This document shows positions 1 to 64,000 of a stretch of DNA of 64,000 nt, in pieces (the first letter of the stretch is position 1; each line of letters begins with the position of its first letter). The notes beneath the pieces are model-generated. The model did no database searches and was not told the origin of the DNA. It saw only the letters and a list, made by a program, of their open reading frames with translations. Both the position numbers and the translations under genes were made by a program. This DNA is from Halothermothrix sp. Its GTDB lineage: Bacteria > Bacillota > Halanaerobiia > DY22613. Location of the stretch: assembly GCA_016841825.1 (NCBI GenBank), contig JAENYK010000007.1:50846-114845 (forward strand), written 5' to 3'.

Positions 1-358
1 TTATCTCCTATCGAATCTAACACCGGAGCCCGATTTACAGCCTCTTCGGTTACCGTTATCGTAATCGTCTCCTGATCTGTTAATTCTCCATCACTGACAC
101 TAAAGGTCATCTGATAACTACCTGCATCTCCAGACCCGGGTGTCCAATCAAAAATCTGGGTCGATTCATCGAAATACTCTGCTAAATCTCCAATTGCACC
201 ATAGGTCAATTCATCTTCATCTGGATCGGTTGCTGTAATTGTAAAGCTTAACTGTTCATCTTCCTGGACTGTTTTATCTCCTATCGAATCTAACACCGGA
301 GCCCGATTTACAGCCTCTTCGGTTACCGTTATCGTAATCGTCTCCTGATCTGTTAATT
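1..358. repeat. Tandem repeat inside the lipoprotein gene, period 273 bp
   Basis: Bases 1-85 recur without visible mismatch at 274-358, giving a period of 273 bases or 91 codons. The rest of the unit is similar but diverged. Each unit encodes one Ig/cadherin-like domain. Near-identity of adjacent units indicates recent unit duplication or recombination, so the copy number left of the window edge may vary. Confidence 0.85.
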
Positions 359-884
359 TACCATCACTAACACTAAAGGTTATCTGATAACTGCCTGAAT
401 TAATAGGTGTCCAACTAAAAGTTCCGGTATTTCTATCAAAACAATCAGCCAATCCATCTTTCGTACTAGTAGCATTGTAAGTCAAAGTATCACCGTCAGC
501 ATCTGTAGCACTTACGGTAAAACTCAAGTTTTCACCCTTATTAATCCTCTTATCCTCTATTGAATTAAGAACTGGTGGTCGATCAAACTTGGCTCCAATC
601 GTCATATTGCTAGTTATTGTCACTTCATTAGGATTTTTATTGTCCTTTACACCACCTGTCCATGCATAGAATTCCCATTCATCTTTTCCGACAGCAGTTA
701 TTTTGACTTTACTTCCTTTATTATATTTTTCCTGATTTGGCGATTTTGTTACACTACCTTCTCCTTCAACTACTTGTAAAGTTAGTTTAAATTTTTTGAC
801 TAAAAGACCACTACAACAGCCAGCTAAGAGTAAACTCATCACTAAAACCAACACAACAGCAAACTTACCTTTGTACCAACTCAT
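1..884 (-). CDS. Repeat-containing surface lipoprotein, 5' part only
   Basis: The gene runs off the left edge, so only the first 294 codons are visible. The ATG at 884 follows a GAGGGGG ribosome-binding site by nine bases. Residues 1-23 are a lipoprotein signal peptide ending in the lipobox LLAGC (lipidated Cys at 23). Residues about 33-95 resemble the divergent InlB B-repeat fold (GSVT...W.GG...ITSNMTIGAKF). From about residue 97 there are tandem Ig/cadherin-like repeats with the signature PVL.SI.DK....E.LSFT..ATD.D.D.LTY, each about 91 residues. The likely role is an outer-surface adhesion or scaffold protein; no enzymatic motif is seen. The neighbouring RiPP genes are separated by about 700 bases and are probably unrelated. 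The family call is firm, the function is inferred. Confidence 0.85.
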   Translation of the reverse strand, partial: MSWYKGKFAVVLVLVMSLLLAGCCSGLLVKKFKLTLQVVEGEGSVTKSPNQEKYNKGSKVKITAVGKDEWEFYAWTGGVKDNKNPNEVTITSNMTIGAKFDRPPVLNSIEDKRINKGENLSFTVSATDADGDTLTYNATSTKDGLADCFDRNTGTFSWTPINSGSYQITFSVSDGKLTDQETITITVTEEAVNRAPVLDSIGDKTVQEDEQLSFTITATDPDEDELTYGAIGDLAEYFDESTQIFDWTPGSGDAGSYQMTFSVSDGELTDQETITITVTEEAVNRAPVLDSIGD

Positions 885-1593
885 ACTTATTGACCCCCTC
901 ATGTAGATTATTACCTGAGCATTTAGCCAGATTTCGAAAAGTCAGAAATATGTCGACTATCGTCCTCCACATTTGAAAAGCACCGAAATATTTCTTCTTT
1001 TCGATATATATCACTTATCACAAACATTAATCGTAAATCAATTGTATTTATTCTTAACAATAATATATTTTCCCTTTATTGAGCAAAAAAAGGAGTCAAT
1101 AATTTTGACATAATTAACCACTTATCTTCATTTTTTACTCAAACCCCTTACAATTGTTTTATAAATCGATAATATCCATAAAGAATTATTATCACGATCC
1201 CAACAAAGTTAACAACTCAAACAGACAAATACTAACATTCCGTTATGAAATTTGCACTGAATGGATAAGAATCATCATCTGAAATGACTAAAACTATTCC
1301 ACTTAATCCTATGCAGTAAACCTTCACCTAAGTACTAAATTTTCCCGAATCCCATTTGTCTTTCTAAATAATTTATGTAATCCTCTTTAGCTATTGAACC
1401 AGACCCTTATATATCTTTGATACTCCCTTAATAATTCTCATATTCTACAATTTTATCAAATATCCTCTCTAAAAAATAAATTAATTTTGATTCTTAACCA
1501 TCATTTTGTAGAAATATGTCTAGCATTCGGCAATAAATAAGCTACTTCACTCTACATTTTAAAAACACAAATCAACATTTTTGTTCAAATTAG
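885..1593. other. Intergenic region without a convincing gene
   Basis: About 700 AT-rich bases with stops in all frames. On the minus strand a 22-codon open stretch near 1340-1410 (ending in ..YLERQMGFGKI) looks like the tail of a protein but has no start or ribosome-binding site; it could be a decayed gene. No promoter matching the sigma-A consensus is clear to me. Confidence 0.4.
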
Positions 1594-1625
1594 AAAATTC
1601 CTCCCGATCTATCAGGAGGAATTTT
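1594..1625 (-). terminator. Intrinsic terminator of the twin-peptide operon
   Basis: A perfect 11-bp inverted repeat, 1594-1604 with 1615-1625 (AAAATTCCTCC and its complement), encloses a 10-base loop just after the stop of the last peptide gene. Read on the minus strand the stem ends in ATTTT. Confidence 0.85.
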
Positions 1626-1632
1626 ACGATAA

Positions 1633-1728
1633 TTAATACACCTCTTCTGGTAAACTGCCTACAAAACCCTGACACGGTTCACTAGGTTGGTCAAAAATAG
1701 GAGCATAATCAACCTTCATTTCAAACAT
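1633..1728 (-). CDS. Putative RiPP precursor peptide 1, 31 residues
   Basis: A 31-codon gene starting at the ATG at 1728, preceded by a strong GAGGAGGTGA ribosome-binding site. A longer 61-residue reading from 1818 exists but would ignore this site. The peptide begins MFEMKVDYAP and ends SLPEEVY, with a single Cys in the core part (SEPCQGF). Its N-terminal F-E-M-K-V-D matches the F-D-M-K-V-D of the peptide encoded just upstream, so the two are paralogues with a conserved leader and divergent core. It is the last gene before a strong terminator and lies downstream of a radical SAM/SPASM maturase. Function as a RiPP substrate is inferred from this layout; I recognise no named family. Confidence 0.75.
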   Translation of the reverse strand: MFEMKVDYAPIFDQPSEPCQGFVGSLPEEVY

Positions 1729-1775
1729 TAACTTCACCTCCTCTGAATATCTAAAATTTAGAACTACTAACAAAA

Positions 1776-1874
1776 TTAATAGGGGTCCTGAGGAAAATGC
1801 CCCATCCGCCCTCCACATTCGTCATATGGAGGTAAATCAGAAATTGCATAACCATCTACCTTCATGTCAAACAC
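1776..1874 (-). CDS. Putative RiPP precursor peptide 2, 32 residues
   Basis: The start is GTG at 1874, seven bases after an AGGAGG site; a nearby ATG at 1878 is out of frame. The peptide begins (M)FDMKVDGYA, has one Cys in YDECGGRMG and ends in Tyr like its neighbour. The F-[DE]-M-K-V-D leader start, the length (31-32) and the single core Cys are shared with precursor 1, 47 bases downstream. It follows the radical SAM gene by about 137 bases on the same strand, in a gap with no terminator that I can see. The two peptides are probably alternative substrates of the same maturase. Pro- and Gly-rich core residues differ between them, as in diversified precursor sets. Confidence 0.72.
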   Translation of the reverse strand: MFDMKVDGYAISDLPPYDECGGRMGHFPQDPY

Positions 1875-2011
1875 TCATACCCCTCCTTTCATCGGATAAT
1901 TTTTATACCCAATATGTAAAAACCACTACCCAAACATGCTTTCCCAACACGTCCAATTTTTAGATTTTCAAAATATTTAACAGAACAGCAGCCTCTAGCA
2001 TTCCACCAGGC

Positions 2012-3310
2012 TTAGACATCTTGCCAATCACCTTTAGCATAGAGCAAAGTATTATGCGCTTTTTCCCGTAAATAATCACAGAAGAGTGGCACATGATGAT
2101 CTAATTTTCCATAGATATTGTAAGCAAGAGCAGGACAAACTCCTCCACATAAGTATCTATATGAACACTCATTACATTTTTCCATCTGATCAAGATTCAA
2201 TGAAATAAACTGCTGACGGACTTCTGATTGTAAATAGGTTGCAAACCAGCCATCTTCAAAAATATTGGTCATCCGAAACTCAGGCTTCATAATAGCTTGA
2301 CATGGCATTACATCACCAGCAGGATTTAATGCTATAACTGAATTACAGGCTCCACATTTTCGATATTTCATATTATAATTAAATGTCTCCAGTAAATCCT
2401 GGTCGATTGCAATCTTACCAACAGCTTCAGGAATTATATCTAATTCCTCTGAACTGATTGGATTAACCAGAGTACGAATTGTTCTAATGCCATACTGTCG
2501 ATTAAGTTTTTGCGAAAAATCATTCATTTGATTCAAATTATGTTTGTTAATAACCGCCCTAACCTGCAGTTTTTGTGGATTTGTTTTGCTATATAATTCT
2601 ATAGCGTTCAATATTTTTTGATAACCATAATTACTTCTTGTAGTCGCTTGCGTATCATAATCCAGACTATCCAGACTTATTACCAGATGATCAATTAGCG
2701 GATCTAACTCAGAAAACTTCTCAGCTAACAGACTACCATTGGTTAGTAGATCCACTTCACAATCATCAGTTTTGATCTCCTGTAAAATCTCAACAATATC
2801 ATCTCTAACTAAAGCTTCACCCCCGGTTATGCAAAATTTCTTAATTCCTACATCTTTCAATCTCCTGATCGCCTGAATCCATTGTTCAGTATCTAGTTCT
2901 CTAATATCTTTATATGCATCTCGCAAATAACAATAACTACATTGGAAATTGCACTTATATGTGAGTAGAAGATAAACCAGGTTGGGTGGCTTATCAATAA
3001 TTTTAAATTTATCAATCTTCTTATTTCTGGATCTAAATAGATCTTCTTTCGTCTTGAAAAATACCTCCATCTTTACCAGACGTTCTATCTGTTTCATAAC
3101 CTCTTCAGTTGTCAGAGTCACTTCAAATTTATCTGCAAATGCAAAAATAATCTTTTCATATTCTATCCATCCCTGGGCAGCTAAAATTTGTTCAACCAAA
3201 AAACTGGCATACTCATCAACCATTACCCTGACATGGTTAGCAGGGCTATAAATAAAATATTTTTCATTATGCGGAACGATTAACATTCCCCGATCATAAC
3301 TCAACTGCAT
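2012..3310 (-). CDS. Radical SAM/SPASM peptide maturase with PqqD-like N-terminal domain
   Basis: A 432-residue radical SAM enzyme. The start is placed at the ATG at 3310, because the in-frame GTG at 3319 lies inside the GAGGTGATC ribosome-binding site. Residues about 1-95 look like a PqqD/RRE-type winged helix that would bind a leader peptide. The SAM [4Fe-4S] motif CNFQCSYC has Cys at 120, 124 and 127, followed by the ITGGEAL motif. The C-terminal SPASM region has KCGACN, VMPCQAI and CNECSYRYLCGGVCPA, enough Cys for two auxiliary clusters. Such enzymes form thioether, C-C or related crosslinks in RiPP precursors. A sigma-A-type promoter lies about 130 bases upstream and the two short peptide genes lie directly downstream. 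Confidence 0.92.
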   Translation of the reverse strand: MQLSYDRGMLIVPHNEKYFIYSPANHVRVMVDEYASFLVEQILAAQGWIEYEKIIFAFADKFEVTLTTEEVMKQIERLVKMEVFFKTKEDLFRSRNKKIDKFKIIDKPPNLVYLLLTYKCNFQCSYCYLRDAYKDIRELDTEQWIQAIRRLKDVGIKKFCITGGEALVRDDIVEILQEIKTDDCEVDLLTNGSLLAEKFSELDPLIDHLVISLDSLDYDTQATTRSNYGYQKILNAIELYSKTNPQKLQVRAVINKHNLNQMNDFSQKLNRQYGIRTIRTLVNPISSEELDIIPEAVGKIAIDQDLLETFNYNMKYRKCGACNSVIALNPAGDVMPCQAIMKPEFRMTNIFEDGWFATYLQSEVRQQFISLNLDQMEKCNECSYRYLCGGVCPALAYNIYGKLDHHVPLFCDYLREKAHNTLLYAKGDWQDV

Positions 3311-3438
3311 TAAGATCACCTCACTATAAATAATAATTCTCGCGTTATAACAACATATTGTGTTGCATCCAGGGATACATTTTTATTATATATTGCATTT
3401 TTGTTTTTTTAATTGTTTTTTGGTATTTTTATACTTTC

Positions 3439-3467
3439 ATTATATAATAAATTTCCTCTACTGTCAA
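3439..3467 (-). promoter_or_regulatory. Consensus sigma-A promoter of the maturase/peptide operon
   Basis: On the minus strand TTGACA (3467-3462) and TATAAT (3444-3439) are separated by exactly 17 bases, a perfect vegetative promoter. It would give a leader of about 120 bases before the radical SAM start. Within that leader the dyad at 3351-3365 (CAACA-TATTG-TGTTG) could be an operator or small hairpin. Confidence 0.8.
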
Positions 3468-3516
3468 AACCTTTCACACAATAGTATCATTAAAGGTAAT
3501 CTCCTAAAAATAAAAA

Positions 3517-3549
3517 ACCTTAAAAGAGGAACTCTATCTCTTTTAAGGT
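3517..3549 (-). terminator. Intrinsic terminator after the methyltransferase gene
   Basis: A 12-bp perfect stem (3517-3528 with 3538-3549) with a 9-base loop is followed on the minus strand by TTTTTATTTTT. It separates the methyltransferase transcript from the promoter of the maturase operon. Confidence 0.9.
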
Positions 3550-3576
3550 CCATATATTTGCTAATCCTTTCTGACT

Positions 3577-4248
3577 TTATGTATTTTGCAAATAAAATAT
3601 TCTATTAACCAGATCATGTGTTGCATATTCAATTTCATCATAGTGGACAATTTTAAAGGTTGGTGAAACAAGATCTACCAGCAAATCATTATGAATATTC
3701 CACAAATACAGTCCTGAACCATCTTGATAAAAATCTGGTGATAGTTCTTCAAAATCCTGATAGTTTTCTATATCGCCCGAAGTAAGGTAAGAATTCAATT
3801 TAATGATCATTTTCCCACCCGGTTTTAAAATTCTATTTATCTCTTTGATAACAATTCTGGTATCATCAGGACATAAATTGTCTAGAATATTGAATAAGAT
3901 GACCCCATCGAATTCGTCATCATCAATATTTTTTAATAAATCAACATCACCACAGATGTATTCACTCTTATCTTGTAACCCATTAACTTCCATTATCTTT
4001 TTCGCAAATTCAATAGCTTTAGCAGATAGGTCTATCCCGGATACCTTAATAACTCCATAATCAAGACATCGACTAAGGACTCTACCCCAACCGCAGCCAA
4101 AATCAAGAACTGAGCTAGATCCAGTACACAACCATTGAACTGCCTTCTCTAGCTTAACGACAGGCAGACTCACTGATGGAATATATGCATTCTGTTGTAC
4201 AAACACTTTGTTCCAATATTCCCTCGTATCAGAATATTTACCATTCAT
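3577..4248 (-). CDS. Class I SAM-dependent methyltransferase
   Basis: 223 residues from the ATG at 4248, seven bases after GGAGAG; upstream in-frame TTG (4284) and ATG (4263) lack a usable site. The protein has SAM-binding motif I VLDFGCGWG at about residues 47-55, the acidic post-I loop GIDLS, motif II region DGVILFN and post-motif LKPGGKMII. The family is the broad Methyltransf_11/25 type and the substrate cannot be read from the sequence. It lies between the MNIO-like oxidase gene and the radical SAM/peptide operon on the same strand, so peptide methylation is possible. However, it ends in its own terminator. Confidence 0.85.
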   Translation of the reverse strand: MNGKYSDTREYWNKVFVQQNAYIPSVSLPVVKLEKAVQWLCTGSSSVLDFGCGWGRVLSRCLDYGVIKVSGIDLSAKAIEFAKKIMEVNGLQDKSEYICGDVDLLKNIDDDEFDGVILFNILDNLCPDDTRIVIKEINRILKPGGKMIIKLNSYLTSGDIENYQDFEELSPDFYQDGSGLYLWNIHNDLLVDLVSPTFKIVHYDEIEYATHDLVNRIFYLQNT

Positions 4249-4289
4249 ATAATATCTCTCCATTCCTCTAGTGAATTCGTTCAACTAAA

Positions 4290-4576
4290 GCTAAACGTCG
4301 GGGCTTCAGATAGAGATTCAACCCCACCTGAAGTAAAACAAGGCAGCTCCCACTTATCGAAGTGGGAGTCATAGAACTTGGATATATCTTTCAAAAATCA
4401 AAATAAACATTCATCCCGTCTTTAGTTGCTACAAAGATATCCACTTCTCCAGTATAACTACAGAGAACTCCCACGGCCACTATTGGTGAGAATCCAGATA
4501 ACAAAATAGTGTTAGGTACAAATGCTCTTCTGAGTCTTTAAACCTAAGTATGAACAGCTTGATTTATGCCGACTTT
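4290..4576. mobile_element. Probable relic of an IS200/IS605-type (TnpB) element end
   Basis: A non-coding stretch of higher GC than its surroundings. It has a perfect 9-bp stem with 4-base loop at 4347-4368 (CTCCCACTT-ATCG-AAGTGGGAG) and a smaller stem pairing 4304-4309 with 4328-4333. The part from about 4460 to 4576 is recognisably related to 23445-23571: both share a CTCCC..GG.C.CTAT..G...AGAAT block, then AAATAGTGTT, GGTACAAA and a terminal CCGACTTT. Subterminal hairpins and conserved non-coding ends are typical of IS605-type elements and their guide RNAs. No intact transposase or TnpB remains. The assignment rests on resemblance only. Confidence 0.45.
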
Positions 4577-4580
4577 TATC

Positions 4581-5402
4581 TCATTGCACAATTTCTCTTA
4601 ACCGAACCAATTGTCTCTCCAAAGTAATCAAATCACTTCGCCAATTAAACAGTTCGCCTGGTCCACCATATTCAAGAGTTACCACATGAGGATTACTTCT
4701 CTCCAAAACCCACTCCAGAGTCTGATAATCTTCATCTTCCATTGCCAGATGTCGATCTCTCATTCCTGTATCTTCAGTCATCATAGTTCCCACTACATGA
4801 ATCTCCATAACCCTCTCTAAAGGCAACTGTGATAAATAATCTTTAACCCCTTCTCCCCGATGCCAGGCAGTAACTTTCGCATGTGCCAGGTCCAGTAATA
4901 GGCCGACATTAGCTTCTTGACAAACTTTATTAATAATCTGAGGAATCGTTACGATCTCTAAAGCTCCACGGCGGCCATAGTATTCAGTATAAGGTACATT
5001 TTCCACCATCAACGGGACTGAGATTTTGCTGGCCCAGATTCTGGTTGCAGTAATTAATCTTTCGATAATCATCTCATCAGCTACCAACTGATTATTCCAA
5101 TCTTCCAATTTTGTATCCAGGTGAAATCCCAAATGTGGTGAACCAAAACTAGTGATAGCAGCATTAATATCTTCCCAATCTATATTCTCTAATGATTTCA
5201 TTCCAGCCCGTTCATAGACAGTTCTGGCCACTCCATGCAGTAGGACTGGCCCAAAACTTCGGGCAAATTCATATCCATTCTCATAAAAAGGATATAACCC
5301 CATTTTGATATAATCTACATTTACTCTCCCTTCTTGTATCAGTGTGACCAACTCCTGCGAATAATTGCATCCCAGATACACTACCTCGCTCTCTTTTAGC
5401 AT
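4581..5402 (-). CDS. DUF692/MNIO-type TIM-barrel protein (multinuclear non-heme iron oxidase-like)
   Basis: 273 residues with an AAGGAGGAG site nine bases before the ATG. Candidate metal ligands occur in the order known for MNIO enzymes such as MbnB and TglH: His56 (LLHGV), His94 (GFHLD), Glu134 (VENVPY), Asp171 and His174 (LDLAHA), His202 (EIHVVG), Asp216/His218 (RDRH) and Glu244 (TLEYGG). MNIO enzymes oxidatively rearrange Cys or cleave bonds in RiPP precursors, usually with a partner protein. Each twin peptide about 3 kb downstream has exactly one Cys, which would suit such chemistry. Assignment to the wider sugar-isomerase/DUF692 barrel fold is solid; the role in this locus is inferred. 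A xylose-isomerase-like barrel is the alternative. Confidence 0.7.
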   Translation of the reverse strand: MLKESEVVYLGCNYSQELVTLIQEGRVNVDYIKMGLYPFYENGYEFARSFGPVLLHGVARTVYERAGMKSLENIDWEDINAAITSFGSPHLGFHLDTKLEDWNNQLVADEMIIERLITATRIWASKISVPLMVENVPYTEYYGRRGALEIVTIPQIINKVCQEANVGLLLDLAHAKVTAWHRGEGVKDYLSQLPLERVMEIHVVGTMMTEDTGMRDRHLAMEDEDYQTLEWVLERSNPHVVTLEYGGPGELFNWRSDLITLERQLVRLREIVQ

Positions 5403-5462
5403 AAAAGTAAACTCCTCCTTACTGATTACTATACTAATAAGCCCCTAAATCTAAACTGAAAA

Positions 5463-5488
5463 AAGCTGTCGGCTAACCCCAACAGCTT
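5463..5488 (-). terminator. Intrinsic terminator after the TPR gene
   Basis: AAGCTGT at 5463-5469 pairs with ACAGCTT at 5482-5488; on the minus strand the stem is followed by a T-run (TTTTTT). Confidence 0.75.
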
Positions 5489-5493
5489 CCCAA

Positions 5494-6099
5494 TTACATC
5501 ATCAATCCAGCAGCTAATTTACCTGCTCTCCCAAGATGCCACATAGCTTTAAACATATTCCCTTGCTTATAATAAATCATCCCCAGAACCAGATGACTAA
5601 ATTGATTCTCTTTAATATTTCTGGCCTGCTGAATTATCTTAAAAGCTTCATCATATTCATCTAAAGATCCATGAACCAGGGCCAGAAAATTATAAGCCAT
5701 AATATCTTCAGAATTGAGCTCGATAATCTTTTCGAAGAATACCTTAGATCGACTGTACTGATACCCAATATAATAAGCAAATGCCAGATAATTCAATGTC
5801 ATTAAATCATCCTGATTGACAAGATAACAGTGTTCATATTTGTTGATAAATTCCCAGGTCTGCTGACCGCCTTCTTGCTGCTGAAGAATCTCCAATTCAT
5901 CCATAGTCTTCTCCAGATTGCCCAAATTAGCATAAGCCACAGCCAGTTTAAATCTGGTCTCTACATCTCCAGAACTTTCCGCAAGAACACTCTCAGATTC
6001 TTGAATAACCTTTTTCCACTGGTCTTCAGCCACACTTTTCACATTCCCAGCCATCAGGATGACAACTGCCAAAATTATTATAATCGTCTTAACCTTCAT
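5494..6099 (-). CDS. Exported TPR-repeat protein
   Basis: 201 residues. Residues 1-24 form a signal peptide or membrane anchor (MKVKTIIIILAVVILMAG). The rest is helical with tetratricopeptide-like repeats, clearest in LAYYIGYQYSRSKVFFEKIIELNSE-type spacing (about 105-130), MAYNFLALVHGSLDEYDEA and FSHLVLGMIYYKQGNMFKAM. TPR proteins mediate protein-protein contacts; the partner is unknown. The gene has its own ribosome-binding site (AAGGAGATGA) and terminator and is probably transcribed alone. Thirty-odd bases upstream lies the 13-base motif GAATAATATAGTA, which is also found upstream of the acetyltransferase gene at 15.9 kb. Confidence 0.75.
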   Translation of the reverse strand: MKVKTIIIILAVVILMAGNVKSVAEDQWKKVIQESESVLAESSGDVETRFKLAVAYANLGNLEKTMDELEILQQQEGGQQTWEFINKYEHCYLVNQDDLMTLNYLAFAYYIGYQYSRSKVFFEKIIELNSEDIMAYNFLALVHGSLDEYDEAFKIIQQARNIKENQFSHLVLGMIYYKQGNMFKAMWHLGRAGKLAAGLMM

Positions 6100-6334
6100 C
6101 TCAAGTCATCTCCTTACCATAGGTCTGGTCTTACTATATTATTCGCCTAATACAATAAAACTCCTTCATACAAAAGATTCCCATAATTACAGCTGCATTG
6201 ACAGCAAACTGTTAATGCCCAGGTTCACTGATTCCAGAAAGGAATTTTTCACTGAAGTAAATCCTTCTCAGTCATTTATACTCTCACTGATAGCGAGTGA
6301 AAGATTTCTCTTAATACGTCATTAAAGTGCAAAA

Positions 6335-6363
6335 AACCTGCTAATCATCCAAAATAGCAGGTT
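6335..6363 (-). terminator. Intrinsic terminator after the TSCPD gene
   Basis: AACCTGCTA (6335-6343) pairs with TAGCAGGTT (6355-6363), followed on the minus strand by TTTTTT. Confidence 0.88.
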
Positions 6364-6375
6364 ATCATCTAATAT

Positions 6376-6636
6376 TTAAGCACTGACATTTTTATTTTTA
6401 GCTGCTTCTAACGCCCTGGCGAACTGGTCTGGGCAAGAAGTACCATTTTGGCATTGCACACCTTTAAGTTTGATGATTAAATCATCAATCTGTTGACCTT
6501 GAATCAGATTGGCTAAACCTATAGCATTACCAGGGCAGCCTCCGACAAAATCGACTTGTTTCACCACATCTCCATCAATATAAAATTCTATTAATCTTGA
6601 ACAAGTTCCTACAGTTTGATAAGTAAATTTTTGCAT
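6376..6636 (-). CDS. TSCPD-domain protein (TIGR03905 family)
   Basis: An 86-residue protein matching the small TSCPD-domain family seen in anaerobic Firmicutes. Visible hallmarks are the N-terminal VGTCS, the central VDFVGGCPGNAIGL and the C-terminal GTSCPDQFARAL. In larger proteins the TSCPD domain forms the zinc-binding C-terminal part of B12-dependent ribonucleotide reductase; the role of the stand-alone form is not established. The conserved Cys residues suggest metal binding. It is monocistronic, with its own terminator. Confidence 0.9.
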   Translation of the reverse strand: MQKFTYQTVGTCSRLIEFYIDGDVVKQVDFVGGCPGNAIGLANLIQGQQIDDLIIKLKGVQCQNGTSCPDQFARALEAAKNKNVSA

Positions 6637-6727
6637 CTTTAACTACCTCCAAAATCCATTAATCAAGTCAACTTTAATTGTACACCAGATAAGAGAAGAT
6701 TGTCAAGAAACACAGACTAGTTTTCCC

Positions 6728-6756
6728 AAAAAAAAGACCCTCCTGATAGGAGAGCC
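6728..6756 (-). terminator. Intrinsic terminator after the atoE-like gene
   Basis: On the minus strand GGCTCTCCT and AGGAGGGTC pair (two G-U pairs) around a 3-base loop and are followed by eight T residues. Confidence 0.85.
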
Positions 6757-6772
6757 TATACTAGAATCCATT

Positions 6773-8104
6773 TTATACCGGTAAAAAGATCAATCCTAAA
6801 CTGATAAAAATACCGGAAACCAGCATAGCCACAACGCAATAACCCATAATATCTTTTGCATTCAACCCTGCAATTCCCAATGCAGGTAGTGCCCAGAAAG
6901 GTTGAACCATATTCGTCCAGGCATCACCCCAGGCAATAGCCATAACAGTTTTCGCAGTTGGCACTCCCAACTCCAGACCAGCAGGCAGCATAATTGGTGC
7001 TTGCACAGCCCATTGACCTCCACCAGAAGGTACGAAGAAATTAACAATCCCGGCACTCAAGAAAGAGAAGAATGGATAGGTGTACTGATTAGAGATAGTG
7101 ACAAACCAGTCAGAGATTAAAGCAGCTAATCCAGAATACTTCATCATTCCCATGATACCAGCGTAAAATGGAAACTGTAGAATAATACCCCCGGCACCTT
7201 TTACAGCTTCCTGTACAGCACGAACATAGCGGATGGGAGTTCCATGGAGCAAAATCCCAACAAATAGGAATATAAAGTTGACGATATTCAAACCTAAAGT
7301 AAATCCTTCAGTGATAAAATAATAGACAATGAACACCAGACCTAAAGCACTGGTTATCCAGGTGATAATCCTACTATTTTCTAACCGTTCAGCAGGAGTA
7401 GATTGCCCGGAAGTAGTAAATTGAACTTCATTGCCAGAATTTTCTAATAATTTTGGGTCAATCTCTACAACATTTTCGGGACTTGGCATCATCGCCCGAT
7501 TCACAAAAGGAATCACCAATAGAATAGCTCCAAAGATCAACAGATTAAACAAAGATAATACAGTCTGTGTGACCGGAACTACACCGACTAGATTCGCATA
7601 GGCATGTCCGGCACTGGCCACTGTCAAAGGAGCGGAACCCGAAAGTCCCCCATGCCAGACCAGAAATCCAATATAAGCACTCGCAATTAACAGACGATAA
7701 TCTACACCTTTAACTTTTTTAGCTACTTCTTTGGCTAGCAAAGCACCGACCACCAGACCAAATCCCCAATTGATCCAGGAAGCTATCAGAGCCACAAAAG
7801 AAGTGATCAAAATAGCATTACCTGGAGAAGTACATCTACTCGCTATCGCAACAAGTACTTTTTTAATTAGGGGGCTACTGGCCAGAGCATGTCCAGTAAT
7901 CAAGATCAAACACATCTGCATCGAAAATGCTAACAGTTCCCAGAAACCTGAAGACCAATGCTTCACCATATCCATAAACCCATTTCCAGTTAAGAGCAAC
8001 CCCATAGCAAAAACAGCAAATGTCAGAATAATCGCAAAAATAAAGGGATCTGGCAGATACTTTTGAACTAATTTAACAAAAAAACTCGACATTTTACGAA
8101 TCAC
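6773..8104 (-). CDS. atoE: Short-chain fatty acid transporter, AtoE family
   Basis: 443 residues. The start is GTG at 8104, five bases after the GGAGGAGAG site. It is a multi-pass membrane protein with about 10-12 hydrophobic helices and family-typical stretches such as the N-terminal F.K.V.KYLPDPFIFAIILT, WHGGLSGSAPL and VPSGGGQWAVQAPI. The AtoE family takes up short-chain fatty acids such as butyrate or acetoacetate in the cytoplasmic membrane. It is flanked by a terminator on each side and probably transcribed alone. The dyad at 8206-8228 in its upstream region may be a regulatory site. Confidence 0.93.
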   Translation of the reverse strand: MIRKMSSFFVKLVQKYLPDPFIFAIILTFAVFAMGLLLTGNGFMDMVKHWSSGFWELLAFSMQMCLILITGHALASSPLIKKVLVAIASRCTSPGNAILITSFVALIASWINWGFGLVVGALLAKEVAKKVKGVDYRLLIASAYIGFLVWHGGLSGSAPLTVASAGHAYANLVGVVPVTQTVLSLFNLLIFGAILLVIPFVNRAMMPSPENVVEIDPKLLENSGNEVQFTTSGQSTPAERLENSRIITWITSALGLVFIVYYFITEGFTLGLNIVNFIFLFVGILLHGTPIRYVRAVQEAVKGAGGIILQFPFYAGIMGMMKYSGLAALISDWFVTISNQYTYPFFSFLSAGIVNFFVPSGGGQWAVQAPIMLPAGLELGVPTAKTVMAIAWGDAWTNMVQPFWALPALGIAGLNAKDIMGYCVVAMLVSGIFISLGLIFLPV

Positions 8105-8205
8105 GACAACTCTCCTCCTTTTTTAGAATGACAGTTAATCAGCAAAATATCACCAAAAAGAATCTCCCCACAGCCTCCTTTCCATAAGATGCTAATATTT
8201 TGTAA

Positions 8206-8228
8206 ATCATAATAATAAATATTATGAT
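8206..8228. promoter_or_regulatory. Dyad upstream of the atoE-like gene
   Basis: ATCATAATA (8206-8214) and TATTATGAT (8220-8228) form a perfect 9-bp inverted repeat with a 5-base centre, about 100 bases before the start of the transporter gene. The symmetry suggests a repressor operator; I cannot name the regulator. Confidence 0.4.
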
Positions 8229-8297
8229 GTATTTCTACATTTACTGGAATAATTCCTGCTAAGTTTACTTTTTTCTTATTTCCAATATTTAAGCTAA

Positions 8298-8329
8298 CAA
8301 GGCTGCTGCCAGATAATGCAGCAGCCTTG
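8298..8329 (-). terminator. Hairpin terminator after dapL
   Basis: A perfect 12-bp stem (CAAGGCTGCTGC, 8298-8309, with 8318-8329) with an 8-base loop lies directly after the dapL stop. The T-run after the stem is weak. Confidence 0.75.
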
Positions 8330-8334
8330 TTTAT

Positions 8335-9513
8335 TTAATGATAGCATATTCCGTTTTTCTTCAATCTCTGAAAAGCCTCTGTAATCCTATCTTCATCTAC
8401 TGTTAATGACAATCTAACATATCCATCCCCATAATCACCATAACCTACACCAGGAGTGAAAAACACTCCAGTTTTTGCAAATATCTGTTTGGAGAATTCA
8501 GTAGCTTCCACTCCTTTAGGCACAGGTATCCAGACATAAAAAGTACCCTGAGTTGGCTCAGTATTCCAACCCAGTTCCCGGAGATTATTCAAAACCAGGT
8601 CACGCCTTCTTTTGTAAACACTAACTATCTCCTCAACCACAGTCTGAGATCCATTCAGAGCCTCGATTCCTGCATATTGCACAGCCTCAAATATTCCAGA
8701 ATCTACGTTAGATTTAATCCGGCCTACAGCGTTGACTATCTCCGAATTACCAACCAATGCACCAATCCGCCAACCGGTCATATTATACGTCTTGGATAAT
8801 GAATAAAACTCTACAGCCACTTCTTTAGCTTTTGGTATCTCTAAAATACTTGGTGCCTTATACCCATCAAAAGTCAGATCCACATATGCTGCATCATGAG
8901 CGACGATAATGTCGTACTCGTAAGCGAAATAAATCACCTGTTCAAAGAATTCTCTGGTAGCCACTGCCCCTGTAGGATTGTTCGGATAGTTTAAAAACAT
9001 TAATTTTGCCCGTTTTGCTATCTGATGATCAATCTCATCCAAATCTGGTAAATACCCATTTTCTTCTAATAATGGCATCATGTAAGGAACCCCATTACAC
9101 AATAGTGTCCCGGTTTTGTATACTGGGTAACCAGGATCGGGAATTAGAGCAATATCTCCCGGATTTAGCAGACACCATGGTAGATGGGCAATCCCTTCTT
9201 TAGAGCCGATCAAAGCCAGAACTTCTTGATCAGCATTCAGATTTACAGCATACCGTTTTTGATAGTAATCGACTATGGCTTGCCGAAATCCTTTCACCCC
9301 AGCATAAGTAGGATAACTATGAGTTGCCGGATCCTGTACTCCTTCTATCGCTCTCTTGACAATATGTTTAGGTGTCGGCTGATCAGGATCACCAATCCCA
9401 AAACTAATCACATCTACGCCCCTTGCTTTGGCTTCATCAATCATCATATCAATTTCTGCGAACAAATAAGGTGGCAAATTCTGAACACGGCGCGCAAACT
9501 CCAAAGCGATCAC
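8335..9513 (-). CDS. dapL: LL-diaminopimelate aminotransferase
   Basis: 392 residues, a fold-type I PLP aminotransferase. It converts tetrahydrodipicolinate directly to LL-diaminopimelate in the lysine and peptidoglycan pathway. Typical DapL features are the N-terminal F.RRVQNLPPYLFAEID, GIGDPDQPTP, HSYPTYAG, NYPNNPTGAVA and the PLP lysine in YSLSKTYNMTGWRIG. The start is GTG at 9513, eight bases after the dapF stop, with a weak ribosome-binding site, suggesting translational coupling. The pairing with dapF, which makes the next step, strongly supports DapL over other aspartate-aminotransferase relatives. Confidence 0.93.
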   Translation of the reverse strand: MIALEFARRVQNLPPYLFAEIDMMIDEAKARGVDVISFGIGDPDQPTPKHIVKRAIEGVQDPATHSYPTYAGVKGFRQAIVDYYQKRYAVNLNADQEVLALIGSKEGIAHLPWCLLNPGDIALIPDPGYPVYKTGTLLCNGVPYMMPLLEENGYLPDLDEIDHQIAKRAKLMFLNYPNNPTGAVATREFFEQVIYFAYEYDIIVAHDAAYVDLTFDGYKAPSILEIPKAKEVAVEFYSLSKTYNMTGWRIGALVGNSEIVNAVGRIKSNVDSGIFEAVQYAGIEALNGSQTVVEEIVSVYKRRRDLVLNNLRELGWNTEPTQGTFYVWIPVPKGVEATEFSKQIFAKTGVFFTPGVGYGDYGDGYVRLSLTVDEDRITEAFQRLKKNGICYH

Positions 9514-9521
9514 TCACTTTC

Positions 9522-10370
9522 TCATTTTTTTGGCTGTTCAATCATCCCTGTATACACATATTCAGCAGGGCCAGTCATATATACCATCTCATTTTCAGCC
9601 CATTCAATAAATAACTCCCCTCCAGGCAGATGAACAGTCACCTTTGAATCTGTTAGATCATTCTTTACACAGGCGACTACAGCAGCACAGGCACCAGTTC
9701 CACAGGCCATAGTCATCCCTGCTCCTCGCTCCCAAACCCGCAGCTTGATCTGATTGCGACTCATTACTTTAATGAATTCTACATTGACCCGATCAGGAAA
9801 AATCTCATCATTTTCGACAATTGGTCCAACCTGTTCTACCGGAAATCTTTCAAGTTCATCCACAAAGATTACACAATGAGGATTACCCATAGAAATAGCA
9901 TTAATTCGATACATGGCATCTCCAAAGCGAACTTCCTCGTCAATTACTTCCTTACCTGAAAAGAGCACTGGAATCTGCCCCGGAGTTAAAGCAGGTATAC
10001 CCATATTGACCCTAACGCCTACTACAAGATCATCTTTAAGTATAACCCGGGGTATCATCACCCCTGATCTGGTCTCAATTCGAAACTCTTCTGTATCTAC
10101 TAAATTGTTTTCGTAGGCATATTTAGCATAACACCTAATGGCATTCCCACACATCATAGCTTCACTACCATCTGAATTATAGATTACCATCTTCAGATCA
10201 TTCTCAACATTATCTGCTCGTGAAAGCAGAACTAATCCATCAGCACCAATACCCAATCTGCGATGACACCAATCTTTAGCTACCTGTTGATAATCCATCG
10301 CTGGTTCATTAAATAAATCAATCAGAATAAAATCATTACCTAGACCCTGCATCTTTAGAAAATTAATCAC
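9522..10370 (-). CDS. dapF: Diaminopimelate epimerase
   Basis: 282 residues. DapF interconverts LL- and meso-diaminopimelate without a cofactor, using two Cys residues. Both are visible: Cys in MMCGNAIRC and Cys in TMACGTGACAA. The N-terminal MQGLGNDFILID is also diagnostic. The start is GTG at 10370, eight bases after AAGGAGG. It forms a tight operon with dapL downstream, and a terminator separates it from hfq upstream. Confidence 0.97.
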   Translation of the reverse strand: MINFLKMQGLGNDFILIDLFNEPAMDYQQVAKDWCHRRLGIGADGLVLLSRADNVENDLKMVIYNSDGSEAMMCGNAIRCYAKYAYENNLVDTEEFRIETRSGVMIPRVILKDDLVVGVRVNMGIPALTPGQIPVLFSGKEVIDEEVRFGDAMYRINAISMGNPHCVIFVDELERFPVEQVGPIVENDEIFPDRVNVEFIKVMSRNQIKLRVWERGAGMTMACGTGACAAVVACVKNDLTDSKVTVHLPGGELFIEWAENEMVYMTGPAEYVYTGMIEQPKK

Positions 10371-10392
10371 AACTGATTCCTCCTTAATATAA

Positions 10393-10422
10393 AAAGATTG
10401 ATAGCCTTAACTACCAATCTTT
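10393..10422 (-). terminator. Intrinsic terminator after hfq
   Basis: AAAGATTG(G/A)TAG arms at 10393-10404 and 10411-10422 form a 12-bp stem with one G-U pair. On the minus strand they are followed by a T-run. Confidence 0.8.
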
Positions 10423-10474
10423 CATCTTTTTAGTATATGTATTATTAAAAATTTTAATAAACTTAAAGCAAAAA

Positions 10475-10741
10475 TTAATCCTCCATATCCTCATCATCAT
10501 CTTCACGGCTGTCCGGACGACTAAAGAGAGTCTCAATCTTAACAACTGGAATAATAGTTGAAATGGCGTGTTTATAAACCATTTGTTGACGACCATCACT
10601 ATCTAAAATAATGGTAAAATTATCAAATCCTTTAACTATCCCTTTTAATTGAAAACCATTAACTAAATAAATGGTAACAGCGATATTGTCACGGCGAACC
10701 TGATTTAAAAAACTATCTTGAAGATTAAATTGGTTCTTCAT
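10475..10741 (-). CDS. hfq: RNA chaperone Hfq
   Basis: 88 residues. The Sm1 motif region ([24 protein letters not shown]-type, about 11-35) and the Sm2 motif (residues about 55-62, YKHAISTI) are intact. Gln8, used by Hfq for uridine binding, is present in NLQDSFLNQ. The tail is short and acidic (EDDDEDMED), as in many Firmicutes. Hfq forms a hexameric ring that binds small RNAs and mRNAs. It is the last gene of the leftward group that includes spoVK and the GTPase, or has its own promoter; a terminator follows. Confidence 0.97.
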
Positions 10742-10789
10742 CCAAAATGCCTCCTTCGATTTTTGTTCTATTGATAAATTCTACAAAAT

Positions 10790-10993
10790 TTAAAGTTTCC
10801 CTGCAATATCTTGAAAATTTTTGGGTATACCACAAATAACACACTTTCCCATTTCCAAAGATTTCCGTTTAATCTCTAATGGGGCTTGCTGTAAACCGCT
10901 CTTAATACCCTCTTTAAGTCCTTTCTTCCTACCTGCCCAAAAACCTATTTGAAAAACAACTAAAGCACCTAAGCCAACCCAGATTTCAAACAT
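10790..10993 (-). CDS. Small membrane-anchored protein with a CxxC pair
   Basis: 67 residues with one N-terminal transmembrane helix (about 3-20, WVGLGALVVFQIGFWAG), then a basic stretch and a CVIC motif near residue 51. I recognise no named family. The gene overlaps the upstream membrane-protein gene by eight bases, so it belongs to the spoVK-GTPase operon. The Cys pair could bind metal or form a disulfide. It is likely real because of the overlap and consistent codon use. Confidence 0.6.
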   Translation of the reverse strand: MFEIWVGLGALVVFQIGFWAGRKKGLKEGIKSGLQQAPLEIKRKSLEMGKCVICGIPKNFQDIAGKL

Positions 10994-11579
10994 CGTTCAT
11001 AAACCTCTTTCCCCGTTCTAAAGAGAACAGTACAATTGGTAATGAGATGCTAACCAGAACAGATTTTTGCCAATCCAATACTAAAGCAGCTACAAATGTA
11101 AAAACACAGGCCATTAAAGATTCCCAAAATCCAAAACGGATCACAAAATTCCGTCGAGAAAATTTAGCGTCAGTATAATAATCAAAAAAGTCATCAACCA
11201 ATTGCACAAAAGTAATAATCAAAAAAGAACTGAACATTTCAATAAAGCCAAATAACATAATGCCAAAAACACCAAATACAACAAATTCCTGGAATGCATT
11301 TAATCCCAGCGGCAGTTCTTGTTTAAGATTATGACCCATTCCGATAATATAGCTGGCTAAAAATAACGTCCCTGCCAGGGCCGGGTTAACTGCCATACAC
11401 AAAACTATACAAAGAAGTGTATAAGGTAATATAGCTTTATCAAGGATTACTGCTAAAGAATATTTCCCTTCTATTTTATCTAATTCCTGATCCAAATAAT
11501 CATCCATTAATTTTATCACTATACCCGTTATCCCAATTACCATCCAATTCAAAATAAAATCAAAGATTTCGCCAAACAA
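10986..11579 (-). CDS. Polytopic membrane protein with two Asp-rich motifs
   Basis: 197 residues with five or six hydrophobic segments. Two acidic clusters, DDYLDQELD near residue 26 and VDDFFDYYTD near 128, sit at predicted membrane borders. This pattern recalls UbiA-type prenyltransferases, which use paired Asp-rich motifs to bind Mg-diphosphate, but the protein is shorter than the usual 280-300 residues, so the assignment is tentative. It overlaps the GTPase gene by 20 bases and the 67-residue gene by eight, which places it firmly in this operon. Confidence 0.65.
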   Translation of the reverse strand: MFGEIFDFILNWMVIGITGIVIKLMDDYLDQELDKIEGKYSLAVILDKAILPYTLLCIVLCMAVNPALAGTLFLASYIIGMGHNLKQELPLGLNAFQEFVVFGVFGIMLFGFIEMFSSFLIITFVQLVDDFFDYYTDAKFSRRNFVIRFGFWESLMACVFTFVAALVLDWQKSVLVSISLPIVLFSLERGKRFMNDV

Positions 11580-12165
11580 AGCTCTTCACCTCTTTAAACC
11601 CTAAGTGGTATAGAGCGGAGATTGGTATAACCAGAACTTTCTTCAACTCATTGCGAACAAAGATCAGACCTTTTTGTGAACTCTCCAAATCTATTTTATT
11701 TGCTAAGATAGCATATGCCTGTGGTGATTGAACATATTTCATCACCATATCATCAATAATTGGTATCTGCATCTTACCATCCCGAAATAATCTGCTTAAA
11801 TCAATAATATGTAAGATTACCTCACTCTCCTTAATCTGTCTAATAGTCTGCGCCATAGCTTTTCTTACCTCATAATCAGGATGAATTCCATCAGATAAAC
11901 CACAACTATCAATCAAAGTCAGATGCCCTTTACCTTTGCCCATCGGTAAATTTAAATCAATAGAATGGAGTGAACGAGTCTTATTCGGTTCTATCGAGAT
12001 CAATTCTTCCCGGGCATCGTTAATCGCAAAAGTCTGAGTAGCCTGATATCCTGCCGGTTGTTTAATTGTCATTTTAACCTCTTTTAACCCGAGATATTCA
12101 GCGAAGCTTAAAGTAAAACAGGTCTTACCAACATTTGGTTTTCCGATAATTAGACATCTAGACAT
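11560..12165 (-). CDS. Small Era/TrmE-type GTPase
   Basis: 201 residues. The P-loop GKPNVGKT is at about 8-15, the G3 region is DSCGL (in place of the usual DTxG) and G4 is NKID, followed by a G5-like ISAL. No extra RNA- or membrane-binding domain is present, so the partner is unknown. The start overlaps the end of the spoVK-like gene by 16 bases. In this operon it may work with the AAA+ ATPase and the membrane proteins, possibly in sporulation or envelope assembly; that is inference. Confidence 0.85.
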   Translation of the reverse strand: MSRCLIIGKPNVGKTCFTLSFAEYLGLKEVKMTIKQPAGYQATQTFAINDAREELISIEPNKTRSLHSIDLNLPMGKGKGHLTLIDSCGLSDGIHPDYEVRKAMAQTIRQIKESEVILHIIDLSRLFRDGKMQIPIIDDMVMKYVQSPQAYAILANKIDLESSQKGLIFVRNELKKVLVIPISALYHLGFKEVKSFVWRNL

Positions 12166-13151
12166 TCTTCCACCCCTTTTTGCAGATCATCACGCCGCAA
12201 AAGCATTAGCTCTTCACGTCGATATTCTTCCTGATCAAGGAGCCTTACCGCCTGAAGCCGGATCGCTTTCTCGATAATATTGCGAACAGTACGGGCATTA
12301 CCGCTTTGAAGTTCCCCTTTTTGTAAAAGGCCAGATAGCAAACGATATAGATAACTTTTAGCATCAGCAGCGAAATTATATTCCTTATCAAAGGCTAATT
12401 TCTCACCAATACCAATTAACTCCTCCATAGTATAATCTTCGAAATCCATTTGGAGCGGAAAACGAGATTTGAGCCCAGGATTAGCAGCCATAAATTCATC
12501 CATCTCCGCCCGATATCCTGCCAAAATAACAATCAAAGAATCCTTATAATCTTCTAAAGCTTTAACAAGCGTATCAATAGCTTCTTTTCCGAAATCCCTT
12601 TCACCACCCCGGGCCAGTGCATAAGCTTCATCAACAAATAGCACTCCTCCCTGAGCTTTCTGAATCATCTTACGAGTTTTTTGAGCTGTATGCCCGATAT
12701 ATTCACCTACAAGATCTGCCCTTTCTGCTTCAACCATATGTCCCTTCTCCAAAACCCCAATCTCCTGAAAAATCTTCGCCAAAATCCGGGCTACCGTGGT
12801 CTTGCCAGTTCCCGGATTGCCTTTAAATACCATATGCATTACTAAGGGTTCAGTTTTTAACCCCACACAACGACGTCGGTTTTGAATTTCGACAAAGGCT
12901 CTGTATTCATGAATCAACTTCTTCACCCGTTTTAAACCAATAAGGCTATCCAATTCAGCTAATAATTCATCCAATTTAGGTAAAGTATCTGAATCAGTCA
13001 TCTCTTTTATACCATATGCTTTATTACTGCCATCCAGACCTGAAGGAGATTGGCTTAAAAAACTAAAAGCTTTAGATATGGTAATCTCTCCGTCTTCCAG
13101 GCGGCGAAGAACTTCATTCGTCAGATTGTTAGTAGAATTATATCTTCGCAT
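12150..13151 (-). CDS. spoVK: AAA+ ATPase, stage V sporulation protein K (SpoVK/CbbX) family
   Basis: About 333 residues with a CbbX-like AAA+ module: Walker A GNPGTGKT, Walker B VLFVDEAYAL, sensor IVILAGY and an arginine-finger region PGLKSRFP. The N-terminus has the LDELLAELDSLIGLKRVKKLI segment typical of SpoVK. The start is uncertain: ATG at 13151 follows GAGGTG by 12 bases, and an alternative GTG at 13169 has no site. SpoVK is required for spore maturation in Bacillus; its remodelling target is not known. It is the first gene of an overlapping operon with the GTPase. Confidence 0.9.
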   Translation of the reverse strand: MRRYNSTNNLTNEVLRRLEDGEITISKAFSFLSQSPSGLDGSNKAYGIKEMTDSDTLPKLDELLAELDSLIGLKRVKKLIHEYRAFVEIQNRRRCVGLKTEPLVMHMVFKGNPGTGKTTVARILAKIFQEIGVLEKGHMVEAERADLVGEYIGHTAQKTRKMIQKAQGGVLFVDEAYALARGGERDFGKEAIDTLVKALEDYKDSLIVILAGYRAEMDEFMAANPGLKSRFPLQMDFEDYTMEELIGIGEKLAFDKEYNFAADAKSYLYRLLSGLLQKGELQSGNARTVRNIIEKAIRLQAVRLLDQEEYRREELMLLRRDDLQKGVEECLDV

Positions 13152-13269
13152 CCTCTCCGCACACCTCACATGTTTTTTGTTAAGCAGAGAATATTACTCT
13201 CCTTACCTTATTAATATATGTGAAATCAGGTGTCAGGTGTTAAAGATTTTTACAGGTAATTTATACCAA

Positions 13270-14142
13270 CTAAAAGAGACTCAACTGAGTAGCATCTGGC
13301 TCAGGATTATAGTGCTCAATCCCTGATTTAATTCCATATTCAGAACACAATTCCCGAAAAGTTTTCTCCAGATCAGAAGCAGAATTTGCCGAACAATAGT
13401 AACTATTACCAAAACGCTTCTGATATTGCTTCTTCAGTCCCGGAAAATACTCGTCTAGTCTGTGATAATAAAATTCTCTCTGTCGATCTCTGAGAGTCAT
13501 TCCAAACCAGGGGATAATATATCTAGCTCCACTCTCTCTGGCTTGATACAGAATAGCTTTAATATTGTCCAGATCATCTTCAATAAATGGGAGAATTGGC
13601 ATCATCGTTATTCCAACATAAATCCCTTCTTTAGCTAATGCTTCCATAGCTTTGAATCTATGTGTCGGAGAAGGAGCATGGGGTTCCAGCTTTCTAGCCA
13701 ATTGATCGTTTACAGTAGTCACAGTAAAGGAAACTGCAGCATAGATCCGATTAATCTCTTTGAGGATCTCCAGATCCCTTTCCACAAGATTACTTTTTGT
13801 GATAATATGAATAGGAAAATGAAATTGAGCAATAACCTTTAAAGCTTGGGCAAACAGTTTATATTTTCGCTCCGCAAAAGTATATGGATCACTCATCGAG
13901 CCAGTTCCGATAGTTCCTTTGACTCGTTTACTGGCCAACTCTTTCTGCAAAAGATCAATCGCATTAACTTTTACCAGAATATCATTAAAATTATCTATAC
14001 CATAACACTCACTGCGCGAATCACAATAGATACATTGATGTTCACATCCCCGGTATATATTCATATTATATTTAAATCCAAACCAGGGGTCTGGTTTAGT
14101 TTTATGAGCCAATAGACTTTTGGCTTCTATTTCTATATACAT
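13270..14142 (-). CDS. SPL-family radical SAM protein
   Basis: 290 residues with GCEHQCIYCDSR, a CX3CX2C radical SAM motif, preceded by the NIYRGC context seen in the Rv2578c/spore-photoproduct-lyase-like family. GTGSMSDPY and ITKSNLVERD are further family landmarks. The function of these proteins is generally uncharacterised; DNA repair has been suggested for relatives. The start is ATG at 14142, six bases after GGAGGT; the adjacent GTG at 14145 is too close. It is transcribed divergently from the polysaccharide deacetylase. Confidence 0.9.
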   Translation of the reverse strand: MYIEIEAKSLLAHKTKPDPWFGFKYNMNIYRGCEHQCIYCDSRSECYGIDNFNDILVKVNAIDLLQKELASKRVKGTIGTGSMSDPYTFAERKYKLFAQALKVIAQFHFPIHIITKSNLVERDLEILKEINRIYAAVSFTVTTVNDQLARKLEPHAPSPTHRFKAMEALAKEGIYVGITMMPILPFIEDDLDNIKAILYQARESGARYIIPWFGMTLRDRQREFYYHRLDEYFPGLKKQYQKRFGNSYYCSANSASDLEKTFRELCSEYGIKSGIEHYNPEPDATQLSLF

Positions 14143-14309
14143 CACAATACCTCCATATTAAAAAATTATATTTAACAGATTCACCATTTATTATTTTTCC
14201 AAACACCTATGACTATCAAAGATTAATTCACTGCAAAGTTACATAGTTATCTGATTAGGATCTGTGGTAGGTCTCAGGAGAAAAAAATAGTAGCCGCAAA
14301 AATTAAATA

Positions 14310-14318
14310 TGGTATAAT
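14310..14318 (+). promoter_or_regulatory. Extended -10 promoter of the deacetylase gene
   Basis: TGGTATAAT is a perfect extended -10 element about 60 bases before the start codon. No good -35 box is visible at 17 bases upstream. Confidence 0.6.
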
Positions 14319-14379
14319 AATAGTAATCAGCTGAAAAGATCAAAATCAATTCTAACATAGTCCAGAAAGGAGTCTTATA

Positions 14380-15267
14380 ATGAAAATTTCTCGAACAACT
14401 TTAATCTTCCTTCTCATAATTCTGATAAGTGGAATATTTTTGTTCAAAAATCCCGTATCTCAATCCAGAGCCAAAGATTTGCCACAACAACCCCTGGATA
14501 CCAACCAACATTCTGGCGATCCAACTGACGAAAGTAATTCTACTTCTCCCGTACAGTCAAAGATACCCCATTTACGAAATAGGATGCAGACTGCTAATCT
14601 ACAGATTTTTAAAGAAACTGTAGCGAGACAAGCTTTAGCTTTTCCAAAAGACTATTTTTTAGAAGCTTTGGATTATGACAAAGAAGTGGCTTTAACCTTT
14701 GATGATGGCCCTGATGCTATCTTTACTCCTCAAGTATTAGATGTCCTTAAAGAGTACAATGTGCAAGCTACCTTCTTTTTAACTGGAACCAATTGTAAAC
14801 GTTATCCCGAGATAGTCAGACGAATTCAGGCAGAAGGTCATGCAATCGGCAGCCATTCTTATAGTCATCCAGACCTACGTAAGCTAGCTGCAGTAGCTGC
14901 ATATAAAACTGAAATACTCAACACCCAAACTATTCTTGAAGGCTTAATCGGTTACCAACCTTCATTCTATCGTCCACCATATGGTGCAGTAACAGATGAA
15001 CAGATCATTTATTTTGCCCAACATGATTTAAAAACCATTAACTGGTCAATAGATAGTTTTGACTGGGATTCTAAACAGAATAGTGTCGATGAGATCACCT
15101 ACAGAATCCTTAAATATATCCACGAGGGTGCAATTATTTTAATGCACTCTGCGGGTGTAGACCGAAGCAATACAGTTGAATCATTACCGATAATTATAGA
15201 AACTTTACGTGAAAAAGGTTACCAATTCAAAACCATTCCCGAGATGTTAGAGTTACCTCAGTCATAA
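14380..15267 (+). CDS. Polysaccharide deacetylase (NodB homology, CE4 family)
   Basis: 295 residues. Residues 1-24 form an N-terminal membrane anchor or signal peptide. A polar linker is followed by a NodB domain from about 105: motif 1 TFDDGPDA (catalytic Asp and metal Asp), motif 2 HSYSHPDL (metal His residues), motif 3 RPPYGAV, and the C-terminal ILMHSA motif with catalytic His. Such enzymes remove acetyl groups from peptidoglycan or extracellular N-acetylglucosamine polymers outside the membrane. The start follows AAAGGAG. It converges with the acetyltransferase gene and shares a bidirectional terminator. Confidence 0.95.
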   Translation: MKISRTTLIFLLIILISGIFLFKNPVSQSRAKDLPQQPLDTNQHSGDPTDESNSTSPVQSKIPHLRNRMQTANLQIFKETVARQALAFPKDYFLEALDYDKEVALTFDDGPDAIFTPQVLDVLKEYNVQATFFLTGTNCKRYPEIVRRIQAEGHAIGSHSYSHPDLRKLAAVAAYKTEILNTQTILEGLIGYQPSFYRPPYGAVTDEQIIYFAQHDLKTINWSIDSFDWDSKQNSVDEITYRILKYIHEGAIILMHSAGVDRSNTVESLPIIIETLREKGYQFKTIPEMLELPQS

Positions 15268-15314
15268 AGGATTATGCTCTATGGCCTAAAAACTCTTTCG
15301 AGATAATAAGAATC

Positions 15315-15354
15315 AAAAAGTCCACCTTCGTAAGATTAGAAGGTGGAACTTTTT
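15315..15354. terminator. Bidirectional terminator between convergent genes
   Basis: AAAAAGTCCACCTT (15315-15328) pairs with AAGGTGGAACTTTTT (15340-15354), giving A- and T-runs on both sides. It serves the deacetylase on the plus strand and the acetyltransferase on the minus strand. Its right arm is inside the last codons of the acetyltransferase. Confidence 0.9.
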
Positions 15355-15899
15355 GAGTAATTATTGCTTTTACTTTTCGAGTTAACCGATTTACAATAAT
15401 CTTCCCGAATCAGACTATAAATAGCAAAATCCCTCCACTCTCCATGGTGAAATCTATATTTCCGTAAAATACCTTCCTTTTTAAATCCGGCTCTTTCCAA
15501 CACCTTCTGAGCACCAATATTGTCAATATCAGTATCAGCTTCGATTCTAACAATTGGGTAGTTGGCAAAAAGATATTCGACGATCAAGTTAGTCGCCATG
15601 AGGCCATATCCCTTTTGGCGGCATTCAACCTCACAAATAACCACACCCAGACTAACTAATCCATCTCTGCGAAAATTGACATAAACCAACCCAACTCCCC
15701 GATCAGAATTTTCGATGAATAAGATTTTAAAATACTCTGAATTAAAACCATCTTTGGCAAATCTCTGTTTTAAATTCTCAAATGAGTCAAAGGTGACTTC
15801 CTGATATACCCCCCGTGCCTTTTGACTATTCCACATTGTCAACAATGACAAGTCACTTTCTTCAACATTACGAATTATTAAACTATCCATTTTTAGCAT
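15336..15899 (-). CDS. GNAT-family N-acetyltransferase
   Basis: 187 residues from the ATG at 15899, which lies eight bases after GAGGAGG; a longer reading from 15935 would place that site inside the gene. The fold is RimJ/RimL-like (Acetyltransf_3): N-terminal IRNVEESDLSLLTMWN, the acetyl-CoA loop ECRQKGYGLMA, then IEADTDIDNIGAQKVLERAGFKKEG and RDFAIYSLIRED. The substrate is not predictable; ribosomal proteins, amino acids and antibiotics occur in this group. The last eight codons (Ser/Lys/Asn-rich) coincide with the terminator stem, an unusual overlap. Confidence 0.9.
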   Translation of the reverse strand: MLKMDSLIIRNVEESDLSLLTMWNSQKARGVYQEVTFDSFENLKQRFAKDGFNSEYFKILFIENSDRGVGLVYVNFRRDGLVSLGVVICEVECRQKGYGLMATNLIVEYLFANYPIVRIEADTDIDNIGAQKVLERAGFKKEGILRKYRFHHGEWRDFAIYSLIREDYCKSVNSKSKSNNYSKSSTF

Positions 15900-16190
15900 C
15901 ACAGTATCCTCCTCACTACAATTACCTTCATTCATTCACTCTCACTTTAGCCAATTCTGCTATTCCCTATATTCGCTATTGCCGTACTATATTATTCTTT
16001 TTTTTACCGAAATAAATGCAAAATCTTGACAGTGCGCATTCCCGAATAACAACTTCAACTACCAATAAACTTTCGCAAATTTAATCTTTTTCCATGGATT
16101 TTCCCCATTCTCATAAAGACTTCTATATTAGCCTTTCGCGCTTAATGACATATCGGCAGCCTTCCAAAAATGTATATTTTTCAGACAGCG
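15900..16190. other. Intergenic region upstream of the acetyltransferase
   Basis: About 290 bases without a gene. On the minus strand it holds the likely promoter of the acetyltransferase, including the 13-base motif GAATAATATAGTA at 15985-15997, which is repeated exactly at 6132-6144 before the TPR gene. Nothing else is recognised. Confidence 0.4.
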
Positions 16191-16218
16191 AAAAAGCTGC
16201 ACCCAGAAAAGGTGCAGC
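16191..16218 (-). terminator. Intrinsic terminator after the rubrerythrin-like gene
   Basis: GCTGCACC (16196-16203) pairs with GGTGCAGC (16211-16218); on the minus strand the stem is followed by TTTTT. Confidence 0.9.
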
Positions 16219-16225
16219 CTTGAGC

Positions 16226-16738
16226 TTATTTATACATATTAGATACGATCATATGCTCTGATTCAATCTCAGAAATAGCTCTAAATACCTCCTGTACCCG
16301 TGGTTCAACAGCCTCTTTAGCAGCCTGCAGGTAGAATTTAATAGCTTCCTGCTCCATGTGATGAGCTTTTACAAACTTCTCTTCATCAGATCCGGAAACC
16401 TCTGGGAGGATCAATTCTGGCTCTTCAACCCCAATCAGATCGGCAAAAACTTCAGCATGCTCAAGCTCCTGTTTTCCCAAACGTTTAAAAATTGACACCG
16501 TAATCTGAGTTTCAGCTGCATTGGCACAGGCTTTATAGAAAGCAGCATTCTCAATCTCTAAACCCAAAGCCTTCTCAATCAATTCCTTACTCTTCGCCGA
16601 AACACTCAATCCATCATAATCAATCCATTCGGCAGCTGCCTTTAAATTTTGGCCAGCTGCACCACAGAACGGACAGCGATCAGGATGACTGCTTCCCATA
16701 TAAGTCTCTCCACAAATCTGACAACGAAATGGTCTCAT
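16226..16738 (-). CDS. Rubrerythrin-like protein with N-terminal rubredoxin domain
   Basis: 170 residues. The N-terminal 40 residues carry two CxxC pairs (CQIC and CPFC) that would bind rubredoxin-type iron. The rest is a ferritin-like four-helix domain with ligand pairs E..EN (LEIENAAFY), ELEHAE and EIESEHMI, and a middle AHHMEQEA. The order rubredoxin then diiron domain is that of reverse rubrerythrins. These proteins reduce hydrogen peroxide or oxygen in anaerobes. The gene is monocistronic with AAAGGAGTG before the start. Confidence 0.92.
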   Translation of the reverse strand: MRPFRCQICGETYMGSSHPDRCPFCGAAGQNLKAAAEWIDYDGLSVSAKSKELIEKALGLEIENAAFYKACANAAETQITVSIFKRLGKQELEHAEVFADLIGVEEPELILPEVSGSDEEKFVKAHHMEQEAIKFYLQAAKEAVEPRVQEVFRAISEIESEHMIVSNMYK

Positions 16739-17004
16739 TAACAGAACACACTCCTTTAATAATAATAATTGTTACTAATAATATTCTTCATTAACAGATA
16801 AAATCCTTTTTTAGCAATCAATTTTTTTAAAATATTTCTACCACATATTTGTCGCTCATCTGCTATGAAGTACTACTTTCATAACGTAAAGTACCGACAG
16901 CCCATTATCTTTTTCGAAAGAAACTAAAATCTAATGGATAAACTTTGCATCTTCCAAAAATTATTTGACAATTTGCATCATGCATAACTAACTAGACTTA
17001 AAAA

Positions 17005-17042
17005 AAGCTATACCAGAAGTTGTCAACTACTTCTAGTATAGC
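17005..17042 (-). terminator. Intrinsic terminator overlapping the end of the C11 protease gene
   Basis: AGCTATACCAGAAGT-type arms at about 17006-17020 and 17029-17042 form a 14-bp near-perfect stem, followed on the minus strand by a long T-run. The first arm on the transcript is formed by the final codons of the protease gene. Confidence 0.85.
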
Positions 17043-18144
17043 CCTTTTCTTGATAGCTATTATTGTTCCACAATCTTCGAAGTACTTTTGACCATGAAGA
17101 GAATTCCTGGGTATATTTTAGGCTACCATAATATTTCTGTAATTCTATAGTTGGTTCTCCTTCCGGGAAATAAACGGACATTCCCTGCAAAGCATCCACT
17201 TTAAAGGTGTTTACATGTTTAACGCACATTTCCCAGTAAACTATCTCTAAAATATCAGGTAAACGCCCCAACTTATGATTAAAAATAGTTTTCAATTTTC
17301 TGACCAGATCTAACAAATCGACATAGTCTCGGTCTGTACACCTACTAACTCCACTAATCAACCACTTGATCTTGACAAAATCTTTTTCTGGCATCTCCAG
17401 TACTATGGATGCCAATAGATCAAATATTTCAGCCAATCTAGACAGACCATCTGTTTTAAAACCAGAAAGAGTAGCCCCAGAACCTTCTTTCTGATAAAAA
17501 TCTCTATAGGCAGAAACAATACATCGTACCACTTCTTCTGGAGATGTACAGGACTTCAAATTCGATAAAAAATAATGATAAGGCCAACCTCTATTGGGAA
17601 TTTTCTCTTCTGAAACAATCACATATTTACAATATTTTTTGATTTCATACAATAGTTCAAAATTACCCATTAAACACGCATCAAATCCTATGATGTCGTA
17701 ATAATAACCACACTCTTCTAGTGCCTGGAGTAATTCTCCAGAAGTCAAATAATCATTACTTTCCAGATCATCACATAACCCCTTCCAACCATGTCCATGT
17801 CCCCACAGGATAAGTGTCTGATATTTGGATCTATCATAAAAATTGAGCCAATGCAGAAAATCTTTTAACGATTCTGGATCGCCAGTATTAATCTCTCCCA
17901 ATCTGCTAATAGGAAGCGAGATCATCTGATTTGCGGTTGTCGTAACTCCTTTAATAATCTTATACCTTCTTGTATCTCCCCAGATTTTAGCTGAAGTAAA
18001 ATAAGGCGTCCGTCGATCTAGCTGAACAAGAATATTTACAAAATCATCACTACCCACCTGTTCCATCTCAATAATATCACGGATACCAGCTCCATCTAAG
18101 TCTTCATCACCTGCCATATAAATACCCACCGTCCATTCTAGCAT
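17023..18144 (-). CDS. Clostripain-type (C11) cysteine protease of a RiPP-like operon
   Basis: 373 residues from the ATG at 18144, which follows AGGGG by nine bases; TTG at 18153 is less likely. The catalytic dyad of the C11 family is visible: His in ILWGHGHGW (about 116) and Cys157 in GFDACLMG. C11 proteases cleave after Arg or Lys. There is no signal peptide, so it acts in the cytoplasm. The gene is the last in a four-gene leftward operon with a Cys-containing small peptide, a beta-rich protein and a radical SAM enzyme. The protease may remove the leader or process the peptide. Similar gene sets (Cys-rich peptide, radical SAM maturase, clostripain homologue) are known in clostridia. Confidence 0.9.
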   Translation of the reverse strand: MLEWTVGIYMAGDEDLDGAGIRDIIEMEQVGSDDFVNILVQLDRRTPYFTSAKIWGDTRRYKIIKGVTTTANQMISLPISRLGEINTGDPESLKDFLHWLNFYDRSKYQTLILWGHGHGWKGLCDDLESNDYLTSGELLQALEECGYYYDIIGFDACLMGNFELLYEIKKYCKYVIVSEEKIPNRGWPYHYFLSNLKSCTSPEEVVRCIVSAYRDFYQKEGSGATLSGFKTDGLSRLAEIFDLLASIVLEMPEKDFVKIKWLISGVSRCTDRDYVDLLDLVRKLKTIFNHKLGRLPDILEIVYWEMCVKHVNTFKVDALQGMSVYFPEGEPTIELQKYYGSLKYTQEFSSWSKVLRRLWNNNSYQEKGYTRSS

Positions 18145-18156
18145 TAAGATCAACCC

Positions 18157-19614
18157 CTATATTAGAAAATCAAGTAATTCTTCATCCTCTTCCATTATTT
18201 CGCAATACATCTGCAGTAACTCTGCAAAAAGTTCTCTACCATTCTGGCAGTTAAAAGCTATCTTTGACGAGCTAATCTGATTGTTAAATAAAATCCGGGC
18301 AGGACAGATTGAACATAATCGAATCAACCAGCAGGATTGACAAGTATTATACTCATGTTCTTCCAACAAATCGAGAAAGAGATCTACTTTGTGCCAATCA
18401 ATTCCCGTCTCTAAATCTCCCAATATTCCAATCCCATTACCATCAACTTTTTCACACAGATAAATCTGTCCTTCACTATCTATAAATAACCTCTCTTCCC
18501 CAGGATAGCAAAAGCCAAAAGAGTTTTTAAATATATTTGGGAAAGGTGAAACCTCTAAATTCCTTTTCACAAATTTCTTCAACCCCGGAACAAACAGCGA
18601 AAACAAAAAACTTCCACCTCTGTTCCGATAATCACGCCCCCATTGGTGATCACGAATCTTCTCTCTAAATTTAGTCTTCAGCTTATCCCACCCAGGCGCA
18701 GTGATTCGCTGTTTACGTGAAATGTTATCATTATACTCCATCATACTCGGAAGTACTCTAATCGGGAATCGCGAGAAAAAATTATCTAATTCCTCAAAAT
18801 CAAAGGGAGGTGCTAATACTGTGCTAAAACTCAGATTTTGGTTAAAAAAAGCAGGATGATTCTTTTGAAGATAATCTAGCACAGCCATTACATCTCTAAA
18901 AGTCCCTGTGTAATCATCTTTCTTAACTCGCATTCGATCATGAACAGCTTCAGGTCCATCAAGGCTTAAAGTAAGAAGAAAATCTTCCTCTACCAGATAA
19001 TCCAACACTGATGGAATTAACAATGTTCCATTAGAAGTCAAAGTAAACCTTAATCGCTGATAATCTAATTTCCGTTTACTATAACTAACCAATTCTTTAA
19101 TCAGAGGTAAATTCAAAACAGGTTCACCTCCATAGAACCCAATAATCAGATTCTCACTGTCAGGAGAACAATATCTCGCGAAAAAGTCAATTGCTTTATA
19201 TCCATTTTGTAAACTCATATTTTTTTTTGAATGTTCTCGAAAAGTTGGATAATCTTTTGAGCAATACAAGCAATATCCACAATGCAAGTTACAATTCTCA
19301 GTTACCTCCAGAGCAATAGAAGATAAGCTCAATTCTCTTCTCCGTTCTCCCAGGGATAGTCTAACCTGTTCTGGACGTTTATGTAAAAGAAGACCTTCTT
19401 GTTGTGTCCTCCTAATCTTCTCCATTCCTTGAACAATTCGGGCAGTATCAAAATATATGGAATATTTATTTATTATATCTTGATGACTTAATATACCCAA
19501 ATCTTCGATAATCGTATAAATTACTTCAGGTACTTTTAATATATGATTCGTGTTAACATCATAAAGATAATAACCTTTACTCGTCTGTATTTTCTTTACA
19601 AATGGGTTCCTCAT
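18157..19614 (-). CDS. Radical SAM/SPASM maturase of the Cys-peptide operon
   Basis: 485 residues from the ATG at 19614, six bases after GGGAGG. Residues about 1-90 look like a PqqD-like leader-binding domain. The radical SAM motif is CNLHCGYC (Cys108, 112, 115) with one more Cys three residues on (YCLYC). GFYGGEPVLN is the GGE motif. The C-terminus has GFCYPGEE, IYLCEKVDG and CQSCWLIRLCSICPA, a SPASM-like set for auxiliary iron-sulfur clusters. It probably modifies the 57-residue peptide encoded at the start of the operon, which has three Cys. It resembles clostridial Cys-rich-peptide maturases in layout; exact chemistry cannot be read. Confidence 0.92.
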   Translation of the reverse strand: MRNPFVKKIQTSKGYYLYDVNTNHILKVPEVIYTIIEDLGILSHQDIINKYSIYFDTARIVQGMEKIRRTQQEGLLLHKRPEQVRLSLGERRRELSLSSIALEVTENCNLHCGYCLYCSKDYPTFREHSKKNMSLQNGYKAIDFFARYCSPDSENLIIGFYGGEPVLNLPLIKELVSYSKRKLDYQRLRFTLTSNGTLLIPSVLDYLVEEDFLLTLSLDGPEAVHDRMRVKKDDYTGTFRDVMAVLDYLQKNHPAFFNQNLSFSTVLAPPFDFEELDNFFSRFPIRVLPSMMEYNDNISRKQRITAPGWDKLKTKFREKIRDHQWGRDYRNRGGSFLFSLFVPGLKKFVKRNLEVSPFPNIFKNSFGFCYPGEERLFIDSEGQIYLCEKVDGNGIGILGDLETGIDWHKVDLFLDLLEEHEYNTCQSCWLIRLCSICPARILFNNQISSSKIAFNCQNGRELFAELLQMYCEIMEEDEELLDFLI

Positions 19615-19629
19615 CCCCAACCTCCCTAA

Positions 19630-20025
19630 TTATTCAATCTTCATTTTCCCCCAGCCATCAACATAAACATATAGGTTTTTCCCATTATCAAGGGTTACAA
19701 AAAAATTAACAGCATACTCATGTGGATCAACTACTACCCTGGTAGGAATTCCGCTAAAAGCTTTCCCTCCAACAATCTCCTGACCTGTATCAAATCTAAG
19801 TTTTTTGACATAATGATTATCTTCAACTTGATATAGAATTGCAGGTCCGAGCGAACTTGCTCCCGCCCAAAAGTCTGTTACAGAAGCAGCCAGTTTAATC
19901 TCTTTAGTTCCCCAGGTTCCATAGCCAGGTCCTTTACAGGTTAATTGACCATCATTTAGGATAATAGCCCACACAGATTTTTTGTGTCTAGTATTAATGA
20001 TTTTTGAATTCTTGATCTGCGACAT
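19630..20025 (-). CDS. Unrecognised 131-residue beta-rich protein in the RiPP-like operon
   Basis: I do not recognise a family. The protein has no signal peptide or membrane helix, one Cys, and alternating hydrophobic/Gly/aromatic stretches (GYGTWGTKE, FWAGASSLGPAI, NLYVYVDGWGKMKIE) suggesting repeated beta strands, as in small lectin- or propeller-like folds. It has a good GAGGTGA site. It lies ten bases before the radical SAM gene and 73 bases after the peptide gene, so it is co-transcribed. It could be a second peptide substrate, a partner protein for the maturase, or an immunity protein; none can be chosen from the sequence. Confidence 0.7.
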   Translation of the reverse strand: MSQIKNSKIINTRHKKSVWAIILNDGQLTCKGPGYGTWGTKEIKLAASVTDFWAGASSLGPAILYQVEDNHYVKKLRFDTGQEIVGGKAFSGIPTRVVVDPHEYAVNFFVTLDNGKNLYVYVDGWGKMKIE

Positions 20026-20098
20026 AGTATTTCACCTCTCAATTATACTAAAATGACCAGGATAAGATCAAAGCACTGCTTAAACTTTTATAATTTCT

Positions 20099-20272
20099 TT
20101 AAGAACCGTATCTATAACCAGCAATGCCAGCTGCTCTAGTTATTTCTAGTTCCACATAACAATCACAATTTGAATTACACTCACTACCGCCCTTTGGTGC
20201 ATTGTCTTCCTTACTTTGCATAAAATTTTTTACAAAAGACTTTACAACTTCCATCTCATTATCTTTACTCAT
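20099..20272 (-). CDS. Cys-containing RiPP precursor candidate, 57 residues
   Basis: A 57-residue gene with a clear GGGAGG site before the ATG at 20272. The N-terminal half (MSKDNEMEVVKSFVKNFMQS) is a charged amphipathic helix typical of RiPP leaders. A KGG-S junction at about residue 27-30 could be a double-glycine-type boundary. The core has Cys at 32, 36 and 38 (ECNSNCDC) and ends ITRAAGIAGYRYGS with two Arg, possible cleavage points for the clostripain-type protease encoded downstream. It is the first gene of the leftward operon. The precursor role is inferred from size, leader-like N-terminus and the maturase and protease in the same operon. Confidence 0.8.
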   Translation of the reverse strand: MSKDNEMEVVKSFVKNFMQSKEDNAPKGGSECNSNCDCYVELEITRAAGIAGYRYGS

Positions 20273-20356
20273 TAATTATACCTCCCATAAATTATTACTT
20301 TGATCTTATCCAAATGCTATTATTTTTAGTATAAAGAGATAAACTTAAAAAATTCT

Positions 20357-20388
20357 AAAAAAGTGAAAGCACCTGTTTTCACTTTTTT
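20357..20388. terminator. Hairpin with A/T-runs between two divergent RiPP-like operons
   Basis: AAAAAAGTGAAA (20357-20368) and TTTCACTTTTTT (20377-20388) form a perfect 12-bp stem with an 8-base loop. It lies in the leader of the leftward operon about 85 bases before the peptide start, so it may act as an attenuator or insulate the two operons. Confidence 0.7.
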
Positions 20389-20540
20389 AAGCACTCTTGG
20401 CAATTAACATTTTTTAAATCTAGTTATACTTTAATTGATTAATAGTTATTTTTTACAATATGAAGGAGGTTTTTCCTAGTCCTTTGAAGAATATATGTTA
20501 TATCTGATAAATGTAACAAAAATATAAGTGAGGTGATCTC

Positions 20541-22025
20541 ATGCATAAACAAATTTTATTGGTAGTACTCCAATTTACTAACAATAATTCTCCCAGTGAC
20601 CGAATTTTTGAACATCTAGGTGTTGGATATATAGCAGCTTATCTCCGTCAACATGGCTATTCAGTGAAAATTGTTGATCAAAATTTATTGCAGCAGAACT
20701 TAGATGGCATTATCCAAAAAGTTATTACCGAAAGACCATTTTTAGTTGGCATTGCCTGCTATCAAAGTGCTTTCACTGTTTTACAAGAATTCGCCCGGAC
20801 AGTCAAAAAATCTCTTCCGGAAATCCATTTAGCAATGGGAGGAGTTTTTGCAACTAATAGTTATCAGAATATTTTTCGAGAGATTCCAGAATTGGATTCA
20901 ATTATTTTAGGTGATGGAGAAGAGACTTTCACAAACCTGGCAGATGCGCTCTTAAACGATGAAAATTGGCAAACTATCTCCCATCTTACCTACCCTGATG
21001 ATCCTGCACATCTTACCAAATCTCCAAAATATGATACTGACATAACCACTCTTCCAGATCCTGCAAGAGACACACTACCAGTTGTTATCGAACGCAGCTT
21101 ATTTCCCACAATCTCCGCCAGTAGAGGTTGTTATGGTAATTGCTCCTATTGCTCAATTACTATCCAAAATCGCAAGCGTAGATGCCGGGAGATGATTTCT
21201 GTTATTGATGAGATGGAACGACTTTTTAAAGATTATCGGGCAGATTACTTTTACTTTATTGATGATACCTTCATCGGAGGTAGTAAAAAAGATTATCAAA
21301 GAATTGAAGAGTTTGCCAGAGAATTGGAACAGCGTAAATTACCTTTTCAATTCTCGATAGAGTGTCGAGCCAATGAAGTAGACGCAATTCTACTAAGAAA
21401 GTTACAGAAAATCGGCTTATACTCTGTTTTCTTAGGATTGGAATCAGGTTATCAACCTACTTTAGATATGTTTAGAAAAGGGATTACTGTTGAACAGAAC
21501 ATAACTGCTGTAAAAACTCTCAATGAATTAGGGATTAGATACAATATTGGATTTATCATGTTCCATCCATTTACAACTTTACAGGAAGTAGAAGCTAATC
21601 TTAACTTTTTGATGCATACCGAGCAGAAAAATTTTCTGGACAGCCTACACCGTACTTTAATGGTCTTCAACAATGCTCCAATTGCCGATCAGTTAGCTCA
21701 AGAAGGCATCACCTGTCAACCATGGTACGACACAGCAGTACCCTTTCTCCACACTGAGATTCAGCCATTATACAACTTTGTCGAAGAGTTTACTGCCGGA
21801 ATTAAGCCAGGAATTAATCAACTAGCAGTTCATTTTAGTCAAAGTAATGATCAGAATGAGAAAACACAAATTGCCAGACTTCACTCCACTCTATGTTCAA
21901 CCTATGTAAATGCTCTATATCAATACACTCAACTTGCTGACGAAAATTTTCTTAAAGAGAAGATGGATGAACTGCGTGATCATTATTCTAGTGTAACACA
22001 AGATCTAGGACTTAAGATCAGCTAA
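20541..22025 (+). CDS. B12-binding-domain radical SAM enzyme
   Basis: 494 residues. Residues about 1-150 form a cobalamin-binding-type Rossmann domain (GVGYIAAYLRQHGYSVKIVD, LVGIACYQSAF, HLAMGGVFAT, ILGDGEETF). The classical DxHxxG cobalamin His is not visible, as in many class B enzymes of this superfamily. The radical SAM motif is CYGNCSYC (Cys197, 201, 204), followed by FIDDTF and a C-terminal helical part. Such enzymes methylate or rearrange unactivated carbons in RiPPs and other natural products. Here the gene is directly upstream of a 39-residue peptide gene and a SPASM enzyme. The start follows GAGGTGATC. Confidence 0.92.
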   Translation: MHKQILLVVLQFTNNNSPSDRIFEHLGVGYIAAYLRQHGYSVKIVDQNLLQQNLDGIIQKVITERPFLVGIACYQSAFTVLQEFARTVKKSLPEIHLAMGGVFATNSYQNIFREIPELDSIILGDGEETFTNLADALLNDENWQTISHLTYPDDPAHLTKSPKYDTDITTLPDPARDTLPVVIERSLFPTISASRGCYGNCSYCSITIQNRKRRCREMISVIDEMERLFKDYRADYFYFIDDTFIGGSKKDYQRIEEFARELEQRKLPFQFSIECRANEVDAILLRKLQKIGLYSVFLGLESGYQPTLDMFRKGITVEQNITAVKTLNELGIRYNIGFIMFHPFTTLQEVEANLNFLMHTEQKNFLDSLHRTLMVFNNAPIADQLAQEGITCQPWYDTAVPFLHTEIQPLYNFVEEFTAGIKPGINQLAVHFSQSNDQNEKTQIARLHSTLCSTYVNALYQYTQLADENFLKEKMDELRDHYSSVTQDLGLKIS

Positions 22026-22036
22026 ATTTTTTCACT

Positions 22037-22274
22037 TTGGAGATGAGGGGAATAAAACAATCTAAATCACATAAGGAGGTGAATTTAATGATTAATAAAT
22101 ACTGGAATTTAGAAGAATATAATTTTGGTGAATTGGCTAGTGCTGTTGCACCTGCTAAACCATATAGTGCTGCAACTATTGATGATCCATCTTTTCCACA
22201 AAGATAATTATCTTTGGTAAGGGATAAACATTTGAACAAATTTTAGAGTTTTACCTTTTATCCCTCATCTCCAA
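22037..22274. repeat. Inverted repeat enclosing the 39-residue peptide gene
   Basis: TTGGAGATGAGGG (22037-22049) is perfectly complementary to CCCTCATCTCCAA (22262-22274). The right arm can also pair with AAGGGATAAA at 22219-22228, giving two mutually exclusive hairpins on the transcript. The peptide gene lies entirely within the large loop. This could set the ratio of peptide to downstream enzyme, for example by partial termination or RNA processing. Confidence 0.7.
22088..22207 (+). CDS. Cys-free RiPP precursor candidate, 39 residues
   Basis: A 39-residue gene with a perfect AAGGAGGTGA site seven bases before the ATG. The N-terminal part (MINKYWNLEEYNFGELASAV) is leader-like and the C-terminal part is rich in Ala, Pro, Ser and Asp (APAKPYSAATIDDPSFPQR). 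There is no Cys or Met in the core, so thioether chemistry at Cys is excluded and C-C, C-O or epimerisation/methylation chemistry is more likely. It sits between a B12-type and a SPASM radical SAM gene on the same strand, the classic position of a substrate gene. No named family is recognised. Confidence 0.78.
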   Translation: MINKYWNLEEYNFGELASAVAPAKPYSAATIDDPSFPQR

Positions 22275-22309
22275 TAAATTTTTATTATAGAATATAAGGA
22301 GGGTTAATA

Positions 22310-23353
22310 ATGAAATTTTACCCTGATACAGCTGTCTGGGAGCTGACAAATGCCTGTAATGCCAACTGCATTCACTGTGGTTCCAGATCAGGTACACCAC
22401 GTCCCAATGAGATGACAGAAACAGAAGCACTTCAATTATGTGATGATTTGAAAACCTTAGGTTGTAAACGAATCACCCTGATTGGTGGAGAAATATTTTT
22501 GAGCCCATACTGGGAAAAAGTTGCCCAACGCCTGGTTAACAATGGCATCAGAGTTGCTCCTTTAACTAATGGGATCATGATCAATCAGAAGACACTGGAT
22601 AGACTAAAAAAAGCTGGAATAGATAACATATCTGTCAGTATTGACGGATTAGCTAAAACCCACGATTATATCCGGGGAATGCCGGGAATCTTTGATCAGG
22701 CTATGAAAGCTATACACCTGGCTAAACAACAGGGATTTCTGGTGGGAATAAATACTACAGTCACGGCGTTAAACTTACACGAATTACCCGCGTTGCATGA
22801 CTACCTTGTTGAGGAAGATTTAGGTTTGTGGCAGATTCAAATCGTCGAAGATATGGGAAATGTAAATGAGAATCAACAACTGCAGATTGATGTAGAAAAA
22901 TTCTATCAACTGGCCAAATACATGGTTCAATTCCGCCAGCAAAAACGGATTAAAATAATAACCTGTCATAATATCGGCTGGTTTACTTCTTTCGAACCAC
23001 TCCTTAGAGATGAACCATTTACGGGCTGCGTCGCTGGCAGATATGCTGTAGGAATTGAGTCCAATGGCAATGTCCGGGGATGTCTTTCAATCATGGGTGA
23101 TCCGGAAGCCAATGTAGAAGGTAATGTCAAAGAACGTTCTCTGATCGATATCTGGAATGACCCCACCAGTTTTACAGCTTTCCGTGATCGTAAAGTTGAA
23201 GATCTAACAGGCTTCTGTGCACAATGCGAATACCGAAAACTCTGTCGTGGAGGATGTTCTTCCGTAGCATATTCGTTGATCAAAAAGTTTACTGAAAATC
23301 CACTATGTTTACACAAATACGAAGTAGAACAGGGAATTAGTTGGGAAGGATAA
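22310..23353 (+). CDS. Radical SAM/SPASM enzyme of the B12-radical-SAM RiPP-like operon
   Basis: 347 residues, AAGGAGG before the ATG. The radical SAM motif CNANCIHC has Cys at 16, 20 and 23, with LIGGEIF as the GGE motif. The C-terminal SPASM domain shows GCVAG, VRGCLSI, FCAQCEYRKLCRGGCSS and a final CLHKY. The protein starts almost at the barrel, so unlike the two other SPASM enzymes in this window it has no PqqD-like leader-binding domain; the B12 enzyme or an outside factor may provide recognition. The length and Cys pattern fit peptide maturases of the PqqE/AlbA/epimerase-like group. A strong terminator follows. Confidence 0.92.
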   Translation: MKFYPDTAVWELTNACNANCIHCGSRSGTPRPNEMTETEALQLCDDLKTLGCKRITLIGGEIFLSPYWEKVAQRLVNNGIRVAPLTNGIMINQKTLDRLKKAGIDNISVSIDGLAKTHDYIRGMPGIFDQAMKAIHLAKQQGFLVGINTTVTALNLHELPALHDYLVEEDLGLWQIQIVEDMGNVNENQQLQIDVEKFYQLAKYMVQFRQQKRIKIITCHNIGWFTSFEPLLRDEPFTGCVAGRYAVGIESNGNVRGCLSIMGDPEANVEGNVKERSLIDIWNDPTSFTAFRDRKVEDLTGFCAQCEYRKLCRGGCSSVAYSLIKKFTENPLCLHKYEVEQGISWEG

Positions 23354-23358
23354 ACCAC

Positions 23359-23413
23359 AAAAAGACAATCTTTATCTCCAATAAGCTTTATGGAGGTAAG
23401 GATTGTCTTTTTT
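23359..23413 (+). terminator. Long-stem intrinsic terminator after the SPASM gene
   Basis: AAAAAGACAATC (23359-23370) pairs with GATTGTCTTTTT (23401-23412), and the stem continues inward through CTCCA/TGGAG to about 22 bp with two mismatches. A T-run follows on the plus strand. Confidence 0.93.
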
Positions 23414-23444
23414 ATGTAAATACTTAACTTTTTGCAACATTCCA

Positions 23445-23573
23445 GAAGGAAAGTCTCCCGGTCTCTATCGATAAGAATATAAATAACTAAATAGTGTTCA
23501 CTTCAGTGGAGGTACAAACTCCCTTTTGAAGTCGGTAAACTTAAGGCATTAACAACCTACTGTTGATCCGACT
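23445..23573. mobile_element. Second copy of the IS605-like relic sequence
   Basis: This non-coding stretch is related to about 4460-4576: shared blocks include CTCCC..GG.C, AGAAT, ATAAC.AAATAGTGTT, GGTACAAA and the end CCGACTTT. The present copy has a 12-base insertion (CACTTCAGTGGA). Both copies abut the 3' end of a leftward gene. No coding capacity remains. It is either the end of an IS200/IS605-type element or a small dispersed repeat. Confidence 0.5.
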
Positions 23574-24251
23574 TTAACATATATCTCGCCAGGTAAGAAT
23601 GTGTATTTCTTTTGGTAAATCTCCACCTTCCACACAACAGGCTAATTTATATTCAGAACTGAATTCGTAGAGGCGGTATTGCCAATCTCGTAAACTCTGC
23701 GAAAAAAAATCAATCTGCCCGCGCACGACTCTAAACCAAAAAGAATCCAACGGAATCGAGACACCTTTACCTTCTGCTTTTATATAACTTTCCTTTAAAG
23801 TCCACAAAATGAAGAAATATTCATATCTCTTCTCAAGGGGCAATGACCTTAGATCCTGCACTTCTATTGGTGCGAAAAAATGTTCTGCTATGGCAAGATC
23901 AATATTCTGAATTCTTTCAACATCAACACCGATAACCCGGTCACTAATCCCCAGGGCAATCCAATCTCCGGAATGAGAGATATTAAAAAAAATATCTTTA
24001 CCTGGCAGTGTTGGTTTACCATAATAGTCAAAATTATATCGAATATCCTCCCGTTTCACACCTAGCTCTTTTGTGAGAAAGTAACTGGCTGCACAATAAC
24101 CTAATAGTGTGCGTTGAGCATCCTGCCAATGGTGAAAGGCATCCAACCTCTCTCTTTTTTCAGGTGGGATGAAAGGCATTAATCTGGTCTTTTCAGCATT
24201 ACTCAATTGTTCACCCAATTTGATCATATATAATTGAGAAGTAATTCCCAT
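23574..24251 (-). CDS. Sfp-type 4'-phosphopantetheinyl transferase
   Basis: 225 residues. The two signature motifs of Sfp-type enzymes are present: IGVDVERI (Mg-binding Asp and Glu) at about 107-114 and WTLKESYIKAEGKG at about 149-162. It transfers phosphopantetheine from CoA to the active serine of carrier domains. It lies 11 kb from the PKS-NRPS genes on the same strand and is the only such enzyme in the window, so it is the probable activator of their PCP and ACP domains. The start follows GGGGG by eight bases. It is not in an obvious operon. Confidence 0.95.
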   Translation of the reverse strand: MGITSQLYMIKLGEQLSNAEKTRLMPFIPPEKRERLDAFHHWQDAQRTLLGYCAASYFLTKELGVKREDIRYNFDYYGKPTLPGKDIFFNISHSGDWIALGISDRVIGVDVERIQNIDLAIAEHFFAPIEVQDLRSLPLEKRYEYFFILWTLKESYIKAEGKGVSIPLDSFWFRVVRGQIDFFSQSLRDWQYRLYEFSSEYKLACCVEGGDLPKEIHILTWRDIC

Positions 24252-24498
24252 TGCCCTATCCCCCTATTTACCGATATCTGTCTTTTGTGTCTACCAGCAA
24301 ATTCTCCATAAAAAAATCTGTTCCCATAGACCAAAATCTAACTTTCCATTAGTTATGGCCACAACCACTTCTCTTCCTAGTAATAGTACATTTCAATATA
24401 GAAGTATATAGTTGACGGAATTTCATCGGAAATTTCGTTAAATAAAATTATTTACACAAATAATTCTCATCGCCGCATTCTCTAACAATTCGCTTTCT

Positions 24499-25206
24499 CT
24501 ATTCGGCAACTTTTAGATCAATTGTTCCGACTCCACCTTTAACTGTTAAATATATAGTATTAGCTGATCGGCCATATATATCATTAACATAAAAATCACC
24601 ATCTTTTCTTAAACCCGTCTTTTCAATAGAGCCAATTATATCACTTACAATTACACGTACCCCTGTATCCTTAGGTAAAACAATTGTGGCAGAGCCTACA
24701 CCACCTGAAATAACTGCAGATAAATCTTGTCTCCATTCTCCCACTAGATTTACAGTTGCTTCCCCGGCTCCCAATTTCAAATCTAATGTTTTTAAATTTA
24801 GATTACCTAAATTAGCCTGACATTGACCCGCACTTAAGCTTATCTTCATATCCATTTCTATATCATTATTAAAATTTAAATCCCACTCATAAACAAGTAC
24901 AACTGGATTTTGTTCAAAAGCTGAAGGTTGTACTATTGTCAGTAAATCTTTATCTTCACCTTCAATATAATTCACTATAGGTTTCCATTCTTTATTATTA
25001 TAAAAGAAGTCTGCATCTAATAGATTGCTTGAGTTATCTGAAATTGATAACACTCCTGCACCCATTTTAATCTCAACATCTGCTTTCTCTGCATTTAATT
25101 CCATAGATTCTGTCGTTTTTATAACATCACCCACCTCTGTAACACAACCTGTAATCAGAAACATTAACAAAAGTAATACGAAACTAAACTTTAATTTTAC
25201 ATTCAT
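24499..25206 (-). CDS. Toast-rack-type lipoprotein
   Basis: 235 residues. The N-terminus is a lipoprotein signal peptide with lipobox LITGC (Cys21). The rest is beta-rich with repeating Gly/Asp motifs (GAGVLSISDNSSNLLDADF, LKLGAGEATVNLVGEW, GGVGSATIVLPKDTGVRV), the pattern of the DUF2154/LiaF-type toast-rack fold. Such domains act in envelope-stress sensing or as adhesive shields. It is the last gene of a leftward envelope group and is separated from the barrel gene by about 230 bases, so it may be transcribed separately. Confidence 0.8.
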   Translation of the reverse strand: MNVKLKFSFVLLLLMFLITGCVTEVGDVIKTTESMELNAEKADVEIKMGAGVLSISDNSSNLLDADFFYNNKEWKPIVNYIEGEDKDLLTIVQPSAFEQNPVVLVYEWDLNFNNDIEMDMKISLSAGQCQANLGNLNLKTLDLKLGAGEATVNLVGEWRQDLSAVISGGVGSATIVLPKDTGVRVIVSDIIGSIEKTGLRKDGDFYVNDIYGRSANTIYLTVKGGVGTIDLKVAE

Positions 25207-25392
25207 TCATAATCACTCCTTTTTTAATTTGTTATTTAAATTTAAATTAATTTAATCCAGCAATTACTTTTTAAAATTTTCATTTTTCCTCTCTTGCTCT
25301 TTATATACTATTATACAACATTTTACCAAATATGTCACTATCAATTTTGAAAAAGAGCTAATTTGGTATGCCTTTATTTAACATCTTCATCC

Positions 25393-25422
25393 CCTCTTAA
25401 CCTTTATTATTAGATTAAGAGG
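25393..25422 (-). terminator. Hairpin after the outer-membrane barrel gene
   Basis: CCTCTTAA (25393-25400) pairs with TTAAGAGG (25415-25422) shortly after the stop. There is no clear T-run, so it may be only a weak terminator. Confidence 0.4.
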
Positions 25423-25436
25423 AGCAACAATTTATC

Positions 25437-26726
25437 TTAAAATAATATCTTTGTACCTAAATTGACAGAGAACCTTTCTCCCCATAGAGTTGCTTCTGTG
25501 AACTTGCCCCCAAGGTTGCCGTTTAAGTCTAAACTAATAATCAATCCCGATAAGGGACTATAGCTTATTCCACTCGCAACAATTGCTGACTTATCAATTA
25601 AGTTGACGATTCCATTAAGATTTATTTTTGCATCTGAAATAATAAACCTGTCAATGGAACCGGATAATGCTAAGTAGTACTTTGCAGTTTCAAAATGTTT
25701 ATATACTTTTGTTATAAAATCCTCCTTAATATTGTAGTCGCCATATTCTTCGATTCTTTTGAAAATATTTTTATCATAGCCATTATAATTGTAATATAAC
25801 TCGCCAGTCAAATTTATCCTATTGCGAATATTGTTATGGTCAAACAATTGTGAAAAACCTAAACTTAATCTGGGAGTCCATCCATCTTCCTTCTTTAAAT
25901 CCAAGCTATCATAATCTAGTGTATAATAGTTGTCTCCATTTGATAAAGCAAGCTCACCTCTAATATCTATTGTACCTAGACGACTAGAAAAATCCAGACC
26001 ATAAACAGCCTGATAACTCTCCTTACCCCAGAAAGATAATCCTATCTCTGTCTTGTCATATAAAAACTCATATTTTGCTGCTACTGAGATATCTTTGATC
26101 AGATCCAGGCTATCCATATCAACAAAGAAATATAAGTTCTTTTCAGCACCATTGGGAATATGTATTCGAATACCCTTAGTTCCTTCCCATACCTTATCCA
26201 TATCAGTAAAGCTCTTTTTGTCTACACTAATCATATCTACTGGATTCCATATATAATTCCTTCCCCAAACTAACATCTGTTTACCTGTTCTAATATATAC
26301 TTTATTATTTATATTAGTATCCAAAAAGAGCTCATTAACCCCAAAAATATCTTCATTATCACTCTCGGAAGATGATTCTCCAGCCTCAATACTCGCAAAT
26401 CCCCTAACCCCATCTTGTAACCTAATATCATAGAAAAGATTGATCTTGACCTGTTTATTTAATCTATGCTCATCTTCTTCTATAGAGTCACCAGACTGGC
26501 TTAAATACCAGTCTCTAGAAGTTGAATAGCTATAATAGATAATCTGAGATGCTATTTCACCTGAAACCCCAATCCTATTTTCTTGTAACTCTTTCCCTAT
26601 GTCAGGATTGATTAAAATATCCCCATCAGCTATCTCTTCTTCAAAAACAAACTCTGCGATCGCCACATTCTCCATACTTACTATGGTAAATAATAATAAT
26701 AGCATCAAAATTATATGTTTTCCCAT
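25437..26726 (-). CDS. Outer-membrane beta-barrel (porin-like) protein
   Basis: 429 residues with a signal peptide (1-24, ending NVAIAEF). The mature part is a series of alternating amphipathic strands rich in Tyr, Gly and Asn. The C-terminus is VNLGTKILF, ending in the aromatic residue used for outer-membrane barrel assembly. The GKQMLVWGRNYIWNPVD segment resembles DUF1302-type barrels. This indicates a cell with an outer membrane, unusual for a Firmicute. The ribosome-binding site GAGGTG overlaps the end of the LolA-like gene, giving translational coupling. It may form the outer-membrane part of the transport system encoded with it. Confidence 0.8.
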   Translation of the reverse strand: MGKHIILMLLLLFTIVSMENVAIAEFVFEEEIADGDILINPDIGKELQENRIGVSGEIASQIIYYSYSTSRDWYLSQSGDSIEEDEHRLNKQVKINLFYDIRLQDGVRGFASIEAGESSSESDNEDIFGVNELFLDTNINNKVYIRTGKQMLVWGRNYIWNPVDMISVDKKSFTDMDKVWEGTKGIRIHIPNGAEKNLYFFVDMDSLDLIKDISVAAKYEFLYDKTEIGLSFWGKESYQAVYGLDFSSRLGTIDIRGELALSNGDNYYTLDYDSLDLKKEDGWTPRLSLGFSQLFDHNNIRNRINLTGELYYNYNGYDKNIFKRIEEYGDYNIKEDFITKVYKHFETAKYYLALSGSIDRFIISDAKINLNGIVNLIDKSAIVASGISYSPLSGLIISLDLNGNLGGKFTEATLWGERFSVNLGTKILF

Positions 26727-26736
26727 TTAAAACACC

Positions 26737-27507
26737 TCATCTACTCAGACTTTCTAGATATGCTCTAGTAAAAATATAGTCGTCAATCAGCTCTAGAGAG
26801 ATTCCTTCAAATTCGATTATGGTTCTATGATCTTCTTCAAATTCGTCTACAATAACATTTTTAATACATAAATATTTGTCTTCAATCTTCACATACTTTA
26901 AGAAGTAAACTGTTTCCATCAATATTCCATTTAATGAATAATACTCGATCATTAGCGGTAGATAATTATCTTGTCTTACCCAATAGGTTCTTGTGGGATA
27001 TGCAACATCTGGAAGTAATGCTTCTACTTGAAATTTATATACTGGTATCTCTCCTATAAGTGCTTCCTCAATTTTTTCTTGACCCAAATCATCTAATACC
27101 GGTCTATATATTTCATTTAGTTGATTATTTTCAAAATCTTCAGCTGAAGCGTTAGTTCCAAGAATACTTTCACTTCTATTTACATGCTGAAACATTCTGG
27201 TATTTCTCCTATACATCCAAATATTATCACCTATTCGTAGATAACCATTATCTCTTTCCACTTCAGGACTAATCATAACAATCAAAAAAGCATTATCTTG
27301 ATTTCTTTGATAATAATTTGATTTAAACACTTTTATTCCTTGATTAGGTTTTTGTTCTGTAAAGGTTACGCTCGCAGTCATATCACTCTCCAGGCGAATC
27401 TTATTATCTATCTCTACTAATATATCCTCAATATTGGGCATAGCGAATACTGAATGCGTAAAGAAAAGCAACAAAACCACTATTTGGATGCAGATTAATT
27501 TTTTCAT
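26737..27507 (-). CDS. LolA-like outer-membrane lipoprotein-sorting protein
   Basis: 256 residues with a signal peptide (1-22). The mature protein matches the LolA-like family (outer membrane lipoprotein-sorting protein): SVTFTEQKPNQ, NAFLIVMISPEVERDNGYLRIGDNIWMYRRNTRMFQHV, and YPTRTYWVRQDNYLPLMIEYY. Such proteins adopt an incomplete barrel that shuttles lipidated cargo through the periplasm. The gene lies between two FtsX-type permease genes and a barrel gene, completing an export path from inner to outer membrane. Confidence 0.9.
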   Translation of the reverse strand: MKKLICIQIVVLLLFFTHSVFAMPNIEDILVEIDNKIRLESDMTASVTFTEQKPNQGIKVFKSNYYQRNQDNAFLIVMISPEVERDNGYLRIGDNIWMYRRNTRMFQHVNRSESILGTNASAEDFENNQLNEIYRPVLDDLGQEKIEEALIGEIPVYKFQVEALLPDVAYPTRTYWVRQDNYLPLMIEYYSLNGILMETVYFLKYVKIEDKYLCIKNVIVDEFEEDHRTIIEFEGISLELIDDYIFTRAYLESLSR

Positions 27508-27571
27508 TATATTTTCACCTCTCTAAATAATTTTCTTTACTTAGTTTTCCAAAAAACACTTTTACCTCACT

Positions 27572-29299
27572 CTAATTTCTCAGTGCTTCTACAACTGGAA
27601 GTTTAGCAGCATATTTCGCAGGGAAATAAGCTGTAATTCCTGAAATAAATAATATTAACATCAAATTTGTTATTATCTGTTTCAGATCTATGATAAAATT
27701 TAACCTCTTATTCTTCAAGATCATACTTAAAAAATTATTCAACTCGAACTCAAGTCCCCCCAATATTTGTAACACTATTATCGCCAATAGAATCCCAGCA
27801 ATACTAGATATCAAAGTCAAAAACAAAGTTTCTAAGACAAAGATTTTTTTTACATCATTTTTCTGTAAACCTATTGCTCTGATAGTACCTATCTCAGGAG
27901 TTCTCTCTTTAATTGACATTCTTAAAGTGTTAATGACCCCAATTAATATAATCAAGAACAATATCAAAATAACTATCATAGTAATCAAATTCAAAACTTC
28001 CTCTATAGTTAAAATACTACTTGCTCCTTCATACATTGTTGAAACATCTATTCTTTTTTGATTTGTTTTAATTCGACTCTCTTCAATATATTTTTGCTGT
28101 AACTCCTGGTTATTTGAACTTCTTTCTAGTAATTTCCATTCCTTGGCTAACGCATTATACATTGAGCTATCTTCTTCAATGTAATTCCAGTAATCTTCTT
28201 TAGGTACGAATCTATAATATGTATTAAATATCCCTTCTCCATTTACCAAAAGTACATCTTTGGCTAATTCTGTATCAGAATCATAAATCGCATTTAACGT
28301 AAAACTTTCTTGATGTTCACCACTATATTTAGAATCATAACTATAATAAAATTCATCTCCAACATTTAAATTTAACTTATCAGCCACATCCTTACTAAGT
28401 AACACACCTTTTTCACTTAACGCTGTTTCCACATCTCCACTTATAATGTTTATATTACTTAATAATGTATCCTTTGATTTAGCATCATTATTATAAGCTA
28501 ATAGTTGTACCTGATCATTTGCTATATTTCCTTTAATAGAAATAAGTCCAGGTTTTAAGTTTTCGTGTAAAATATCTGCGTATTTTTTAGCATTTACCTT
28601 TGGATCTCTTAAAAAAATTTGCAAACTAGCTGATTCCCACGATTGATATCCAAATAGGTCTCTAGCCTTTTCGTTATCCAGAAAAACTGCAATATCCATA
28701 AAGGTATTATTAGGTCTTGCAATAGCTACAACTGTTAATGCCACTGCTTGAATCTGCCCTGTAACCATTGGTAACCTTACCCTAATCGAATCATTAACAC
28801 TAACATTTAACGCTTTTGCCTTCTGAGCTGATATAATTACAGGATAATTAATATCCTCACTCAAAAAATTATCAAAATTTCCGTTAATAATGGTAAAGTA
28901 TTCATTAAAGAGTTGTTGCTGTTCTTCAGTTTTAAAGTTAACACCAACTATATTAACATCTTCAATCGTATTATTACCAACAGCCCTTACATAAGCAAAC
29001 AATTCTTCATCTATACTAACCAAATCCTTATCATCTATAGATTGATTTATAATTTCTTCAACCATAAATCTATCACTTATCAGAAAACGATTCAAAGTAC
29101 TGCCAGACATCCCTTTTACAACTAAATGACCTGATACATAAGTAACTACATCATTGAATAGTACATCTACCATACCATTGGAAAAAGAAGTGGCTATAAC
29201 TAGAATCATCATTCCAAAACCTATACTAATACCCAAAAAAATATTTCTTTTCTTCTGTCTTACCAAATTTCTTAAGCTCAACTTCAATAATAATTTCAA
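27572..29299 (-). CDS. FtsX/MacB-type ABC permease
   Basis: 575 residues from the TTG at 29299, preceded by GGAGGTGA; a longer reading from 29329 would bury that site. Topology is that of LolC/LolE and MacB: one N-terminal helix (about 20-42), a large extracytoplasmic domain of about 370 residues (MacB_PCD), then three C-terminal helices with RTPEIGTIRAIGLQKNDVKKIF before the second. It is paired with a second permease gene and probably forms a heterodimer driven by the ATPase encoded at 31.6-32.3 kb. The likely function is extraction of lipoproteins or another lipid-linked cargo from the inner membrane. Confidence 0.9.
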   Translation of the reverse strand: MKLLLKLSLRNLVRQKKRNIFLGISIGFGMMILVIATSFSNGMVDVLFNDVVTYVSGHLVVKGMSGSTLNRFLISDRFMVEEIINQSIDDKDLVSIDEELFAYVRAVGNNTIEDVNIVGVNFKTEEQQQLFNEYFTIINGNFDNFLSEDINYPVIISAQKAKALNVSVNDSIRVRLPMVTGQIQAVALTVVAIARPNNTFMDIAVFLDNEKARDLFGYQSWESASLQIFLRDPKVNAKKYADILHENLKPGLISIKGNIANDQVQLLAYNNDAKSKDTLLSNINIISGDVETALSEKGVLLSKDVADKLNLNVGDEFYYSYDSKYSGEHQESFTLNAIYDSDTELAKDVLLVNGEGIFNTYYRFVPKEDYWNYIEEDSSMYNALAKEWKLLERSSNNQELQQKYIEESRIKTNQKRIDVSTMYEGASSILTIEEVLNLITMIVILILFLIILIGVINTLRMSIKERTPEIGTIRAIGLQKNDVKKIFVLETLFLTLISSIAGILLAIIVLQILGGLEFELNNFLSMILKNKRLNFIIDLKQIITNLMLILFISGITAYFPAKYAAKLPVVEALRN

Positions 29300-29333
29300 T
29301 ATCTTCACCTCCAGAATTAAAAAACACAACTGT

Positions 29334-30845
29334 TTAATTTCTTTTTATTGCATCTAATGGTACGATCTTAGAAACTATATTCAATGGATGTATTACAGAT
29401 AATAGAGTAACAACCAATAATCCTAACGCTACTAATAAGAAATCCATTCCTGTAAACATGGGGTTAAACTTAGTGCCTCCATATACAATCTCTACCCATT
29501 CATTAGTAGTTGTAATATCTGCAAGTTTAATTAGATTAACTACAATTATACCCAGCAAAATGCCTATACCGCCGAAGAAAAAGGATAAAAATCCCGTTTC
29601 GGAAATATACATATTCTTCAAAAAGCTTTTTCTGCTACCTATTGCTCTCATCATCGCAATTTCTGATGTTCTTTCAATAGTAGCCATACTTAAGGTATTC
29701 ATTATCATTATTATCGCGACAAAAAATAGACACATTATAAATAAATTTAATGCTCCTTTTATCAAAATCGCAATACTTCCAACAAATCCAATAGCAGATT
29801 GCCAACTAACTGCTCGCACATTTAAATTTTCTGCTTCAAATATATTATTCAATTTAGTTATTGTCTCATTTAACGATATATCAGTAGCTTTTCGAATAAA
29901 AACTAAATTAAAAACTCCAGAATCGATATCAACTATATGATCTTCATTAATTACTTCTGTAGGTACTTCGTTAACTACTTCCTCTTCAGCACTATACTCT
30001 TCAACCACATCATCCATAAAATAAAAATCAAAATTTCTTCCACTTAATAGTGCTTTTGTTTCTTCAGGTATTTCTACTAATTTATCTCTTCCTGTTACAT
30101 AATGATGGGCTTCTCGAAAGGATTCAATATCAATAAGAGCATAATTACCCCAGATTTTATTTAATGCATTATAGTCGATAACCCCTATGACGGGAACTTT
30201 AATATCCACAACAGAATTAGTGTCACTCATTCCCATTATAATTAATTCATGCCGAAGACCAACATTTCCTGAACTTTCATTACCTACCTCTAATACTTTT
30301 TCATTACCCTTTTCATCAGAAGTGACCCAAAAATTCATAAAATTATAGATTTTTGTCCTGGATTCACTAGGTAACAACATGCCTCTTTCACCTTTTGACA
30401 ATCCTCTACCTTCAACAACCTTGAAATTATCTGGAAAAAAACTTTGATATTTTTTGATATCAACACCTAAAAACATCTGATAATGCATAGATGCTTCTTC
30501 ATCTAATATAACCATTGTTCCACCAGTCAAAGGCAGATAATCCGCCACAGCATTTTCTTCATCAAGTATTTCTTCGATTTTTTCATAATCTGCTAGAATT
30601 TCGAGATTTTTACCGGCTGTCAAGTCAAGTAAAATATCATCATCTTCTTGACTATCGGATATTAGAACAATATCACCTGTAAATGTATTTACTATATTTT
30701 CAAACAAACCAAACTCCATACCAGAAATAACTGAATTACCTATCGTCATTAAAAATGCTCCAACAAACAATATTAGACCTATGACTAAAGACCTACCTTT
30801 ATGTCTCCATATATTTCTCCAGGCTATTTTGAAAACTAATTTCAT
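29334..30845 (-). CDS. FtsX/MacB-type ABC permease
   Basis: About 503 residues. The start is taken as the ATG at 30845 (MKLVFKIAWRNIWRHKGR); ATG codons at 30854 and 30857 are also possible behind the AAAGGA site. It has one N-terminal helix, a periplasmic domain of about 330 residues and three C-terminal helices with RTSEIAMMRAIGSRKSFLKNMY. It is paralogous to the next gene downstream and probably forms a LolCE-like heterodimer with it. The 34-base spacing to that gene indicates one transcript. It is the first gene after the unusual 740-base non-coding stretch. Confidence 0.9.
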   Translation of the reverse strand: MKLVFKIAWRNIWRHKGRSLVIGLILFVGAFLMTIGNSVISGMEFGLFENIVNTFTGDIVLISDSQEDDDILLDLTAGKNLEILADYEKIEEILDEENAVADYLPLTGGTMVILDEEASMHYQMFLGVDIKKYQSFFPDNFKVVEGRGLSKGERGMLLPSESRTKIYNFMNFWVTSDEKGNEKVLEVGNESSGNVGLRHELIIMGMSDTNSVVDIKVPVIGVIDYNALNKIWGNYALIDIESFREAHHYVTGRDKLVEIPEETKALLSGRNFDFYFMDDVVEEYSAEEEVVNEVPTEVINEDHIVDIDSGVFNLVFIRKATDISLNETITKLNNIFEAENLNVRAVSWQSAIGFVGSIAILIKGALNLFIMCLFFVAIIMIMNTLSMATIERTSEIAMMRAIGSRKSFLKNMYISETGFLSFFFGGIGILLGIIVVNLIKLADITTTNEWVEIVYGGTKFNPMFTGMDFLLVALGLLVVTLLSVIHPLNIVSKIVPLDAIKRN

Positions 30846-31582
30846 TTTAAGCATCATTCCTTTCGCTGTGCTCAAGGCACAAAATTCAATGAAAGTATCA
30901 TATCTCTAAAAACTATGTTTTGGGCTACAATATTATTTTAGAACAAGCAGATACATTACTCTGTGGGTAAAGTATCCCACTGAGAAAGCAAATATCGGCA
31001 TTGGTTTAAATTGAAATCGATTCAAGACAACTCAGGGTCAAAGAGCGACGTTTGCATCAATCCAACCTATACACCAAAAGCCTTAAGTGTTTCGTTTCCG
31101 CTTTCCAGGAATCAATCCCTGGATAATCAGTCCACCAGGTAAAAGTTATTGTCTGGAGCATTTAAGAAGATATTTAGTTAATGGCATAATTATACAAATT
31201 TATGTATAAAAAACTGATAGTCCAATATGGAAAATTAATAAGCAGTTTTTAGCAAAAAGTGGGTTCTTTCCAAAGTTAAGTAGATACTTTTCCTTTTCGC
31301 TCTATACAGTACTTCATTAATGGTAAAAATGAGCTGTAGCTGATCATTTTTAACCCTAATAATTGCAAAAAGTACTCTAAAAACAGTTGCTTAAACTAAT
31401 CGTGGAAAGAACCCAAAAGTACTTGGCACTGACAACTGGAAGGTAAGTTGTTTGTGCAGTTTTACTATTGCTACCCGAGTTATAAGAATTCCGTTTATTA
31501 ATTTCAATAAAATATTAGTGTGACAGAAAGTACTAAATCTTGTATATAGCAAAAAGTTAATATTTGCTTTGCCCCATCTAAA
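30846..31582. other. Non-coding stretch with structured and possibly mobile sequence
   Basis: No gene is visible in 737 bases. A relatively GC-rich block (about 30960-31160) contains small hairpins, for example GTGGG-CCCAC at 30963-30980 and the near-palindrome TCCAGG(A)ATCAAT(C)CCTGGA near 31105-31125. It looks like the remains of a mobile element or a structured RNA. A second block at 31261-31414 is an inverted repeat. The promoter of the downstream permease operon may also lie here. Confidence 0.4.
31261..31414. repeat. 154-bp element bounded by 12-bp inverted repeats
   Basis: GGGTTCTTTCCA (31261-31272) and TGGAAAGAACCC (31403-31414) are perfectly complementary, and the pairing continues inward after a bulge (AGTTAAG against CTTAAACT). 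An inner hairpin, AAAATGA..TCATTTT, lies near the centre. This is the pattern of a miniature inverted-repeat element or a structured RNA. Confidence 0.6.
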
Positions 31583-32254
31583 TCATATTAATCTACCATC
31601 TCTAATCTTGATAATATTTTTTGCATATTTAATAACTTCTGGATCATGAGTCGAAAAAATAAAAGTTGTCTTTTTCTTGTCATTTAAGTCTTTCATCAAT
31701 TGTAAGATAGATTCACTTGTTTCAGAATCAAGGTTAGCCGTAGGTTCATCTGCCAATACAATGGCTGGATCACCGGCTAAGGCTCTCGCAATAGATACCC
31801 TTTGCCTTTGTCCTCCAGATAACTCTGCAGGTCTATGTTTGATATAATCACTTAAACCGACTTCTTCTATTAGCCTTTCTACTCTATCATTAATTTCTTC
31901 TTTTTTATATTTTTTCATAAGTAATAATGGGAACTCTACATTTTCTTTAACATTTAGAACCGGAATAAGATTAAAATTTTGGAATATAAATCCAACATTA
32001 AATAATCTTATATCGGTAATCTGTTTATCTTTCAGTTCACTAAGCTCTTGATCCTGAATTTTCACAATTCCCGTTGTTGGAGTATCAATACACCCAATAA
32101 TATTTAGTAACGTTGTTTTACCACTTCCTGAAGGACCTACAATTGATATAAAATCACCTTTATCTATTTTTAAATTTACTCCTTTTAGAGCAGGAACTTT
32201 AGTCTTTCCTAATGAGTATTCTTTTGTAATATTTTTCGCCTCTATAAATGCCAA
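31583..32254 (-). CDS. LolD/MacB-type ABC ATPase
   Basis: 223 residues, the typical length of LolD-like ATPases. It has Walker A GPSGSGKT (about 40-47), Q-loop IFQNFNLIPVLNVKENVEFPLL, signature LSGGQRQRVSIARAL, Walker B IVLADEPTANLD and the switch His in IFSTHD. The start is TTG at 32254, four bases after GGGGAGAG. It very probably energises the two FtsX-type permeases encoded downstream, though a 737-base gap separates them. A possible promoter (TTGCCA-16-TATTAT) lies just upstream. Confidence 0.93.
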   Translation of the reverse strand: MAFIEAKNITKEYSLGKTKVPALKGVNLKIDKGDFISIVGPSGSGKTTLLNIIGCIDTPTTGIVKIQDQELSELKDKQITDIRLFNVGFIFQNFNLIPVLNVKENVEFPLLLMKKYKKEEINDRVERLIEEVGLSDYIKHRPAELSGGQRQRVSIARALAGDPAIVLADEPTANLDSETSESILQLMKDLNDKKKTTFIFSTHDPEVIKYAKNIIKIRDGRLI

Positions 32255-32338
32255 TAGTCTCTCCCCTTTCTTTATAATAGGTATTCATTATAATTTGGCA
32301 ACACCCCGTTCAACTCTGCCAGTACACTAACTCATATT

Positions 32339-32881
32339 TTATGTTTCTTTAGGTATACGAGAAAGAATAATTATTTTTAAACAAATATAAACAACTGCCG
32401 CAATTAATATACCTATAATAAACCATAAACCCAACCCCAGCACCGTTTCATATCCTAAAGCAATCTTAATAATGCCATGAATAATATAAGCAAATAAAAT
32501 TGCTACTAAACTATTAACAATCCATAGGAGTCGTGCAACTAAAGTACGAATTTGTTCTAACCGCTTACCGCCAAGTTTTTCTCTTTTTTCTGGAGAATAT
32601 CTCAAAACCGTTCCAGCATCTTTAGGAGCAATGATAAGAAAATAGTTGATTAATGAATTTTGTAAATATAACCATAAACTTACTATAGGAAGAAAAATTA
32701 ATATACCTCTTCCGGTCCAATCAACTGGCATACCTACTGCGTTAAAATATTTTGGAATTATGTCAGGAATCTCTCCATAATAATAAACAGAGTACACAAT
32801 TGAAAATAACACCACACCAAAAGGAATAATTTCAAGCCAGGGACTATAACATTTTGCGACCTTCTTTAACATAAAATTCAC
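32339..32881 (-). CDS. DUF1648-domain membrane protein
   Basis: 180 residues with about four hydrophobic helices. The DUF1648 motif is visible after the first helix: YGEIPDIIPKYFNAVGMPVDWTGRG, in which IP..Y(F)N..G.P is characteristic. Related domains occur in SdpI, an immunity protein, and in many uncharacterised membrane proteins. Here it has its own perfect-spaced promoter and a GAGGTGA site. A role in self-protection against the nearby PKS-NRPS product is possible but only inferred. Confidence 0.85.
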   Translation of the reverse strand: MNFMLKKVAKCYSPWLEIIPFGVVLFSIVYSVYYYGEIPDIIPKYFNAVGMPVDWTGRGILIFLPIVSLWLYLQNSLINYFLIIAPKDAGTVLRYSPEKREKLGGKRLEQIRTLVARLLWIVNSLVAILFAYIIHGIIKIALGYETVLGLGLWFIIGILIAAVVYICLKIIILSRIPKET

Positions 32882-32911
32882 CTCATTCTATTTTATAACT
32901 AACCTTCATTT

Positions 32912-32940
32912 ATTATATAGCATCTTTCCTATTTAGTCAA
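32912..32940 (-). promoter_or_regulatory. Sigma-A promoter of the DUF1648 gene
   Basis: TTGACT (32940-32935) and TATAAT (32917-32912) on the minus strand are separated by 17 bases, about 30 bases before the start codon. Confidence 0.8.
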
Positions 32941-33013
32941 CAACAAGCAAATGCTATATTTTTTTCTAATAATATCAAATGATTGGAGAAAACTATAAAT
33001 AGCAGAGCAGCCC

Positions 33014-33071
33014 AGCCCACTAAGTGTTTTAAGTATCTTATGTAGAGAAAACAGACTAAAGTTAGTGGGCT
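33014..33071 (-). terminator. Hairpin after the ABC-2 permease gene
   Basis: AGCCCACTAA (33014-33023) pairs with TTAGTGGGCT (33062-33071) with a 38-base loop. It marks the end of the long PKS-NRPS-exporter transcript. There is no strong T-run, so termination efficiency is uncertain. Confidence 0.5.
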
Positions 33072-33131
33072 TTACACAGAATTTTTATAATCCTATTGTT
33101 ACGCCACTTTTAATCATAACTTTTACACATA

Positions 33132-34208
33132 TCATTCCCAAGTCCATAGTTTTATGGTAAGTGCAGAAGTACTAATCAAAAAAGCAAGTAAAACTAAAAT
33201 ATTTGAATACATACTATATTCACCAATACCTAATATTACTTGTCTTAATGCATCACCCAAGTAAGATAGCGGCATAATAGTTACGATTGGTTTTAAGTAT
33301 CCAGGCATAATTTCCACAGGAATAAAAATACCTGATAAAAATACCATTAATAAAGTTGCTATCTGAATGACAATATTTCCGGCAGCAGCAGTCTTGACGA
33401 TTGTAATCAAAAAATATCCAAGACTCGAGAATGTTAAGACACCTAACATAACAATAAGAATGAGATAGAATACATTACCAGCAATTGTTACACCAAACAC
33501 AAAGGAAGCGATTATAGAAACTAAGGCAAGTTGTACTAAAGCAACTAGTAATCTTAAAGCTAATTCACTGCTTAATAAAGAAATTCTTGATAAAGGAGTT
33601 ATACTTAACCCCCGTAAAACATTTTTTTCTTTTAAGTTTAAAAATTCTAATGAAGCAAATAGCCCCAATTGCATCAGTGCAAGAGCCAGTACCCCTGGGA
33701 GCATATAATTAAAAGTACTTATCTTTTCGGTTTCGTTAACGCTCGTTTGTGTAATGTTAATCTTTCTGTCACTTCCCATTAATTGATCCTCTATTACCAC
33801 AAATAGTTGCCTTATATATGCTAACACATTCAAATCGCTATCCATATCATACAACACCTGTATCTCATAGCTATTTTCTTCTGTAAGTTCATGATAACTC
33901 ACATTCGGTAGTTTTAAAACTACATCTCGATCACCATTTTTTAAAGCTTTTAACTCTTCAACCTCATTATCGCTGTAAACTACAACTCCACCTGTATCAC
34001 TTAGATTATCAAGTATGATTTGATGCATATCATTATCTGATGCAATTATACCTATATTAAGTACACTACTAGCCTCATCACTACCTCCAAAAACTATTGA
34101 AAATATGAATATCAATATGACTGGAAATAGCATTGTGACAAATAAAGTTCCACTATCTCTAATATATTCTCTTAAGTTTGCTATAAACAACTTTTTAAAT
34201 CCCTTCAT
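33132..34208 (-). CDS. ABC-2-type transporter permease
   Basis: 358 residues: one N-terminal helix (about 22-42), a large external domain (about 45-175), then five or six C-terminal helices, with the conserved LRGLSITPLSR cytoplasmic loop and GIFIPVEIMPGYLKPI signature. This is the ABC2_membrane_3 layout of drug and antibiotic exporters. The start overlaps the ATPase gene by 14 bases. Together they lie directly downstream of the thioesterase-containing NRPS gene on the same strand and probably export the assembly-line product or protect against it. Confidence 0.93.
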   Translation of the reverse strand: MKGFKKLFIANLREYIRDSGTLFVTMLFPVILIFIFSIVFGGSDEASSVLNIGIIASDNDMHQIILDNLSDTGGVVVYSDNEVEELKALKNGDRDVVLKLPNVSYHELTEENSYEIQVLYDMDSDLNVLAYIRQLFVVIEDQLMGSDRKINITQTSVNETEKISTFNYMLPGVLALALMQLGLFASLEFLNLKEKNVLRGLSITPLSRISLLSSELALRLLVALVQLALVSIIASFVFGVTIAGNVFYLILIVMLGVLTFSSLGYFLITIVKTAAAGNIVIQIATLLMVFLSGIFIPVEIMPGYLKPIVTIMPLSYLGDALRQVILGIGEYSMYSNILVLLAFLISTSALTIKLWTWE

Positions 34209-35136
34209 TTTCTATCCCCCTCCCAGTAATTTTTAAAAATAAATCCTCTATAGTTGCTTTTCTAAACTGTAAATTATCTATTGTTTTCCCAGATTTCCTA
34301 CTGTATTGCATTAACTCCATCATAGTTGATGTGCTGTTATCTGTGTACAAGATAATGTTTTTTCTATCTTGATTATAATTAAGTTCAACAACTCCATCTA
34401 TCTTTTTTAGCTTTTCAATATCATCTGTTTCGAAATCTTTAGCAATGAATTCTATACTTTTACCACCAAAATATTGATTTAATAGCTCATTTGGACTTCC
34501 CTGGGCTATCGTCTTTCCATTGTCGATGATTAACAGGTCATCACATAAAATTTCTGCCTCATCCATAAAATGAGTAGTTAAGAAAATTATCTTGCCCATA
34601 TCTTTCAATCTTAAAATGGCTTCCCATAACTTTCTCCTTGCCTTAGGGTCAAGACCTGTAGTAGGTTCATCTAATAGAATAATATCTCCATTACTTATCA
34701 TTGCTAAAGCAACTGCTACTCTATGAGCTTGGCCTCCAGATAGAGTTAGTATTCTAGCATTCATTTTGTCTGTTAAACCAATCATATCGATTACATTTTC
34801 AACCCCTAAAGGGTTATTATAAAAACTAGCAAACAATTCCAATATCTCTTTTACTGTCAATCGAGCAAAATATGCAGAAAATTGGAGCTGTATTCCTATC
34901 CTTTTTTTCAGTTTATCTGCTTCTTTAGCAGGATCATATCCTAAAATCTCTACAGTGCCGGCATTTCTCTCTTTTAGGCCGGTTAACATTTCAATTGTAG
35001 TAGTCTTACCTGCACCATTAGGGCCTAACATCCCAAATATCATGCCCATTTCTACTTCAAATGACAGACCATCAACTACTTTTACATCGCCATATTTTTT
35101 TTCTAAACCCTCTACTTTAATACCTTGTTTTACCAT
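34195..35136 (-). CDS. ABC-2-type drug exporter ATPase
   Basis: 313 residues from the ATG at 35136, behind the extended GGAGGATGA site; the ATG at 35148 overlaps that site. It has Walker A GPNGAGKT, signature LSGGQAHRVAVALAM, Walker B IILLDEPTTGLD and switch His in FLTTHFMDEAE, with a C-terminal extension typical of the DrrA/BcrA class. It lies 70 bases after the terminal NRPS gene with no terminator visible between them, so it is probably part of the biosynthetic operon. Confidence 0.94.
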   Translation of the reverse strand: MVKQGIKVEGLEKKYGDVKVVDGLSFEVEMGMIFGMLGPNGAGKTTTIEMLTGLKERNAGTVEILGYDPAKEADKLKKRIGIQLQFSAYFARLTVKEILELFASFYNNPLGVENVIDMIGLTDKMNARILTLSGGQAHRVAVALAMISNGDIILLDEPTTGLDPKARRKLWEAILRLKDMGKIIFLTTHFMDEAEILCDDLLIIDNGKTIAQGSPNELLNQYFGGKSIEFIAKDFETDDIEKLKKIDGVVELNYNQDRKNIILYTDNSTSTMMELMQYSRKSGKTIDNLQFRKATIEDLFLKITGRGIENEGI

Positions 35137-35205
35137 TGCAGTAATCATCCTCCTTTTTCGGATGTCTTTTTAGTATCATTATAGGTTACAACTCGAATCT
35201 GCTAA

Positions 35206-38200
35206 TCATTTCAATATATTTTGAATTATCTTTACATTATCTCCTAGATATTCATCAAACAACATAGCATTATGTTCTCCTGATCCCATATAAGTTAAAT
35301 AATTTCCATTTATCACCTCATTCCAATCTTCTGCTTCTTCAATAGTCTTATCAGAAGCAGATATAAAATGTAAGTCAGCATTAACTTTTTTTGTAACATG
35401 CGAACTTCTAACATGTTTATAATAGCTTTTGCTTCTTTCTACTATTACATCAGATACGTAAACAAGTTCACTATGTTCAGCCAGATAATCATTCAATCTT
35501 TCTTCAAAATCCAATAAATCTTCCTCTGATAGGTCAGTGTTTTTATTTCTATAAGTATCAAGTAATATTATATCTGATACCTTATAACCCTGTCTTTCTA
35601 ATTCCTCTCCTACTGCAAAGGCTAGATTTCCACCGGCAGAATGGCCAAGTAAAATATAAGGCTCTTCTTTTTGAATTTCAACTATCTCCTTTATATACTT
35701 TTGGATTATATCTTGCGAATCAATATAATTAAAAGCGTAAATAGAGTAATCCTCAATCAAAGTAGCCATTTCTCTAAAAATCACACCATAGCCTGGTATG
35801 CCAGGAAAGCAAAATACATTCTTCGATTTAAGGTCATTTAATAAAACTGCGCCTTCATCATGATCTTCATCAGTAGAATTATAAATAATCATCGGAGCGA
35901 GCTCTTTAATTCTCGATGCTTTAAAGGCTTGTGTCAAGGAAATTTCAACATCTAATTCTTCTCTTATCTTTGCAACAATTTTTAACAAAATTAAAGAGTT
36001 CCCTCCCAATTCAAAAAAGCTATCATTAATACCTATTTTCTCTATTCCTAATATATCTTCCCACATTTTTACTAATTTTTTTTCTATTTCATTTCTGGGA
36101 GCTACATATTCTACCCCTGTATCTATTTTGCCTTCTATTTTTGGTAATGCTTTAATGTTCAACTTCCCATTAGATGTTAAAGGTATCTTTTCTATTGGTA
36201 TAAAATAAGATGGAATCATATATTCCGGTAACTCCTTTAATAAGTAATCTCTTACATCTGTTATACTGAAATCCTGTTCAAAAACTAAGTATGCTACCAA
36301 ATACTTGTTTATGTCATCTCCCTTCGGAACCACAACTGCCTCTTTGATATTCTTATGCCTTACCAGATAATTTTCTATTTCGTCTGTCTCTATTCGAAAA
36401 CCCCTTATTTTCACCTGTTTATCTGTTCTGCCTAAATACTCAATGTTCCCATCAGGTAACCATCTTGCTAAGTCACCAGTTTTATATAGTTTTCCTTCGC
36501 CAAAAGGATTATCTATAAACTTCTCTGCTGTTAATTCTGGACGTTTGAGATATCCTTTTGCTAATCCGTCTCCTGCTATACATAACTCACCTGGAACTCC
36601 TATCGGTTGTAATTGGTGGCTAGTGTTGATTATATAAATTTTTGTATTCAATAAAGGCTTCCCGATTGATATATCAGCATTTGTTATTTCCGTTAATGTA
36701 GACCAGACTGTAGCTTCTGCAGGTCCATACATGTTGATTAATTTTATTTGTGGATACTTTTCTCTCCATTGTTCCAAACGGTGATTACTTAATGCCTCGC
36801 CTCCTGATATAACATATTTTACTTTTAAATCTTTCTTCTTATTTCTCAACTTTTCTTCAATTAATGAATATAATGCAGATGGTGTTTGATTGACTACCGT
36901 CACTTCCTTATCTTCAAGTAATTGTAAGAATAAACTTGTATCTCTGGCTGTGTCTTTTGATACTATAATCAACTTACAACCGTTTAATAATGCTCCATAC
37001 ATCTCCCATACTGAAAAATCAAAACAAAATGAATGGAACATTGTCCAAACATCTTTCGTATTAAAATTACAAACGTCTCCGACTTTAAAAAATAATTTAA
37101 CAACATTTTGATGCTCAATCATTACTCCCTTTGGATTACCTGTGGTTCCAGAAGTATAAATAATATAGGCTAAATCATTAACACTATTTATATTTTCCAA
37201 ATTGCTGCCATCAATATTGTAAAAATTTTCCTCATCCAGATAAATTACACTACTCTTATTCTCTTGCAAACTATATAAAATATTTCTATATTTGCTCTTT
37301 GTCAGTAATATATGTGCTTCACTATCTTCAAGCATAAAATCAATTCGATTGGAAGGATATTCTGGATCTATAGGTAGATATGTACCCCCAGCTTTTAGAA
37401 TTGCTATAATTCCTATTATCATTTCTAAAGACCTATCTACCAATATACCCACTATCTTTTCTGAAGTTACCCCTTCTTGCCTCAATTTTCTCGCCAATTG
37501 ATTGGATTTTCTATTTAACTCTTTATATGTTAATTTTTCTTCTTCACATTCCACTGCTATCTTATTTGGTACCTTTTCAACATATTTTTCAAATACTTGA
37601 TGAATCGTTTCAATTTTCGGATACTTTACTTTAGTATCATTAAATTCATTCAAAATCTTTTCTCTTTCTGCTTTAGTTAGTATTTCAATTTCTGAAATCG
37701 TTATATCTACATTATGGATTATTTGTTTTATTATTTCAACAATATGATTACTGAGTCCTTCAATTGTTTGTTTTTTAAATAATTTAGTAGCATATTCCAA
37801 TTGGAATATTATTTTATTCTCTATCTCAGTTCCTTCGAAGATTAAATCCAATTTTGATATGTTATAATCAGCTTGGTAAGGACTAAACTTTAACTTATCT
37901 ATTTCAAGTTCAGTAGATTCATTATTCTGTAATAGAAACATAGTATCAAATAATGGATTACGGCTAAGATCCCGTTTTAGATTAATCTTGTTAATTAATT
38001 CCTCAAATTGATAATCCTGATTTTCATACGCAGCTAAAGTGTTAGCCTTTAATTCTATTAAGAAATCTCTAAATCTTTTCTCTTGTTGAGGATAATTTCT
38101 CATAGCAAGGTAATTTACAAACATACCAATGATATTTTCTAAATCTGCATGTTTCCTTCCAGCGATCGCAGTTCCAACTATTATATCCTCTTTACCTGTA

Positions 38201-41200
38201 TGTTTAGCCAATAATATGTTGTAAACAGCCAATAAGATCATGTAAAGAGTGGTTCTTGTCTCTTTACAAATATTTTTTAAAGAGCCTGTCAGATGTTCAT
38301 CTAACTCAAATATTACCCTGTCTCCTTCAAAGCTTTGTACTTTGGGTCTAGGATGATCTGTTGCTAAGTTTAACACTGGTATCTCCCCTGAAAATATATC
38401 CAACCAGTATTTTTCTTGTTCCTGCATTATTCCCTTGTCAAATAACTCCTTCTGCCAAACTGCAAAGTCTGAGTATTGAACATTAAGCTCTTTTAATTGT
38501 TTGCCCTGGTATAGTTCGATAAAATCTTTAGTTATGATATTCATAGAGGCTCCATCAGATATAATATGGTGAATATCAAATAAAAAGATATGTTCATCTT
38601 CCGATATTTTTAAAAGATTTACCCTCATCAAAGGTGCTGTGCTTAAATCAAATGGTCTTATAAAACCTTTTACTATCTCATCTAAATTATCTCTTCCCAC
38701 TTCTGCATATTTAACACGAAAATCTAATTCTTCATAATCATGTATACTTTGAACAGGCTCTCCATCTATAAATTTAAAAGAAGTTCTTAGAGATTGATGC
38801 CTCTTCACTAGTTCTGCGAAGGCTTTAATAAACTTATCTCTGTCTAACCTACCTTCAATCTGCATAATCCTTGGCATATTATAACTAATCTCTGCATTTT
38901 GCAATTGGTTTACTATAAAAACTCTTTTTTGAGCAGAAGTTACAGGATAATATCTTAGTTTATCTGCTTTTTTGATTACATTAAGATGATTATCAGATGT
39001 TAATTTTTCTGATAACAGATTAGAAATTTCATTAATGTCCTGATTATTTAACAGATCTGCCATAGTCAATTTTGTTCTTAAGCTTTTATTTAAATAATTA
39101 ACTATTTTTGCTGAAATTATTGAATCTACACCTAAGTCATAAATATTATCGTAAATATTTATTTCTTCATAGTCCAATACAGCAGCAAATACAGTGGCAA
39201 CTTTTTTTTCAATATCAGAATACTCATTATCTTCTCTACCTTTAAGTTTCACGTTAATTGTAGTATAAAAATCTTCATTTGACTCAGCGTTAACCAGGTT
39301 TTCGCTCTTTAATTGGTTTGAGATCACTTTTTCCAGTTCAATATTGGTTCTTTTTGGTATTTTGAGTAAACAACGCGTTCTTCTGAAAGGATAGGTAGGT
39401 AAACTTACTCTTTTTCTATTTTCATTAATATATAAATCATCCCACTTTATTTCTTTACCTCTAACATACAGTTGACAAATATTACGAAGGACTATTATAT
39501 CATCTTTATTGTTTTCCTGTATATCAATCTTTTCGTTTTTATCAGTTGAGACATTATTTTTCTGATTATCACTAAACATATTTTTTTCACCATAATAAAC
39601 ATCAATTTGGGTTAATTCATCTATTTTCTCAAAACCTATGTATAATATTTTTTTTAGTTTAACTTTTAATTCCTCTTTAGATTTTGCTATTATCACAACT
39701 CTATGACTATAATGACCTCTCCCTGTATTGACAGTATAACAAATATCCCTTAGGTCAAACTCATCCTGTTCATCTAATAATCTATAATAGTTCTCCAGTA
39801 ATTCTTTTAATAAATCTCTATCTTTGGTTGATAAAGCAAAAATATTACTTTCATATTCTGTTCCCTCTATATTTTCTATCACCGGAGCTTCTTCGATTAT
39901 TGCATGAGCATTAGTTCCACTTAGCCCAAAAGAACTAACACCACATCTTCTTGGATGATCGGAAGACTTCCAATTTCTTAACCTGTCATTTATATATACC
40001 GGAGAGATTTCAAAATTTATTTTACTGTTAGGTTTCTTAAAATGAACAATAGGGGGTAACGTTTTGTTTTTTAACATCAATATTACTTTGGCTAATCCAG
40101 CTAAGCCAGCAGTTGCATCTAGATGACCTATGTTCGTTTTTATCGACCCTATTGCACAAAATTGCTTTTTATTTGTGTATTCACTAAAGGCTCGACTTAA
40201 ACCATCAATTTCTATTGGATCCCCTAATTTAGTTCCTGTTCCATGAGCTTCAATATAACTAATTGTATCAGGGCTAATATTAGCATCTTGCCAGGCTTTG
40301 ATGATCAAATCCTTTTGAGATTCTGGATTTGGAGCAGTGAGTCCGATCGATTTACCATCCTGGTTAGTAGCAATCCCTTTAATAACCGCTTTGACATTAT
40401 CCCCATCTTTTAAAGCTTTATGTAATGGTTTTAACAATACTGCTATTACTCCTTCACCAAGGCCTGTTCCATCGGAACTGTCATCAAATGTTTTAGCTCT
40501 AGAGATAGAAGATTCTATACCAATCTTTTCTTTTTCACTTTGTATAGGTAATACATGTACATTGACACTGCCAACAATAGCCATCTGGCAGTTACCTTTT
40601 CTAATCTCTTCACAGGCATAATACAATGCAACTAAAGAAGAAGAACAAGCTGTTTCTATTATACAACTTGGCCCCTTTAAATCTAATAAATAAGATACTC
40701 TACCCGCAATTATAGAGGGTATGTTTCCCGGTAATGCCATACCTAATGAATTTGGATCAACAACGGATATTAAATACTTATAATAAGTATCCATGCCTCC
40801 ACCTACAAACACCCCTGTTCTACTACCTTTTAATCTATCTCCTCCATATCCAGCATCTTCAATGGCTCCCCATACGATTTCTAAAAATAATCGTTGTTTA
40901 GGATCCATCAGTTTTGCTTCTTTAGGAGAAATATTAAAAAAATCATAATCAAAGTTATTTATTTCATCTAAATAAGCCATCTCTTTATATTTTGCTTGTA
41001 CCGGATGATTAGTGTAAGCTAAATATTTATCCAAATAATCCTTTCTATCTTCAGGTAATTCTCTAACACAATCAATCCCATTTTTTATATTTTCCCAATA
41101 ATCATTGACATCCTTTGCCAGTGGCAACTTTAAATCCATACCTATTATTGCTATATCTTTTTGTGATATACTAGTTAGATCAAAGTCACTATTACTACTA

Positions 41201-41244
41201 TCTTCTATATCATCAATGTCAAAGTTTAAAAACTTATCGACCAT
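35206..41244 (-). CDS. Hybrid PKS-NRPS termination protein: KS-ACP-C-A(Thr-like)-PCP-TE
   Basis: 2012 residues from the ATG at 41244, eight bases after AAAGGTGG. Domains (approximate residues): KS 30-455 with Cys200 (TACSSS), His334 (EAHGTGT) and His374 (NIGHLDA); a post-KS linker ending LPTYPFRRTR (about 615), as in AT-less modules; ACP with Ser708 (LGVDSI); condensation domain 765-1190 with HHIISDG at 892-898; adenylation domain 1215-1710; PCP with Ser1750 (LGGNSL); thioesterase 1810-2012 with GHSAGG (Ser1869) and GEHNAM (His). The A-domain code reads D-F-W-N-I-G-M-V-W, one residue from the threonine code. There is no AT or ketoreductase, so malonyl would be loaded in trans and the keto group kept. 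It should add C2 and Thr and release the product, possibly by cyclisation. Confidence 0.95.
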   Translation of the reverse strand: MVDKFLNFDIDDIEDSSNSDFDLTSISQKDIAIIGMDLKLPLAKDVNDYWENIKNGIDCVRELPEDRKDYLDKYLAYTNHPVQAKYKEMAYLDEINNFDYDFFNISPKEAKLMDPKQRLFLEIVWGAIEDAGYGGDRLKGSRTGVFVGGGMDTYYKYLISVVDPNSLGMALPGNIPSIIAGRVSYLLDLKGPSCIIETACSSSLVALYYACEEIRKGNCQMAIVGSVNVHVLPIQSEKEKIGIESSISRAKTFDDSSDGTGLGEGVIAVLLKPLHKALKDGDNVKAVIKGIATNQDGKSIGLTAPNPESQKDLIIKAWQDANISPDTISYIEAHGTGTKLGDPIEIDGLSRAFSEYTNKKQFCAIGSIKTNIGHLDATAGLAGLAKVILMLKNKTLPPIVHFKKPNSKINFEISPVYINDRLRNWKSSDHPRRCGVSSFGLSGTNAHAIIEEAPVIENIEGTEYESNIFALSTKDRDLLKELLENYYRLLDEQDEFDLRDICYTVNTGRGHYSHRVVIIAKSKEELKVKLKKILYIGFEKIDELTQIDVYYGEKNMFSDNQKNNVSTDKNEKIDIQENNKDDIIVLRNICQLYVRGKEIKWDDLYINENRKRVSLPTYPFRRTRCLLKIPKRTNIELEKVISNQLKSENLVNAESNEDFYTTINVKLKGREDNEYSDIEKKVATVFAAVLDYEEINIYDNIYDLGVDSIISAKIVNYLNKSLRTKLTMADLLNNQDINEISNLLSEKLTSDNHLNVIKKADKLRYYPVTSAQKRVFIVNQLQNAEISYNMPRIMQIEGRLDRDKFIKAFAELVKRHQSLRTSFKFIDGEPVQSIHDYEELDFRVKYAEVGRDNLDEIVKGFIRPFDLSTAPLMRVNLLKISEDEHIFLFDIHHIISDGASMNIITKDFIELYQGKQLKELNVQYSDFAVWQKELFDKGIMQEQEKYWLDIFSGEIPVLNLATDHPRPKVQSFEGDRVIFELDEHLTGSLKNICKETRTTLYMILLAVYNILLAKHTGKEDIIVGTAIAGRKHADLENIIGMFVNYLAMRNYPQQEKRFRDFLIELKANTLAAYENQDYQFEELINKINLKRDLSRNPLFDTMFLLQNNESTELEIDKLKFSPYQADYNISKLDLIFEGTEIENKIIFQLEYATKLFKKQTIEGLSNHIVEIIKQIIHNVDITISEIEILTKAEREKILNEFNDTKVKYPKIETIHQVFEKYVEKVPNKIAVECEEEKLTYKELNRKSNQLARKLRQEGVTSEKIVGILVDRSLEMIIGIIAILKAGGTYLPIDPEYPSNRIDFMLEDSEAHILLTKSKYRNILYSLQENKSSVIYLDEENFYNIDGSNLENINSVNDLAYIIYTSGTTGNPKGVMIEHQNVVKLFFKVGDVCNFNTKDVWTMFHSFCFDFSVWEMYGALLNGCKLIIVSKDTARDTSLFLQLLEDKEVTVVNQTPSALYSLIEEKLRNKKKDLKVKYVISGGEALSNHRLEQWREKYPQIKLINMYGPAEATVWSTLTEITNADISIGKPLLNTKIYIINTSHQLQPIGVPGELCIAGDGLAKGYLKRPELTAEKFIDNPFGEGKLYKTGDLARWLPDGNIEYLGRTDKQVKIRGFRIETDEIENYLVRHKNIKEAVVVPKGDDINKYLVAYLVFEQDFSITDVRDYLLKELPEYMIPSYFIPIEKIPLTSNGKLNIKALPKIEGKIDTGVEYVAPRNEIEKKLVKMWEDILGIEKIGINDSFFELGGNSLILLKIVAKIREELDVEISLTQAFKASRIKELAPMIIYNSTDEDHDEGAVLLNDLKSKNVFCFPGIPGYGVIFREMATLIEDYSIYAFNYIDSQDIIQKYIKEIVEIQKEEPYILLGHSAGGNLAFAVGEELERQGYKVSDIILLDTYRNKNTDLSEEDLLDFEERLNDYLAEHSELVYVSDVIVERSKSYYKHVRSSHVTKKVNADLHFISASDKTIEEAEDWNEVINGNYLTYMGSGEHNAMLFDEYLGDNVKIIQNILK

Positions 41245-41369
41245 TTTCATTACCACCTTTCGTGTTTTTCTACTTAAAATAACTTAACAAAAGGAGTTAT
41301 CTTCAAATTTACACAATAAATTTCTGCTAAATTTATAGTGATTTTTCCTCTTAAATCATCAAAAATCTA

Positions 41370-44300
41370 TTATATATTGTAACTTTCTACTAAAACTCTA
41401 AGCATTTTAATATAACTCATAAATAATTTTTCCATCTTATTTCTGCTCAGTCGATTGCTGTGCTGCAATTCCAAATCGATTTCATCTCCATTATTGTTTA
41501 TCGCGAAGACTATATCATAAACATTCGTTAGTGTAAAATTACAATTTATAAAAGGTTTAATCTGAAATAGAGATAGTATCTCAAATTGTTTTTTTTCTAA
41601 AATTACTTTATCCATATCTCCGATATAGTATTTTTTTCCAAGCTCAATACTCTGATTAACCGAAACAAAAAGGTCGGAAACAGATTTAATATTTGCAAAA
41701 ATTACAGATGTATCACATACCTGATTAGAATCATCTAAAGACAAATGAATTGGAATTTCATTTTTTGCTGTAATTTTGCTTAATAAATTTACATATGTTA
41801 CTAAGAAAATCACTTCTATTTTCACTTTTTCAATTTTAGAAATTAATTTTAAGTTACTTAGCAGATCTTTTTTGATATCATAACTCAAAATACTATTTTC
41901 TTCATCAAATTTGCTTTTAACAAAATAATCTTCAGGAATTGAAGCAAAAGTAAGTTCAATATTTGCTACATCCTTTCTTCCATTTTTAATATACTCTCCC
42001 ATCTCTTTAATTGTCGTTAAAGAAAATAGATCAGTAATTTTAACCTTATTTGGATACAACTTATCTATTTGAGCATGAATCTTAATTACTAATAATGAAT
42101 GTCCTCCTAAATCAAAGAAGTTATCATTGACTCCTACTTTTTCAATCCCCAAAACTTCTTCCCAGATCTTCACTAATTTTTCTTCAATATCATTACCAGG
42201 AGCTAAATACTCCACTCCTGTGTCTATCTTTCCATCCACTTCTGGTAATGCTTTTCTATTTATCTTTCCATTAGAAGTCAGAGGAATCTTATCTAATGCG
42301 ACAAAATATGCTGGAATCATGTATTCTGGCAGTTCCTTTGCTAAATACTTCCTTAATGCTGAAACACTTAATTCCTTTTCTGATACTATATACCCCACCA
42401 GGGATTTCCCAGATTCTTCTTTTTTTACTACTACAACTGCTTCTTTTATCTCTTCATGCTTTAATAGCTGGTTTTCTATCTCTCCTGTCTCTATCCTGAA
42501 ACCTCTTATTTTTACCTGATGATCTATCCTTCCCAGAAATTCTATGTTTCCTCCCGGTAACCACCTTGCTAAATCACCTGTTTTGTATAATTTTCCTTCT
42601 CCGAAAGGATTATCTATGAATTTTTCTGCTGTCAACTCTGGTCTATTTAGATATCCTTTTGCTAATCCATCCCCTGTTATACATAACTCTCCTGGTGCTC
42701 CTATCGGTTGTAGATTATTATCCCTATCTAATATGTATATCCTGGTATTTGCTATTGGTTTTCCAATAGGAATAGTTTCCCTCTCTTCATTAACTTCATT
42801 AATATGATAATAACTTGCATACACTGTGGTCTCTGTTGGCCCATAAACATGGATAATCTTATTCTCTCCTAAATATTCTAGCGCTTTAGCCGTATGGGAT
42901 ACAGAAATCTGCTCACCGCCAAATAAGATCTTTCTTACATTCTTCAATGCCTCTAACTTAGTGGTCACTATCATATTAAACATAGCCGTCGTTACAAAAA
43001 ATACGGTTATCTTTTCTTCCTGTATTATCTTTGCTAATTTGCTAATCTCTAAAATCTCTTCTTCTTTTAGCAATAATAAACTAGCTCCATTTAACAGAGA
43101 ACCGAATATATCGAATATGGAGCCATCAAAGGCGAAATTTGACAATTGGAGTAACTTATCTTCTGGTTTTATCTCAATATAATTTGTCTTCTTAACTACT
43201 CTGACAATATTATAATGTGTGGTTAATATCCCTTTAGCTTTTCCTGTCGTTCCGGACGTATACATTACATAAGCTAGATCATCCGAACTATTTACTTGAC
43301 CTATATTACTACCATCTCCCTGATAGAGGCTTTGCTCTCTGATATCTATGGTTTTTCCTGAATAATCTAGTTCACACATAAATTCCTTATAGCCTACTAA
43401 TAGACTCGCATTACTATCCTCTAACATATAAGCAGCTCTTCCTTTAGGGAAAGATGGATCTATAGGTAGATACGCACCTCCTGTTTTTAAGATAGCTAGA
43501 ATTCCTACTATCATCTCTAAAGACCTATCTACCATCAATCCCACTACTTTACCTACACCAACCCCATTGTTTCTAAATACCCTTGCCAACTGGTTGGACC
43601 TTTTATTTAATTGTTCATATGTTAGAGATTTATCTTCATATTTCACTGCAATCTGCTGCGGATTATTTGTTACCTGTTCTTCAAATAACTGATAGAGTGT
43701 TTTGTCTTTTGGGTATTCACTATGAGTATCATTAAAATCATACAAAAGCTTTTCTCTTTCTTGCTTGGATATCATAGTTATATCTCTAACTTTTATATCC
43801 TCATTATCCATAATATCCCTGACTATGGACATAAAATATTTAGAAATCAACTCTATCAATTCTCTGTCATATATAGCTGCATTAAAGTCATACCTTATAG
43901 TTAATTCATTATCTGGCATCACGATTATATTTAAGTCATAATTAGTCTGTTCAAAAACAGTCAAAGTATTGATATTAACTTCAAATTTTGCTTCATCTTC
44001 AAAATCAGCCTCTTTAAAAGGATAATTTTCAAAGACTAGTATATGATCTAGTAGATTATTTTTTAATTCTGTCATTGACTGGATCTCTGCTAAAGGAAAA
44101 TATGAGTATTTTTCATTTAACAGAGCTCTATTTTGAACGTTCACCAATAGATCCTTAAATGACATATCCGGTTTTGTATCTATCTTAATTGGAATTGTAT
44201 TGATAAACAAACCCACCATCTCTTCTATTCCTTCTACTTCTGAAGGTCGTCCTGATACTACAGCTCCGAATACTACTTCTTTTGTGTTGTTAAATTTCTG

Positions 44301-45089
44301 TAATAACACACCCCAAACTGTTTGAAATAGTGTGTTCAATGTTACCTGATTCTGGTTTGCTAACTCTTTTATTATATTTGTAATTTCTTCATCCAGCTTA
44401 CATTTGATCTCTTCTTGCAAATAGACCCTTTCTTTATTTTTATAGCATAATTTAGGTAGACTTGCTGAGGTATCATATTCTGCGAGTTGATTCAGCCAAT
44501 AATCCATTGCTTCTGCTTTGTCTTGTTTTTCTAACCACTCAATATAATTTCTATAATTATACACCTCTACTGTATCTATTGATTGACCTCTTTTCAGTAA
44601 ATCATAGTTTTTCATTAAGTCATTGAATATAATTCCAGTACACCAACCGTCCATTAATATATGATGAAAACTAAGTATTAATTTGTATGTATCTTTTTCT
44701 TTTTTTATCATAGATAGTCTAATCAAGTTGTCTTTAGTTAAGTCAAATCCCCTTACCCTATCATTTTCTTTAAATTCTTTTACATATTCATCAATAGCTA
44801 TATCCTCATTTTCTGAAACATCTTCATAATACAACTTAGCTGTTCTTTCTTTTAATACCACTTGTTGTGGTTTTTTTATATTTTTATATACTATTGCAGT
44901 CCTTAATATATCATACTTTTCAATTAACTTATTAAAACTCTTTTCGAGAATACTAATGTCTATACTTCCTTTTAACTCTATGCTTGCTTGAACAAAATAC
45001 GCATTAGATTCTTTATTCTCAAGGCTGTGAAATAACATTCCTTCTTGCATTGGGGTTAATGAATAAATACTTTTAATATTGTTATTCAC
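41370..45089 (-). CDS. NRPS module C-A(Ile)-PCP with a C-terminal half condensation domain
   Basis: 1239 residues. The start is GTG at 45089, seven bases after AGGAGG; a reading from 45128 ignores this site. Condensation domain 1-440 with HHILMDG at 142-148, expected to be of the DCL type because the preceding module epimerises. The A domain (about 460-960) has the code D-G-F-F-L-G-V-V-Y, exactly the isoleucine code. PCP Ser998 is in LGGHSLL, the form found when no epimerase follows. The last 190 residues (about 1050-1239) resemble the C-terminal lobe of a condensation domain without the HHxxxDG lobe. This tail faces the KS of the next protein and may be a docking device. Most of the A domain and the preceding C-lobe are apparently identical in DNA to part of the 49.7-58.2 kb gene. 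Confidence 0.93.
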   Translation of the reverse strand: MNNNIKSIYSLTPMQEGMLFHSLENKESNAYFVQASIELKGSIDISILEKSFNKLIEKYDILRTAIVYKNIKKPQQVVLKERTAKLYYEDVSENEDIAIDEYVKEFKENDRVRGFDLTKDNLIRLSMIKKEKDTYKLILSFHHILMDGWCTGIIFNDLMKNYDLLKRGQSIDTVEVYNYRNYIEWLEKQDKAEAMDYWLNQLAEYDTSASLPKLCYKNKERVYLQEEIKCKLDEEITNIIKELANQNQVTLNTLFQTVWGVLLQKFNNTKEVVFGAVVSGRPSEVEGIEEMVGLFINTIPIKIDTKPDMSFKDLLVNVQNRALLNEKYSYFPLAEIQSMTELKNNLLDHILVFENYPFKEADFEDEAKFEVNINTLTVFEQTNYDLNIIVMPDNELTIRYDFNAAIYDRELIELISKYFMSIVRDIMDNEDIKVRDITMISKQEREKLLYDFNDTHSEYPKDKTLYQLFEEQVTNNPQQIAVKYEDKSLTYEQLNKRSNQLARVFRNNGVGVGKVVGLMVDRSLEMIVGILAILKTGGAYLPIDPSFPKGRAAYMLEDSNASLLVGYKEFMCELDYSGKTIDIREQSLYQGDGSNIGQVNSSDDLAYVMYTSGTTGKAKGILTTHYNIVRVVKKTNYIEIKPEDKLLQLSNFAFDGSIFDIFGSLLNGASLLLLKEEEILEISKLAKIIQEEKITVFFVTTAMFNMIVTTKLEALKNVRKILFGGEQISVSHTAKALEYLGENKIIHVYGPTETTVYASYYHINEVNEERETIPIGKPIANTRIYILDRDNNLQPIGAPGELCITGDGLAKGYLNRPELTAEKFIDNPFGEGKLYKTGDLARWLPGGNIEFLGRIDHQVKIRGFRIETGEIENQLLKHEEIKEAVVVVKKEESGKSLVGYIVSEKELSVSALRKYLAKELPEYMIPAYFVALDKIPLTSNGKINRKALPEVDGKIDTGVEYLAPGNDIEEKLVKIWEEVLGIEKVGVNDNFFDLGGHSLLVIKIHAQIDKLYPNKVKITDLFSLTTIKEMGEYIKNGRKDVANIELTFASIPEDYFVKSKFDEENSILSYDIKKDLLSNLKLISKIEKVKIEVIFLVTYVNLLSKITAKNEIPIHLSLDDSNQVCDTSVIFANIKSVSDLFVSVNQSIELGKKYYIGDMDKVILEKKQFEILSLFQIKPFINCNFTLTNVYDIVFAINNNGDEIDLELQHSNRLSRNKMEKLFMSYIKMLRVLVESYNI
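42115..44207. repeat. 2.1-kb module block, copy 1
   Basis: Bases 42115-44207 appear identical to 51273-53365 (constant offset 9158) in every stretch I compared. The first mismatch on the left is at 42114/51272 and on the right at 44208/53366, beyond which the sequences are only homologous. The block encodes the C-lobe of a condensation domain, the whole Ile A domain and the start of the PCP up to FFDLGG. Confidence 0.9.
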
Positions 45090-45183
45090 CTCAATACCTC
45101 CTATTCTCCAGTTAACGAAATAGATCATTAAATTAACTATTCTTCTATTTTGGTCTTTATTTATTTATGCGATAAGATACTAC

Positions 45184-48100
45184 CTATTGAAAGATATTAT
45201 TAATCTCCTCAAAGTCTTCTAAACTAAGCTCTGTATTTCCTAAATCTGATGGTGTAATTTCTGTCTGATCCTTCTCAATACAGTGTCTAATTATTTTCTC
45301 TAAATTTTCCTTATACAAATCCCTTAGCCTATCAATATTTTCTTCTTTATACTCATACTTATCATAAGTAATTTTGAATGTAAGCTGGTTGTCGATGATA
45401 AAACCATTAAAATCTATTTTACTTAACTTTTCATTATTTAAGTTCACAGGATCTCCATGTGCTAAATCTGCCAGGACAAATAATTTATTGTTCATCTCAG
45501 TACCAAATTGGCCTAAATAGTTAAATGTAATTTCATTCTTATATTCTTTAATTTCTTCATCCGACAAGTATTTTAATATTTGATATCCTACTCCTTTTTG
45601 AGGAACTTTTCTTAATGATTCTTTTACATATTTAATTAAATAAGACAGATTGTCTTCTTTTTTAATTTCTAATAATACGGGATATTGTGATGTAAACCAA
45701 CCTACAGTCCTGGTTATATCAGCATCTTTTATTAAATTTTCTCGCCCGTGTCCCTCCAAATTTATAACTATTTTTTCTAAACCTTGCCACTGTTTGATTG
45801 ACAACCCTAATGCTGTTAATAAAATATCATTTATCTCTGTATTGTAAGCTTTATTAACTCTGGTGGTTAGATCTTTAGTTCTTTCCTGTGAAAATGATAA
45901 ATCCTTATTTTTACTATCTTTCAATAATTTTTTCTCTACGTCCCGATCAACTTTCAAAAATTCTTGTTCCTCTATAATCTTTTCCCAGTATTCTTTTTGT
46001 CTAAGTATTTCTTTGCTATTGGCGTATTTTTTTAATTCTCTAGACCAACTTTGAAATGATAAAGTTTTATCTTGAAATTTGATTTTTTGATTAGCTTCTA
46101 GCTGACCATAGCCCATACTAAAGTCTTCTAATATTATCCTCCATGAGACCCCATCTACAACTAAATGATGGATTACTATTAATAGATAGTCTCCTTCAGT
46201 AGTTTTAAATTGAGCAAGTTTAACTAATGGTCCCTGTTCTAGATTTATGCTGGCCTGAACCAAATTTGATTCTTTTTCGATTATTTTTTCTATATTAGGA
46301 TGATCCTTTAAATCAATTATTTTTATTTCAACTAGTTTATCTTTAAGACCTCTATTATACTGAGTAATCTGACCTTTATCGTTTATCTGATATATCATTC
46401 TTAATGCATCATGATGTTCAACTATTTTTTTGAAAACCTCACTTACTTTCTCCTCATCAAACCCTTCTTGACGATATATCATAAATGATTGATTCCATTG
46501 ATCTTTTTTTGAAAAGTCATTTTCAAAAAACCACCTTTGAATAGGTGCAAGTTCAACTTGACCTTCTATAGCCTCATTCGAAATCTCTTTTTTCTCTTCC
46601 GTTTTTACATAATTACTTAGTTCTTTTATTCGAGGTTTGCTCAATAAATCTCTAATCTCAAGTTTCAGATTGTATTTATTTAAACGAGCTGAGACTTGAA
46701 TAGCCTTAATTGAGTCACCTCCAAGCTCAAAGAAGTTATCCTGAGTCCCTATATTTTCCACTCCCAAGACATCCTCCCAAACGCTTACAAGTTTTTCTTC
46801 TATCCCATTTTCTGGAGGAAGATACTCAACCCCAGTCTGTATTTTACCTCCTACCTCTGGTAATGCTTTTTTGTTAATCTTCCCATTACTAGTCAAAGGC
46901 ATCATAGCTAAAGTGATAAAATGGGCTGGTATCATATAGTCCGGTAGTTCTTGAGATAGATGTTCTCTTAGTTCTGTTACACTTAAATCTCTTTCTGGAA
47001 CCAGATAAGCTACTAAATATTTATGGGAGTCAGTCTCTTTTGCTACCACAGTCACTTCTTTTATATCCTCATGTTTTAATAATTGACTTTCTACCTCTCC
47101 TAACTCTATTCTAAATCCCCTGATCTGTTCCTGGTGATCTATTCGACCCAAGTACTCTAATTCATTATTCGATAACATCCTCACTAAGTCACCAGTTGCG
47201 TATAATCTTTCTCCTTCTTTGTATGGATTGTTTACAAATCTTTGTTTTGTCAATTCTTCCCGGTTCAAGTATCCTCTTGTAACCCCTAATCCCCCTACGT
47301 ATAATTCTCCTGGTAAGCCTGCTGGCAACAGATTCATACCCCTATCCATAACATAAGTACTCAAAGTAGGAATAGCTCGTCCTATACTATTTGAATTTTT
47401 TTCAATCTCTTCTAAGGTAATCTCTTTATAAGTAACGTGTACAGTTGTTTCGGTAATTCCATACATGTTTATTAGTTTAGTTTGTGGGTACTTAGCCTTC
47501 CAGTCTTTAAGTTTAGTCGTTTGTAATGCTTCTCCACCATAGATTATATACCTTACATTAAGATCATTATTTGCAGATTTCATCTCACTTCCAAGTAATC
47601 TATAAAAATAAGATGGAGTTTGATTTAGTATTGTGACTTGTTCATCTTTTAGTATTTCTATAAACTTTTCTGGATCTTGTGCTACTAACTTTGGAATTAT
47701 AACTAACTTACCTCCATACAACAATGCTCCATACATCTCCCATACAGAAAAGTCAAAACAGTAGGAATGAAACATTGTCCAAACATCATGATGATCAAAA
47801 TCAAATTGAAACCTGTCATTAAATAAGAGTCTAATTACATTTTTATGTTCAACCATTACCCCTTTAGGTTTACCCGTCGTACCTGAAGTATAGATAATAT
47901 AAGCTAAATCACTCTGTTGATTTACGTTGACAAGATTACTAGTATCTTCCTGTTGATAGATAGAGTTATCATCAATAGCGATCATCTCTCCTGAGAAACT
48001 AATCTGATTGGCTAAATTACTGGTCATTAGTAAAATATCTGAGCCGCTATCGGATAGCATAAACTCAATTCGATTTTGCGGGTAATCAATATCAATGGGT

Positions 48101-49716
48101 AAATATGCCCCTCCTGCCTTTAAAATTGCTAAAATTCCTACTATCATCTCTAGTGACCTATCAACCATCATCCCTACTATCTTATCCGAACTAACACCTT
48201 TGTCTCTTAATACCCTTGCTAACTGATTAGATTTTTCATTCAAGTCTTTATATGTCAAGCTTTCCCCTCTATACACTACTGCTATTTTTTCAGAATGTTT
48301 TTTGGCTTGTTTTTCGAACAATTGATGAATTGGCGTCTCGTTAGGATAATCTATTTGGGTATCGTTTAAAACATACAATAGTTCATCTTTTTCTGCTTGA
48401 GATAGAATATTTACATCCCTTATCTCTATAGCTTCATCTTCGACAACATTTTTCAAAATTGATATAAAATATTCAGATGTAGACTCTATCAATTTTTCGC
48501 CATAAATAGCAACATTAAAATCATATTTGATGATCATCTCTTCTCCAGGAATTATTACAATGTTAAAATCATAGTTAGTTTGCTCGAAAGATTCTATCTC
48601 AGTAACTTGAATATCGTTATCTCCTTCAAAACTCCCCTGTTCAATTGGATAATTTTCAAAGACCAGTATATGATCTAGCAAATTACTTTTAAGTTCAGTA
48701 CTAGATTGAATTTCTGCTAAAGGATAATAAAAATACTTCTCATTTAACAAAGCTCTTTTTTGTACAGATAATAATAACTCTTTAAACGACATATCTAGAG
48801 ATGATTCGATTTTTACAGGAACTGTATTAATAAACAGACCCACCATCTCTTCTATACCTTCTATCTCTGGAGGTCTGCCAGAGACTACAGCTCCAAAAAC
48901 TACTTTATCTGTATTATTGTACTTTTGTAGTAGAATTCCCCAGGCAGTCTGCATTACTGTACTTAAAGTAACTTGATTTCGCCCTGCCAGCTCCTTCAAT
49001 TTGTCAGCTAAATCATTATCTATTTTAGATATAATCTCTTTTTTTAAATATGACTGATCTTTTTTCCTTTCTTGTAACTTAGGCAAACTAGCTAAATTAT
49101 CATATCCCTCAAGATATTCCTGCCAATATTCTTTTGCTTCTTGTTTATCCTGTTTCTCTATCCATTTTATATAGTTATGATAAGGATAAATCTCCTTTAT
49201 TTCTACTGGTTGATTGTTTTTTAGATAATAATAGTTATTAAGTAGATCCCTGATTATTATCCCAGTGCACCAACCATCCAAAATTATATGATGAAAGCTA
49301 AGAATTAACTGAATCTTTCGTTCTTGTTTTGCTATGACTGCCATTCGAATTAAACTATCGTCTGCTAAATCAAACCCCCTCTCCCTATCCTTCACTTTAT
49401 AATCCTCTATATATTTAGTGATTTCAATTTTATTTAAATTTGAGATGTCCTTTAAAAAAATATCATCAGATCTTCTCTTTAACACAAGTTGTCTGGGTTT
49501 ATCTAAGTCTTTATACACTATTGCAGTTCTTAATACATCATATTTTTCTATTAATTTCTTAAAGCTTGTCACCAAAACATCAACATCAATATCACCTGAT
49601 AATTCAATACTTGTTTGTATAAAATATACATTAGAATCTCTATCCTCAAGACTATGAAATAACATACCAGTCTGCATCGGAGTTAAAGGATAGATCTTTG
49701 CGATATTATTGTTCAT
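45184..49716 (-). CDS. NRPS module C-A(Thr)-PCP-E
   Basis: 1510 residues. The ATG at 49716 lies one base after the stop of the upstream NRPS gene and six bases after GGGGGTG, giving tight translational coupling. Condensation domain with HHIILDG at 142-148; A domain about 455-970 with the code D-F-W-N-I-G-M-V-H, exactly the threonine code; PCP in FFELGGDSIKA; epimerisation domain in the C-terminal 450 residues with HHLVVDGVSW, LEGHGRE, RTVGWFTSQYP and NYLGQF. It should activate L-Thr and pass on a D-configured (allo-)Thr residue. The C-terminal TPSDLGNTELSLEDFEEI is a typical docking helix following E domains. Confidence 0.95.
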   Translation of the reverse strand: MNNNIAKIYPLTPMQTGMLFHSLEDRDSNVYFIQTSIELSGDIDVDVLVTSFKKLIEKYDVLRTAIVYKDLDKPRQLVLKRRSDDIFLKDISNLNKIEITKYIEDYKVKDRERGFDLADDSLIRMAVIAKQERKIQLILSFHHIILDGWCTGIIIRDLLNNYYYLKNNQPVEIKEIYPYHNYIKWIEKQDKQEAKEYWQEYLEGYDNLASLPKLQERKKDQSYLKKEIISKIDNDLADKLKELAGRNQVTLSTVMQTAWGILLQKYNNTDKVVFGAVVSGRPPEIEGIEEMVGLFINTVPVKIESSLDMSFKELLLSVQKRALLNEKYFYYPLAEIQSSTELKSNLLDHILVFENYPIEQGSFEGDNDIQVTEIESFEQTNYDFNIVIIPGEEMIIKYDFNVAIYGEKLIESTSEYFISILKNVVEDEAIEIRDVNILSQAEKDELLYVLNDTQIDYPNETPIHQLFEKQAKKHSEKIAVVYRGESLTYKDLNEKSNQLARVLRDKGVSSDKIVGMMVDRSLEMIVGILAILKAGGAYLPIDIDYPQNRIEFMLSDSGSDILLMTSNLANQISFSGEMIAIDDNSIYQQEDTSNLVNVNQQSDLAYIIYTSGTTGKPKGVMVEHKNVIRLLFNDRFQFDFDHHDVWTMFHSYCFDFSVWEMYGALLYGGKLVIIPKLVAQDPEKFIEILKDEQVTILNQTPSYFYRLLGSEMKSANNDLNVRYIIYGGEALQTTKLKDWKAKYPQTKLINMYGITETTVHVTYKEITLEEIEKNSNSIGRAIPTLSTYVMDRGMNLLPAGLPGELYVGGLGVTRGYLNREELTKQRFVNNPYKEGERLYATGDLVRMLSNNELEYLGRIDHQEQIRGFRIELGEVESQLLKHEDIKEVTVVAKETDSHKYLVAYLVPERDLSVTELREHLSQELPDYMIPAHFITLAMMPLTSNGKINKKALPEVGGKIQTGVEYLPPENGIEEKLVSVWEDVLGVENIGTQDNFFELGGDSIKAIQVSARLNKYNLKLEIRDLLSKPRIKELSNYVKTEEKKEISNEAIEGQVELAPIQRWFFENDFSKKDQWNQSFMIYRQEGFDEEKVSEVFKKIVEHHDALRMIYQINDKGQITQYNRGLKDKLVEIKIIDLKDHPNIEKIIEKESNLVQASINLEQGPLVKLAQFKTTEGDYLLIVIHHLVVDGVSWRIILEDFSMGYGQLEANQKIKFQDKTLSFQSWSRELKKYANSKEILRQKEYWEKIIEEQEFLKVDRDVEKKLLKDSKNKDLSFSQERTKDLTTRVNKAYNTEINDILLTALGLSIKQWQGLEKIVINLEGHGRENLIKDADITRTVGWFTSQYPVLLEIKKEDNLSYLIKYVKESLRKVPQKGVGYQILKYLSDEEIKEYKNEITFNYLGQFGTEMNNKLFVLADLAHGDPVNLNNEKLSKIDFNGFIIDNQLTFKITYDKYEYKEENIDRLRDLYKENLEKIIRHCIEKDQTEITPSDLGNTELSLEDFEEINNIFQ

Positions 49717-49717
49717 C

Positions 49718-52700
49718 TTACACACCCCCATACAAGTTATTAAGCATGTCTAATTCTTCTAAACTAAGTTCTGTATCTCCTAAATCAGAAGGAGTGAGTT
49801 CTGTATTGTCCTTTTCTATACAGTGATTAATAATTTTTTCTAAGTATTCTTTATATAAAGAAACTAATTTATTTATATTTGCTCCACTATACTCATTTTT
49901 ATCATAAGATACATTGAATGTTAGTTGATTATCCACAATAAAACCGTTTACATCCAATTTGCTTAATTTTTGATTATTTAAACTCACCGGTAATCCTGTA
50001 GATATTTTAGAATTAGTAAATATATCATTGTTGATCTCATTGTCAAATTGACCTAGATAGTTAAAAGTAATCTCCTTATCATAATCCGTAATATCCTGAT
50101 CAGAGAGATATTTTAAGATTTGATATCCAACTCCTTTATGAGGGATCTTTCGCAACGTTTCTTTTACAGTTTTTAAAAGATATGATATATCTTTCGTTTC
50201 ACCCATTTCTAATAGTACCGGGTATTGTGATGTAAACCAACCTATGGTTCTCTTTACATCTACATCCTTGATTATTTCCTCTCTACCATGACCTTCTAGA
50301 TTAATTAGTATATTATCTAAGCCTTGCCATTTATTTAATGCTAAACCCAACGCTGTTAACAAGATATCATTTATCTCAGTATTATAGGCTTTGTTTACAT
50401 TATTTAATAGTTCTTTAGTTTTTGTTTCTGACAAGATCATTTCTTTAAATCTGGTATCTTTTAATTTTCTATTTTCAACTTTATTATCTACAGGAAGAGA
50501 TTGTTGTTTAGATATAATATCTTCCCAATATTTCTTTTGTTCTAGAACTTCTTTGCTATTAGCATATTCAATTAAAACTTGAGACCACCTCTGATAGGAG
50601 AATGTTTTATCCTGGAATTTAATTTCTAAATTATTTTCTAATTGTTGATATCCAATAGTGAAATCTTCCATTAATATTCTCCAGGAGATTCCATCTACCA
50701 CTAAGTGATGAATTACAATTAGTAGATGATCACCCCGGTCTGTTTTAAATTGAGCAAGTTTAACTATTTGACCCTTTTCAAGGCTGAGACTTGCCTGGAT
50801 TTTATTGGCTTCTTTTTCTATTATTTCTTCTAGTTGATCTAATTTGCATCCTTCTAAATCTATTATCTTGATTTCAAACAAATTCTCCTCAAAATTTCGA
50901 TTATACTGGATAATCTCTCCATCTTCATTCCTATATATCATTCGTAAAGCGTCATGGTGTTTTACTACTTTGTTAAATACCTTTGTTATCTTTTCCTCAT
51001 CAAACCCTTCTTTTTTATAAAGCATAAAGGCTTGATTCCAATAATCTACATCTGTAAAATCTTTTTCAAAAAACCATCTTTGAATTGGAGTAAGTTCTAC
51101 CTGACCCTTTACTTCCTCATTGGATACTTCTTTCTTCATCCCTTTTTTAACATATTTGCTTATTTCTTTTATCCTGGATTCACTCAATAGATCTTTTATC
51201 TCAAGTTTTAAGTTATATTTGTTTAGGCGTGAAGACACCTGGATAGCCTTGATTGAATCTCCTCCTAAATCGAAGAAGTTATCATTGACTCCTACTTTTT
51301 CAATCCCCAAAACTTCTTCCCAGATCTTCACTAATTTTTCTTCAATATCATTACCAGGAGCTAAATACTCCACTCCTGTGTCTATCTTTCCATCCACTTC
51401 TGGTAATGCTTTTCTATTTATCTTTCCATTAGAAGTCAGAGGAATCTTATCTAATGCGACAAAATATGCTGGAATCATGTATTCTGGCAGTTCCTTTGCT
51501 AAATACTTCCTTAATGCTGAAACACTTAATTCCTTTTCTGATACTATATACCCCACCAGGGATTTCCCAGATTCTTCTTTTTTTACTACTACAACTGCTT
51601 CTTTTATCTCTTCATGCTTTAATAGCTGGTTTTCTATCTCTCCTGTCTCTATCCTGAAACCTCTTATTTTTACCTGATGATCTATCCTTCCCAGAAATTC
51701 TATGTTTCCTCCCGGTAACCACCTTGCTAAATCACCTGTTTTGTATAATTTTCCTTCTCCGAAAGGATTATCTATGAATTTTTCTGCTGTCAACTCTGGT
51801 CTATTTAGATATCCTTTTGCTAATCCATCCCCTGTTATACATAACTCTCCTGGTGCTCCTATCGGTTGTAGATTATTATCCCTATCTAATATGTATATCC
51901 TGGTATTTGCTATTGGTTTTCCAATAGGAATAGTTTCCCTCTCTTCATTAACTTCATTAATATGATAATAACTTGCATACACTGTGGTCTCTGTTGGCCC
52001 ATAAACATGGATAATCTTATTCTCTCCTAAATATTCTAGCGCTTTAGCCGTATGGGATACAGAAATCTGCTCACCGCCAAATAAGATCTTTCTTACATTC
52101 TTCAATGCCTCTAACTTAGTGGTCACTATCATATTAAACATAGCCGTCGTTACAAAAAATACGGTTATCTTTTCTTCCTGTATTATCTTTGCTAATTTGC
52201 TAATCTCTAAAATCTCTTCTTCTTTTAGCAATAATAAACTAGCTCCATTTAACAGAGAACCGAATATATCGAATATGGAGCCATCAAAGGCGAAATTTGA
52301 CAATTGGAGTAACTTATCTTCTGGTTTTATCTCAATATAATTTGTCTTCTTAACTACTCTGACAATATTATAATGTGTGGTTAATATCCCTTTAGCTTTT
52401 CCTGTCGTTCCGGACGTATACATTACATAAGCTAGATCATCCGAACTATTTACTTGACCTATATTACTACCATCTCCCTGATAGAGGCTTTGCTCTCTGA
52501 TATCTATGGTTTTTCCTGAATAATCTAGTTCACACATAAATTCCTTATAGCCTACTAATAGACTCGCATTACTATCCTCTAACATATAAGCAGCTCTTCC
52601 TTTAGGGAAAGATGGATCTATAGGTAGATACGCACCTCCTGTTTTTAAGATAGCTAGAATTCCTACTATCATCTCTAAAGACCTATCTACCATCAATCCC

Positions 52701-55700
52701 ACTACTTTACCTACACCAACCCCATTGTTTCTAAATACCCTTGCCAACTGGTTGGACCTTTTATTTAATTGTTCATATGTTAGAGATTTATCTTCATATT
52801 TCACTGCAATCTGCTGCGGATTATTTGTTACCTGTTCTTCAAATAACTGATAGAGTGTTTTGTCTTTTGGGTATTCACTATGAGTATCATTAAAATCATA
52901 CAAAAGCTTTTCTCTTTCTTGCTTGGATATCATAGTTATATCTCTAACTTTTATATCCTCATTATCCATAATATCCCTGACTATGGACATAAAATATTTA
53001 GAAATCAACTCTATCAATTCTCTGTCATATATAGCTGCATTAAAGTCATACCTTATAGTTAATTCATTATCTGGCATCACGATTATATTTAAGTCATAAT
53101 TAGTCTGTTCAAAAACAGTCAAAGTATTGATATTAACTTCAAATTTTGCTTCATCTTCAAAATCAGCCTCTTTAAAAGGATAATTTTCAAAGACTAGTAT
53201 ATGATCTAGTAGATTATTTTTTAATTCTGTCATTGACTGGATCTCTGCTAAAGGAAAATATGAGTATTTTTCATTTAACAGAGCTCTATTTTGAACGTTC
53301 ACCAATAGATCCTTAAATGACATATCCGGTTTTGTATCTATCTTAATTGGAATTGTATTGATAAAGATACCTACCATTTCTTCAATTCCTTCTATCTCTG
53401 AAGGTCGTCCTGATACTACAGCTCCGAATACTACTTCATTTGTATTGTTAAATCTCTGTAATAATACACCCCAAACTGTCTGTAATAAAGTATTTAACGT
53501 CACCTGATTTTGACTTGCTATCCCTTTAACTCTGTAAGTCATTTCTTCACTTAATTTACATAAAACTTCTTCTTTACAATAAGTCTTTTCTTTCATTTTA
53601 TTTTTTAATCTAGGTAGACTTGCTAAGGTATCATATTCTGCAAGTTGATTCAGCCAATAATCCCTTGCTGCTGCTTTGTCTTGTTTTTCTAACCATTCAA
53701 TATAATTTCTATAACTATAGGTCTCTTCTGTTTCTACTTGTTGATTATTCTTCAACAGGAAATAATTATTCAGTAAATCACTAAATATAATCCCAGTACA
53801 CCACCCGTCCATAAGTATATGATGAAAACTAAGTATTAGCTGATAAGCTTCTCTAGCCTTTTTTATTATCGAGAGTCTAATTAAGTTGTCTTTAGCTAAA
53901 TCAAATCCTTTTAACTTATCTACTTCTTTAAATTTCTCTATATAATCGCAAACGTTTATATCATTTTTATCTGATATATCTGTAGTATGTACGTCTACTA
54001 TCCTCTCTTTTAATACCACTTGTTGTGGTTTTTTTAGATTTTCATATACTATGGCAGTTCTTAATATATCGTATTTCTCAATTAATTTACTAAAACTCTT
54101 CATCAAAATACCCACATCTAAATCACCTTTTATCTCAAAATCAATCTGTTCAAAATATGCATTAGATTCTTTATTCTCAAGACTATGAAATAGCATTCCA
54201 GACTGCATTGGAGTTAAAGAATATATGCTTTTGATTTCCTCTTTTTGAGATTTTAATATTTGTTCAAAATCCTCTAAACTGAGATTTAGATTTCCTAAAT
54301 CTGAAGGTGTAAGTTCTGTTTCTTCTTTTTCTAAACAGTGGTCAATCAATATTTCTAATTTTCCCTTGAATAAATCACTTAATATACTAATATTTTCCTC
54401 ATAATATTCATTTTTATCATAAGTTAGAATAAACATTAGTTGATTATGGATTATAAATCCGTTAATATCTATCTTGCTAAATCTTTCGTTATTTAAACTC
54501 ACAGACTCCCCTGTAGACAAATTTGATATGGCAAATAATTCATTGTTTAATTCATGGCCAAATTGACCTAAGTAATTAAAAGTAAATTCACTTTTATAAT
54601 CTTTTATTTCTTCGTCGGATAAATACTTTAATATTTGATAACCTATTCCTTTATTAGGAATTTTTCTTAATAATTCCTTTACAGATTTAATTGCACAAGA
54701 TAGATCCTCTGTGTTACCCATCTCCAATAGTACAGGATATTGTGTGGTGAACCAACCTATCGTTCTGGTAATGTCAATATCTTCTATAATCTCTTCTCTT
54801 CCATGACCTTCTAAATTAATAAGAATATTACCCATATTTTGCCATTCTGTTATTGCTAACCCAAGGGCTGTCAACAATATATCGTTTATCTCTGTATTAT
54901 AAGCATAATTTACCTTATTAATCAAATTTTCAGTGCTTTCTCTAGAAAATATTATTTCTTTATATCTACTATTTTTTAGTAACTTTGATTCTACTTTATT
55001 ATCTACCGGTAATATTTCTTGTTTTGAAATTATTTCTTCCCAGTATTGTTTTTGCTTTATTAGTTCTTTGCTATTAGCATATTCCTTTAAGGATTCTGAC
55101 CATTTTTGATAAGACGTTGATTTATTTTGAAATTTTATCTCTTCATTGCTTTCTAACATTTGATATCCTAAAACAAAGTCTTCTAATAATATTCTCCACG
55201 AGACCCCATCTACCACTAAATGATGAATCACTATTAATAGGTGATCCCCTTGTTTTGTTTTAAACTGACCTATTTTTAATAATGGCCCCTCTTCAAGCTT
55301 AATACTAGACTGAATTAAATTTGATTCTTTTTCAACTCTTTTTTCAATGTTATCCTCTTCCATTATATCTATTGTCTTTATTTCAAATAGATTATCTTCA
55401 AGCCCTCTATTAATCTGAATAAATTTCATATTATCATCATCTATTTGATAGGAGATCCTTAAAGCATCATGATGTTCCACTATTTTTTTGAAAACTTTAT
55501 TTAACTTATCTTTATCAAAACCTCCTTCTTTATAAAACATAAATGCCTGATTCCAATGTTCCTTTTCTGCAAAATCTTTTTCAAAAAACCATCTTTGAAT
55601 TGGTGTTAGCTCTACTGTTCCTTCTACTAAATCATTTGATTCCTTTTTGATAACACTTTTTATTACATATTGACTTAACTCACTAATTTGAGGATAGACT

Positions 55701-58177
55701 AATAAATTTTTAATCTCAAGTTTCATATTATATTTCTTTAAACGAGAAGAAACCTGTATAGCTTTTATTGAGTCTCCTCCTAATTCGAAAAAATTATCCT
55801 CTACCCCGATCTTTTCTATACCTAAAACCTGTTCCCATATATTCACTAATATTTCTTCTATTTCATTACCTGGAGCTTTATAAACAACTCCTGTATCTAT
55901 TTTTCCTTCTAATTCAGGTAAAGCTTTTTTATCTATTTTTCCATTAGTATTTAATGGCATCTCTGTTATAGGTATAAAATATGTAGGGATCATATAATCT
56001 GGTAATTGTCTGGCTAAGTATTCTCTTAATTCTGTGATTCTAAGATTTTTTTCAGAAACTATATAAGCTACTAAATATTTGGGGCTATCGCCTTTTGCTA
56101 AGACAACTACATCTTGAATGCTGTCATGAGTCAATAATTGATTTTCTATTTCTTTTATTTCTATTCTAAATCCCCTTATCTTCACTTGTTGATCAATTCT
56201 ACCTACGAATTCAATATTTCCATCTGGCAGCCATCTTGCTAAATCACCGGTTTTATACAACTTTCCTTTACCAAAGGGATTTTTTATAAATTTTTCTTCT
56301 GTTAGTTCTGGCCTATTAAGATATCCTTTTGCTAATCCATCTCCTGTTATACATAATTCCCCTATAACTCCTATTGGTTGTAAATTATTATCGTTATCTA
56401 GTATATATATTTGTGTATATGCTAGGGGTTTTCCGATTGGAATGGTTTCATTTTTGATGTCAATATGATTAATCTGATAATAAGTCGCGTAAACTGTAGT
56501 CTCTGTAGGACCATAAACATGGATAATTTTATTTTTTCCTAAATAATCTAAAGCTTTAGCAGTATGAGGAACCGAAATTTTCTCTCCTCCAAATAAGATT
56601 TTTCTTATATCCTTCAGTGCACTTAACTTATTGTTAACAATCATATTGAATAAAGCTGTTGTTACAAAAAGCACTGAAATCTTTTCTTTTTCTATAACCT
56701 CTGCCAATTTACTAATCTCTAAAACATCTTTTACTGAGATTAAAACCAGACTAGCACCATTTAATAAAGAGCCATAAATATCAAAAGTAGAACCATCAAA
56801 AACAAAATTTGATAATTGTAATATGTTATCTTCTGGTCGAATATCTATATAATTTGTATCTTTAACAACCCTAATAATATTATGATGCATTGTCAAAATA
56901 CCTTTAGGTTTTCCCGTTGTCCCAGATGTATACATTATATAAGCTATATCTTCAGGACTATTCGTTTGTTTAATATTGACACCTTCACCTTGATATATAT
57001 TGTCATCATCTATATATATCTTTTTACTATGATCCGTTTTATCCAATAAGTCCTTATGACCTAATAATAAGTCAGCTTTACTATCTTCTAACATATAAGC
57101 GATTCGTTCTTTAGGAAAAGTAGGGTCTAAGGGCAAATAAGCTCCCCCTGCTTTAAAAATGGCCATAATTCCTACTATCATCTCCACTGACCTTCTTGTC
57201 ATTAAACCTACGGTCTGATTTGAATTAATCCCTTCTCCCCTCAATAAACTGGCTAATTGATTAGACCTTTGGTTTAGTTCTTTGAATGTTAATCTTGCAT
57301 CACCATCAACAACAGCTATATTATTGGGATTTTTTTTCACTTGTTCTTCAAATAACTGATTAAGTGTCTTGTCTTTTGGATGCTCTATTTTAGGGTCATT
57401 AAAAGTATTTAATATTAGATCTTTTTCCTCATCATTTAATATATCTACTTGAGATAGCGGACAATCAAGATTATTCAGTGAATTTCTAATGAAATTCTTA
57501 AAACTTTCTAAAAATGTCTTGATTGTCTTACATTTATATAAAGTATCGTCATAATTTATAGATATGTTAATATTTTTATTTCTTTTAGAAAATAATATTT
57601 GTATATTAGAATTATTACTTTCTAAATAAGAAATATCATGGATTCCTTCCATATATGTCACTATATTGAAAAAAGCTTCTCCATTTTTTAATTGGTCTAA
57701 CCCTAACAGTTCTGCTAATACACTTGAAGGAAAATTTTTATTCTCTTCTGCCTTTGTAACCGTATCTTTAATATGTAATAAGAGTTTTTTATAATTCCAG
57801 TTTTTATCTATAATAGTTCTAATAAACAAAATATTATTAATTTTATTATCTAGTTCTTCGTTTGATAACAAAATTGGAACACCAGTTGTTATATCTTTAT
57901 TAAATGTATAATGACTTAAAACAGAATGGATACCAGTTAATAAAAATAAATATATGCCGAAATTTGAATTATTTGCGATTGTTATAATTTTACTGCTAAT
58001 CTCTTCCTTTAGTGTTGTCTCAAATTCATCTCTTTTGCTAACCTTTCGGCTGTCATAGTAATCAAAAGGTATTTGAGTAGTACTTTCTATTCCCTTTAAA
58101 CTTCCTAACCAATATTTTCTTTCTATATCAAAATCATTACTCGACATTATATAATTTTTTAATTTTATATAATCCAT
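49718..58177 (-). CDS. Bimodular NRPS: half-C-A(Ile)-PCP-E-C-A(Ile)-PCP-E
   Basis: 2819 residues, start behind GAGGGG. Residues 1-250 correspond only to the C-terminal lobe of a condensation domain (starting at the ..YWLGSLKG linker) with no HHxxxDG, so the first module has no complete C domain of its own; the full C domain at the end of the preceding KS-ACP-C protein probably serves it. Then A1 (about 265-765), PCP Ser803, E1 (855-1300, HHLVVDG at 985-991), C2 (1315-1750, HHILMDG about 1452), A2 (about 1770-2290), PCP and E2 to the end. Both A domains read D-G-F-F-L-G-V-V-Y, the isoleucine code. The protein should add two D-configured (allo-)Ile residues. The second half contains the 2.1-kb block shared with the Ile module at 41-45 kb. 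Confidence 0.95.
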   Translation of the reverse strand: MDYIKLKNYIMSSNDFDIERKYWLGSLKGIESTTQIPFDYYDSRKVSKRDEFETTLKEEISSKIITIANNSNFGIYLFLLTGIHSVLSHYTFNKDITTGVPILLSNEELDNKINNILFIRTIIDKNWNYKKLLLHIKDTVTKAEENKNFPSSVLAELLGLDQLKNGEAFFNIVTYMEGIHDISYLESNNSNIQILFSKRNKNINISINYDDTLYKCKTIKTFLESFKNFIRNSLNNLDCPLSQVDILNDEEKDLILNTFNDPKIEHPKDKTLNQLFEEQVKKNPNNIAVVDGDARLTFKELNQRSNQLASLLRGEGINSNQTVGLMTRRSVEMIVGIMAIFKAGGAYLPLDPTFPKERIAYMLEDSKADLLLGHKDLLDKTDHSKKIYIDDDNIYQGEGVNIKQTNSPEDIAYIMYTSGTTGKPKGILTMHHNIIRVVKDTNYIDIRPEDNILQLSNFVFDGSTFDIYGSLLNGASLVLISVKDVLEISKLAEVIEKEKISVLFVTTALFNMIVNNKLSALKDIRKILFGGEKISVPHTAKALDYLGKNKIIHVYGPTETTVYATYYQINHIDIKNETIPIGKPLAYTQIYILDNDNNLQPIGVIGELCITGDGLAKGYLNRPELTEEKFIKNPFGKGKLYKTGDLARWLPDGNIEFVGRIDQQVKIRGFRIEIKEIENQLLTHDSIQDVVVLAKGDSPKYLVAYIVSEKNLRITELREYLARQLPDYMIPTYFIPITEMPLNTNGKIDKKALPELEGKIDTGVVYKAPGNEIEEILVNIWEQVLGIEKIGVEDNFFELGGDSIKAIQVSSRLKKYNMKLEIKNLLVYPQISELSQYVIKSVIKKESNDLVEGTVELTPIQRWFFEKDFAEKEHWNQAFMFYKEGGFDKDKLNKVFKKIVEHHDALRISYQIDDDNMKFIQINRGLEDNLFEIKTIDIMEEDNIEKRVEKESNLIQSSIKLEEGPLLKIGQFKTKQGDHLLIVIHHLVVDGVSWRILLEDFVLGYQMLESNEEIKFQNKSTSYQKWSESLKEYANSKELIKQKQYWEEIISKQEILPVDNKVESKLLKNSRYKEIIFSRESTENLINKVNYAYNTEINDILLTALGLAITEWQNMGNILINLEGHGREEIIEDIDITRTIGWFTTQYPVLLEMGNTEDLSCAIKSVKELLRKIPNKGIGYQILKYLSDEEIKDYKSEFTFNYLGQFGHELNNELFAISNLSTGESVSLNNERFSKIDINGFIIHNQLMFILTYDKNEYYEENISILSDLFKGKLEILIDHCLEKEETELTPSDLGNLNLSLEDFEQILKSQKEEIKSIYSLTPMQSGMLFHSLENKESNAYFEQIDFEIKGDLDVGILMKSFSKLIEKYDILRTAIVYENLKKPQQVVLKERIVDVHTTDISDKNDINVCDYIEKFKEVDKLKGFDLAKDNLIRLSIIKKAREAYQLILSFHHILMDGWCTGIIFSDLLNNYFLLKNNQQVETEETYSYRNYIEWLEKQDKAAARDYWLNQLAEYDTLASLPRLKNKMKEKTYCKEEVLCKLSEEMTYRVKGIASQNQVTLNTLLQTVWGVLLQRFNNTNEVVFGAVVSGRPSEIEGIEEMVGIFINTIPIKIDTKPDMSFKDLLVNVQNRALLNEKYSYFPLAEIQSMTELKNNLLDHILVFENYPFKEADFEDEAKFEVNINTLTVFEQTNYDLNIIVMPDNELTIRYDFNAAIYDRELIELISKYFMSIVRDIMDNEDIKVRDITMISKQEREKLLYDFNDTHSEYPKDKTLYQLFEEQVTNNPQQIAVKYEDKSLTYEQLNKRSNQLARVFRNNGVGVGKVVGLMVDRSLEMIVGILAILKTGGAYLPIDPSFPKGRAAYMLEDSNASLLVGYKEFMCELDYSGKTIDIREQSLYQGDGSNIGQVNSSDDLAYVMYTSGTTGKAKGILTTHYNIVRVVKKTNYIEIKPEDKLLQLSNFAFDGSIFDIFGSLLNGASLLLLKEEEILEISKLAKIIQEEKITVFFVTTAMFNMIVTTKLEALKNVRKILFGGEQISVSHTAKALEYLGENKIIHVYGPTETTVYASYYHINEVNEERETIPIGKPIANTRIYILDRDNNLQPIGAPGELCITGDGLAKGYLNRPELTAEKFIDNPFGEGKLYKTGDLARWLPGGNIEFLGRIDHQVKIRGFRIETGEIENQLLKHEEIKEAVVVVKKEESGKSLVGYIVSEKELSVSALRKYLAKELPEYMIPAYFVALDKIPLTSNGKINRKALPEVDGKIDTGVEYLAPGNDIEEKLVKIWEEVLGIEKVGVNDNFFDLGGDSIKAIQVSSRLNKYNLKLEIKDLLSESRIKEISKYVKKGMKKEVSNEEVKGQVELTPIQRWFFEKDFTDVDYWNQAFMLYKKEGFDEEKITKVFNKVVKHHDALRMIYRNEDGEIIQYNRNFEENLFEIKIIDLEGCKLDQLEEIIEKEANKIQASLSLEKGQIVKLAQFKTDRGDHLLIVIHHLVVDGISWRILMEDFTIGYQQLENNLEIKFQDKTFSYQRWSQVLIEYANSKEVLEQKKYWEDIISKQQSLPVDNKVENRKLKDTRFKEMILSETKTKELLNNVNKAYNTEINDILLTALGLALNKWQGLDNILINLEGHGREEIIKDVDVKRTIGWFTSQYPVLLEMGETKDISYLLKTVKETLRKIPHKGVGYQILKYLSDQDITDYDKEITFNYLGQFDNEINNDIFTNSKISTGLPVSLNNQKLSKLDVNGFIVDNQLTFNVSYDKNEYSGANINKLVSLYKEYLEKIINHCIEKDNTELTPSDLGDTELSLEELDMLNNLYGGV
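51273..53365. repeat. 2.1-kb module block, copy 2
   Basis: Second copy of the block at 42115-44207, in the second module of the bimodular NRPS. In the protein it runs from ..INTIPIKID in the C-lobe of the condensation domain through the Ile A domain to FFDLGG of the carrier domain. Flanking sequence is diverged, for example LGGDSI here against LGGHSL in copy 1. Confidence 0.9.
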
Positions 58178-58220
58178 TATATCCCCTCTTTATCTTTTGG
58201 TATTAACAAAATTTGAGAAA

Positions 58221-58287
58221 TTGTCACCACGCCTTTTTTTAACTAAGATTAAAAACTCTTTATATCGTTAAAAAAAGGCGGTGACAA
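58221..58287. other. Large hairpin between panD and the bimodular NRPS gene
   Basis: 58221-58243 (TTGTCACC-AC-GCCTTTTTTTAAC) pairs with 58267-58287 over 21 bp with a 2-base bulge and a 23-base loop. The T-run is inside the stem, not after it, so it is not a classic terminator on the minus strand. It could slow transcription, protect an RNA end or act as a processing site in the long operon. Confidence 0.65.
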
Positions 58288-58298
58288 AAAAGATAAAA

Positions 58299-58649
58299 TT
58301 ATTCTAGCAAATTATTATCTCTATCGAAAAATAGTAATTTAGGTTGAATTTTTTCTGCTTTTTCTACTTCCACAGTTACATATGACAGAATTATAATTGT
58401 ATCTCCGACTTGAACAAGACGTGCTGCAGCTCCATTTAAGCAGACCTCTTTTGAACCTCTTTCGCCTGAGATAACGTAAGTCTCAAATCGAGCACCATTA
58501 TCAATATTTACTACTTGCACCTTTTCATTTTCAAAAATATCGGCCTTCTCCATCAAATCTTTGTCAATAGTTATACTTCCCATGTAGTTTAGATTAGCAT
58601 CTGTTACTCTAATCTGATGCAACTTACTATTTAACATGGTTTTATACAT
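58299..58649 (-). CDS. panD: Aspartate 1-decarboxylase inside the PKS-NRPS operon
   Basis: 116 residues from the ATG at 58649, six bases after GGAGGAGGGG; the upstream ATG at 58667 overlaps that site. It matches PanD closely: N-terminal [16 protein letters not shown], the self-cleavage site Gly-Ser in YMGSITID that yields the pyruvoyl cofactor, [21 protein letters not shown] and [12 protein letters not shown]. It decarboxylates aspartate to beta-alanine, normally for pantothenate and hence CoA and phosphopantetheine. Its place between two assembly-line genes suggests a dedicated supply, either of beta-alanine as a building block or of phosphopantetheine precursors. None of the four A-domain codes visible here looks like beta-alanine. 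Confidence 0.96.
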
Positions 58650-58721
58650 AATAATCCCCTCCTCCATTATAATTCAAAAAAATATCTTTGCTTTACAATC
58701 GATACATAAGCTATTCCAAAT

Positions 58722-61700
58722 TTATAAGTTAAAACTAATATCTGTTAGATCATGTTTTATTTCGGATTTTTGATATTTTTCTGATTTTAATTTAAAATCT
58801 CCAATCTTTTTTTCTAATTCGTCCAGTATTTCCTGTAGTAAATTAATAAAATCCTCATAAAATGTCATCATTGTTTTTTCCCTAAAAATATTTGTAGAAT
58901 AGTCTAAGTTAAAAGTTATTGTTTTTTCTTCTCTTGTAGCAAAAAGGATTAATTCATATTGTATTTTTTTAATCTTCTTATGATAAGGTCCTATCTGTAG
59001 ATCATAGACTTTGTCCTCTTGAGAGGTAACATCTTGAACGGAAAAGGCTATATCAAACAATGGAGTTCTATCTAATCGTCTTTCAATCTCTAATTTTTCT
59101 ATAAGCGTTTCAAAATTATAGTCTTTATTTTCATAAGCTTTTAGAACACAAGCCTTTACTTCAGATAGAAATTCTATAAATTTTTTCTCCTTATTAGGAA
59201 AGTTCCTCATTGCAAGCATATTTACGAATAAACCAGATATATCTTCAAGTTCACTATAATGTCTTCCCAAGATAGGAGTTCCGACTACTATATCTTCTTG
59301 ACCGGAGTATTTTGAAAGAAGCACATTATAAACTGCTAAAAGAAACATGTATAAAGTTGAATTCGTTTGTTTTAATAATTTATTTATTTTTTCAGTCAGC
59401 GACTCATCTATTTGATAAACTAGTCTTCTCCCATCAAATTGTTTAACAGTTGGTCGCTCCAAATCCAAAGGTAAATTTAATATTGGTGGCTTGTTTGCAA
59501 AAACATCTAGCCAATATCTCTCCTGGCGTTTCATTAGTTCACTGTTTTGTATCGTTTCTAGCCAAACAGCATAATCACTATAATGTATATTTAATTCAGG
59601 CAGCTCTTCTCCCCCGTATAACATAAGTAAATCTCTTAATATAACATAGATACTATGCCCATCTGCTATACAGTGGTGGATATCAAACATAAACACGTAT
59701 TTTTCACTTGCTAGTACAAGTAGTTTAGCTCTAAATAATAAGGGTTCATTTAGATTATAAGGTTGTGAAAACTCAGATGTTATGGTTTCAAGTTGTTCTT
59801 CGTTAGCTACTTCAACCTCTAATTCATAGCTATCACAATCTATTATTTTTTGTACTGCTTTATCATCATCGACTTCAAAGTATGTTCTCATGCTTTCTTG
59901 TCTTTGCACCACTTGGGCAAATGCTTTTTTAAATCTTTCCACATCTAGTGATCCTGATATTCTCATAAATTCCGTTATATTATAAGTTATACCTGTATCC
60001 ATATACTCATCCATTAACATAATACTCTTTTGTGAAGAGGTCAGTGGATAAGCTGTTCTTTTCTCTGCTTTAGGTATCGATATAACATTTTGAGCATCCG
60101 CTAAGTTCTGCCCTTTAATCTGATTTACCTCAATAAAGTTAGAAATCTCTGCTATTGTAGGATTATTTATAACATCTGAGATTGATAAGTGTATCTCAAA
60201 ACGCTTATTTAATGAATTAGATATTTGAACAGCTAAAATTGAGTCTCCACCCAGATCAAATAAAGTTTGATCTATTTTCACCTCCTTTACTCCAAGCATA
60301 TTCCCCCAAATTACTGCTACAATTTTTTCTACTTCAGAATACTCATCTCCATCTCGACCTGTTATAACAACCTTTTTCTCTTTGCTAAAGTGTCCTTCTT
60401 TATCAATTTTAAATAGTGGTATATCATCCAACTCTACCCAATATCTTGTTTTTTTTAGTGGATATAATGGAAGAGAGATTTTCAGATACTTCCTATTAAC
60501 GTATAGTTTGTCCCATTCTATATTGATTCCACTTGTATATAATCTACAGACTTCTTTTAATACTTCTTCATCCCAAAAATCCAACATTGAAATAGCTTCT
60601 ATTTTCTGTTGAACTTCTATATCTACCGCCATACTTACTTCATTATAGTAAATACCTTCAAATTTCATCAAGTTTAGAGCAGCTTTTTTCACTAACTTTA
60701 GCTTTTGTTTTAAATCATTGATGCTTTCTACAACCATGATAAGCCTAAAATTATGATGTTCTTTACCTATATTAGCAGTATAACATATATTATGGAATTT
60801 GCTTTTTTCTTCTCTTTCAATGAAATCTAAATATTTTTCAACAAATACTAGTATTTGTTCTTTGCTTCTTGCAGATATTGAAAATAAATTCCATTCAGAA
60901 GAATCATATTTCTCCTGGAAGTCACTAATATCAGCCTCTTCCACAACCATGTGACAATTGGTACCACTAAACCCAAAGGAATTTATTCCTGCCAACCTTT
61001 TTTGCGAGTTTTGAACCGTCCACTCCTTCAATTCGTTAATTATATATAATGGTGAATCTGATAAATTAATGTATTGATTTGGCTGACTATAGTTAAGTGT
61101 GGCAGGAATTTTCTTATGCTTCATTGCTAATATAACTTTGAGTAACGAAGCGATTCCAGATGCAGCAACAGTATGCCCAATATTACCCTTTAGAGATCCT
61201 ATCCCGCAAAATTGTCTTTTTTTAGTGTGTTTATTAAAAGCTTCTTTTAAAGATTTTATTTCTATAGGATCTCCAAAAGTTGTTGCATATCCGTGAGCTT
61301 CAATATAGCTTAGATGTTCAGCCTCGATATTTGCTTCCTTCCATGCTTTCAGTATAACTTCCTCCTGGGCAATAGCATTGGGGGTGATTATCCCATTTGA
61401 GGATCCATCATTGTTGACTGCGGTTCCTTTGATAACCCCATAAATATTATCTCCATCTAAAATAGCTTCTCTTACGGGTTTTAAAAGTACTGCTCCTACA
61501 CCTTCGCCCCACATCGTTCCATTTGCTTTTTCATCAAATGGTCTCGGGGTACCATCTGGAGATTCTACCATTATTCCATCTCCGTTTTGGTCTAATGTCT
61601 TATATAGGAGACAAACTGCTCCAGCCAATGCCATTTTACATTCCTTGTTTTTTAACGCCTGACATGCTGTATGAACGGCCACTAACCCCGATGAGCAAGA

Positions 61701-62309
61701 GGTATCTATAACGACGCTTGGTCCCTGAAAATTTAATGTGTAAGATACCCTTCTTGCTATCATTGCAGATAAAGCGTTTATTATGGCTGATATATTATCT
61801 TTGAGAACTTTTGATGTATATAGTGAACCACTAGTTTGGTCTATTCCTGCAAAAACTCCAGTGTATCTTTCCCAATTTGCTTCGCTTGCATAACCACCAT
61901 CCTCCAATGCCCGATAACACGTTTCTAAAAACAATCTATGGGAAGGCGCCATACTTTCCGCTTCTTTTGGATATATCTTAAATAATTCAGCATCAAACTT
62001 GTCGATTTCATTTAAACAAGCAATTTTCCCCGATATTTCTTCTTTAGTCAAGCCCAGATTTAAATCCAACAAATTCTTGACTCTACCTTCAGGCAACTCT
62101 CTAATATGACTTATTCCTTGAGAAAGGTTTTCCCAGTATTCATTAACATCTTCTGCTCCGGCAAATTTACAATCTATACCGATTATAGCTATATCCTGTA
62201 TACTGTCATTTTGATTTTTTAAGGCTCTTAAAATTTTAAATGCAGCTTTTTTATCTAGTTTGCCATTTTGAACGCCTTCTAATATATATTTATTTATCAA
62301 AGCATCCAT
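58722..62309 (-). CDS. Hybrid PKS-NRPS protein: KS-ACP-C
   Basis: 1195 residues, AAAGGGGG before the ATG. KS about 35-460 with Cys205 (TSCSSG), His339 and His379 (NIGHTVA). Two variations are notable: EAHGYAT in place of EAHGTGT and MAPSHRLFLE in place of MDPQQR. The KS is followed by the LPLYPLKKTRYW linker, then ACP Ser690 (LGGDSI) and a full condensation domain 755-1180 with HHCIADG at 878-884. There is no AT. The C domain at the end should transfer the ketide chain to the first Ile on the next NRPS protein, whose own C domain is incomplete. Twelve bases separate it from the KR-ACP gene. Confidence 0.94.
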   Translation of the reverse strand: MDALINKYILEGVQNGKLDKKAAFKILRALKNQNDSIQDIAIIGIDCKFAGAEDVNEYWENLSQGISHIRELPEGRVKNLLDLNLGLTKEEISGKIACLNEIDKFDAELFKIYPKEAESMAPSHRLFLETCYRALEDGGYASEANWERYTGVFAGIDQTSGSLYTSKVLKDNISAIINALSAMIARRVSYTLNFQGPSVVIDTSCSSGLVAVHTACQALKNKECKMALAGAVCLLYKTLDQNGDGIMVESPDGTPRPFDEKANGTMWGEGVGAVLLKPVREAILDGDNIYGVIKGTAVNNDGSSNGIITPNAIAQEEVILKAWKEANIEAEHLSYIEAHGYATTFGDPIEIKSLKEAFNKHTKKRQFCGIGSLKGNIGHTVAASGIASLLKVILAMKHKKIPATLNYSQPNQYINLSDSPLYIINELKEWTVQNSQKRLAGINSFGFSGTNCHMVVEEADISDFQEKYDSSEWNLFSISARSKEQILVFVEKYLDFIEREEKSKFHNICYTANIGKEHHNFRLIMVVESINDLKQKLKLVKKAALNLMKFEGIYYNEVSMAVDIEVQQKIEAISMLDFWDEEVLKEVCRLYTSGINIEWDKLYVNRKYLKISLPLYPLKKTRYWVELDDIPLFKIDKEGHFSKEKKVVITGRDGDEYSEVEKIVAVIWGNMLGVKEVKIDQTLFDLGGDSILAVQISNSLNKRFEIHLSISDVINNPTIAEISNFIEVNQIKGQNLADAQNVISIPKAEKRTAYPLTSSQKSIMLMDEYMDTGITYNITEFMRISGSLDVERFKKAFAQVVQRQESMRTYFEVDDDKAVQKIIDCDSYELEVEVANEEQLETITSEFSQPYNLNEPLLFRAKLLVLASEKYVFMFDIHHCIADGHSIYVILRDLLMLYGGEELPELNIHYSDYAVWLETIQNSELMKRQERYWLDVFANKPPILNLPLDLERPTVKQFDGRRLVYQIDESLTEKINKLLKQTNSTLYMFLLAVYNVLLSKYSGQEDIVVGTPILGRHYSELEDISGLFVNMLAMRNFPNKEKKFIEFLSEVKACVLKAYENKDYNFETLIEKLEIERRLDRTPLFDIAFSVQDVTSQEDKVYDLQIGPYHKKIKKIQYELILFATREEKTITFNLDYSTNIFREKTMMTFYEDFINLLQEILDELEKKIGDFKLKSEKYQKSEIKHDLTDISFNL

Positions 62310-62324
62310 TAACTTGCCCCCTTT

Positions 62325-64000
62325 TTAGTCCAAACTATCCAAACCTTCCTCTATAGATAGCTCACCCTTCTCAAGACTATCTAGCATGTCTTCTAACTGG
62401 GCATCATAATCTTCTGATTTGTTTGCTGCTGCATCTTCTTTTCCTGGAATTTCTTTAATATGTTGAGTCATATCTAAAACTGTAGGATATGTGAATATAT
62501 CGGTAATATCAATAATTCCCTGGAACTCTTCGTTCATCGCTTTATACAGTTGAGTCGCAAGAATAGAATCTCCGCCCATTTCATTGAAGGTCTGATATAC
62601 ATCTATCTCAGATAAACCTAAAACACTTGCAAATACTCTCCCAATTCTTATCTCTTCATCATCATATTCACCACTACTTTTACCTTTTAACACTACTTCT
62701 TTTAGATTTAATTCCTTATCATCTTGATTCACTTTAACTGTTTGTATTTGAACAAGTTTATTAATCTCAAAGGACAAATCAACATAAAGTTGTTCTCTTT
62801 GAAGTGCTATTGCTTTATAGTTCAATTCACCTGGTATCAACCTTGGTTCATTGAGTCGCAGTATAGTATCAAAAGCTTCCAAAGCATTTTCAGTAGAGAT
62901 CAACCTATAAAATAGATTTTCATCATCACCTGCAGCATCATAGTCAACAGCCATACCGACTTCTGACCACCCAGGCCAATTTATAACTATCGTATTCACT
63001 CCATTCTTTCGTCCATAAGCTGCAAAAGAGTCCAAGAATGAATTCGCTGCTGTATAGTCACTCTGTCCAGCCGATATTTGTAGAGTAGCAATGGAAGAGA
63101 ATAGGACAAAGAAATCTAATTTATCTTCTTTAGTTAAATCATTTAATACCCACGTACCATTTATTTTAGGAAGTATAACATTTCTAAATATATCATTGGT
63201 TTTATTTAAAATGTAACCATCCCCTGCGTTTCCAGCACTATGGATAACTCCATTTATCTTTTTATATTTTTTTCTAGCACTATTTATAACAGTTCTCATC
63301 TGGTCAATATCGCTTACATCTGCATTCATAAGCTCGACGTTGGCTCCTAATGCTTCAACTTCTCTAATTCCTGCAATCTTTCTACAGATTTTGTCATCAG
63401 TACCTTTTTCTAATATACTATCCCATTCTTCTACACCGGGCATTGGCGTTCTATTAATGAGAACCAGATTTACATTTGCGTTAGTTGCGAGATACTTAGC
63501 TACAGCAAGCCCTATACCACCAGTCCCTCCAGTAATAATATAAGCACCTTCATTTTTCATCTGAATTTCTGGTAAATTTTCCTTATCTAATTCTTCTCCA
63601 CTAAATTCTTCAACATATCGTCTTCCTTTTCTATATGCAACTTTATACTTTAAGATCTCAGAATTGAACTCTTCCATAAGCTGATCAATTTCTATATCAC
63701 TATCTATATCGATACATCTAACTGCTAAGTTTGGATATTCTTGTTCTATAACTTTACCCATTCCAAAAAGAGCAGCATTTTGGGGATTTAAGCATTTTTC
63801 ATTTCCAGTTATTTCATCAACATTTTCCGAGATAATTGTTATGTTTAATTTATTCTTTAACTTGCCATCAAGTAAAGCTTTAGTTAGATTAAATAAGCTA
63901 TAAACTCCTAATGTTTGAAATGTTTCAAGTTGTTCTAAGTCTAATAGACCATTATCTTCTCTAAGGGTTAAACAATGTAAAATTTCTGTAATACCTGAGT
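62325..64000 (-). CDS. PKS protein, C-terminal part: KR-ACP
   Basis: The reading frame stays open to the right edge, so only the last 558 codons are visible and the protein starts outside the window. A methionine at 63761 is internal: the sequence before it continues the ketoreductase N-lobe (NPQNAALFGMGKVIEQEYP). Counting from the edge, the NADPH loop GGTGGIG is at about 157-163, catalytic Ser in LFSSIATL at about 301 and Tyr in GQSDYTAAN at about 315. ACP Ser478 is in MGGDSILATQ. The acidic tail (SLEKGELSIEEGLDSLD) may dock to the KS protein. The module reduces a beta-keto group to hydroxyl before chain transfer. Confidence 0.94.
   Translation of the reverse strand, partial: SGITEILHCLTLREDNGLLDLEQLETFQTLGVYSLFNLTKALLDGKLKNKLNITIISENVDEITGNEKCLNPQNAALFGMGKVIEQEYPNLAVRCIDIDSDIEIDQLMEEFNSEILKYKVAYRKGRRYVEEFSGEELDKENLPEIQMKNEGAYIITGGTGGIGLAVAKYLATNANVNLVLINRTPMPGVEEWDSILEKGTDDKICRKIAGIREVEALGANVELMNADVSDIDQMRTVINSARKKYKKINGVIHSAGNAGDGYILNKTNDIFRNVILPKINGTWVLNDLTKEDKLDFFVLFSSIATLQISAGQSDYTAANSFLDSFAAYGRKNGVNTIVINWPGWSEVGMAVDYDAAGDDENLFYRLISTENALEAFDTILRLNEPRLIPGELNYKAIALQREQLYVDLSFEINKLVQIQTVKVNQDDKELNLKEVVLKGKSSGEYDDEEIRIGRVFASVLGLSEIDVYQTFNEMGGDSILATQLYKAMNEEFQGIIDITDIFTYPTVLDMTQHIKEIPGKEDAAANKSEDYDAQLEDMLDSLEKGELSIEEGLDSLD

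Follow-up and report, generated by a model that had tools for sequence, protein, structure and literature searches.

We describe an operon in Halothermothrix sp. whose three close-set, co-directional genes encode a B12-binding radical SAM enzyme, a 39-residue peptide and a SPASM radical SAM enzyme. We favor, with slightly better than even confidence, the reading that this is a small, splicease-like RiPP operon with a minimal leader, in which the SPASM enzyme would act at Tyr26 of the peptide and the B12 enzyme would C-methylate its core.

Organization of the operon

All three genes lie on the forward strand of the window, by which we mean the whole stretch of 64,000 nucleotides that was analyzed. 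The B12-binding enzyme (P0001, 494 residues, positions 20541-22025) is preceded by the ribosome-binding site GAGGTGA (20530-20536); the peptide gene (P0002, 39 codons plus stop, 22088-22207) by AAGGAGGTGA (22073-22082), 5 bases upstream of its ATG at 22088; and the gene for the SPASM enzyme (P0003, 347 residues, 22310-23353) by AAGGAGGG (22296-22303). An inverted-repeat search placed a terminator-like repeat with a T run 3' of the operon, on the same strand (23346-23425). Genes and coordinates are as given in the preliminary description, which had seen a RiPP-type trio with the peptide gene between two different radical SAM genes and had called the ribosome-binding site of the peptide gene perfect. 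The peptide, MINKYWNLEEYNFGELASAVAPAKPYSAATIDDPSFPQR, contains no Cys and has Met only at its start, in line with the earlier claim of a core free of both residues; it matched no family in the Pfam or NCBIfam libraries.

The source genome (5.08 Mb, 43 contigs) yields 93 radical SAM matches. A second RiPP cassette lies beside the operon on the reverse strand: a 57-residue Cys-containing precursor, GGSECNSNCDCYVELEITRAAGIAGYRYGS (20099-20272), whose gene is enclosed by a 16-base helix formed by GGATAAGATCAAAGTA and TGCTTTGATCTTATCC, with further genes at 18157-19620 and 17023-18153. This cassette also encodes a CcpM-like SPASM maturase (TIGR04068, 286 of 500 bits) and a clostripain-like protease.

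A precursor family with a conserved tyrosine

Searches of the same genome, with the peptide, an alignment of the SPASM enzymes and an alignment of the peptides as queries, gave a total of seven SPASM paralogs (that of the window and six others) and 17 peptides in eight modules. The 16 homologs of the window peptide have profile E-values from 9e-16 to 2e-8. Because a homologous small gene adjoins all seven SPASM paralogs, its presence beside the SPASM enzyme is more than chance; the B12 enzyme is there as well in three of the seven. Each SPASM paralog is accompanied by one to four peptides, and one peptide is an orphan. Besides the window, the gene order is B12 enzyme, peptide, SPASM in module C22a; peptide, B12 enzyme, SPASM in C10a, where the B12 and SPASM genes overlap by eight bases; peptide, SPASM in C22b; four tandem peptides, SPASM in C6; three tandem peptides, SPASM and one further peptide in C10b; and four peptides, SPASM and a second radical SAM gene in C30. 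In C2 the orphan peptide, MINKWNLENLSYESATEPPYMDYMPSEPPYDEHFNIA (locus L136, 7808-7921, reverse strand), has a large nonribosomal-peptide-synthetase-like gene as its neighbor and no SPASM enzyme in the vicinity, and is presumably modified in trans.

The precursors are 28-41 residues long, and all 17 carry the N-terminal tag M-[ILV]-[ND]-x(0-2)-W-[NDE]-L-x-x-[YFLM] (hereafter WNL), which in the window peptide is the putative leader or recognition tag MINKYWNLEEYNFG (22088-22129). Outside this tag the peptides are variable, except that in every one of them one of residues 20-26 is a Tyr whose next residue is Gly, Met, Cys or Ser; a Pro comes after this Tyr in 16 of the 17 cores. The motif is YG in six peptides and YM, YC or YS in the remainder; sites include PYG in C22b, CYG in C6, YMP in C10b and YCP in C30, the window peptide having PYS, with Tyr26 (K-P-Y-S; codon at 22163-22165) as the predicted modification site. 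In shuffled tails Y[GMCS] occurred at these positions in 3.3 peptides on average and the observed 17 was reached in 0 of 20000 shuffles, for motif letters that were picked after viewing the set and with tandem copies that are non-independent; with one peptide per module, the observed value was likewise never reached. The preliminary description had listed Tyr as one of several possible sites, and its conservation points to tyrosine-directed chemistry. As a whole, the family has the general makeup of a RiPP system: a small precursor with a conserved leader and a variable core, beside an enzyme of peptide-modifying type.

The earlier expectation of a conserved small gene between enzyme pairs holds among the paralogs of this genome (a small gene beside 7 of 7 SPASM genes) and found no counterpart as orthologous trios in other species: the collections searched, from which metagenome contigs were left out, contained no close copy of the trio, and recurrence consists of the paralogs of one genome and one SPASM relative in SAR324. 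The SAR324 precursor also has a WNLDVDNIG stretch. In this precursor (locus L037, 7084-7380), SFWNLDVDNIG and SAYGGCSGCGGW come after a Frankia_peptide-like leader, so that a long RiPP leader is joined to the WNL tag. Separately, the Halothermothrix genome holds tandem arrays of other short peptides with strong ribosome-binding sites beside radical SAM genes (loci L142, 11057-11713; L150, 13199-14090; L155, 18264-18894; L029, 4617-5211); they represent several distinct precursor families, none of them in an enclosing helix of the kind described below.

The SPASM enzyme falls in a superclade with TIGR04103 and TIGR03913

The SPASM enzyme matches the Radical_SAM and SPASM families of Pfam, and no other significant Pfam domain, such as an extra RRE-like leader-binding domain, was found in its 347 residues. 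Its predicted fold is confident (pLDDT 90.7) and likewise shows no additional domain, which upholds the earlier statement that the enzyme lacks a leader-binding domain. The closest solved folds to this model include SkfB, PqqE and SuiB. All seven SPASM cysteines are present (C240, C258, C303, C306, C312, C316 and C333), and the four paralogs aligned with the enzyme are 51-66% identical to it.

The best NCBIfam models are TIGR03913 and TIGR04103, both at 1e-72 and 245 bits, under curated cut-offs of 591.75 and 725 bits, respectively. Since the enzyme is far under both, its reaction may have changed. We placed it in a maximum-likelihood tree of 30 enzymes, made by the 'quick' method with SH-aLRT support only. 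The seven paralogs and the SAR324 enzyme form one clade (support 100), which together with TIGR04103, TIGR03913 and several gut and rumen groups makes up a superclade (support 99); AhbD, MftC (a long branch) and TIGR04053 fall outside it. The superclade is marked by Q175 and Q177 (WQxQ), G223, G24, G51, G248, G257 and S260, residues absent from all four outgroup rows. By sequence, then, the nearest described relatives of the enzyme are TIGR04103 (nif11-class maturase 3) and TIGR03913. An AhbD-like heme enzyme was also considered for this gene and was rejected on NCBIfam scores, tree position and the signature residues, which AhbD lacks.

Because the SPASM enzyme shares a superclade with these two families, the preliminary statement that no described family is involved was only partly right. 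Judging by the libraries and papers searched, the combination of a 13-14-residue WNL leader with a splicease-like enzyme and a B12 enzyme seems to have no earlier description.

Tyrosine motifs recur beside related enzymes

Across the superclade, genes adjacent to the enzymes bear X-Tyr-[Gly/Ala] motifs, often followed by Pro. In Nostoc, the gene of a TIGR04103 enzyme (853 bits, over the cut-off) has on one side that of a Nif11 precursor with ALYGLPPELF at its end and on the other that of a 71-residue protein. The DUF1843 peptides that accompany TIGR03913 enzymes contain KPYGVAI, RPYGPAM, LYGGAM and PMYMATM, and in a genome of the same class as ours RYGVMMPDMP and KYGVVFVP occur in peptides with double-glycine leaders. 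LysM-type or other proteins encoded next to the enzymes in rumen and gut genomes have repeats such as PVYGIVTP, PMYAYIPP and TKYGANIGCQQD; the last type is repeated six times, and a single protein can have as many as six or seven copies of X-Tyr-[Gly/Ala]. Our main argument that the Tyr is the target of the enzyme is this recurrence of X-Tyr-[Gly/Ala] in unrelated proteins beside one superclade.

We take TIGR04103 to be the family of the splicease PlpX (WP_019503880.1), in part from the layout of the Nostoc locus, and splicease to be the sole member family of the superclade with known chemistry. The Nostoc layout is the same as that described for plp (PMC11002830). PlpX with PlpY excises tyramine from XYG, a loss of 135.0757 Da (PMC10533398, PMC11002830); as a family identifier the PlpX paper gives only IPR026482 (PMC10533398). 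In the papers searched, no chemistry or product turned up for TIGR03913, nor for DUF1843 with radical SAM enzymes.

Two sets of related loci were seen in passing. At L095 (526-6795), in a genome of the same class, genes for two splicease-like enzymes are interspersed with those of some ten peptides that have double-glycine leaders and, in many cases, cores of the YGVxxP type. Gut and rumen proteins with repeated YGIxTP or YAYxPP, several with LysM-like starts, lie beside splicease-like enzymes at L043 (5008-5907), L046 (5028-5933), L050 (4824-5906) and L075 (4711-5904), and are possible multi-site splicing substrates.

The B12-binding radical SAM enzyme

The first enzyme of the operon matches the B12-binding family PF02310 (6e-19) and Radical_SAM PF04055 (4e-17), with a CxxxCxxC motif at C197, C201 and C204 whose cysteines are invariant in three paralogs; PF02310 together with a radical SAM core bearing CxxxCxxC places it among the B12-dependent radical SAM enzymes. 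Its two paralogs, in C10a and C22a, are 47-49% identical to it. The second-best NCBIfam match is the RiPP enzyme ApyD (7e-27), a Tyr beta-methylase (PMC11117315); the closest solved structure by profile is OxsB; and the score for the RiPP C-methyltransferase model TIGR03975 is 79.8 bits, under its cut-off of 281.85. From knowledge of the family, the most likely role of this enzyme would be C-methylation of the peptide core, and ring contraction or cross-linking is possible. A role in a lipid or cofactor pathway was rejected, all curated models being far under cut-off (for example BchE, 120 of 481 bits), an outcome that supports the preliminary reading. Where the surroundings of relatives elsewhere in the phylum were read, these were stand-alone genes with no WNL peptides nearby.

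A probable long-range RNA helix encloses the precursor genes

The peptide gene, together with its ribosome-binding site and stop codon, lies between TTGGAGATGAGGGG (22037-22050, forward strand) and TCCCTCATCTCCAA (22261-22274, forward strand), which can pair with each other. Such near-perfect arms, 13-19 bases long, surround every WNL peptide gene or tandem set, with one C30 peptide alone lacking them; the 5' arm lies 33-80 bases before the start and is GGARAT-like in most cases. The helix covaries between cassettes: in ten arm pairs, both sides have changed at 12 of the 14 base pairs, so that the arms differ between cassettes and complementarity is kept. In these pairs 93.6% of cells pair, compared with 44-55% when the arms are slid, and the inner 12 pairs contain 11 wobble cells (G-U on the sense strand) versus three unpaired ones. 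The arms were located by complementarity, which itself favors high pairing; the guards against this were the common GGA register, shuffles and a ranking of genes. The observed helix value was reached in at most 15 of 1000 shuffles, and in none for most cassettes. RNAduplex with loops was too permissive against shuffles for some cassettes, and contiguous helices were used instead.

For the ranking we took the fetched stretches (about 0.6 Mb), with 140 small open reading frames preceded by ribosome-binding sites and 405 large genes. A helix of -20 kcal/mol was reached by 10 of the small frames, namely WNL peptides (one counted twice, through an overlapping frame) and three other Cys-containing RiPP-like precursors, and by four of the large genes, one of which is a SPASM gene flanked by two WNL arms. 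A similar enclosing helix is found around four unrelated RiPP precursors. Three RiPP-like precursors besides that of the neighboring cassette lie in helices of 11-16 base pairs (L157, 8345-8476; L149, 4910-5020; L035, 10668-10787), one of them in another genus of the same class. The enclosing helix is not universal, because seven other precursor sets of the same genome have none; the SAR324 locus also has none, and Rfam gave no match at the helix. We infer a role for the helix in mRNA processing or stability.

Proposed mechanism and alternatives

In the mechanism that we favor, the first 13-14 residues of the 39-residue precursor would be a WNL leader, and the core behind them would offer a single conserved Tyr, Tyr26. 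Without any RRE partner, the SPASM enzyme would bind this short leader directly and generate a radical at Tyr26. Most likely, a tyramine equivalent (-135 Da) would then be removed from K-P-Tyr26-Ser and the backbone rejoined, with an alpha-keto-beta-amino residue left at the position of Pro25. An sp3 carbon of the core would be methylated by the B12 enzyme, which occurs in just three of the seven cassettes. The helix probably either protects the precursor segment of the operon mRNA or lets a nuclease such as RNase III release it, and we propose that the precursor would thereby be made in excess over the enzyme. Joined into a single statement, the proposal is tentative: a splicease-like enzyme that works without PlpY and takes its guidance from a WNL leader of 13-14 residues alone would excise tyramine at non-Gly sites (PYS, YMP, YCP); the B12 enzyme would methylate the same core; and in this bacterial class, precursor genes of several unrelated RiPP families would lie within a covarying long-range RNA helix by which precursor expression is set.

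The same RiPP system might perform other SPASM chemistry at the same Tyr, such as mycofactocin-like oxidative decarboxylation, C-C cross-linking or formation of a three-residue cyclophane with a neighbor of the Tyr. The residue after the Tyr varies (G, M, C, S) and is not always Gly, most of the superclade has no known product, and SkfB, PqqE and SuiB are among the closest folds; however, MftC has neither a place in the superclade nor its signature residues, and the only superclade family of known chemistry is presumably splicease, so that we rate this alternative as possible but rather unlikely. It is improbable that the enzyme instead targets the N-terminal WNL segment (e.g., Trp6) and uses the downstream Tyr for recognition only. 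The core Tyr is no more invariant than the Trp and Leu of WNL, and in the SAR324 precursor WNL is retained behind a separate leader, but the segment lies at the extreme N-terminus, the place of RiPP leaders, and what recurs in the other branches of the superclade is X-Tyr-[Gly/Ala] without any WNL, in several copies within some proteins. That the operon is a regulator or belongs to a cofactor pathway, with the peptide a short non-substrate reading frame, seems to us highly improbable: it is favored by the B12 enzyme's stand-alone relatives elsewhere in the phylum, which have no peptide nearby, whereas the 17 homologous copies with strong ribosome-binding sites, the arrays of three to four peptides before one enzyme and the constant leader with varying cores all speak against it.

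Instead of forming an RNA helix, the inverted repeats could be DNA elements that belong to an invertible or mobile cassette. The near-perfection of arms of this length fits such an origin, as does the C2 orphan, where the module with its repeats exists without enzymes; yet the arms vary between cassettes with complementarity kept, and most departures within the helix read as G-U wobbles in the sense strand, and we consider a DNA element unlikely.

Tyrosine backbone splicing has already been turned into a protein-labeling tag (PMC10533398). If the splicease-like reading is true, enzymes that act on precursors of 28-41 residues, free of partners and at non-XYG sites, would make tools that are simpler and wider in scope, and one genome already supplies a specificity panel of seven natural enzymes and 17 substrates. 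A B12 enzyme beside three of the SPASM enzymes would link C-methylation with backbone change, and the enclosing helix suggests an explanation, open to experiment, for the high precursor and low enzyme output of a RiPP operon.

Comparison with known systems

The B12 enzyme resembles ApyD of the aminopyruvatides in being a B12-binding radical SAM enzyme of a RiPP operon, but it scores 94 of 750 bits, has no RRE by Pfam where ApyD has one, and ApyD is partnered by P450 and MNIO enzymes. With TIGR03975 it shares the B12-dependent radical SAM architecture (1.5e-22), at 80 of 282 bits. The TIGR03913/DUF1843 ('GDL motif') systems are similar to our operon in the best NCBIfam match of the SPASM enzyme, in one or more small upstream peptides and in a PYG, LYG or MYM motif within the peptide; they differ in that our enzyme lacks the C-terminal extension and stays at 245 bits under 591.75, and in that our peptide is not DUF1843 (no Pfam match).

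The spliceotides of PlpX/PlpY share with our system a SPASM enzyme of the same superclade, with WQxQ and Gly223 common to our enzyme and the Nostoc TIGR04103 enzyme, and a core Tyr followed by a small residue and often Pro. In contrast to them, our enzyme reaches 245 bits where the TIGR04103 cut-off is 725 and the Nostoc enzyme scores 853; no gene of PlpY size or likeness lies between or beside the three genes of the locus, though an unlinked copy may exist; the leader is a 13-14-residue WNL tag in place of a Nif11 or nitrile-hydratase leader; the sites are PYS in the window and YM and YC in most siblings, beside YG, as opposed to XYG; and a B12 enzyme is added. The operon thus falls outside the spliceotide family by score, leader and partner protein, and our claim is that its SPASM enzyme would work like a splicease.
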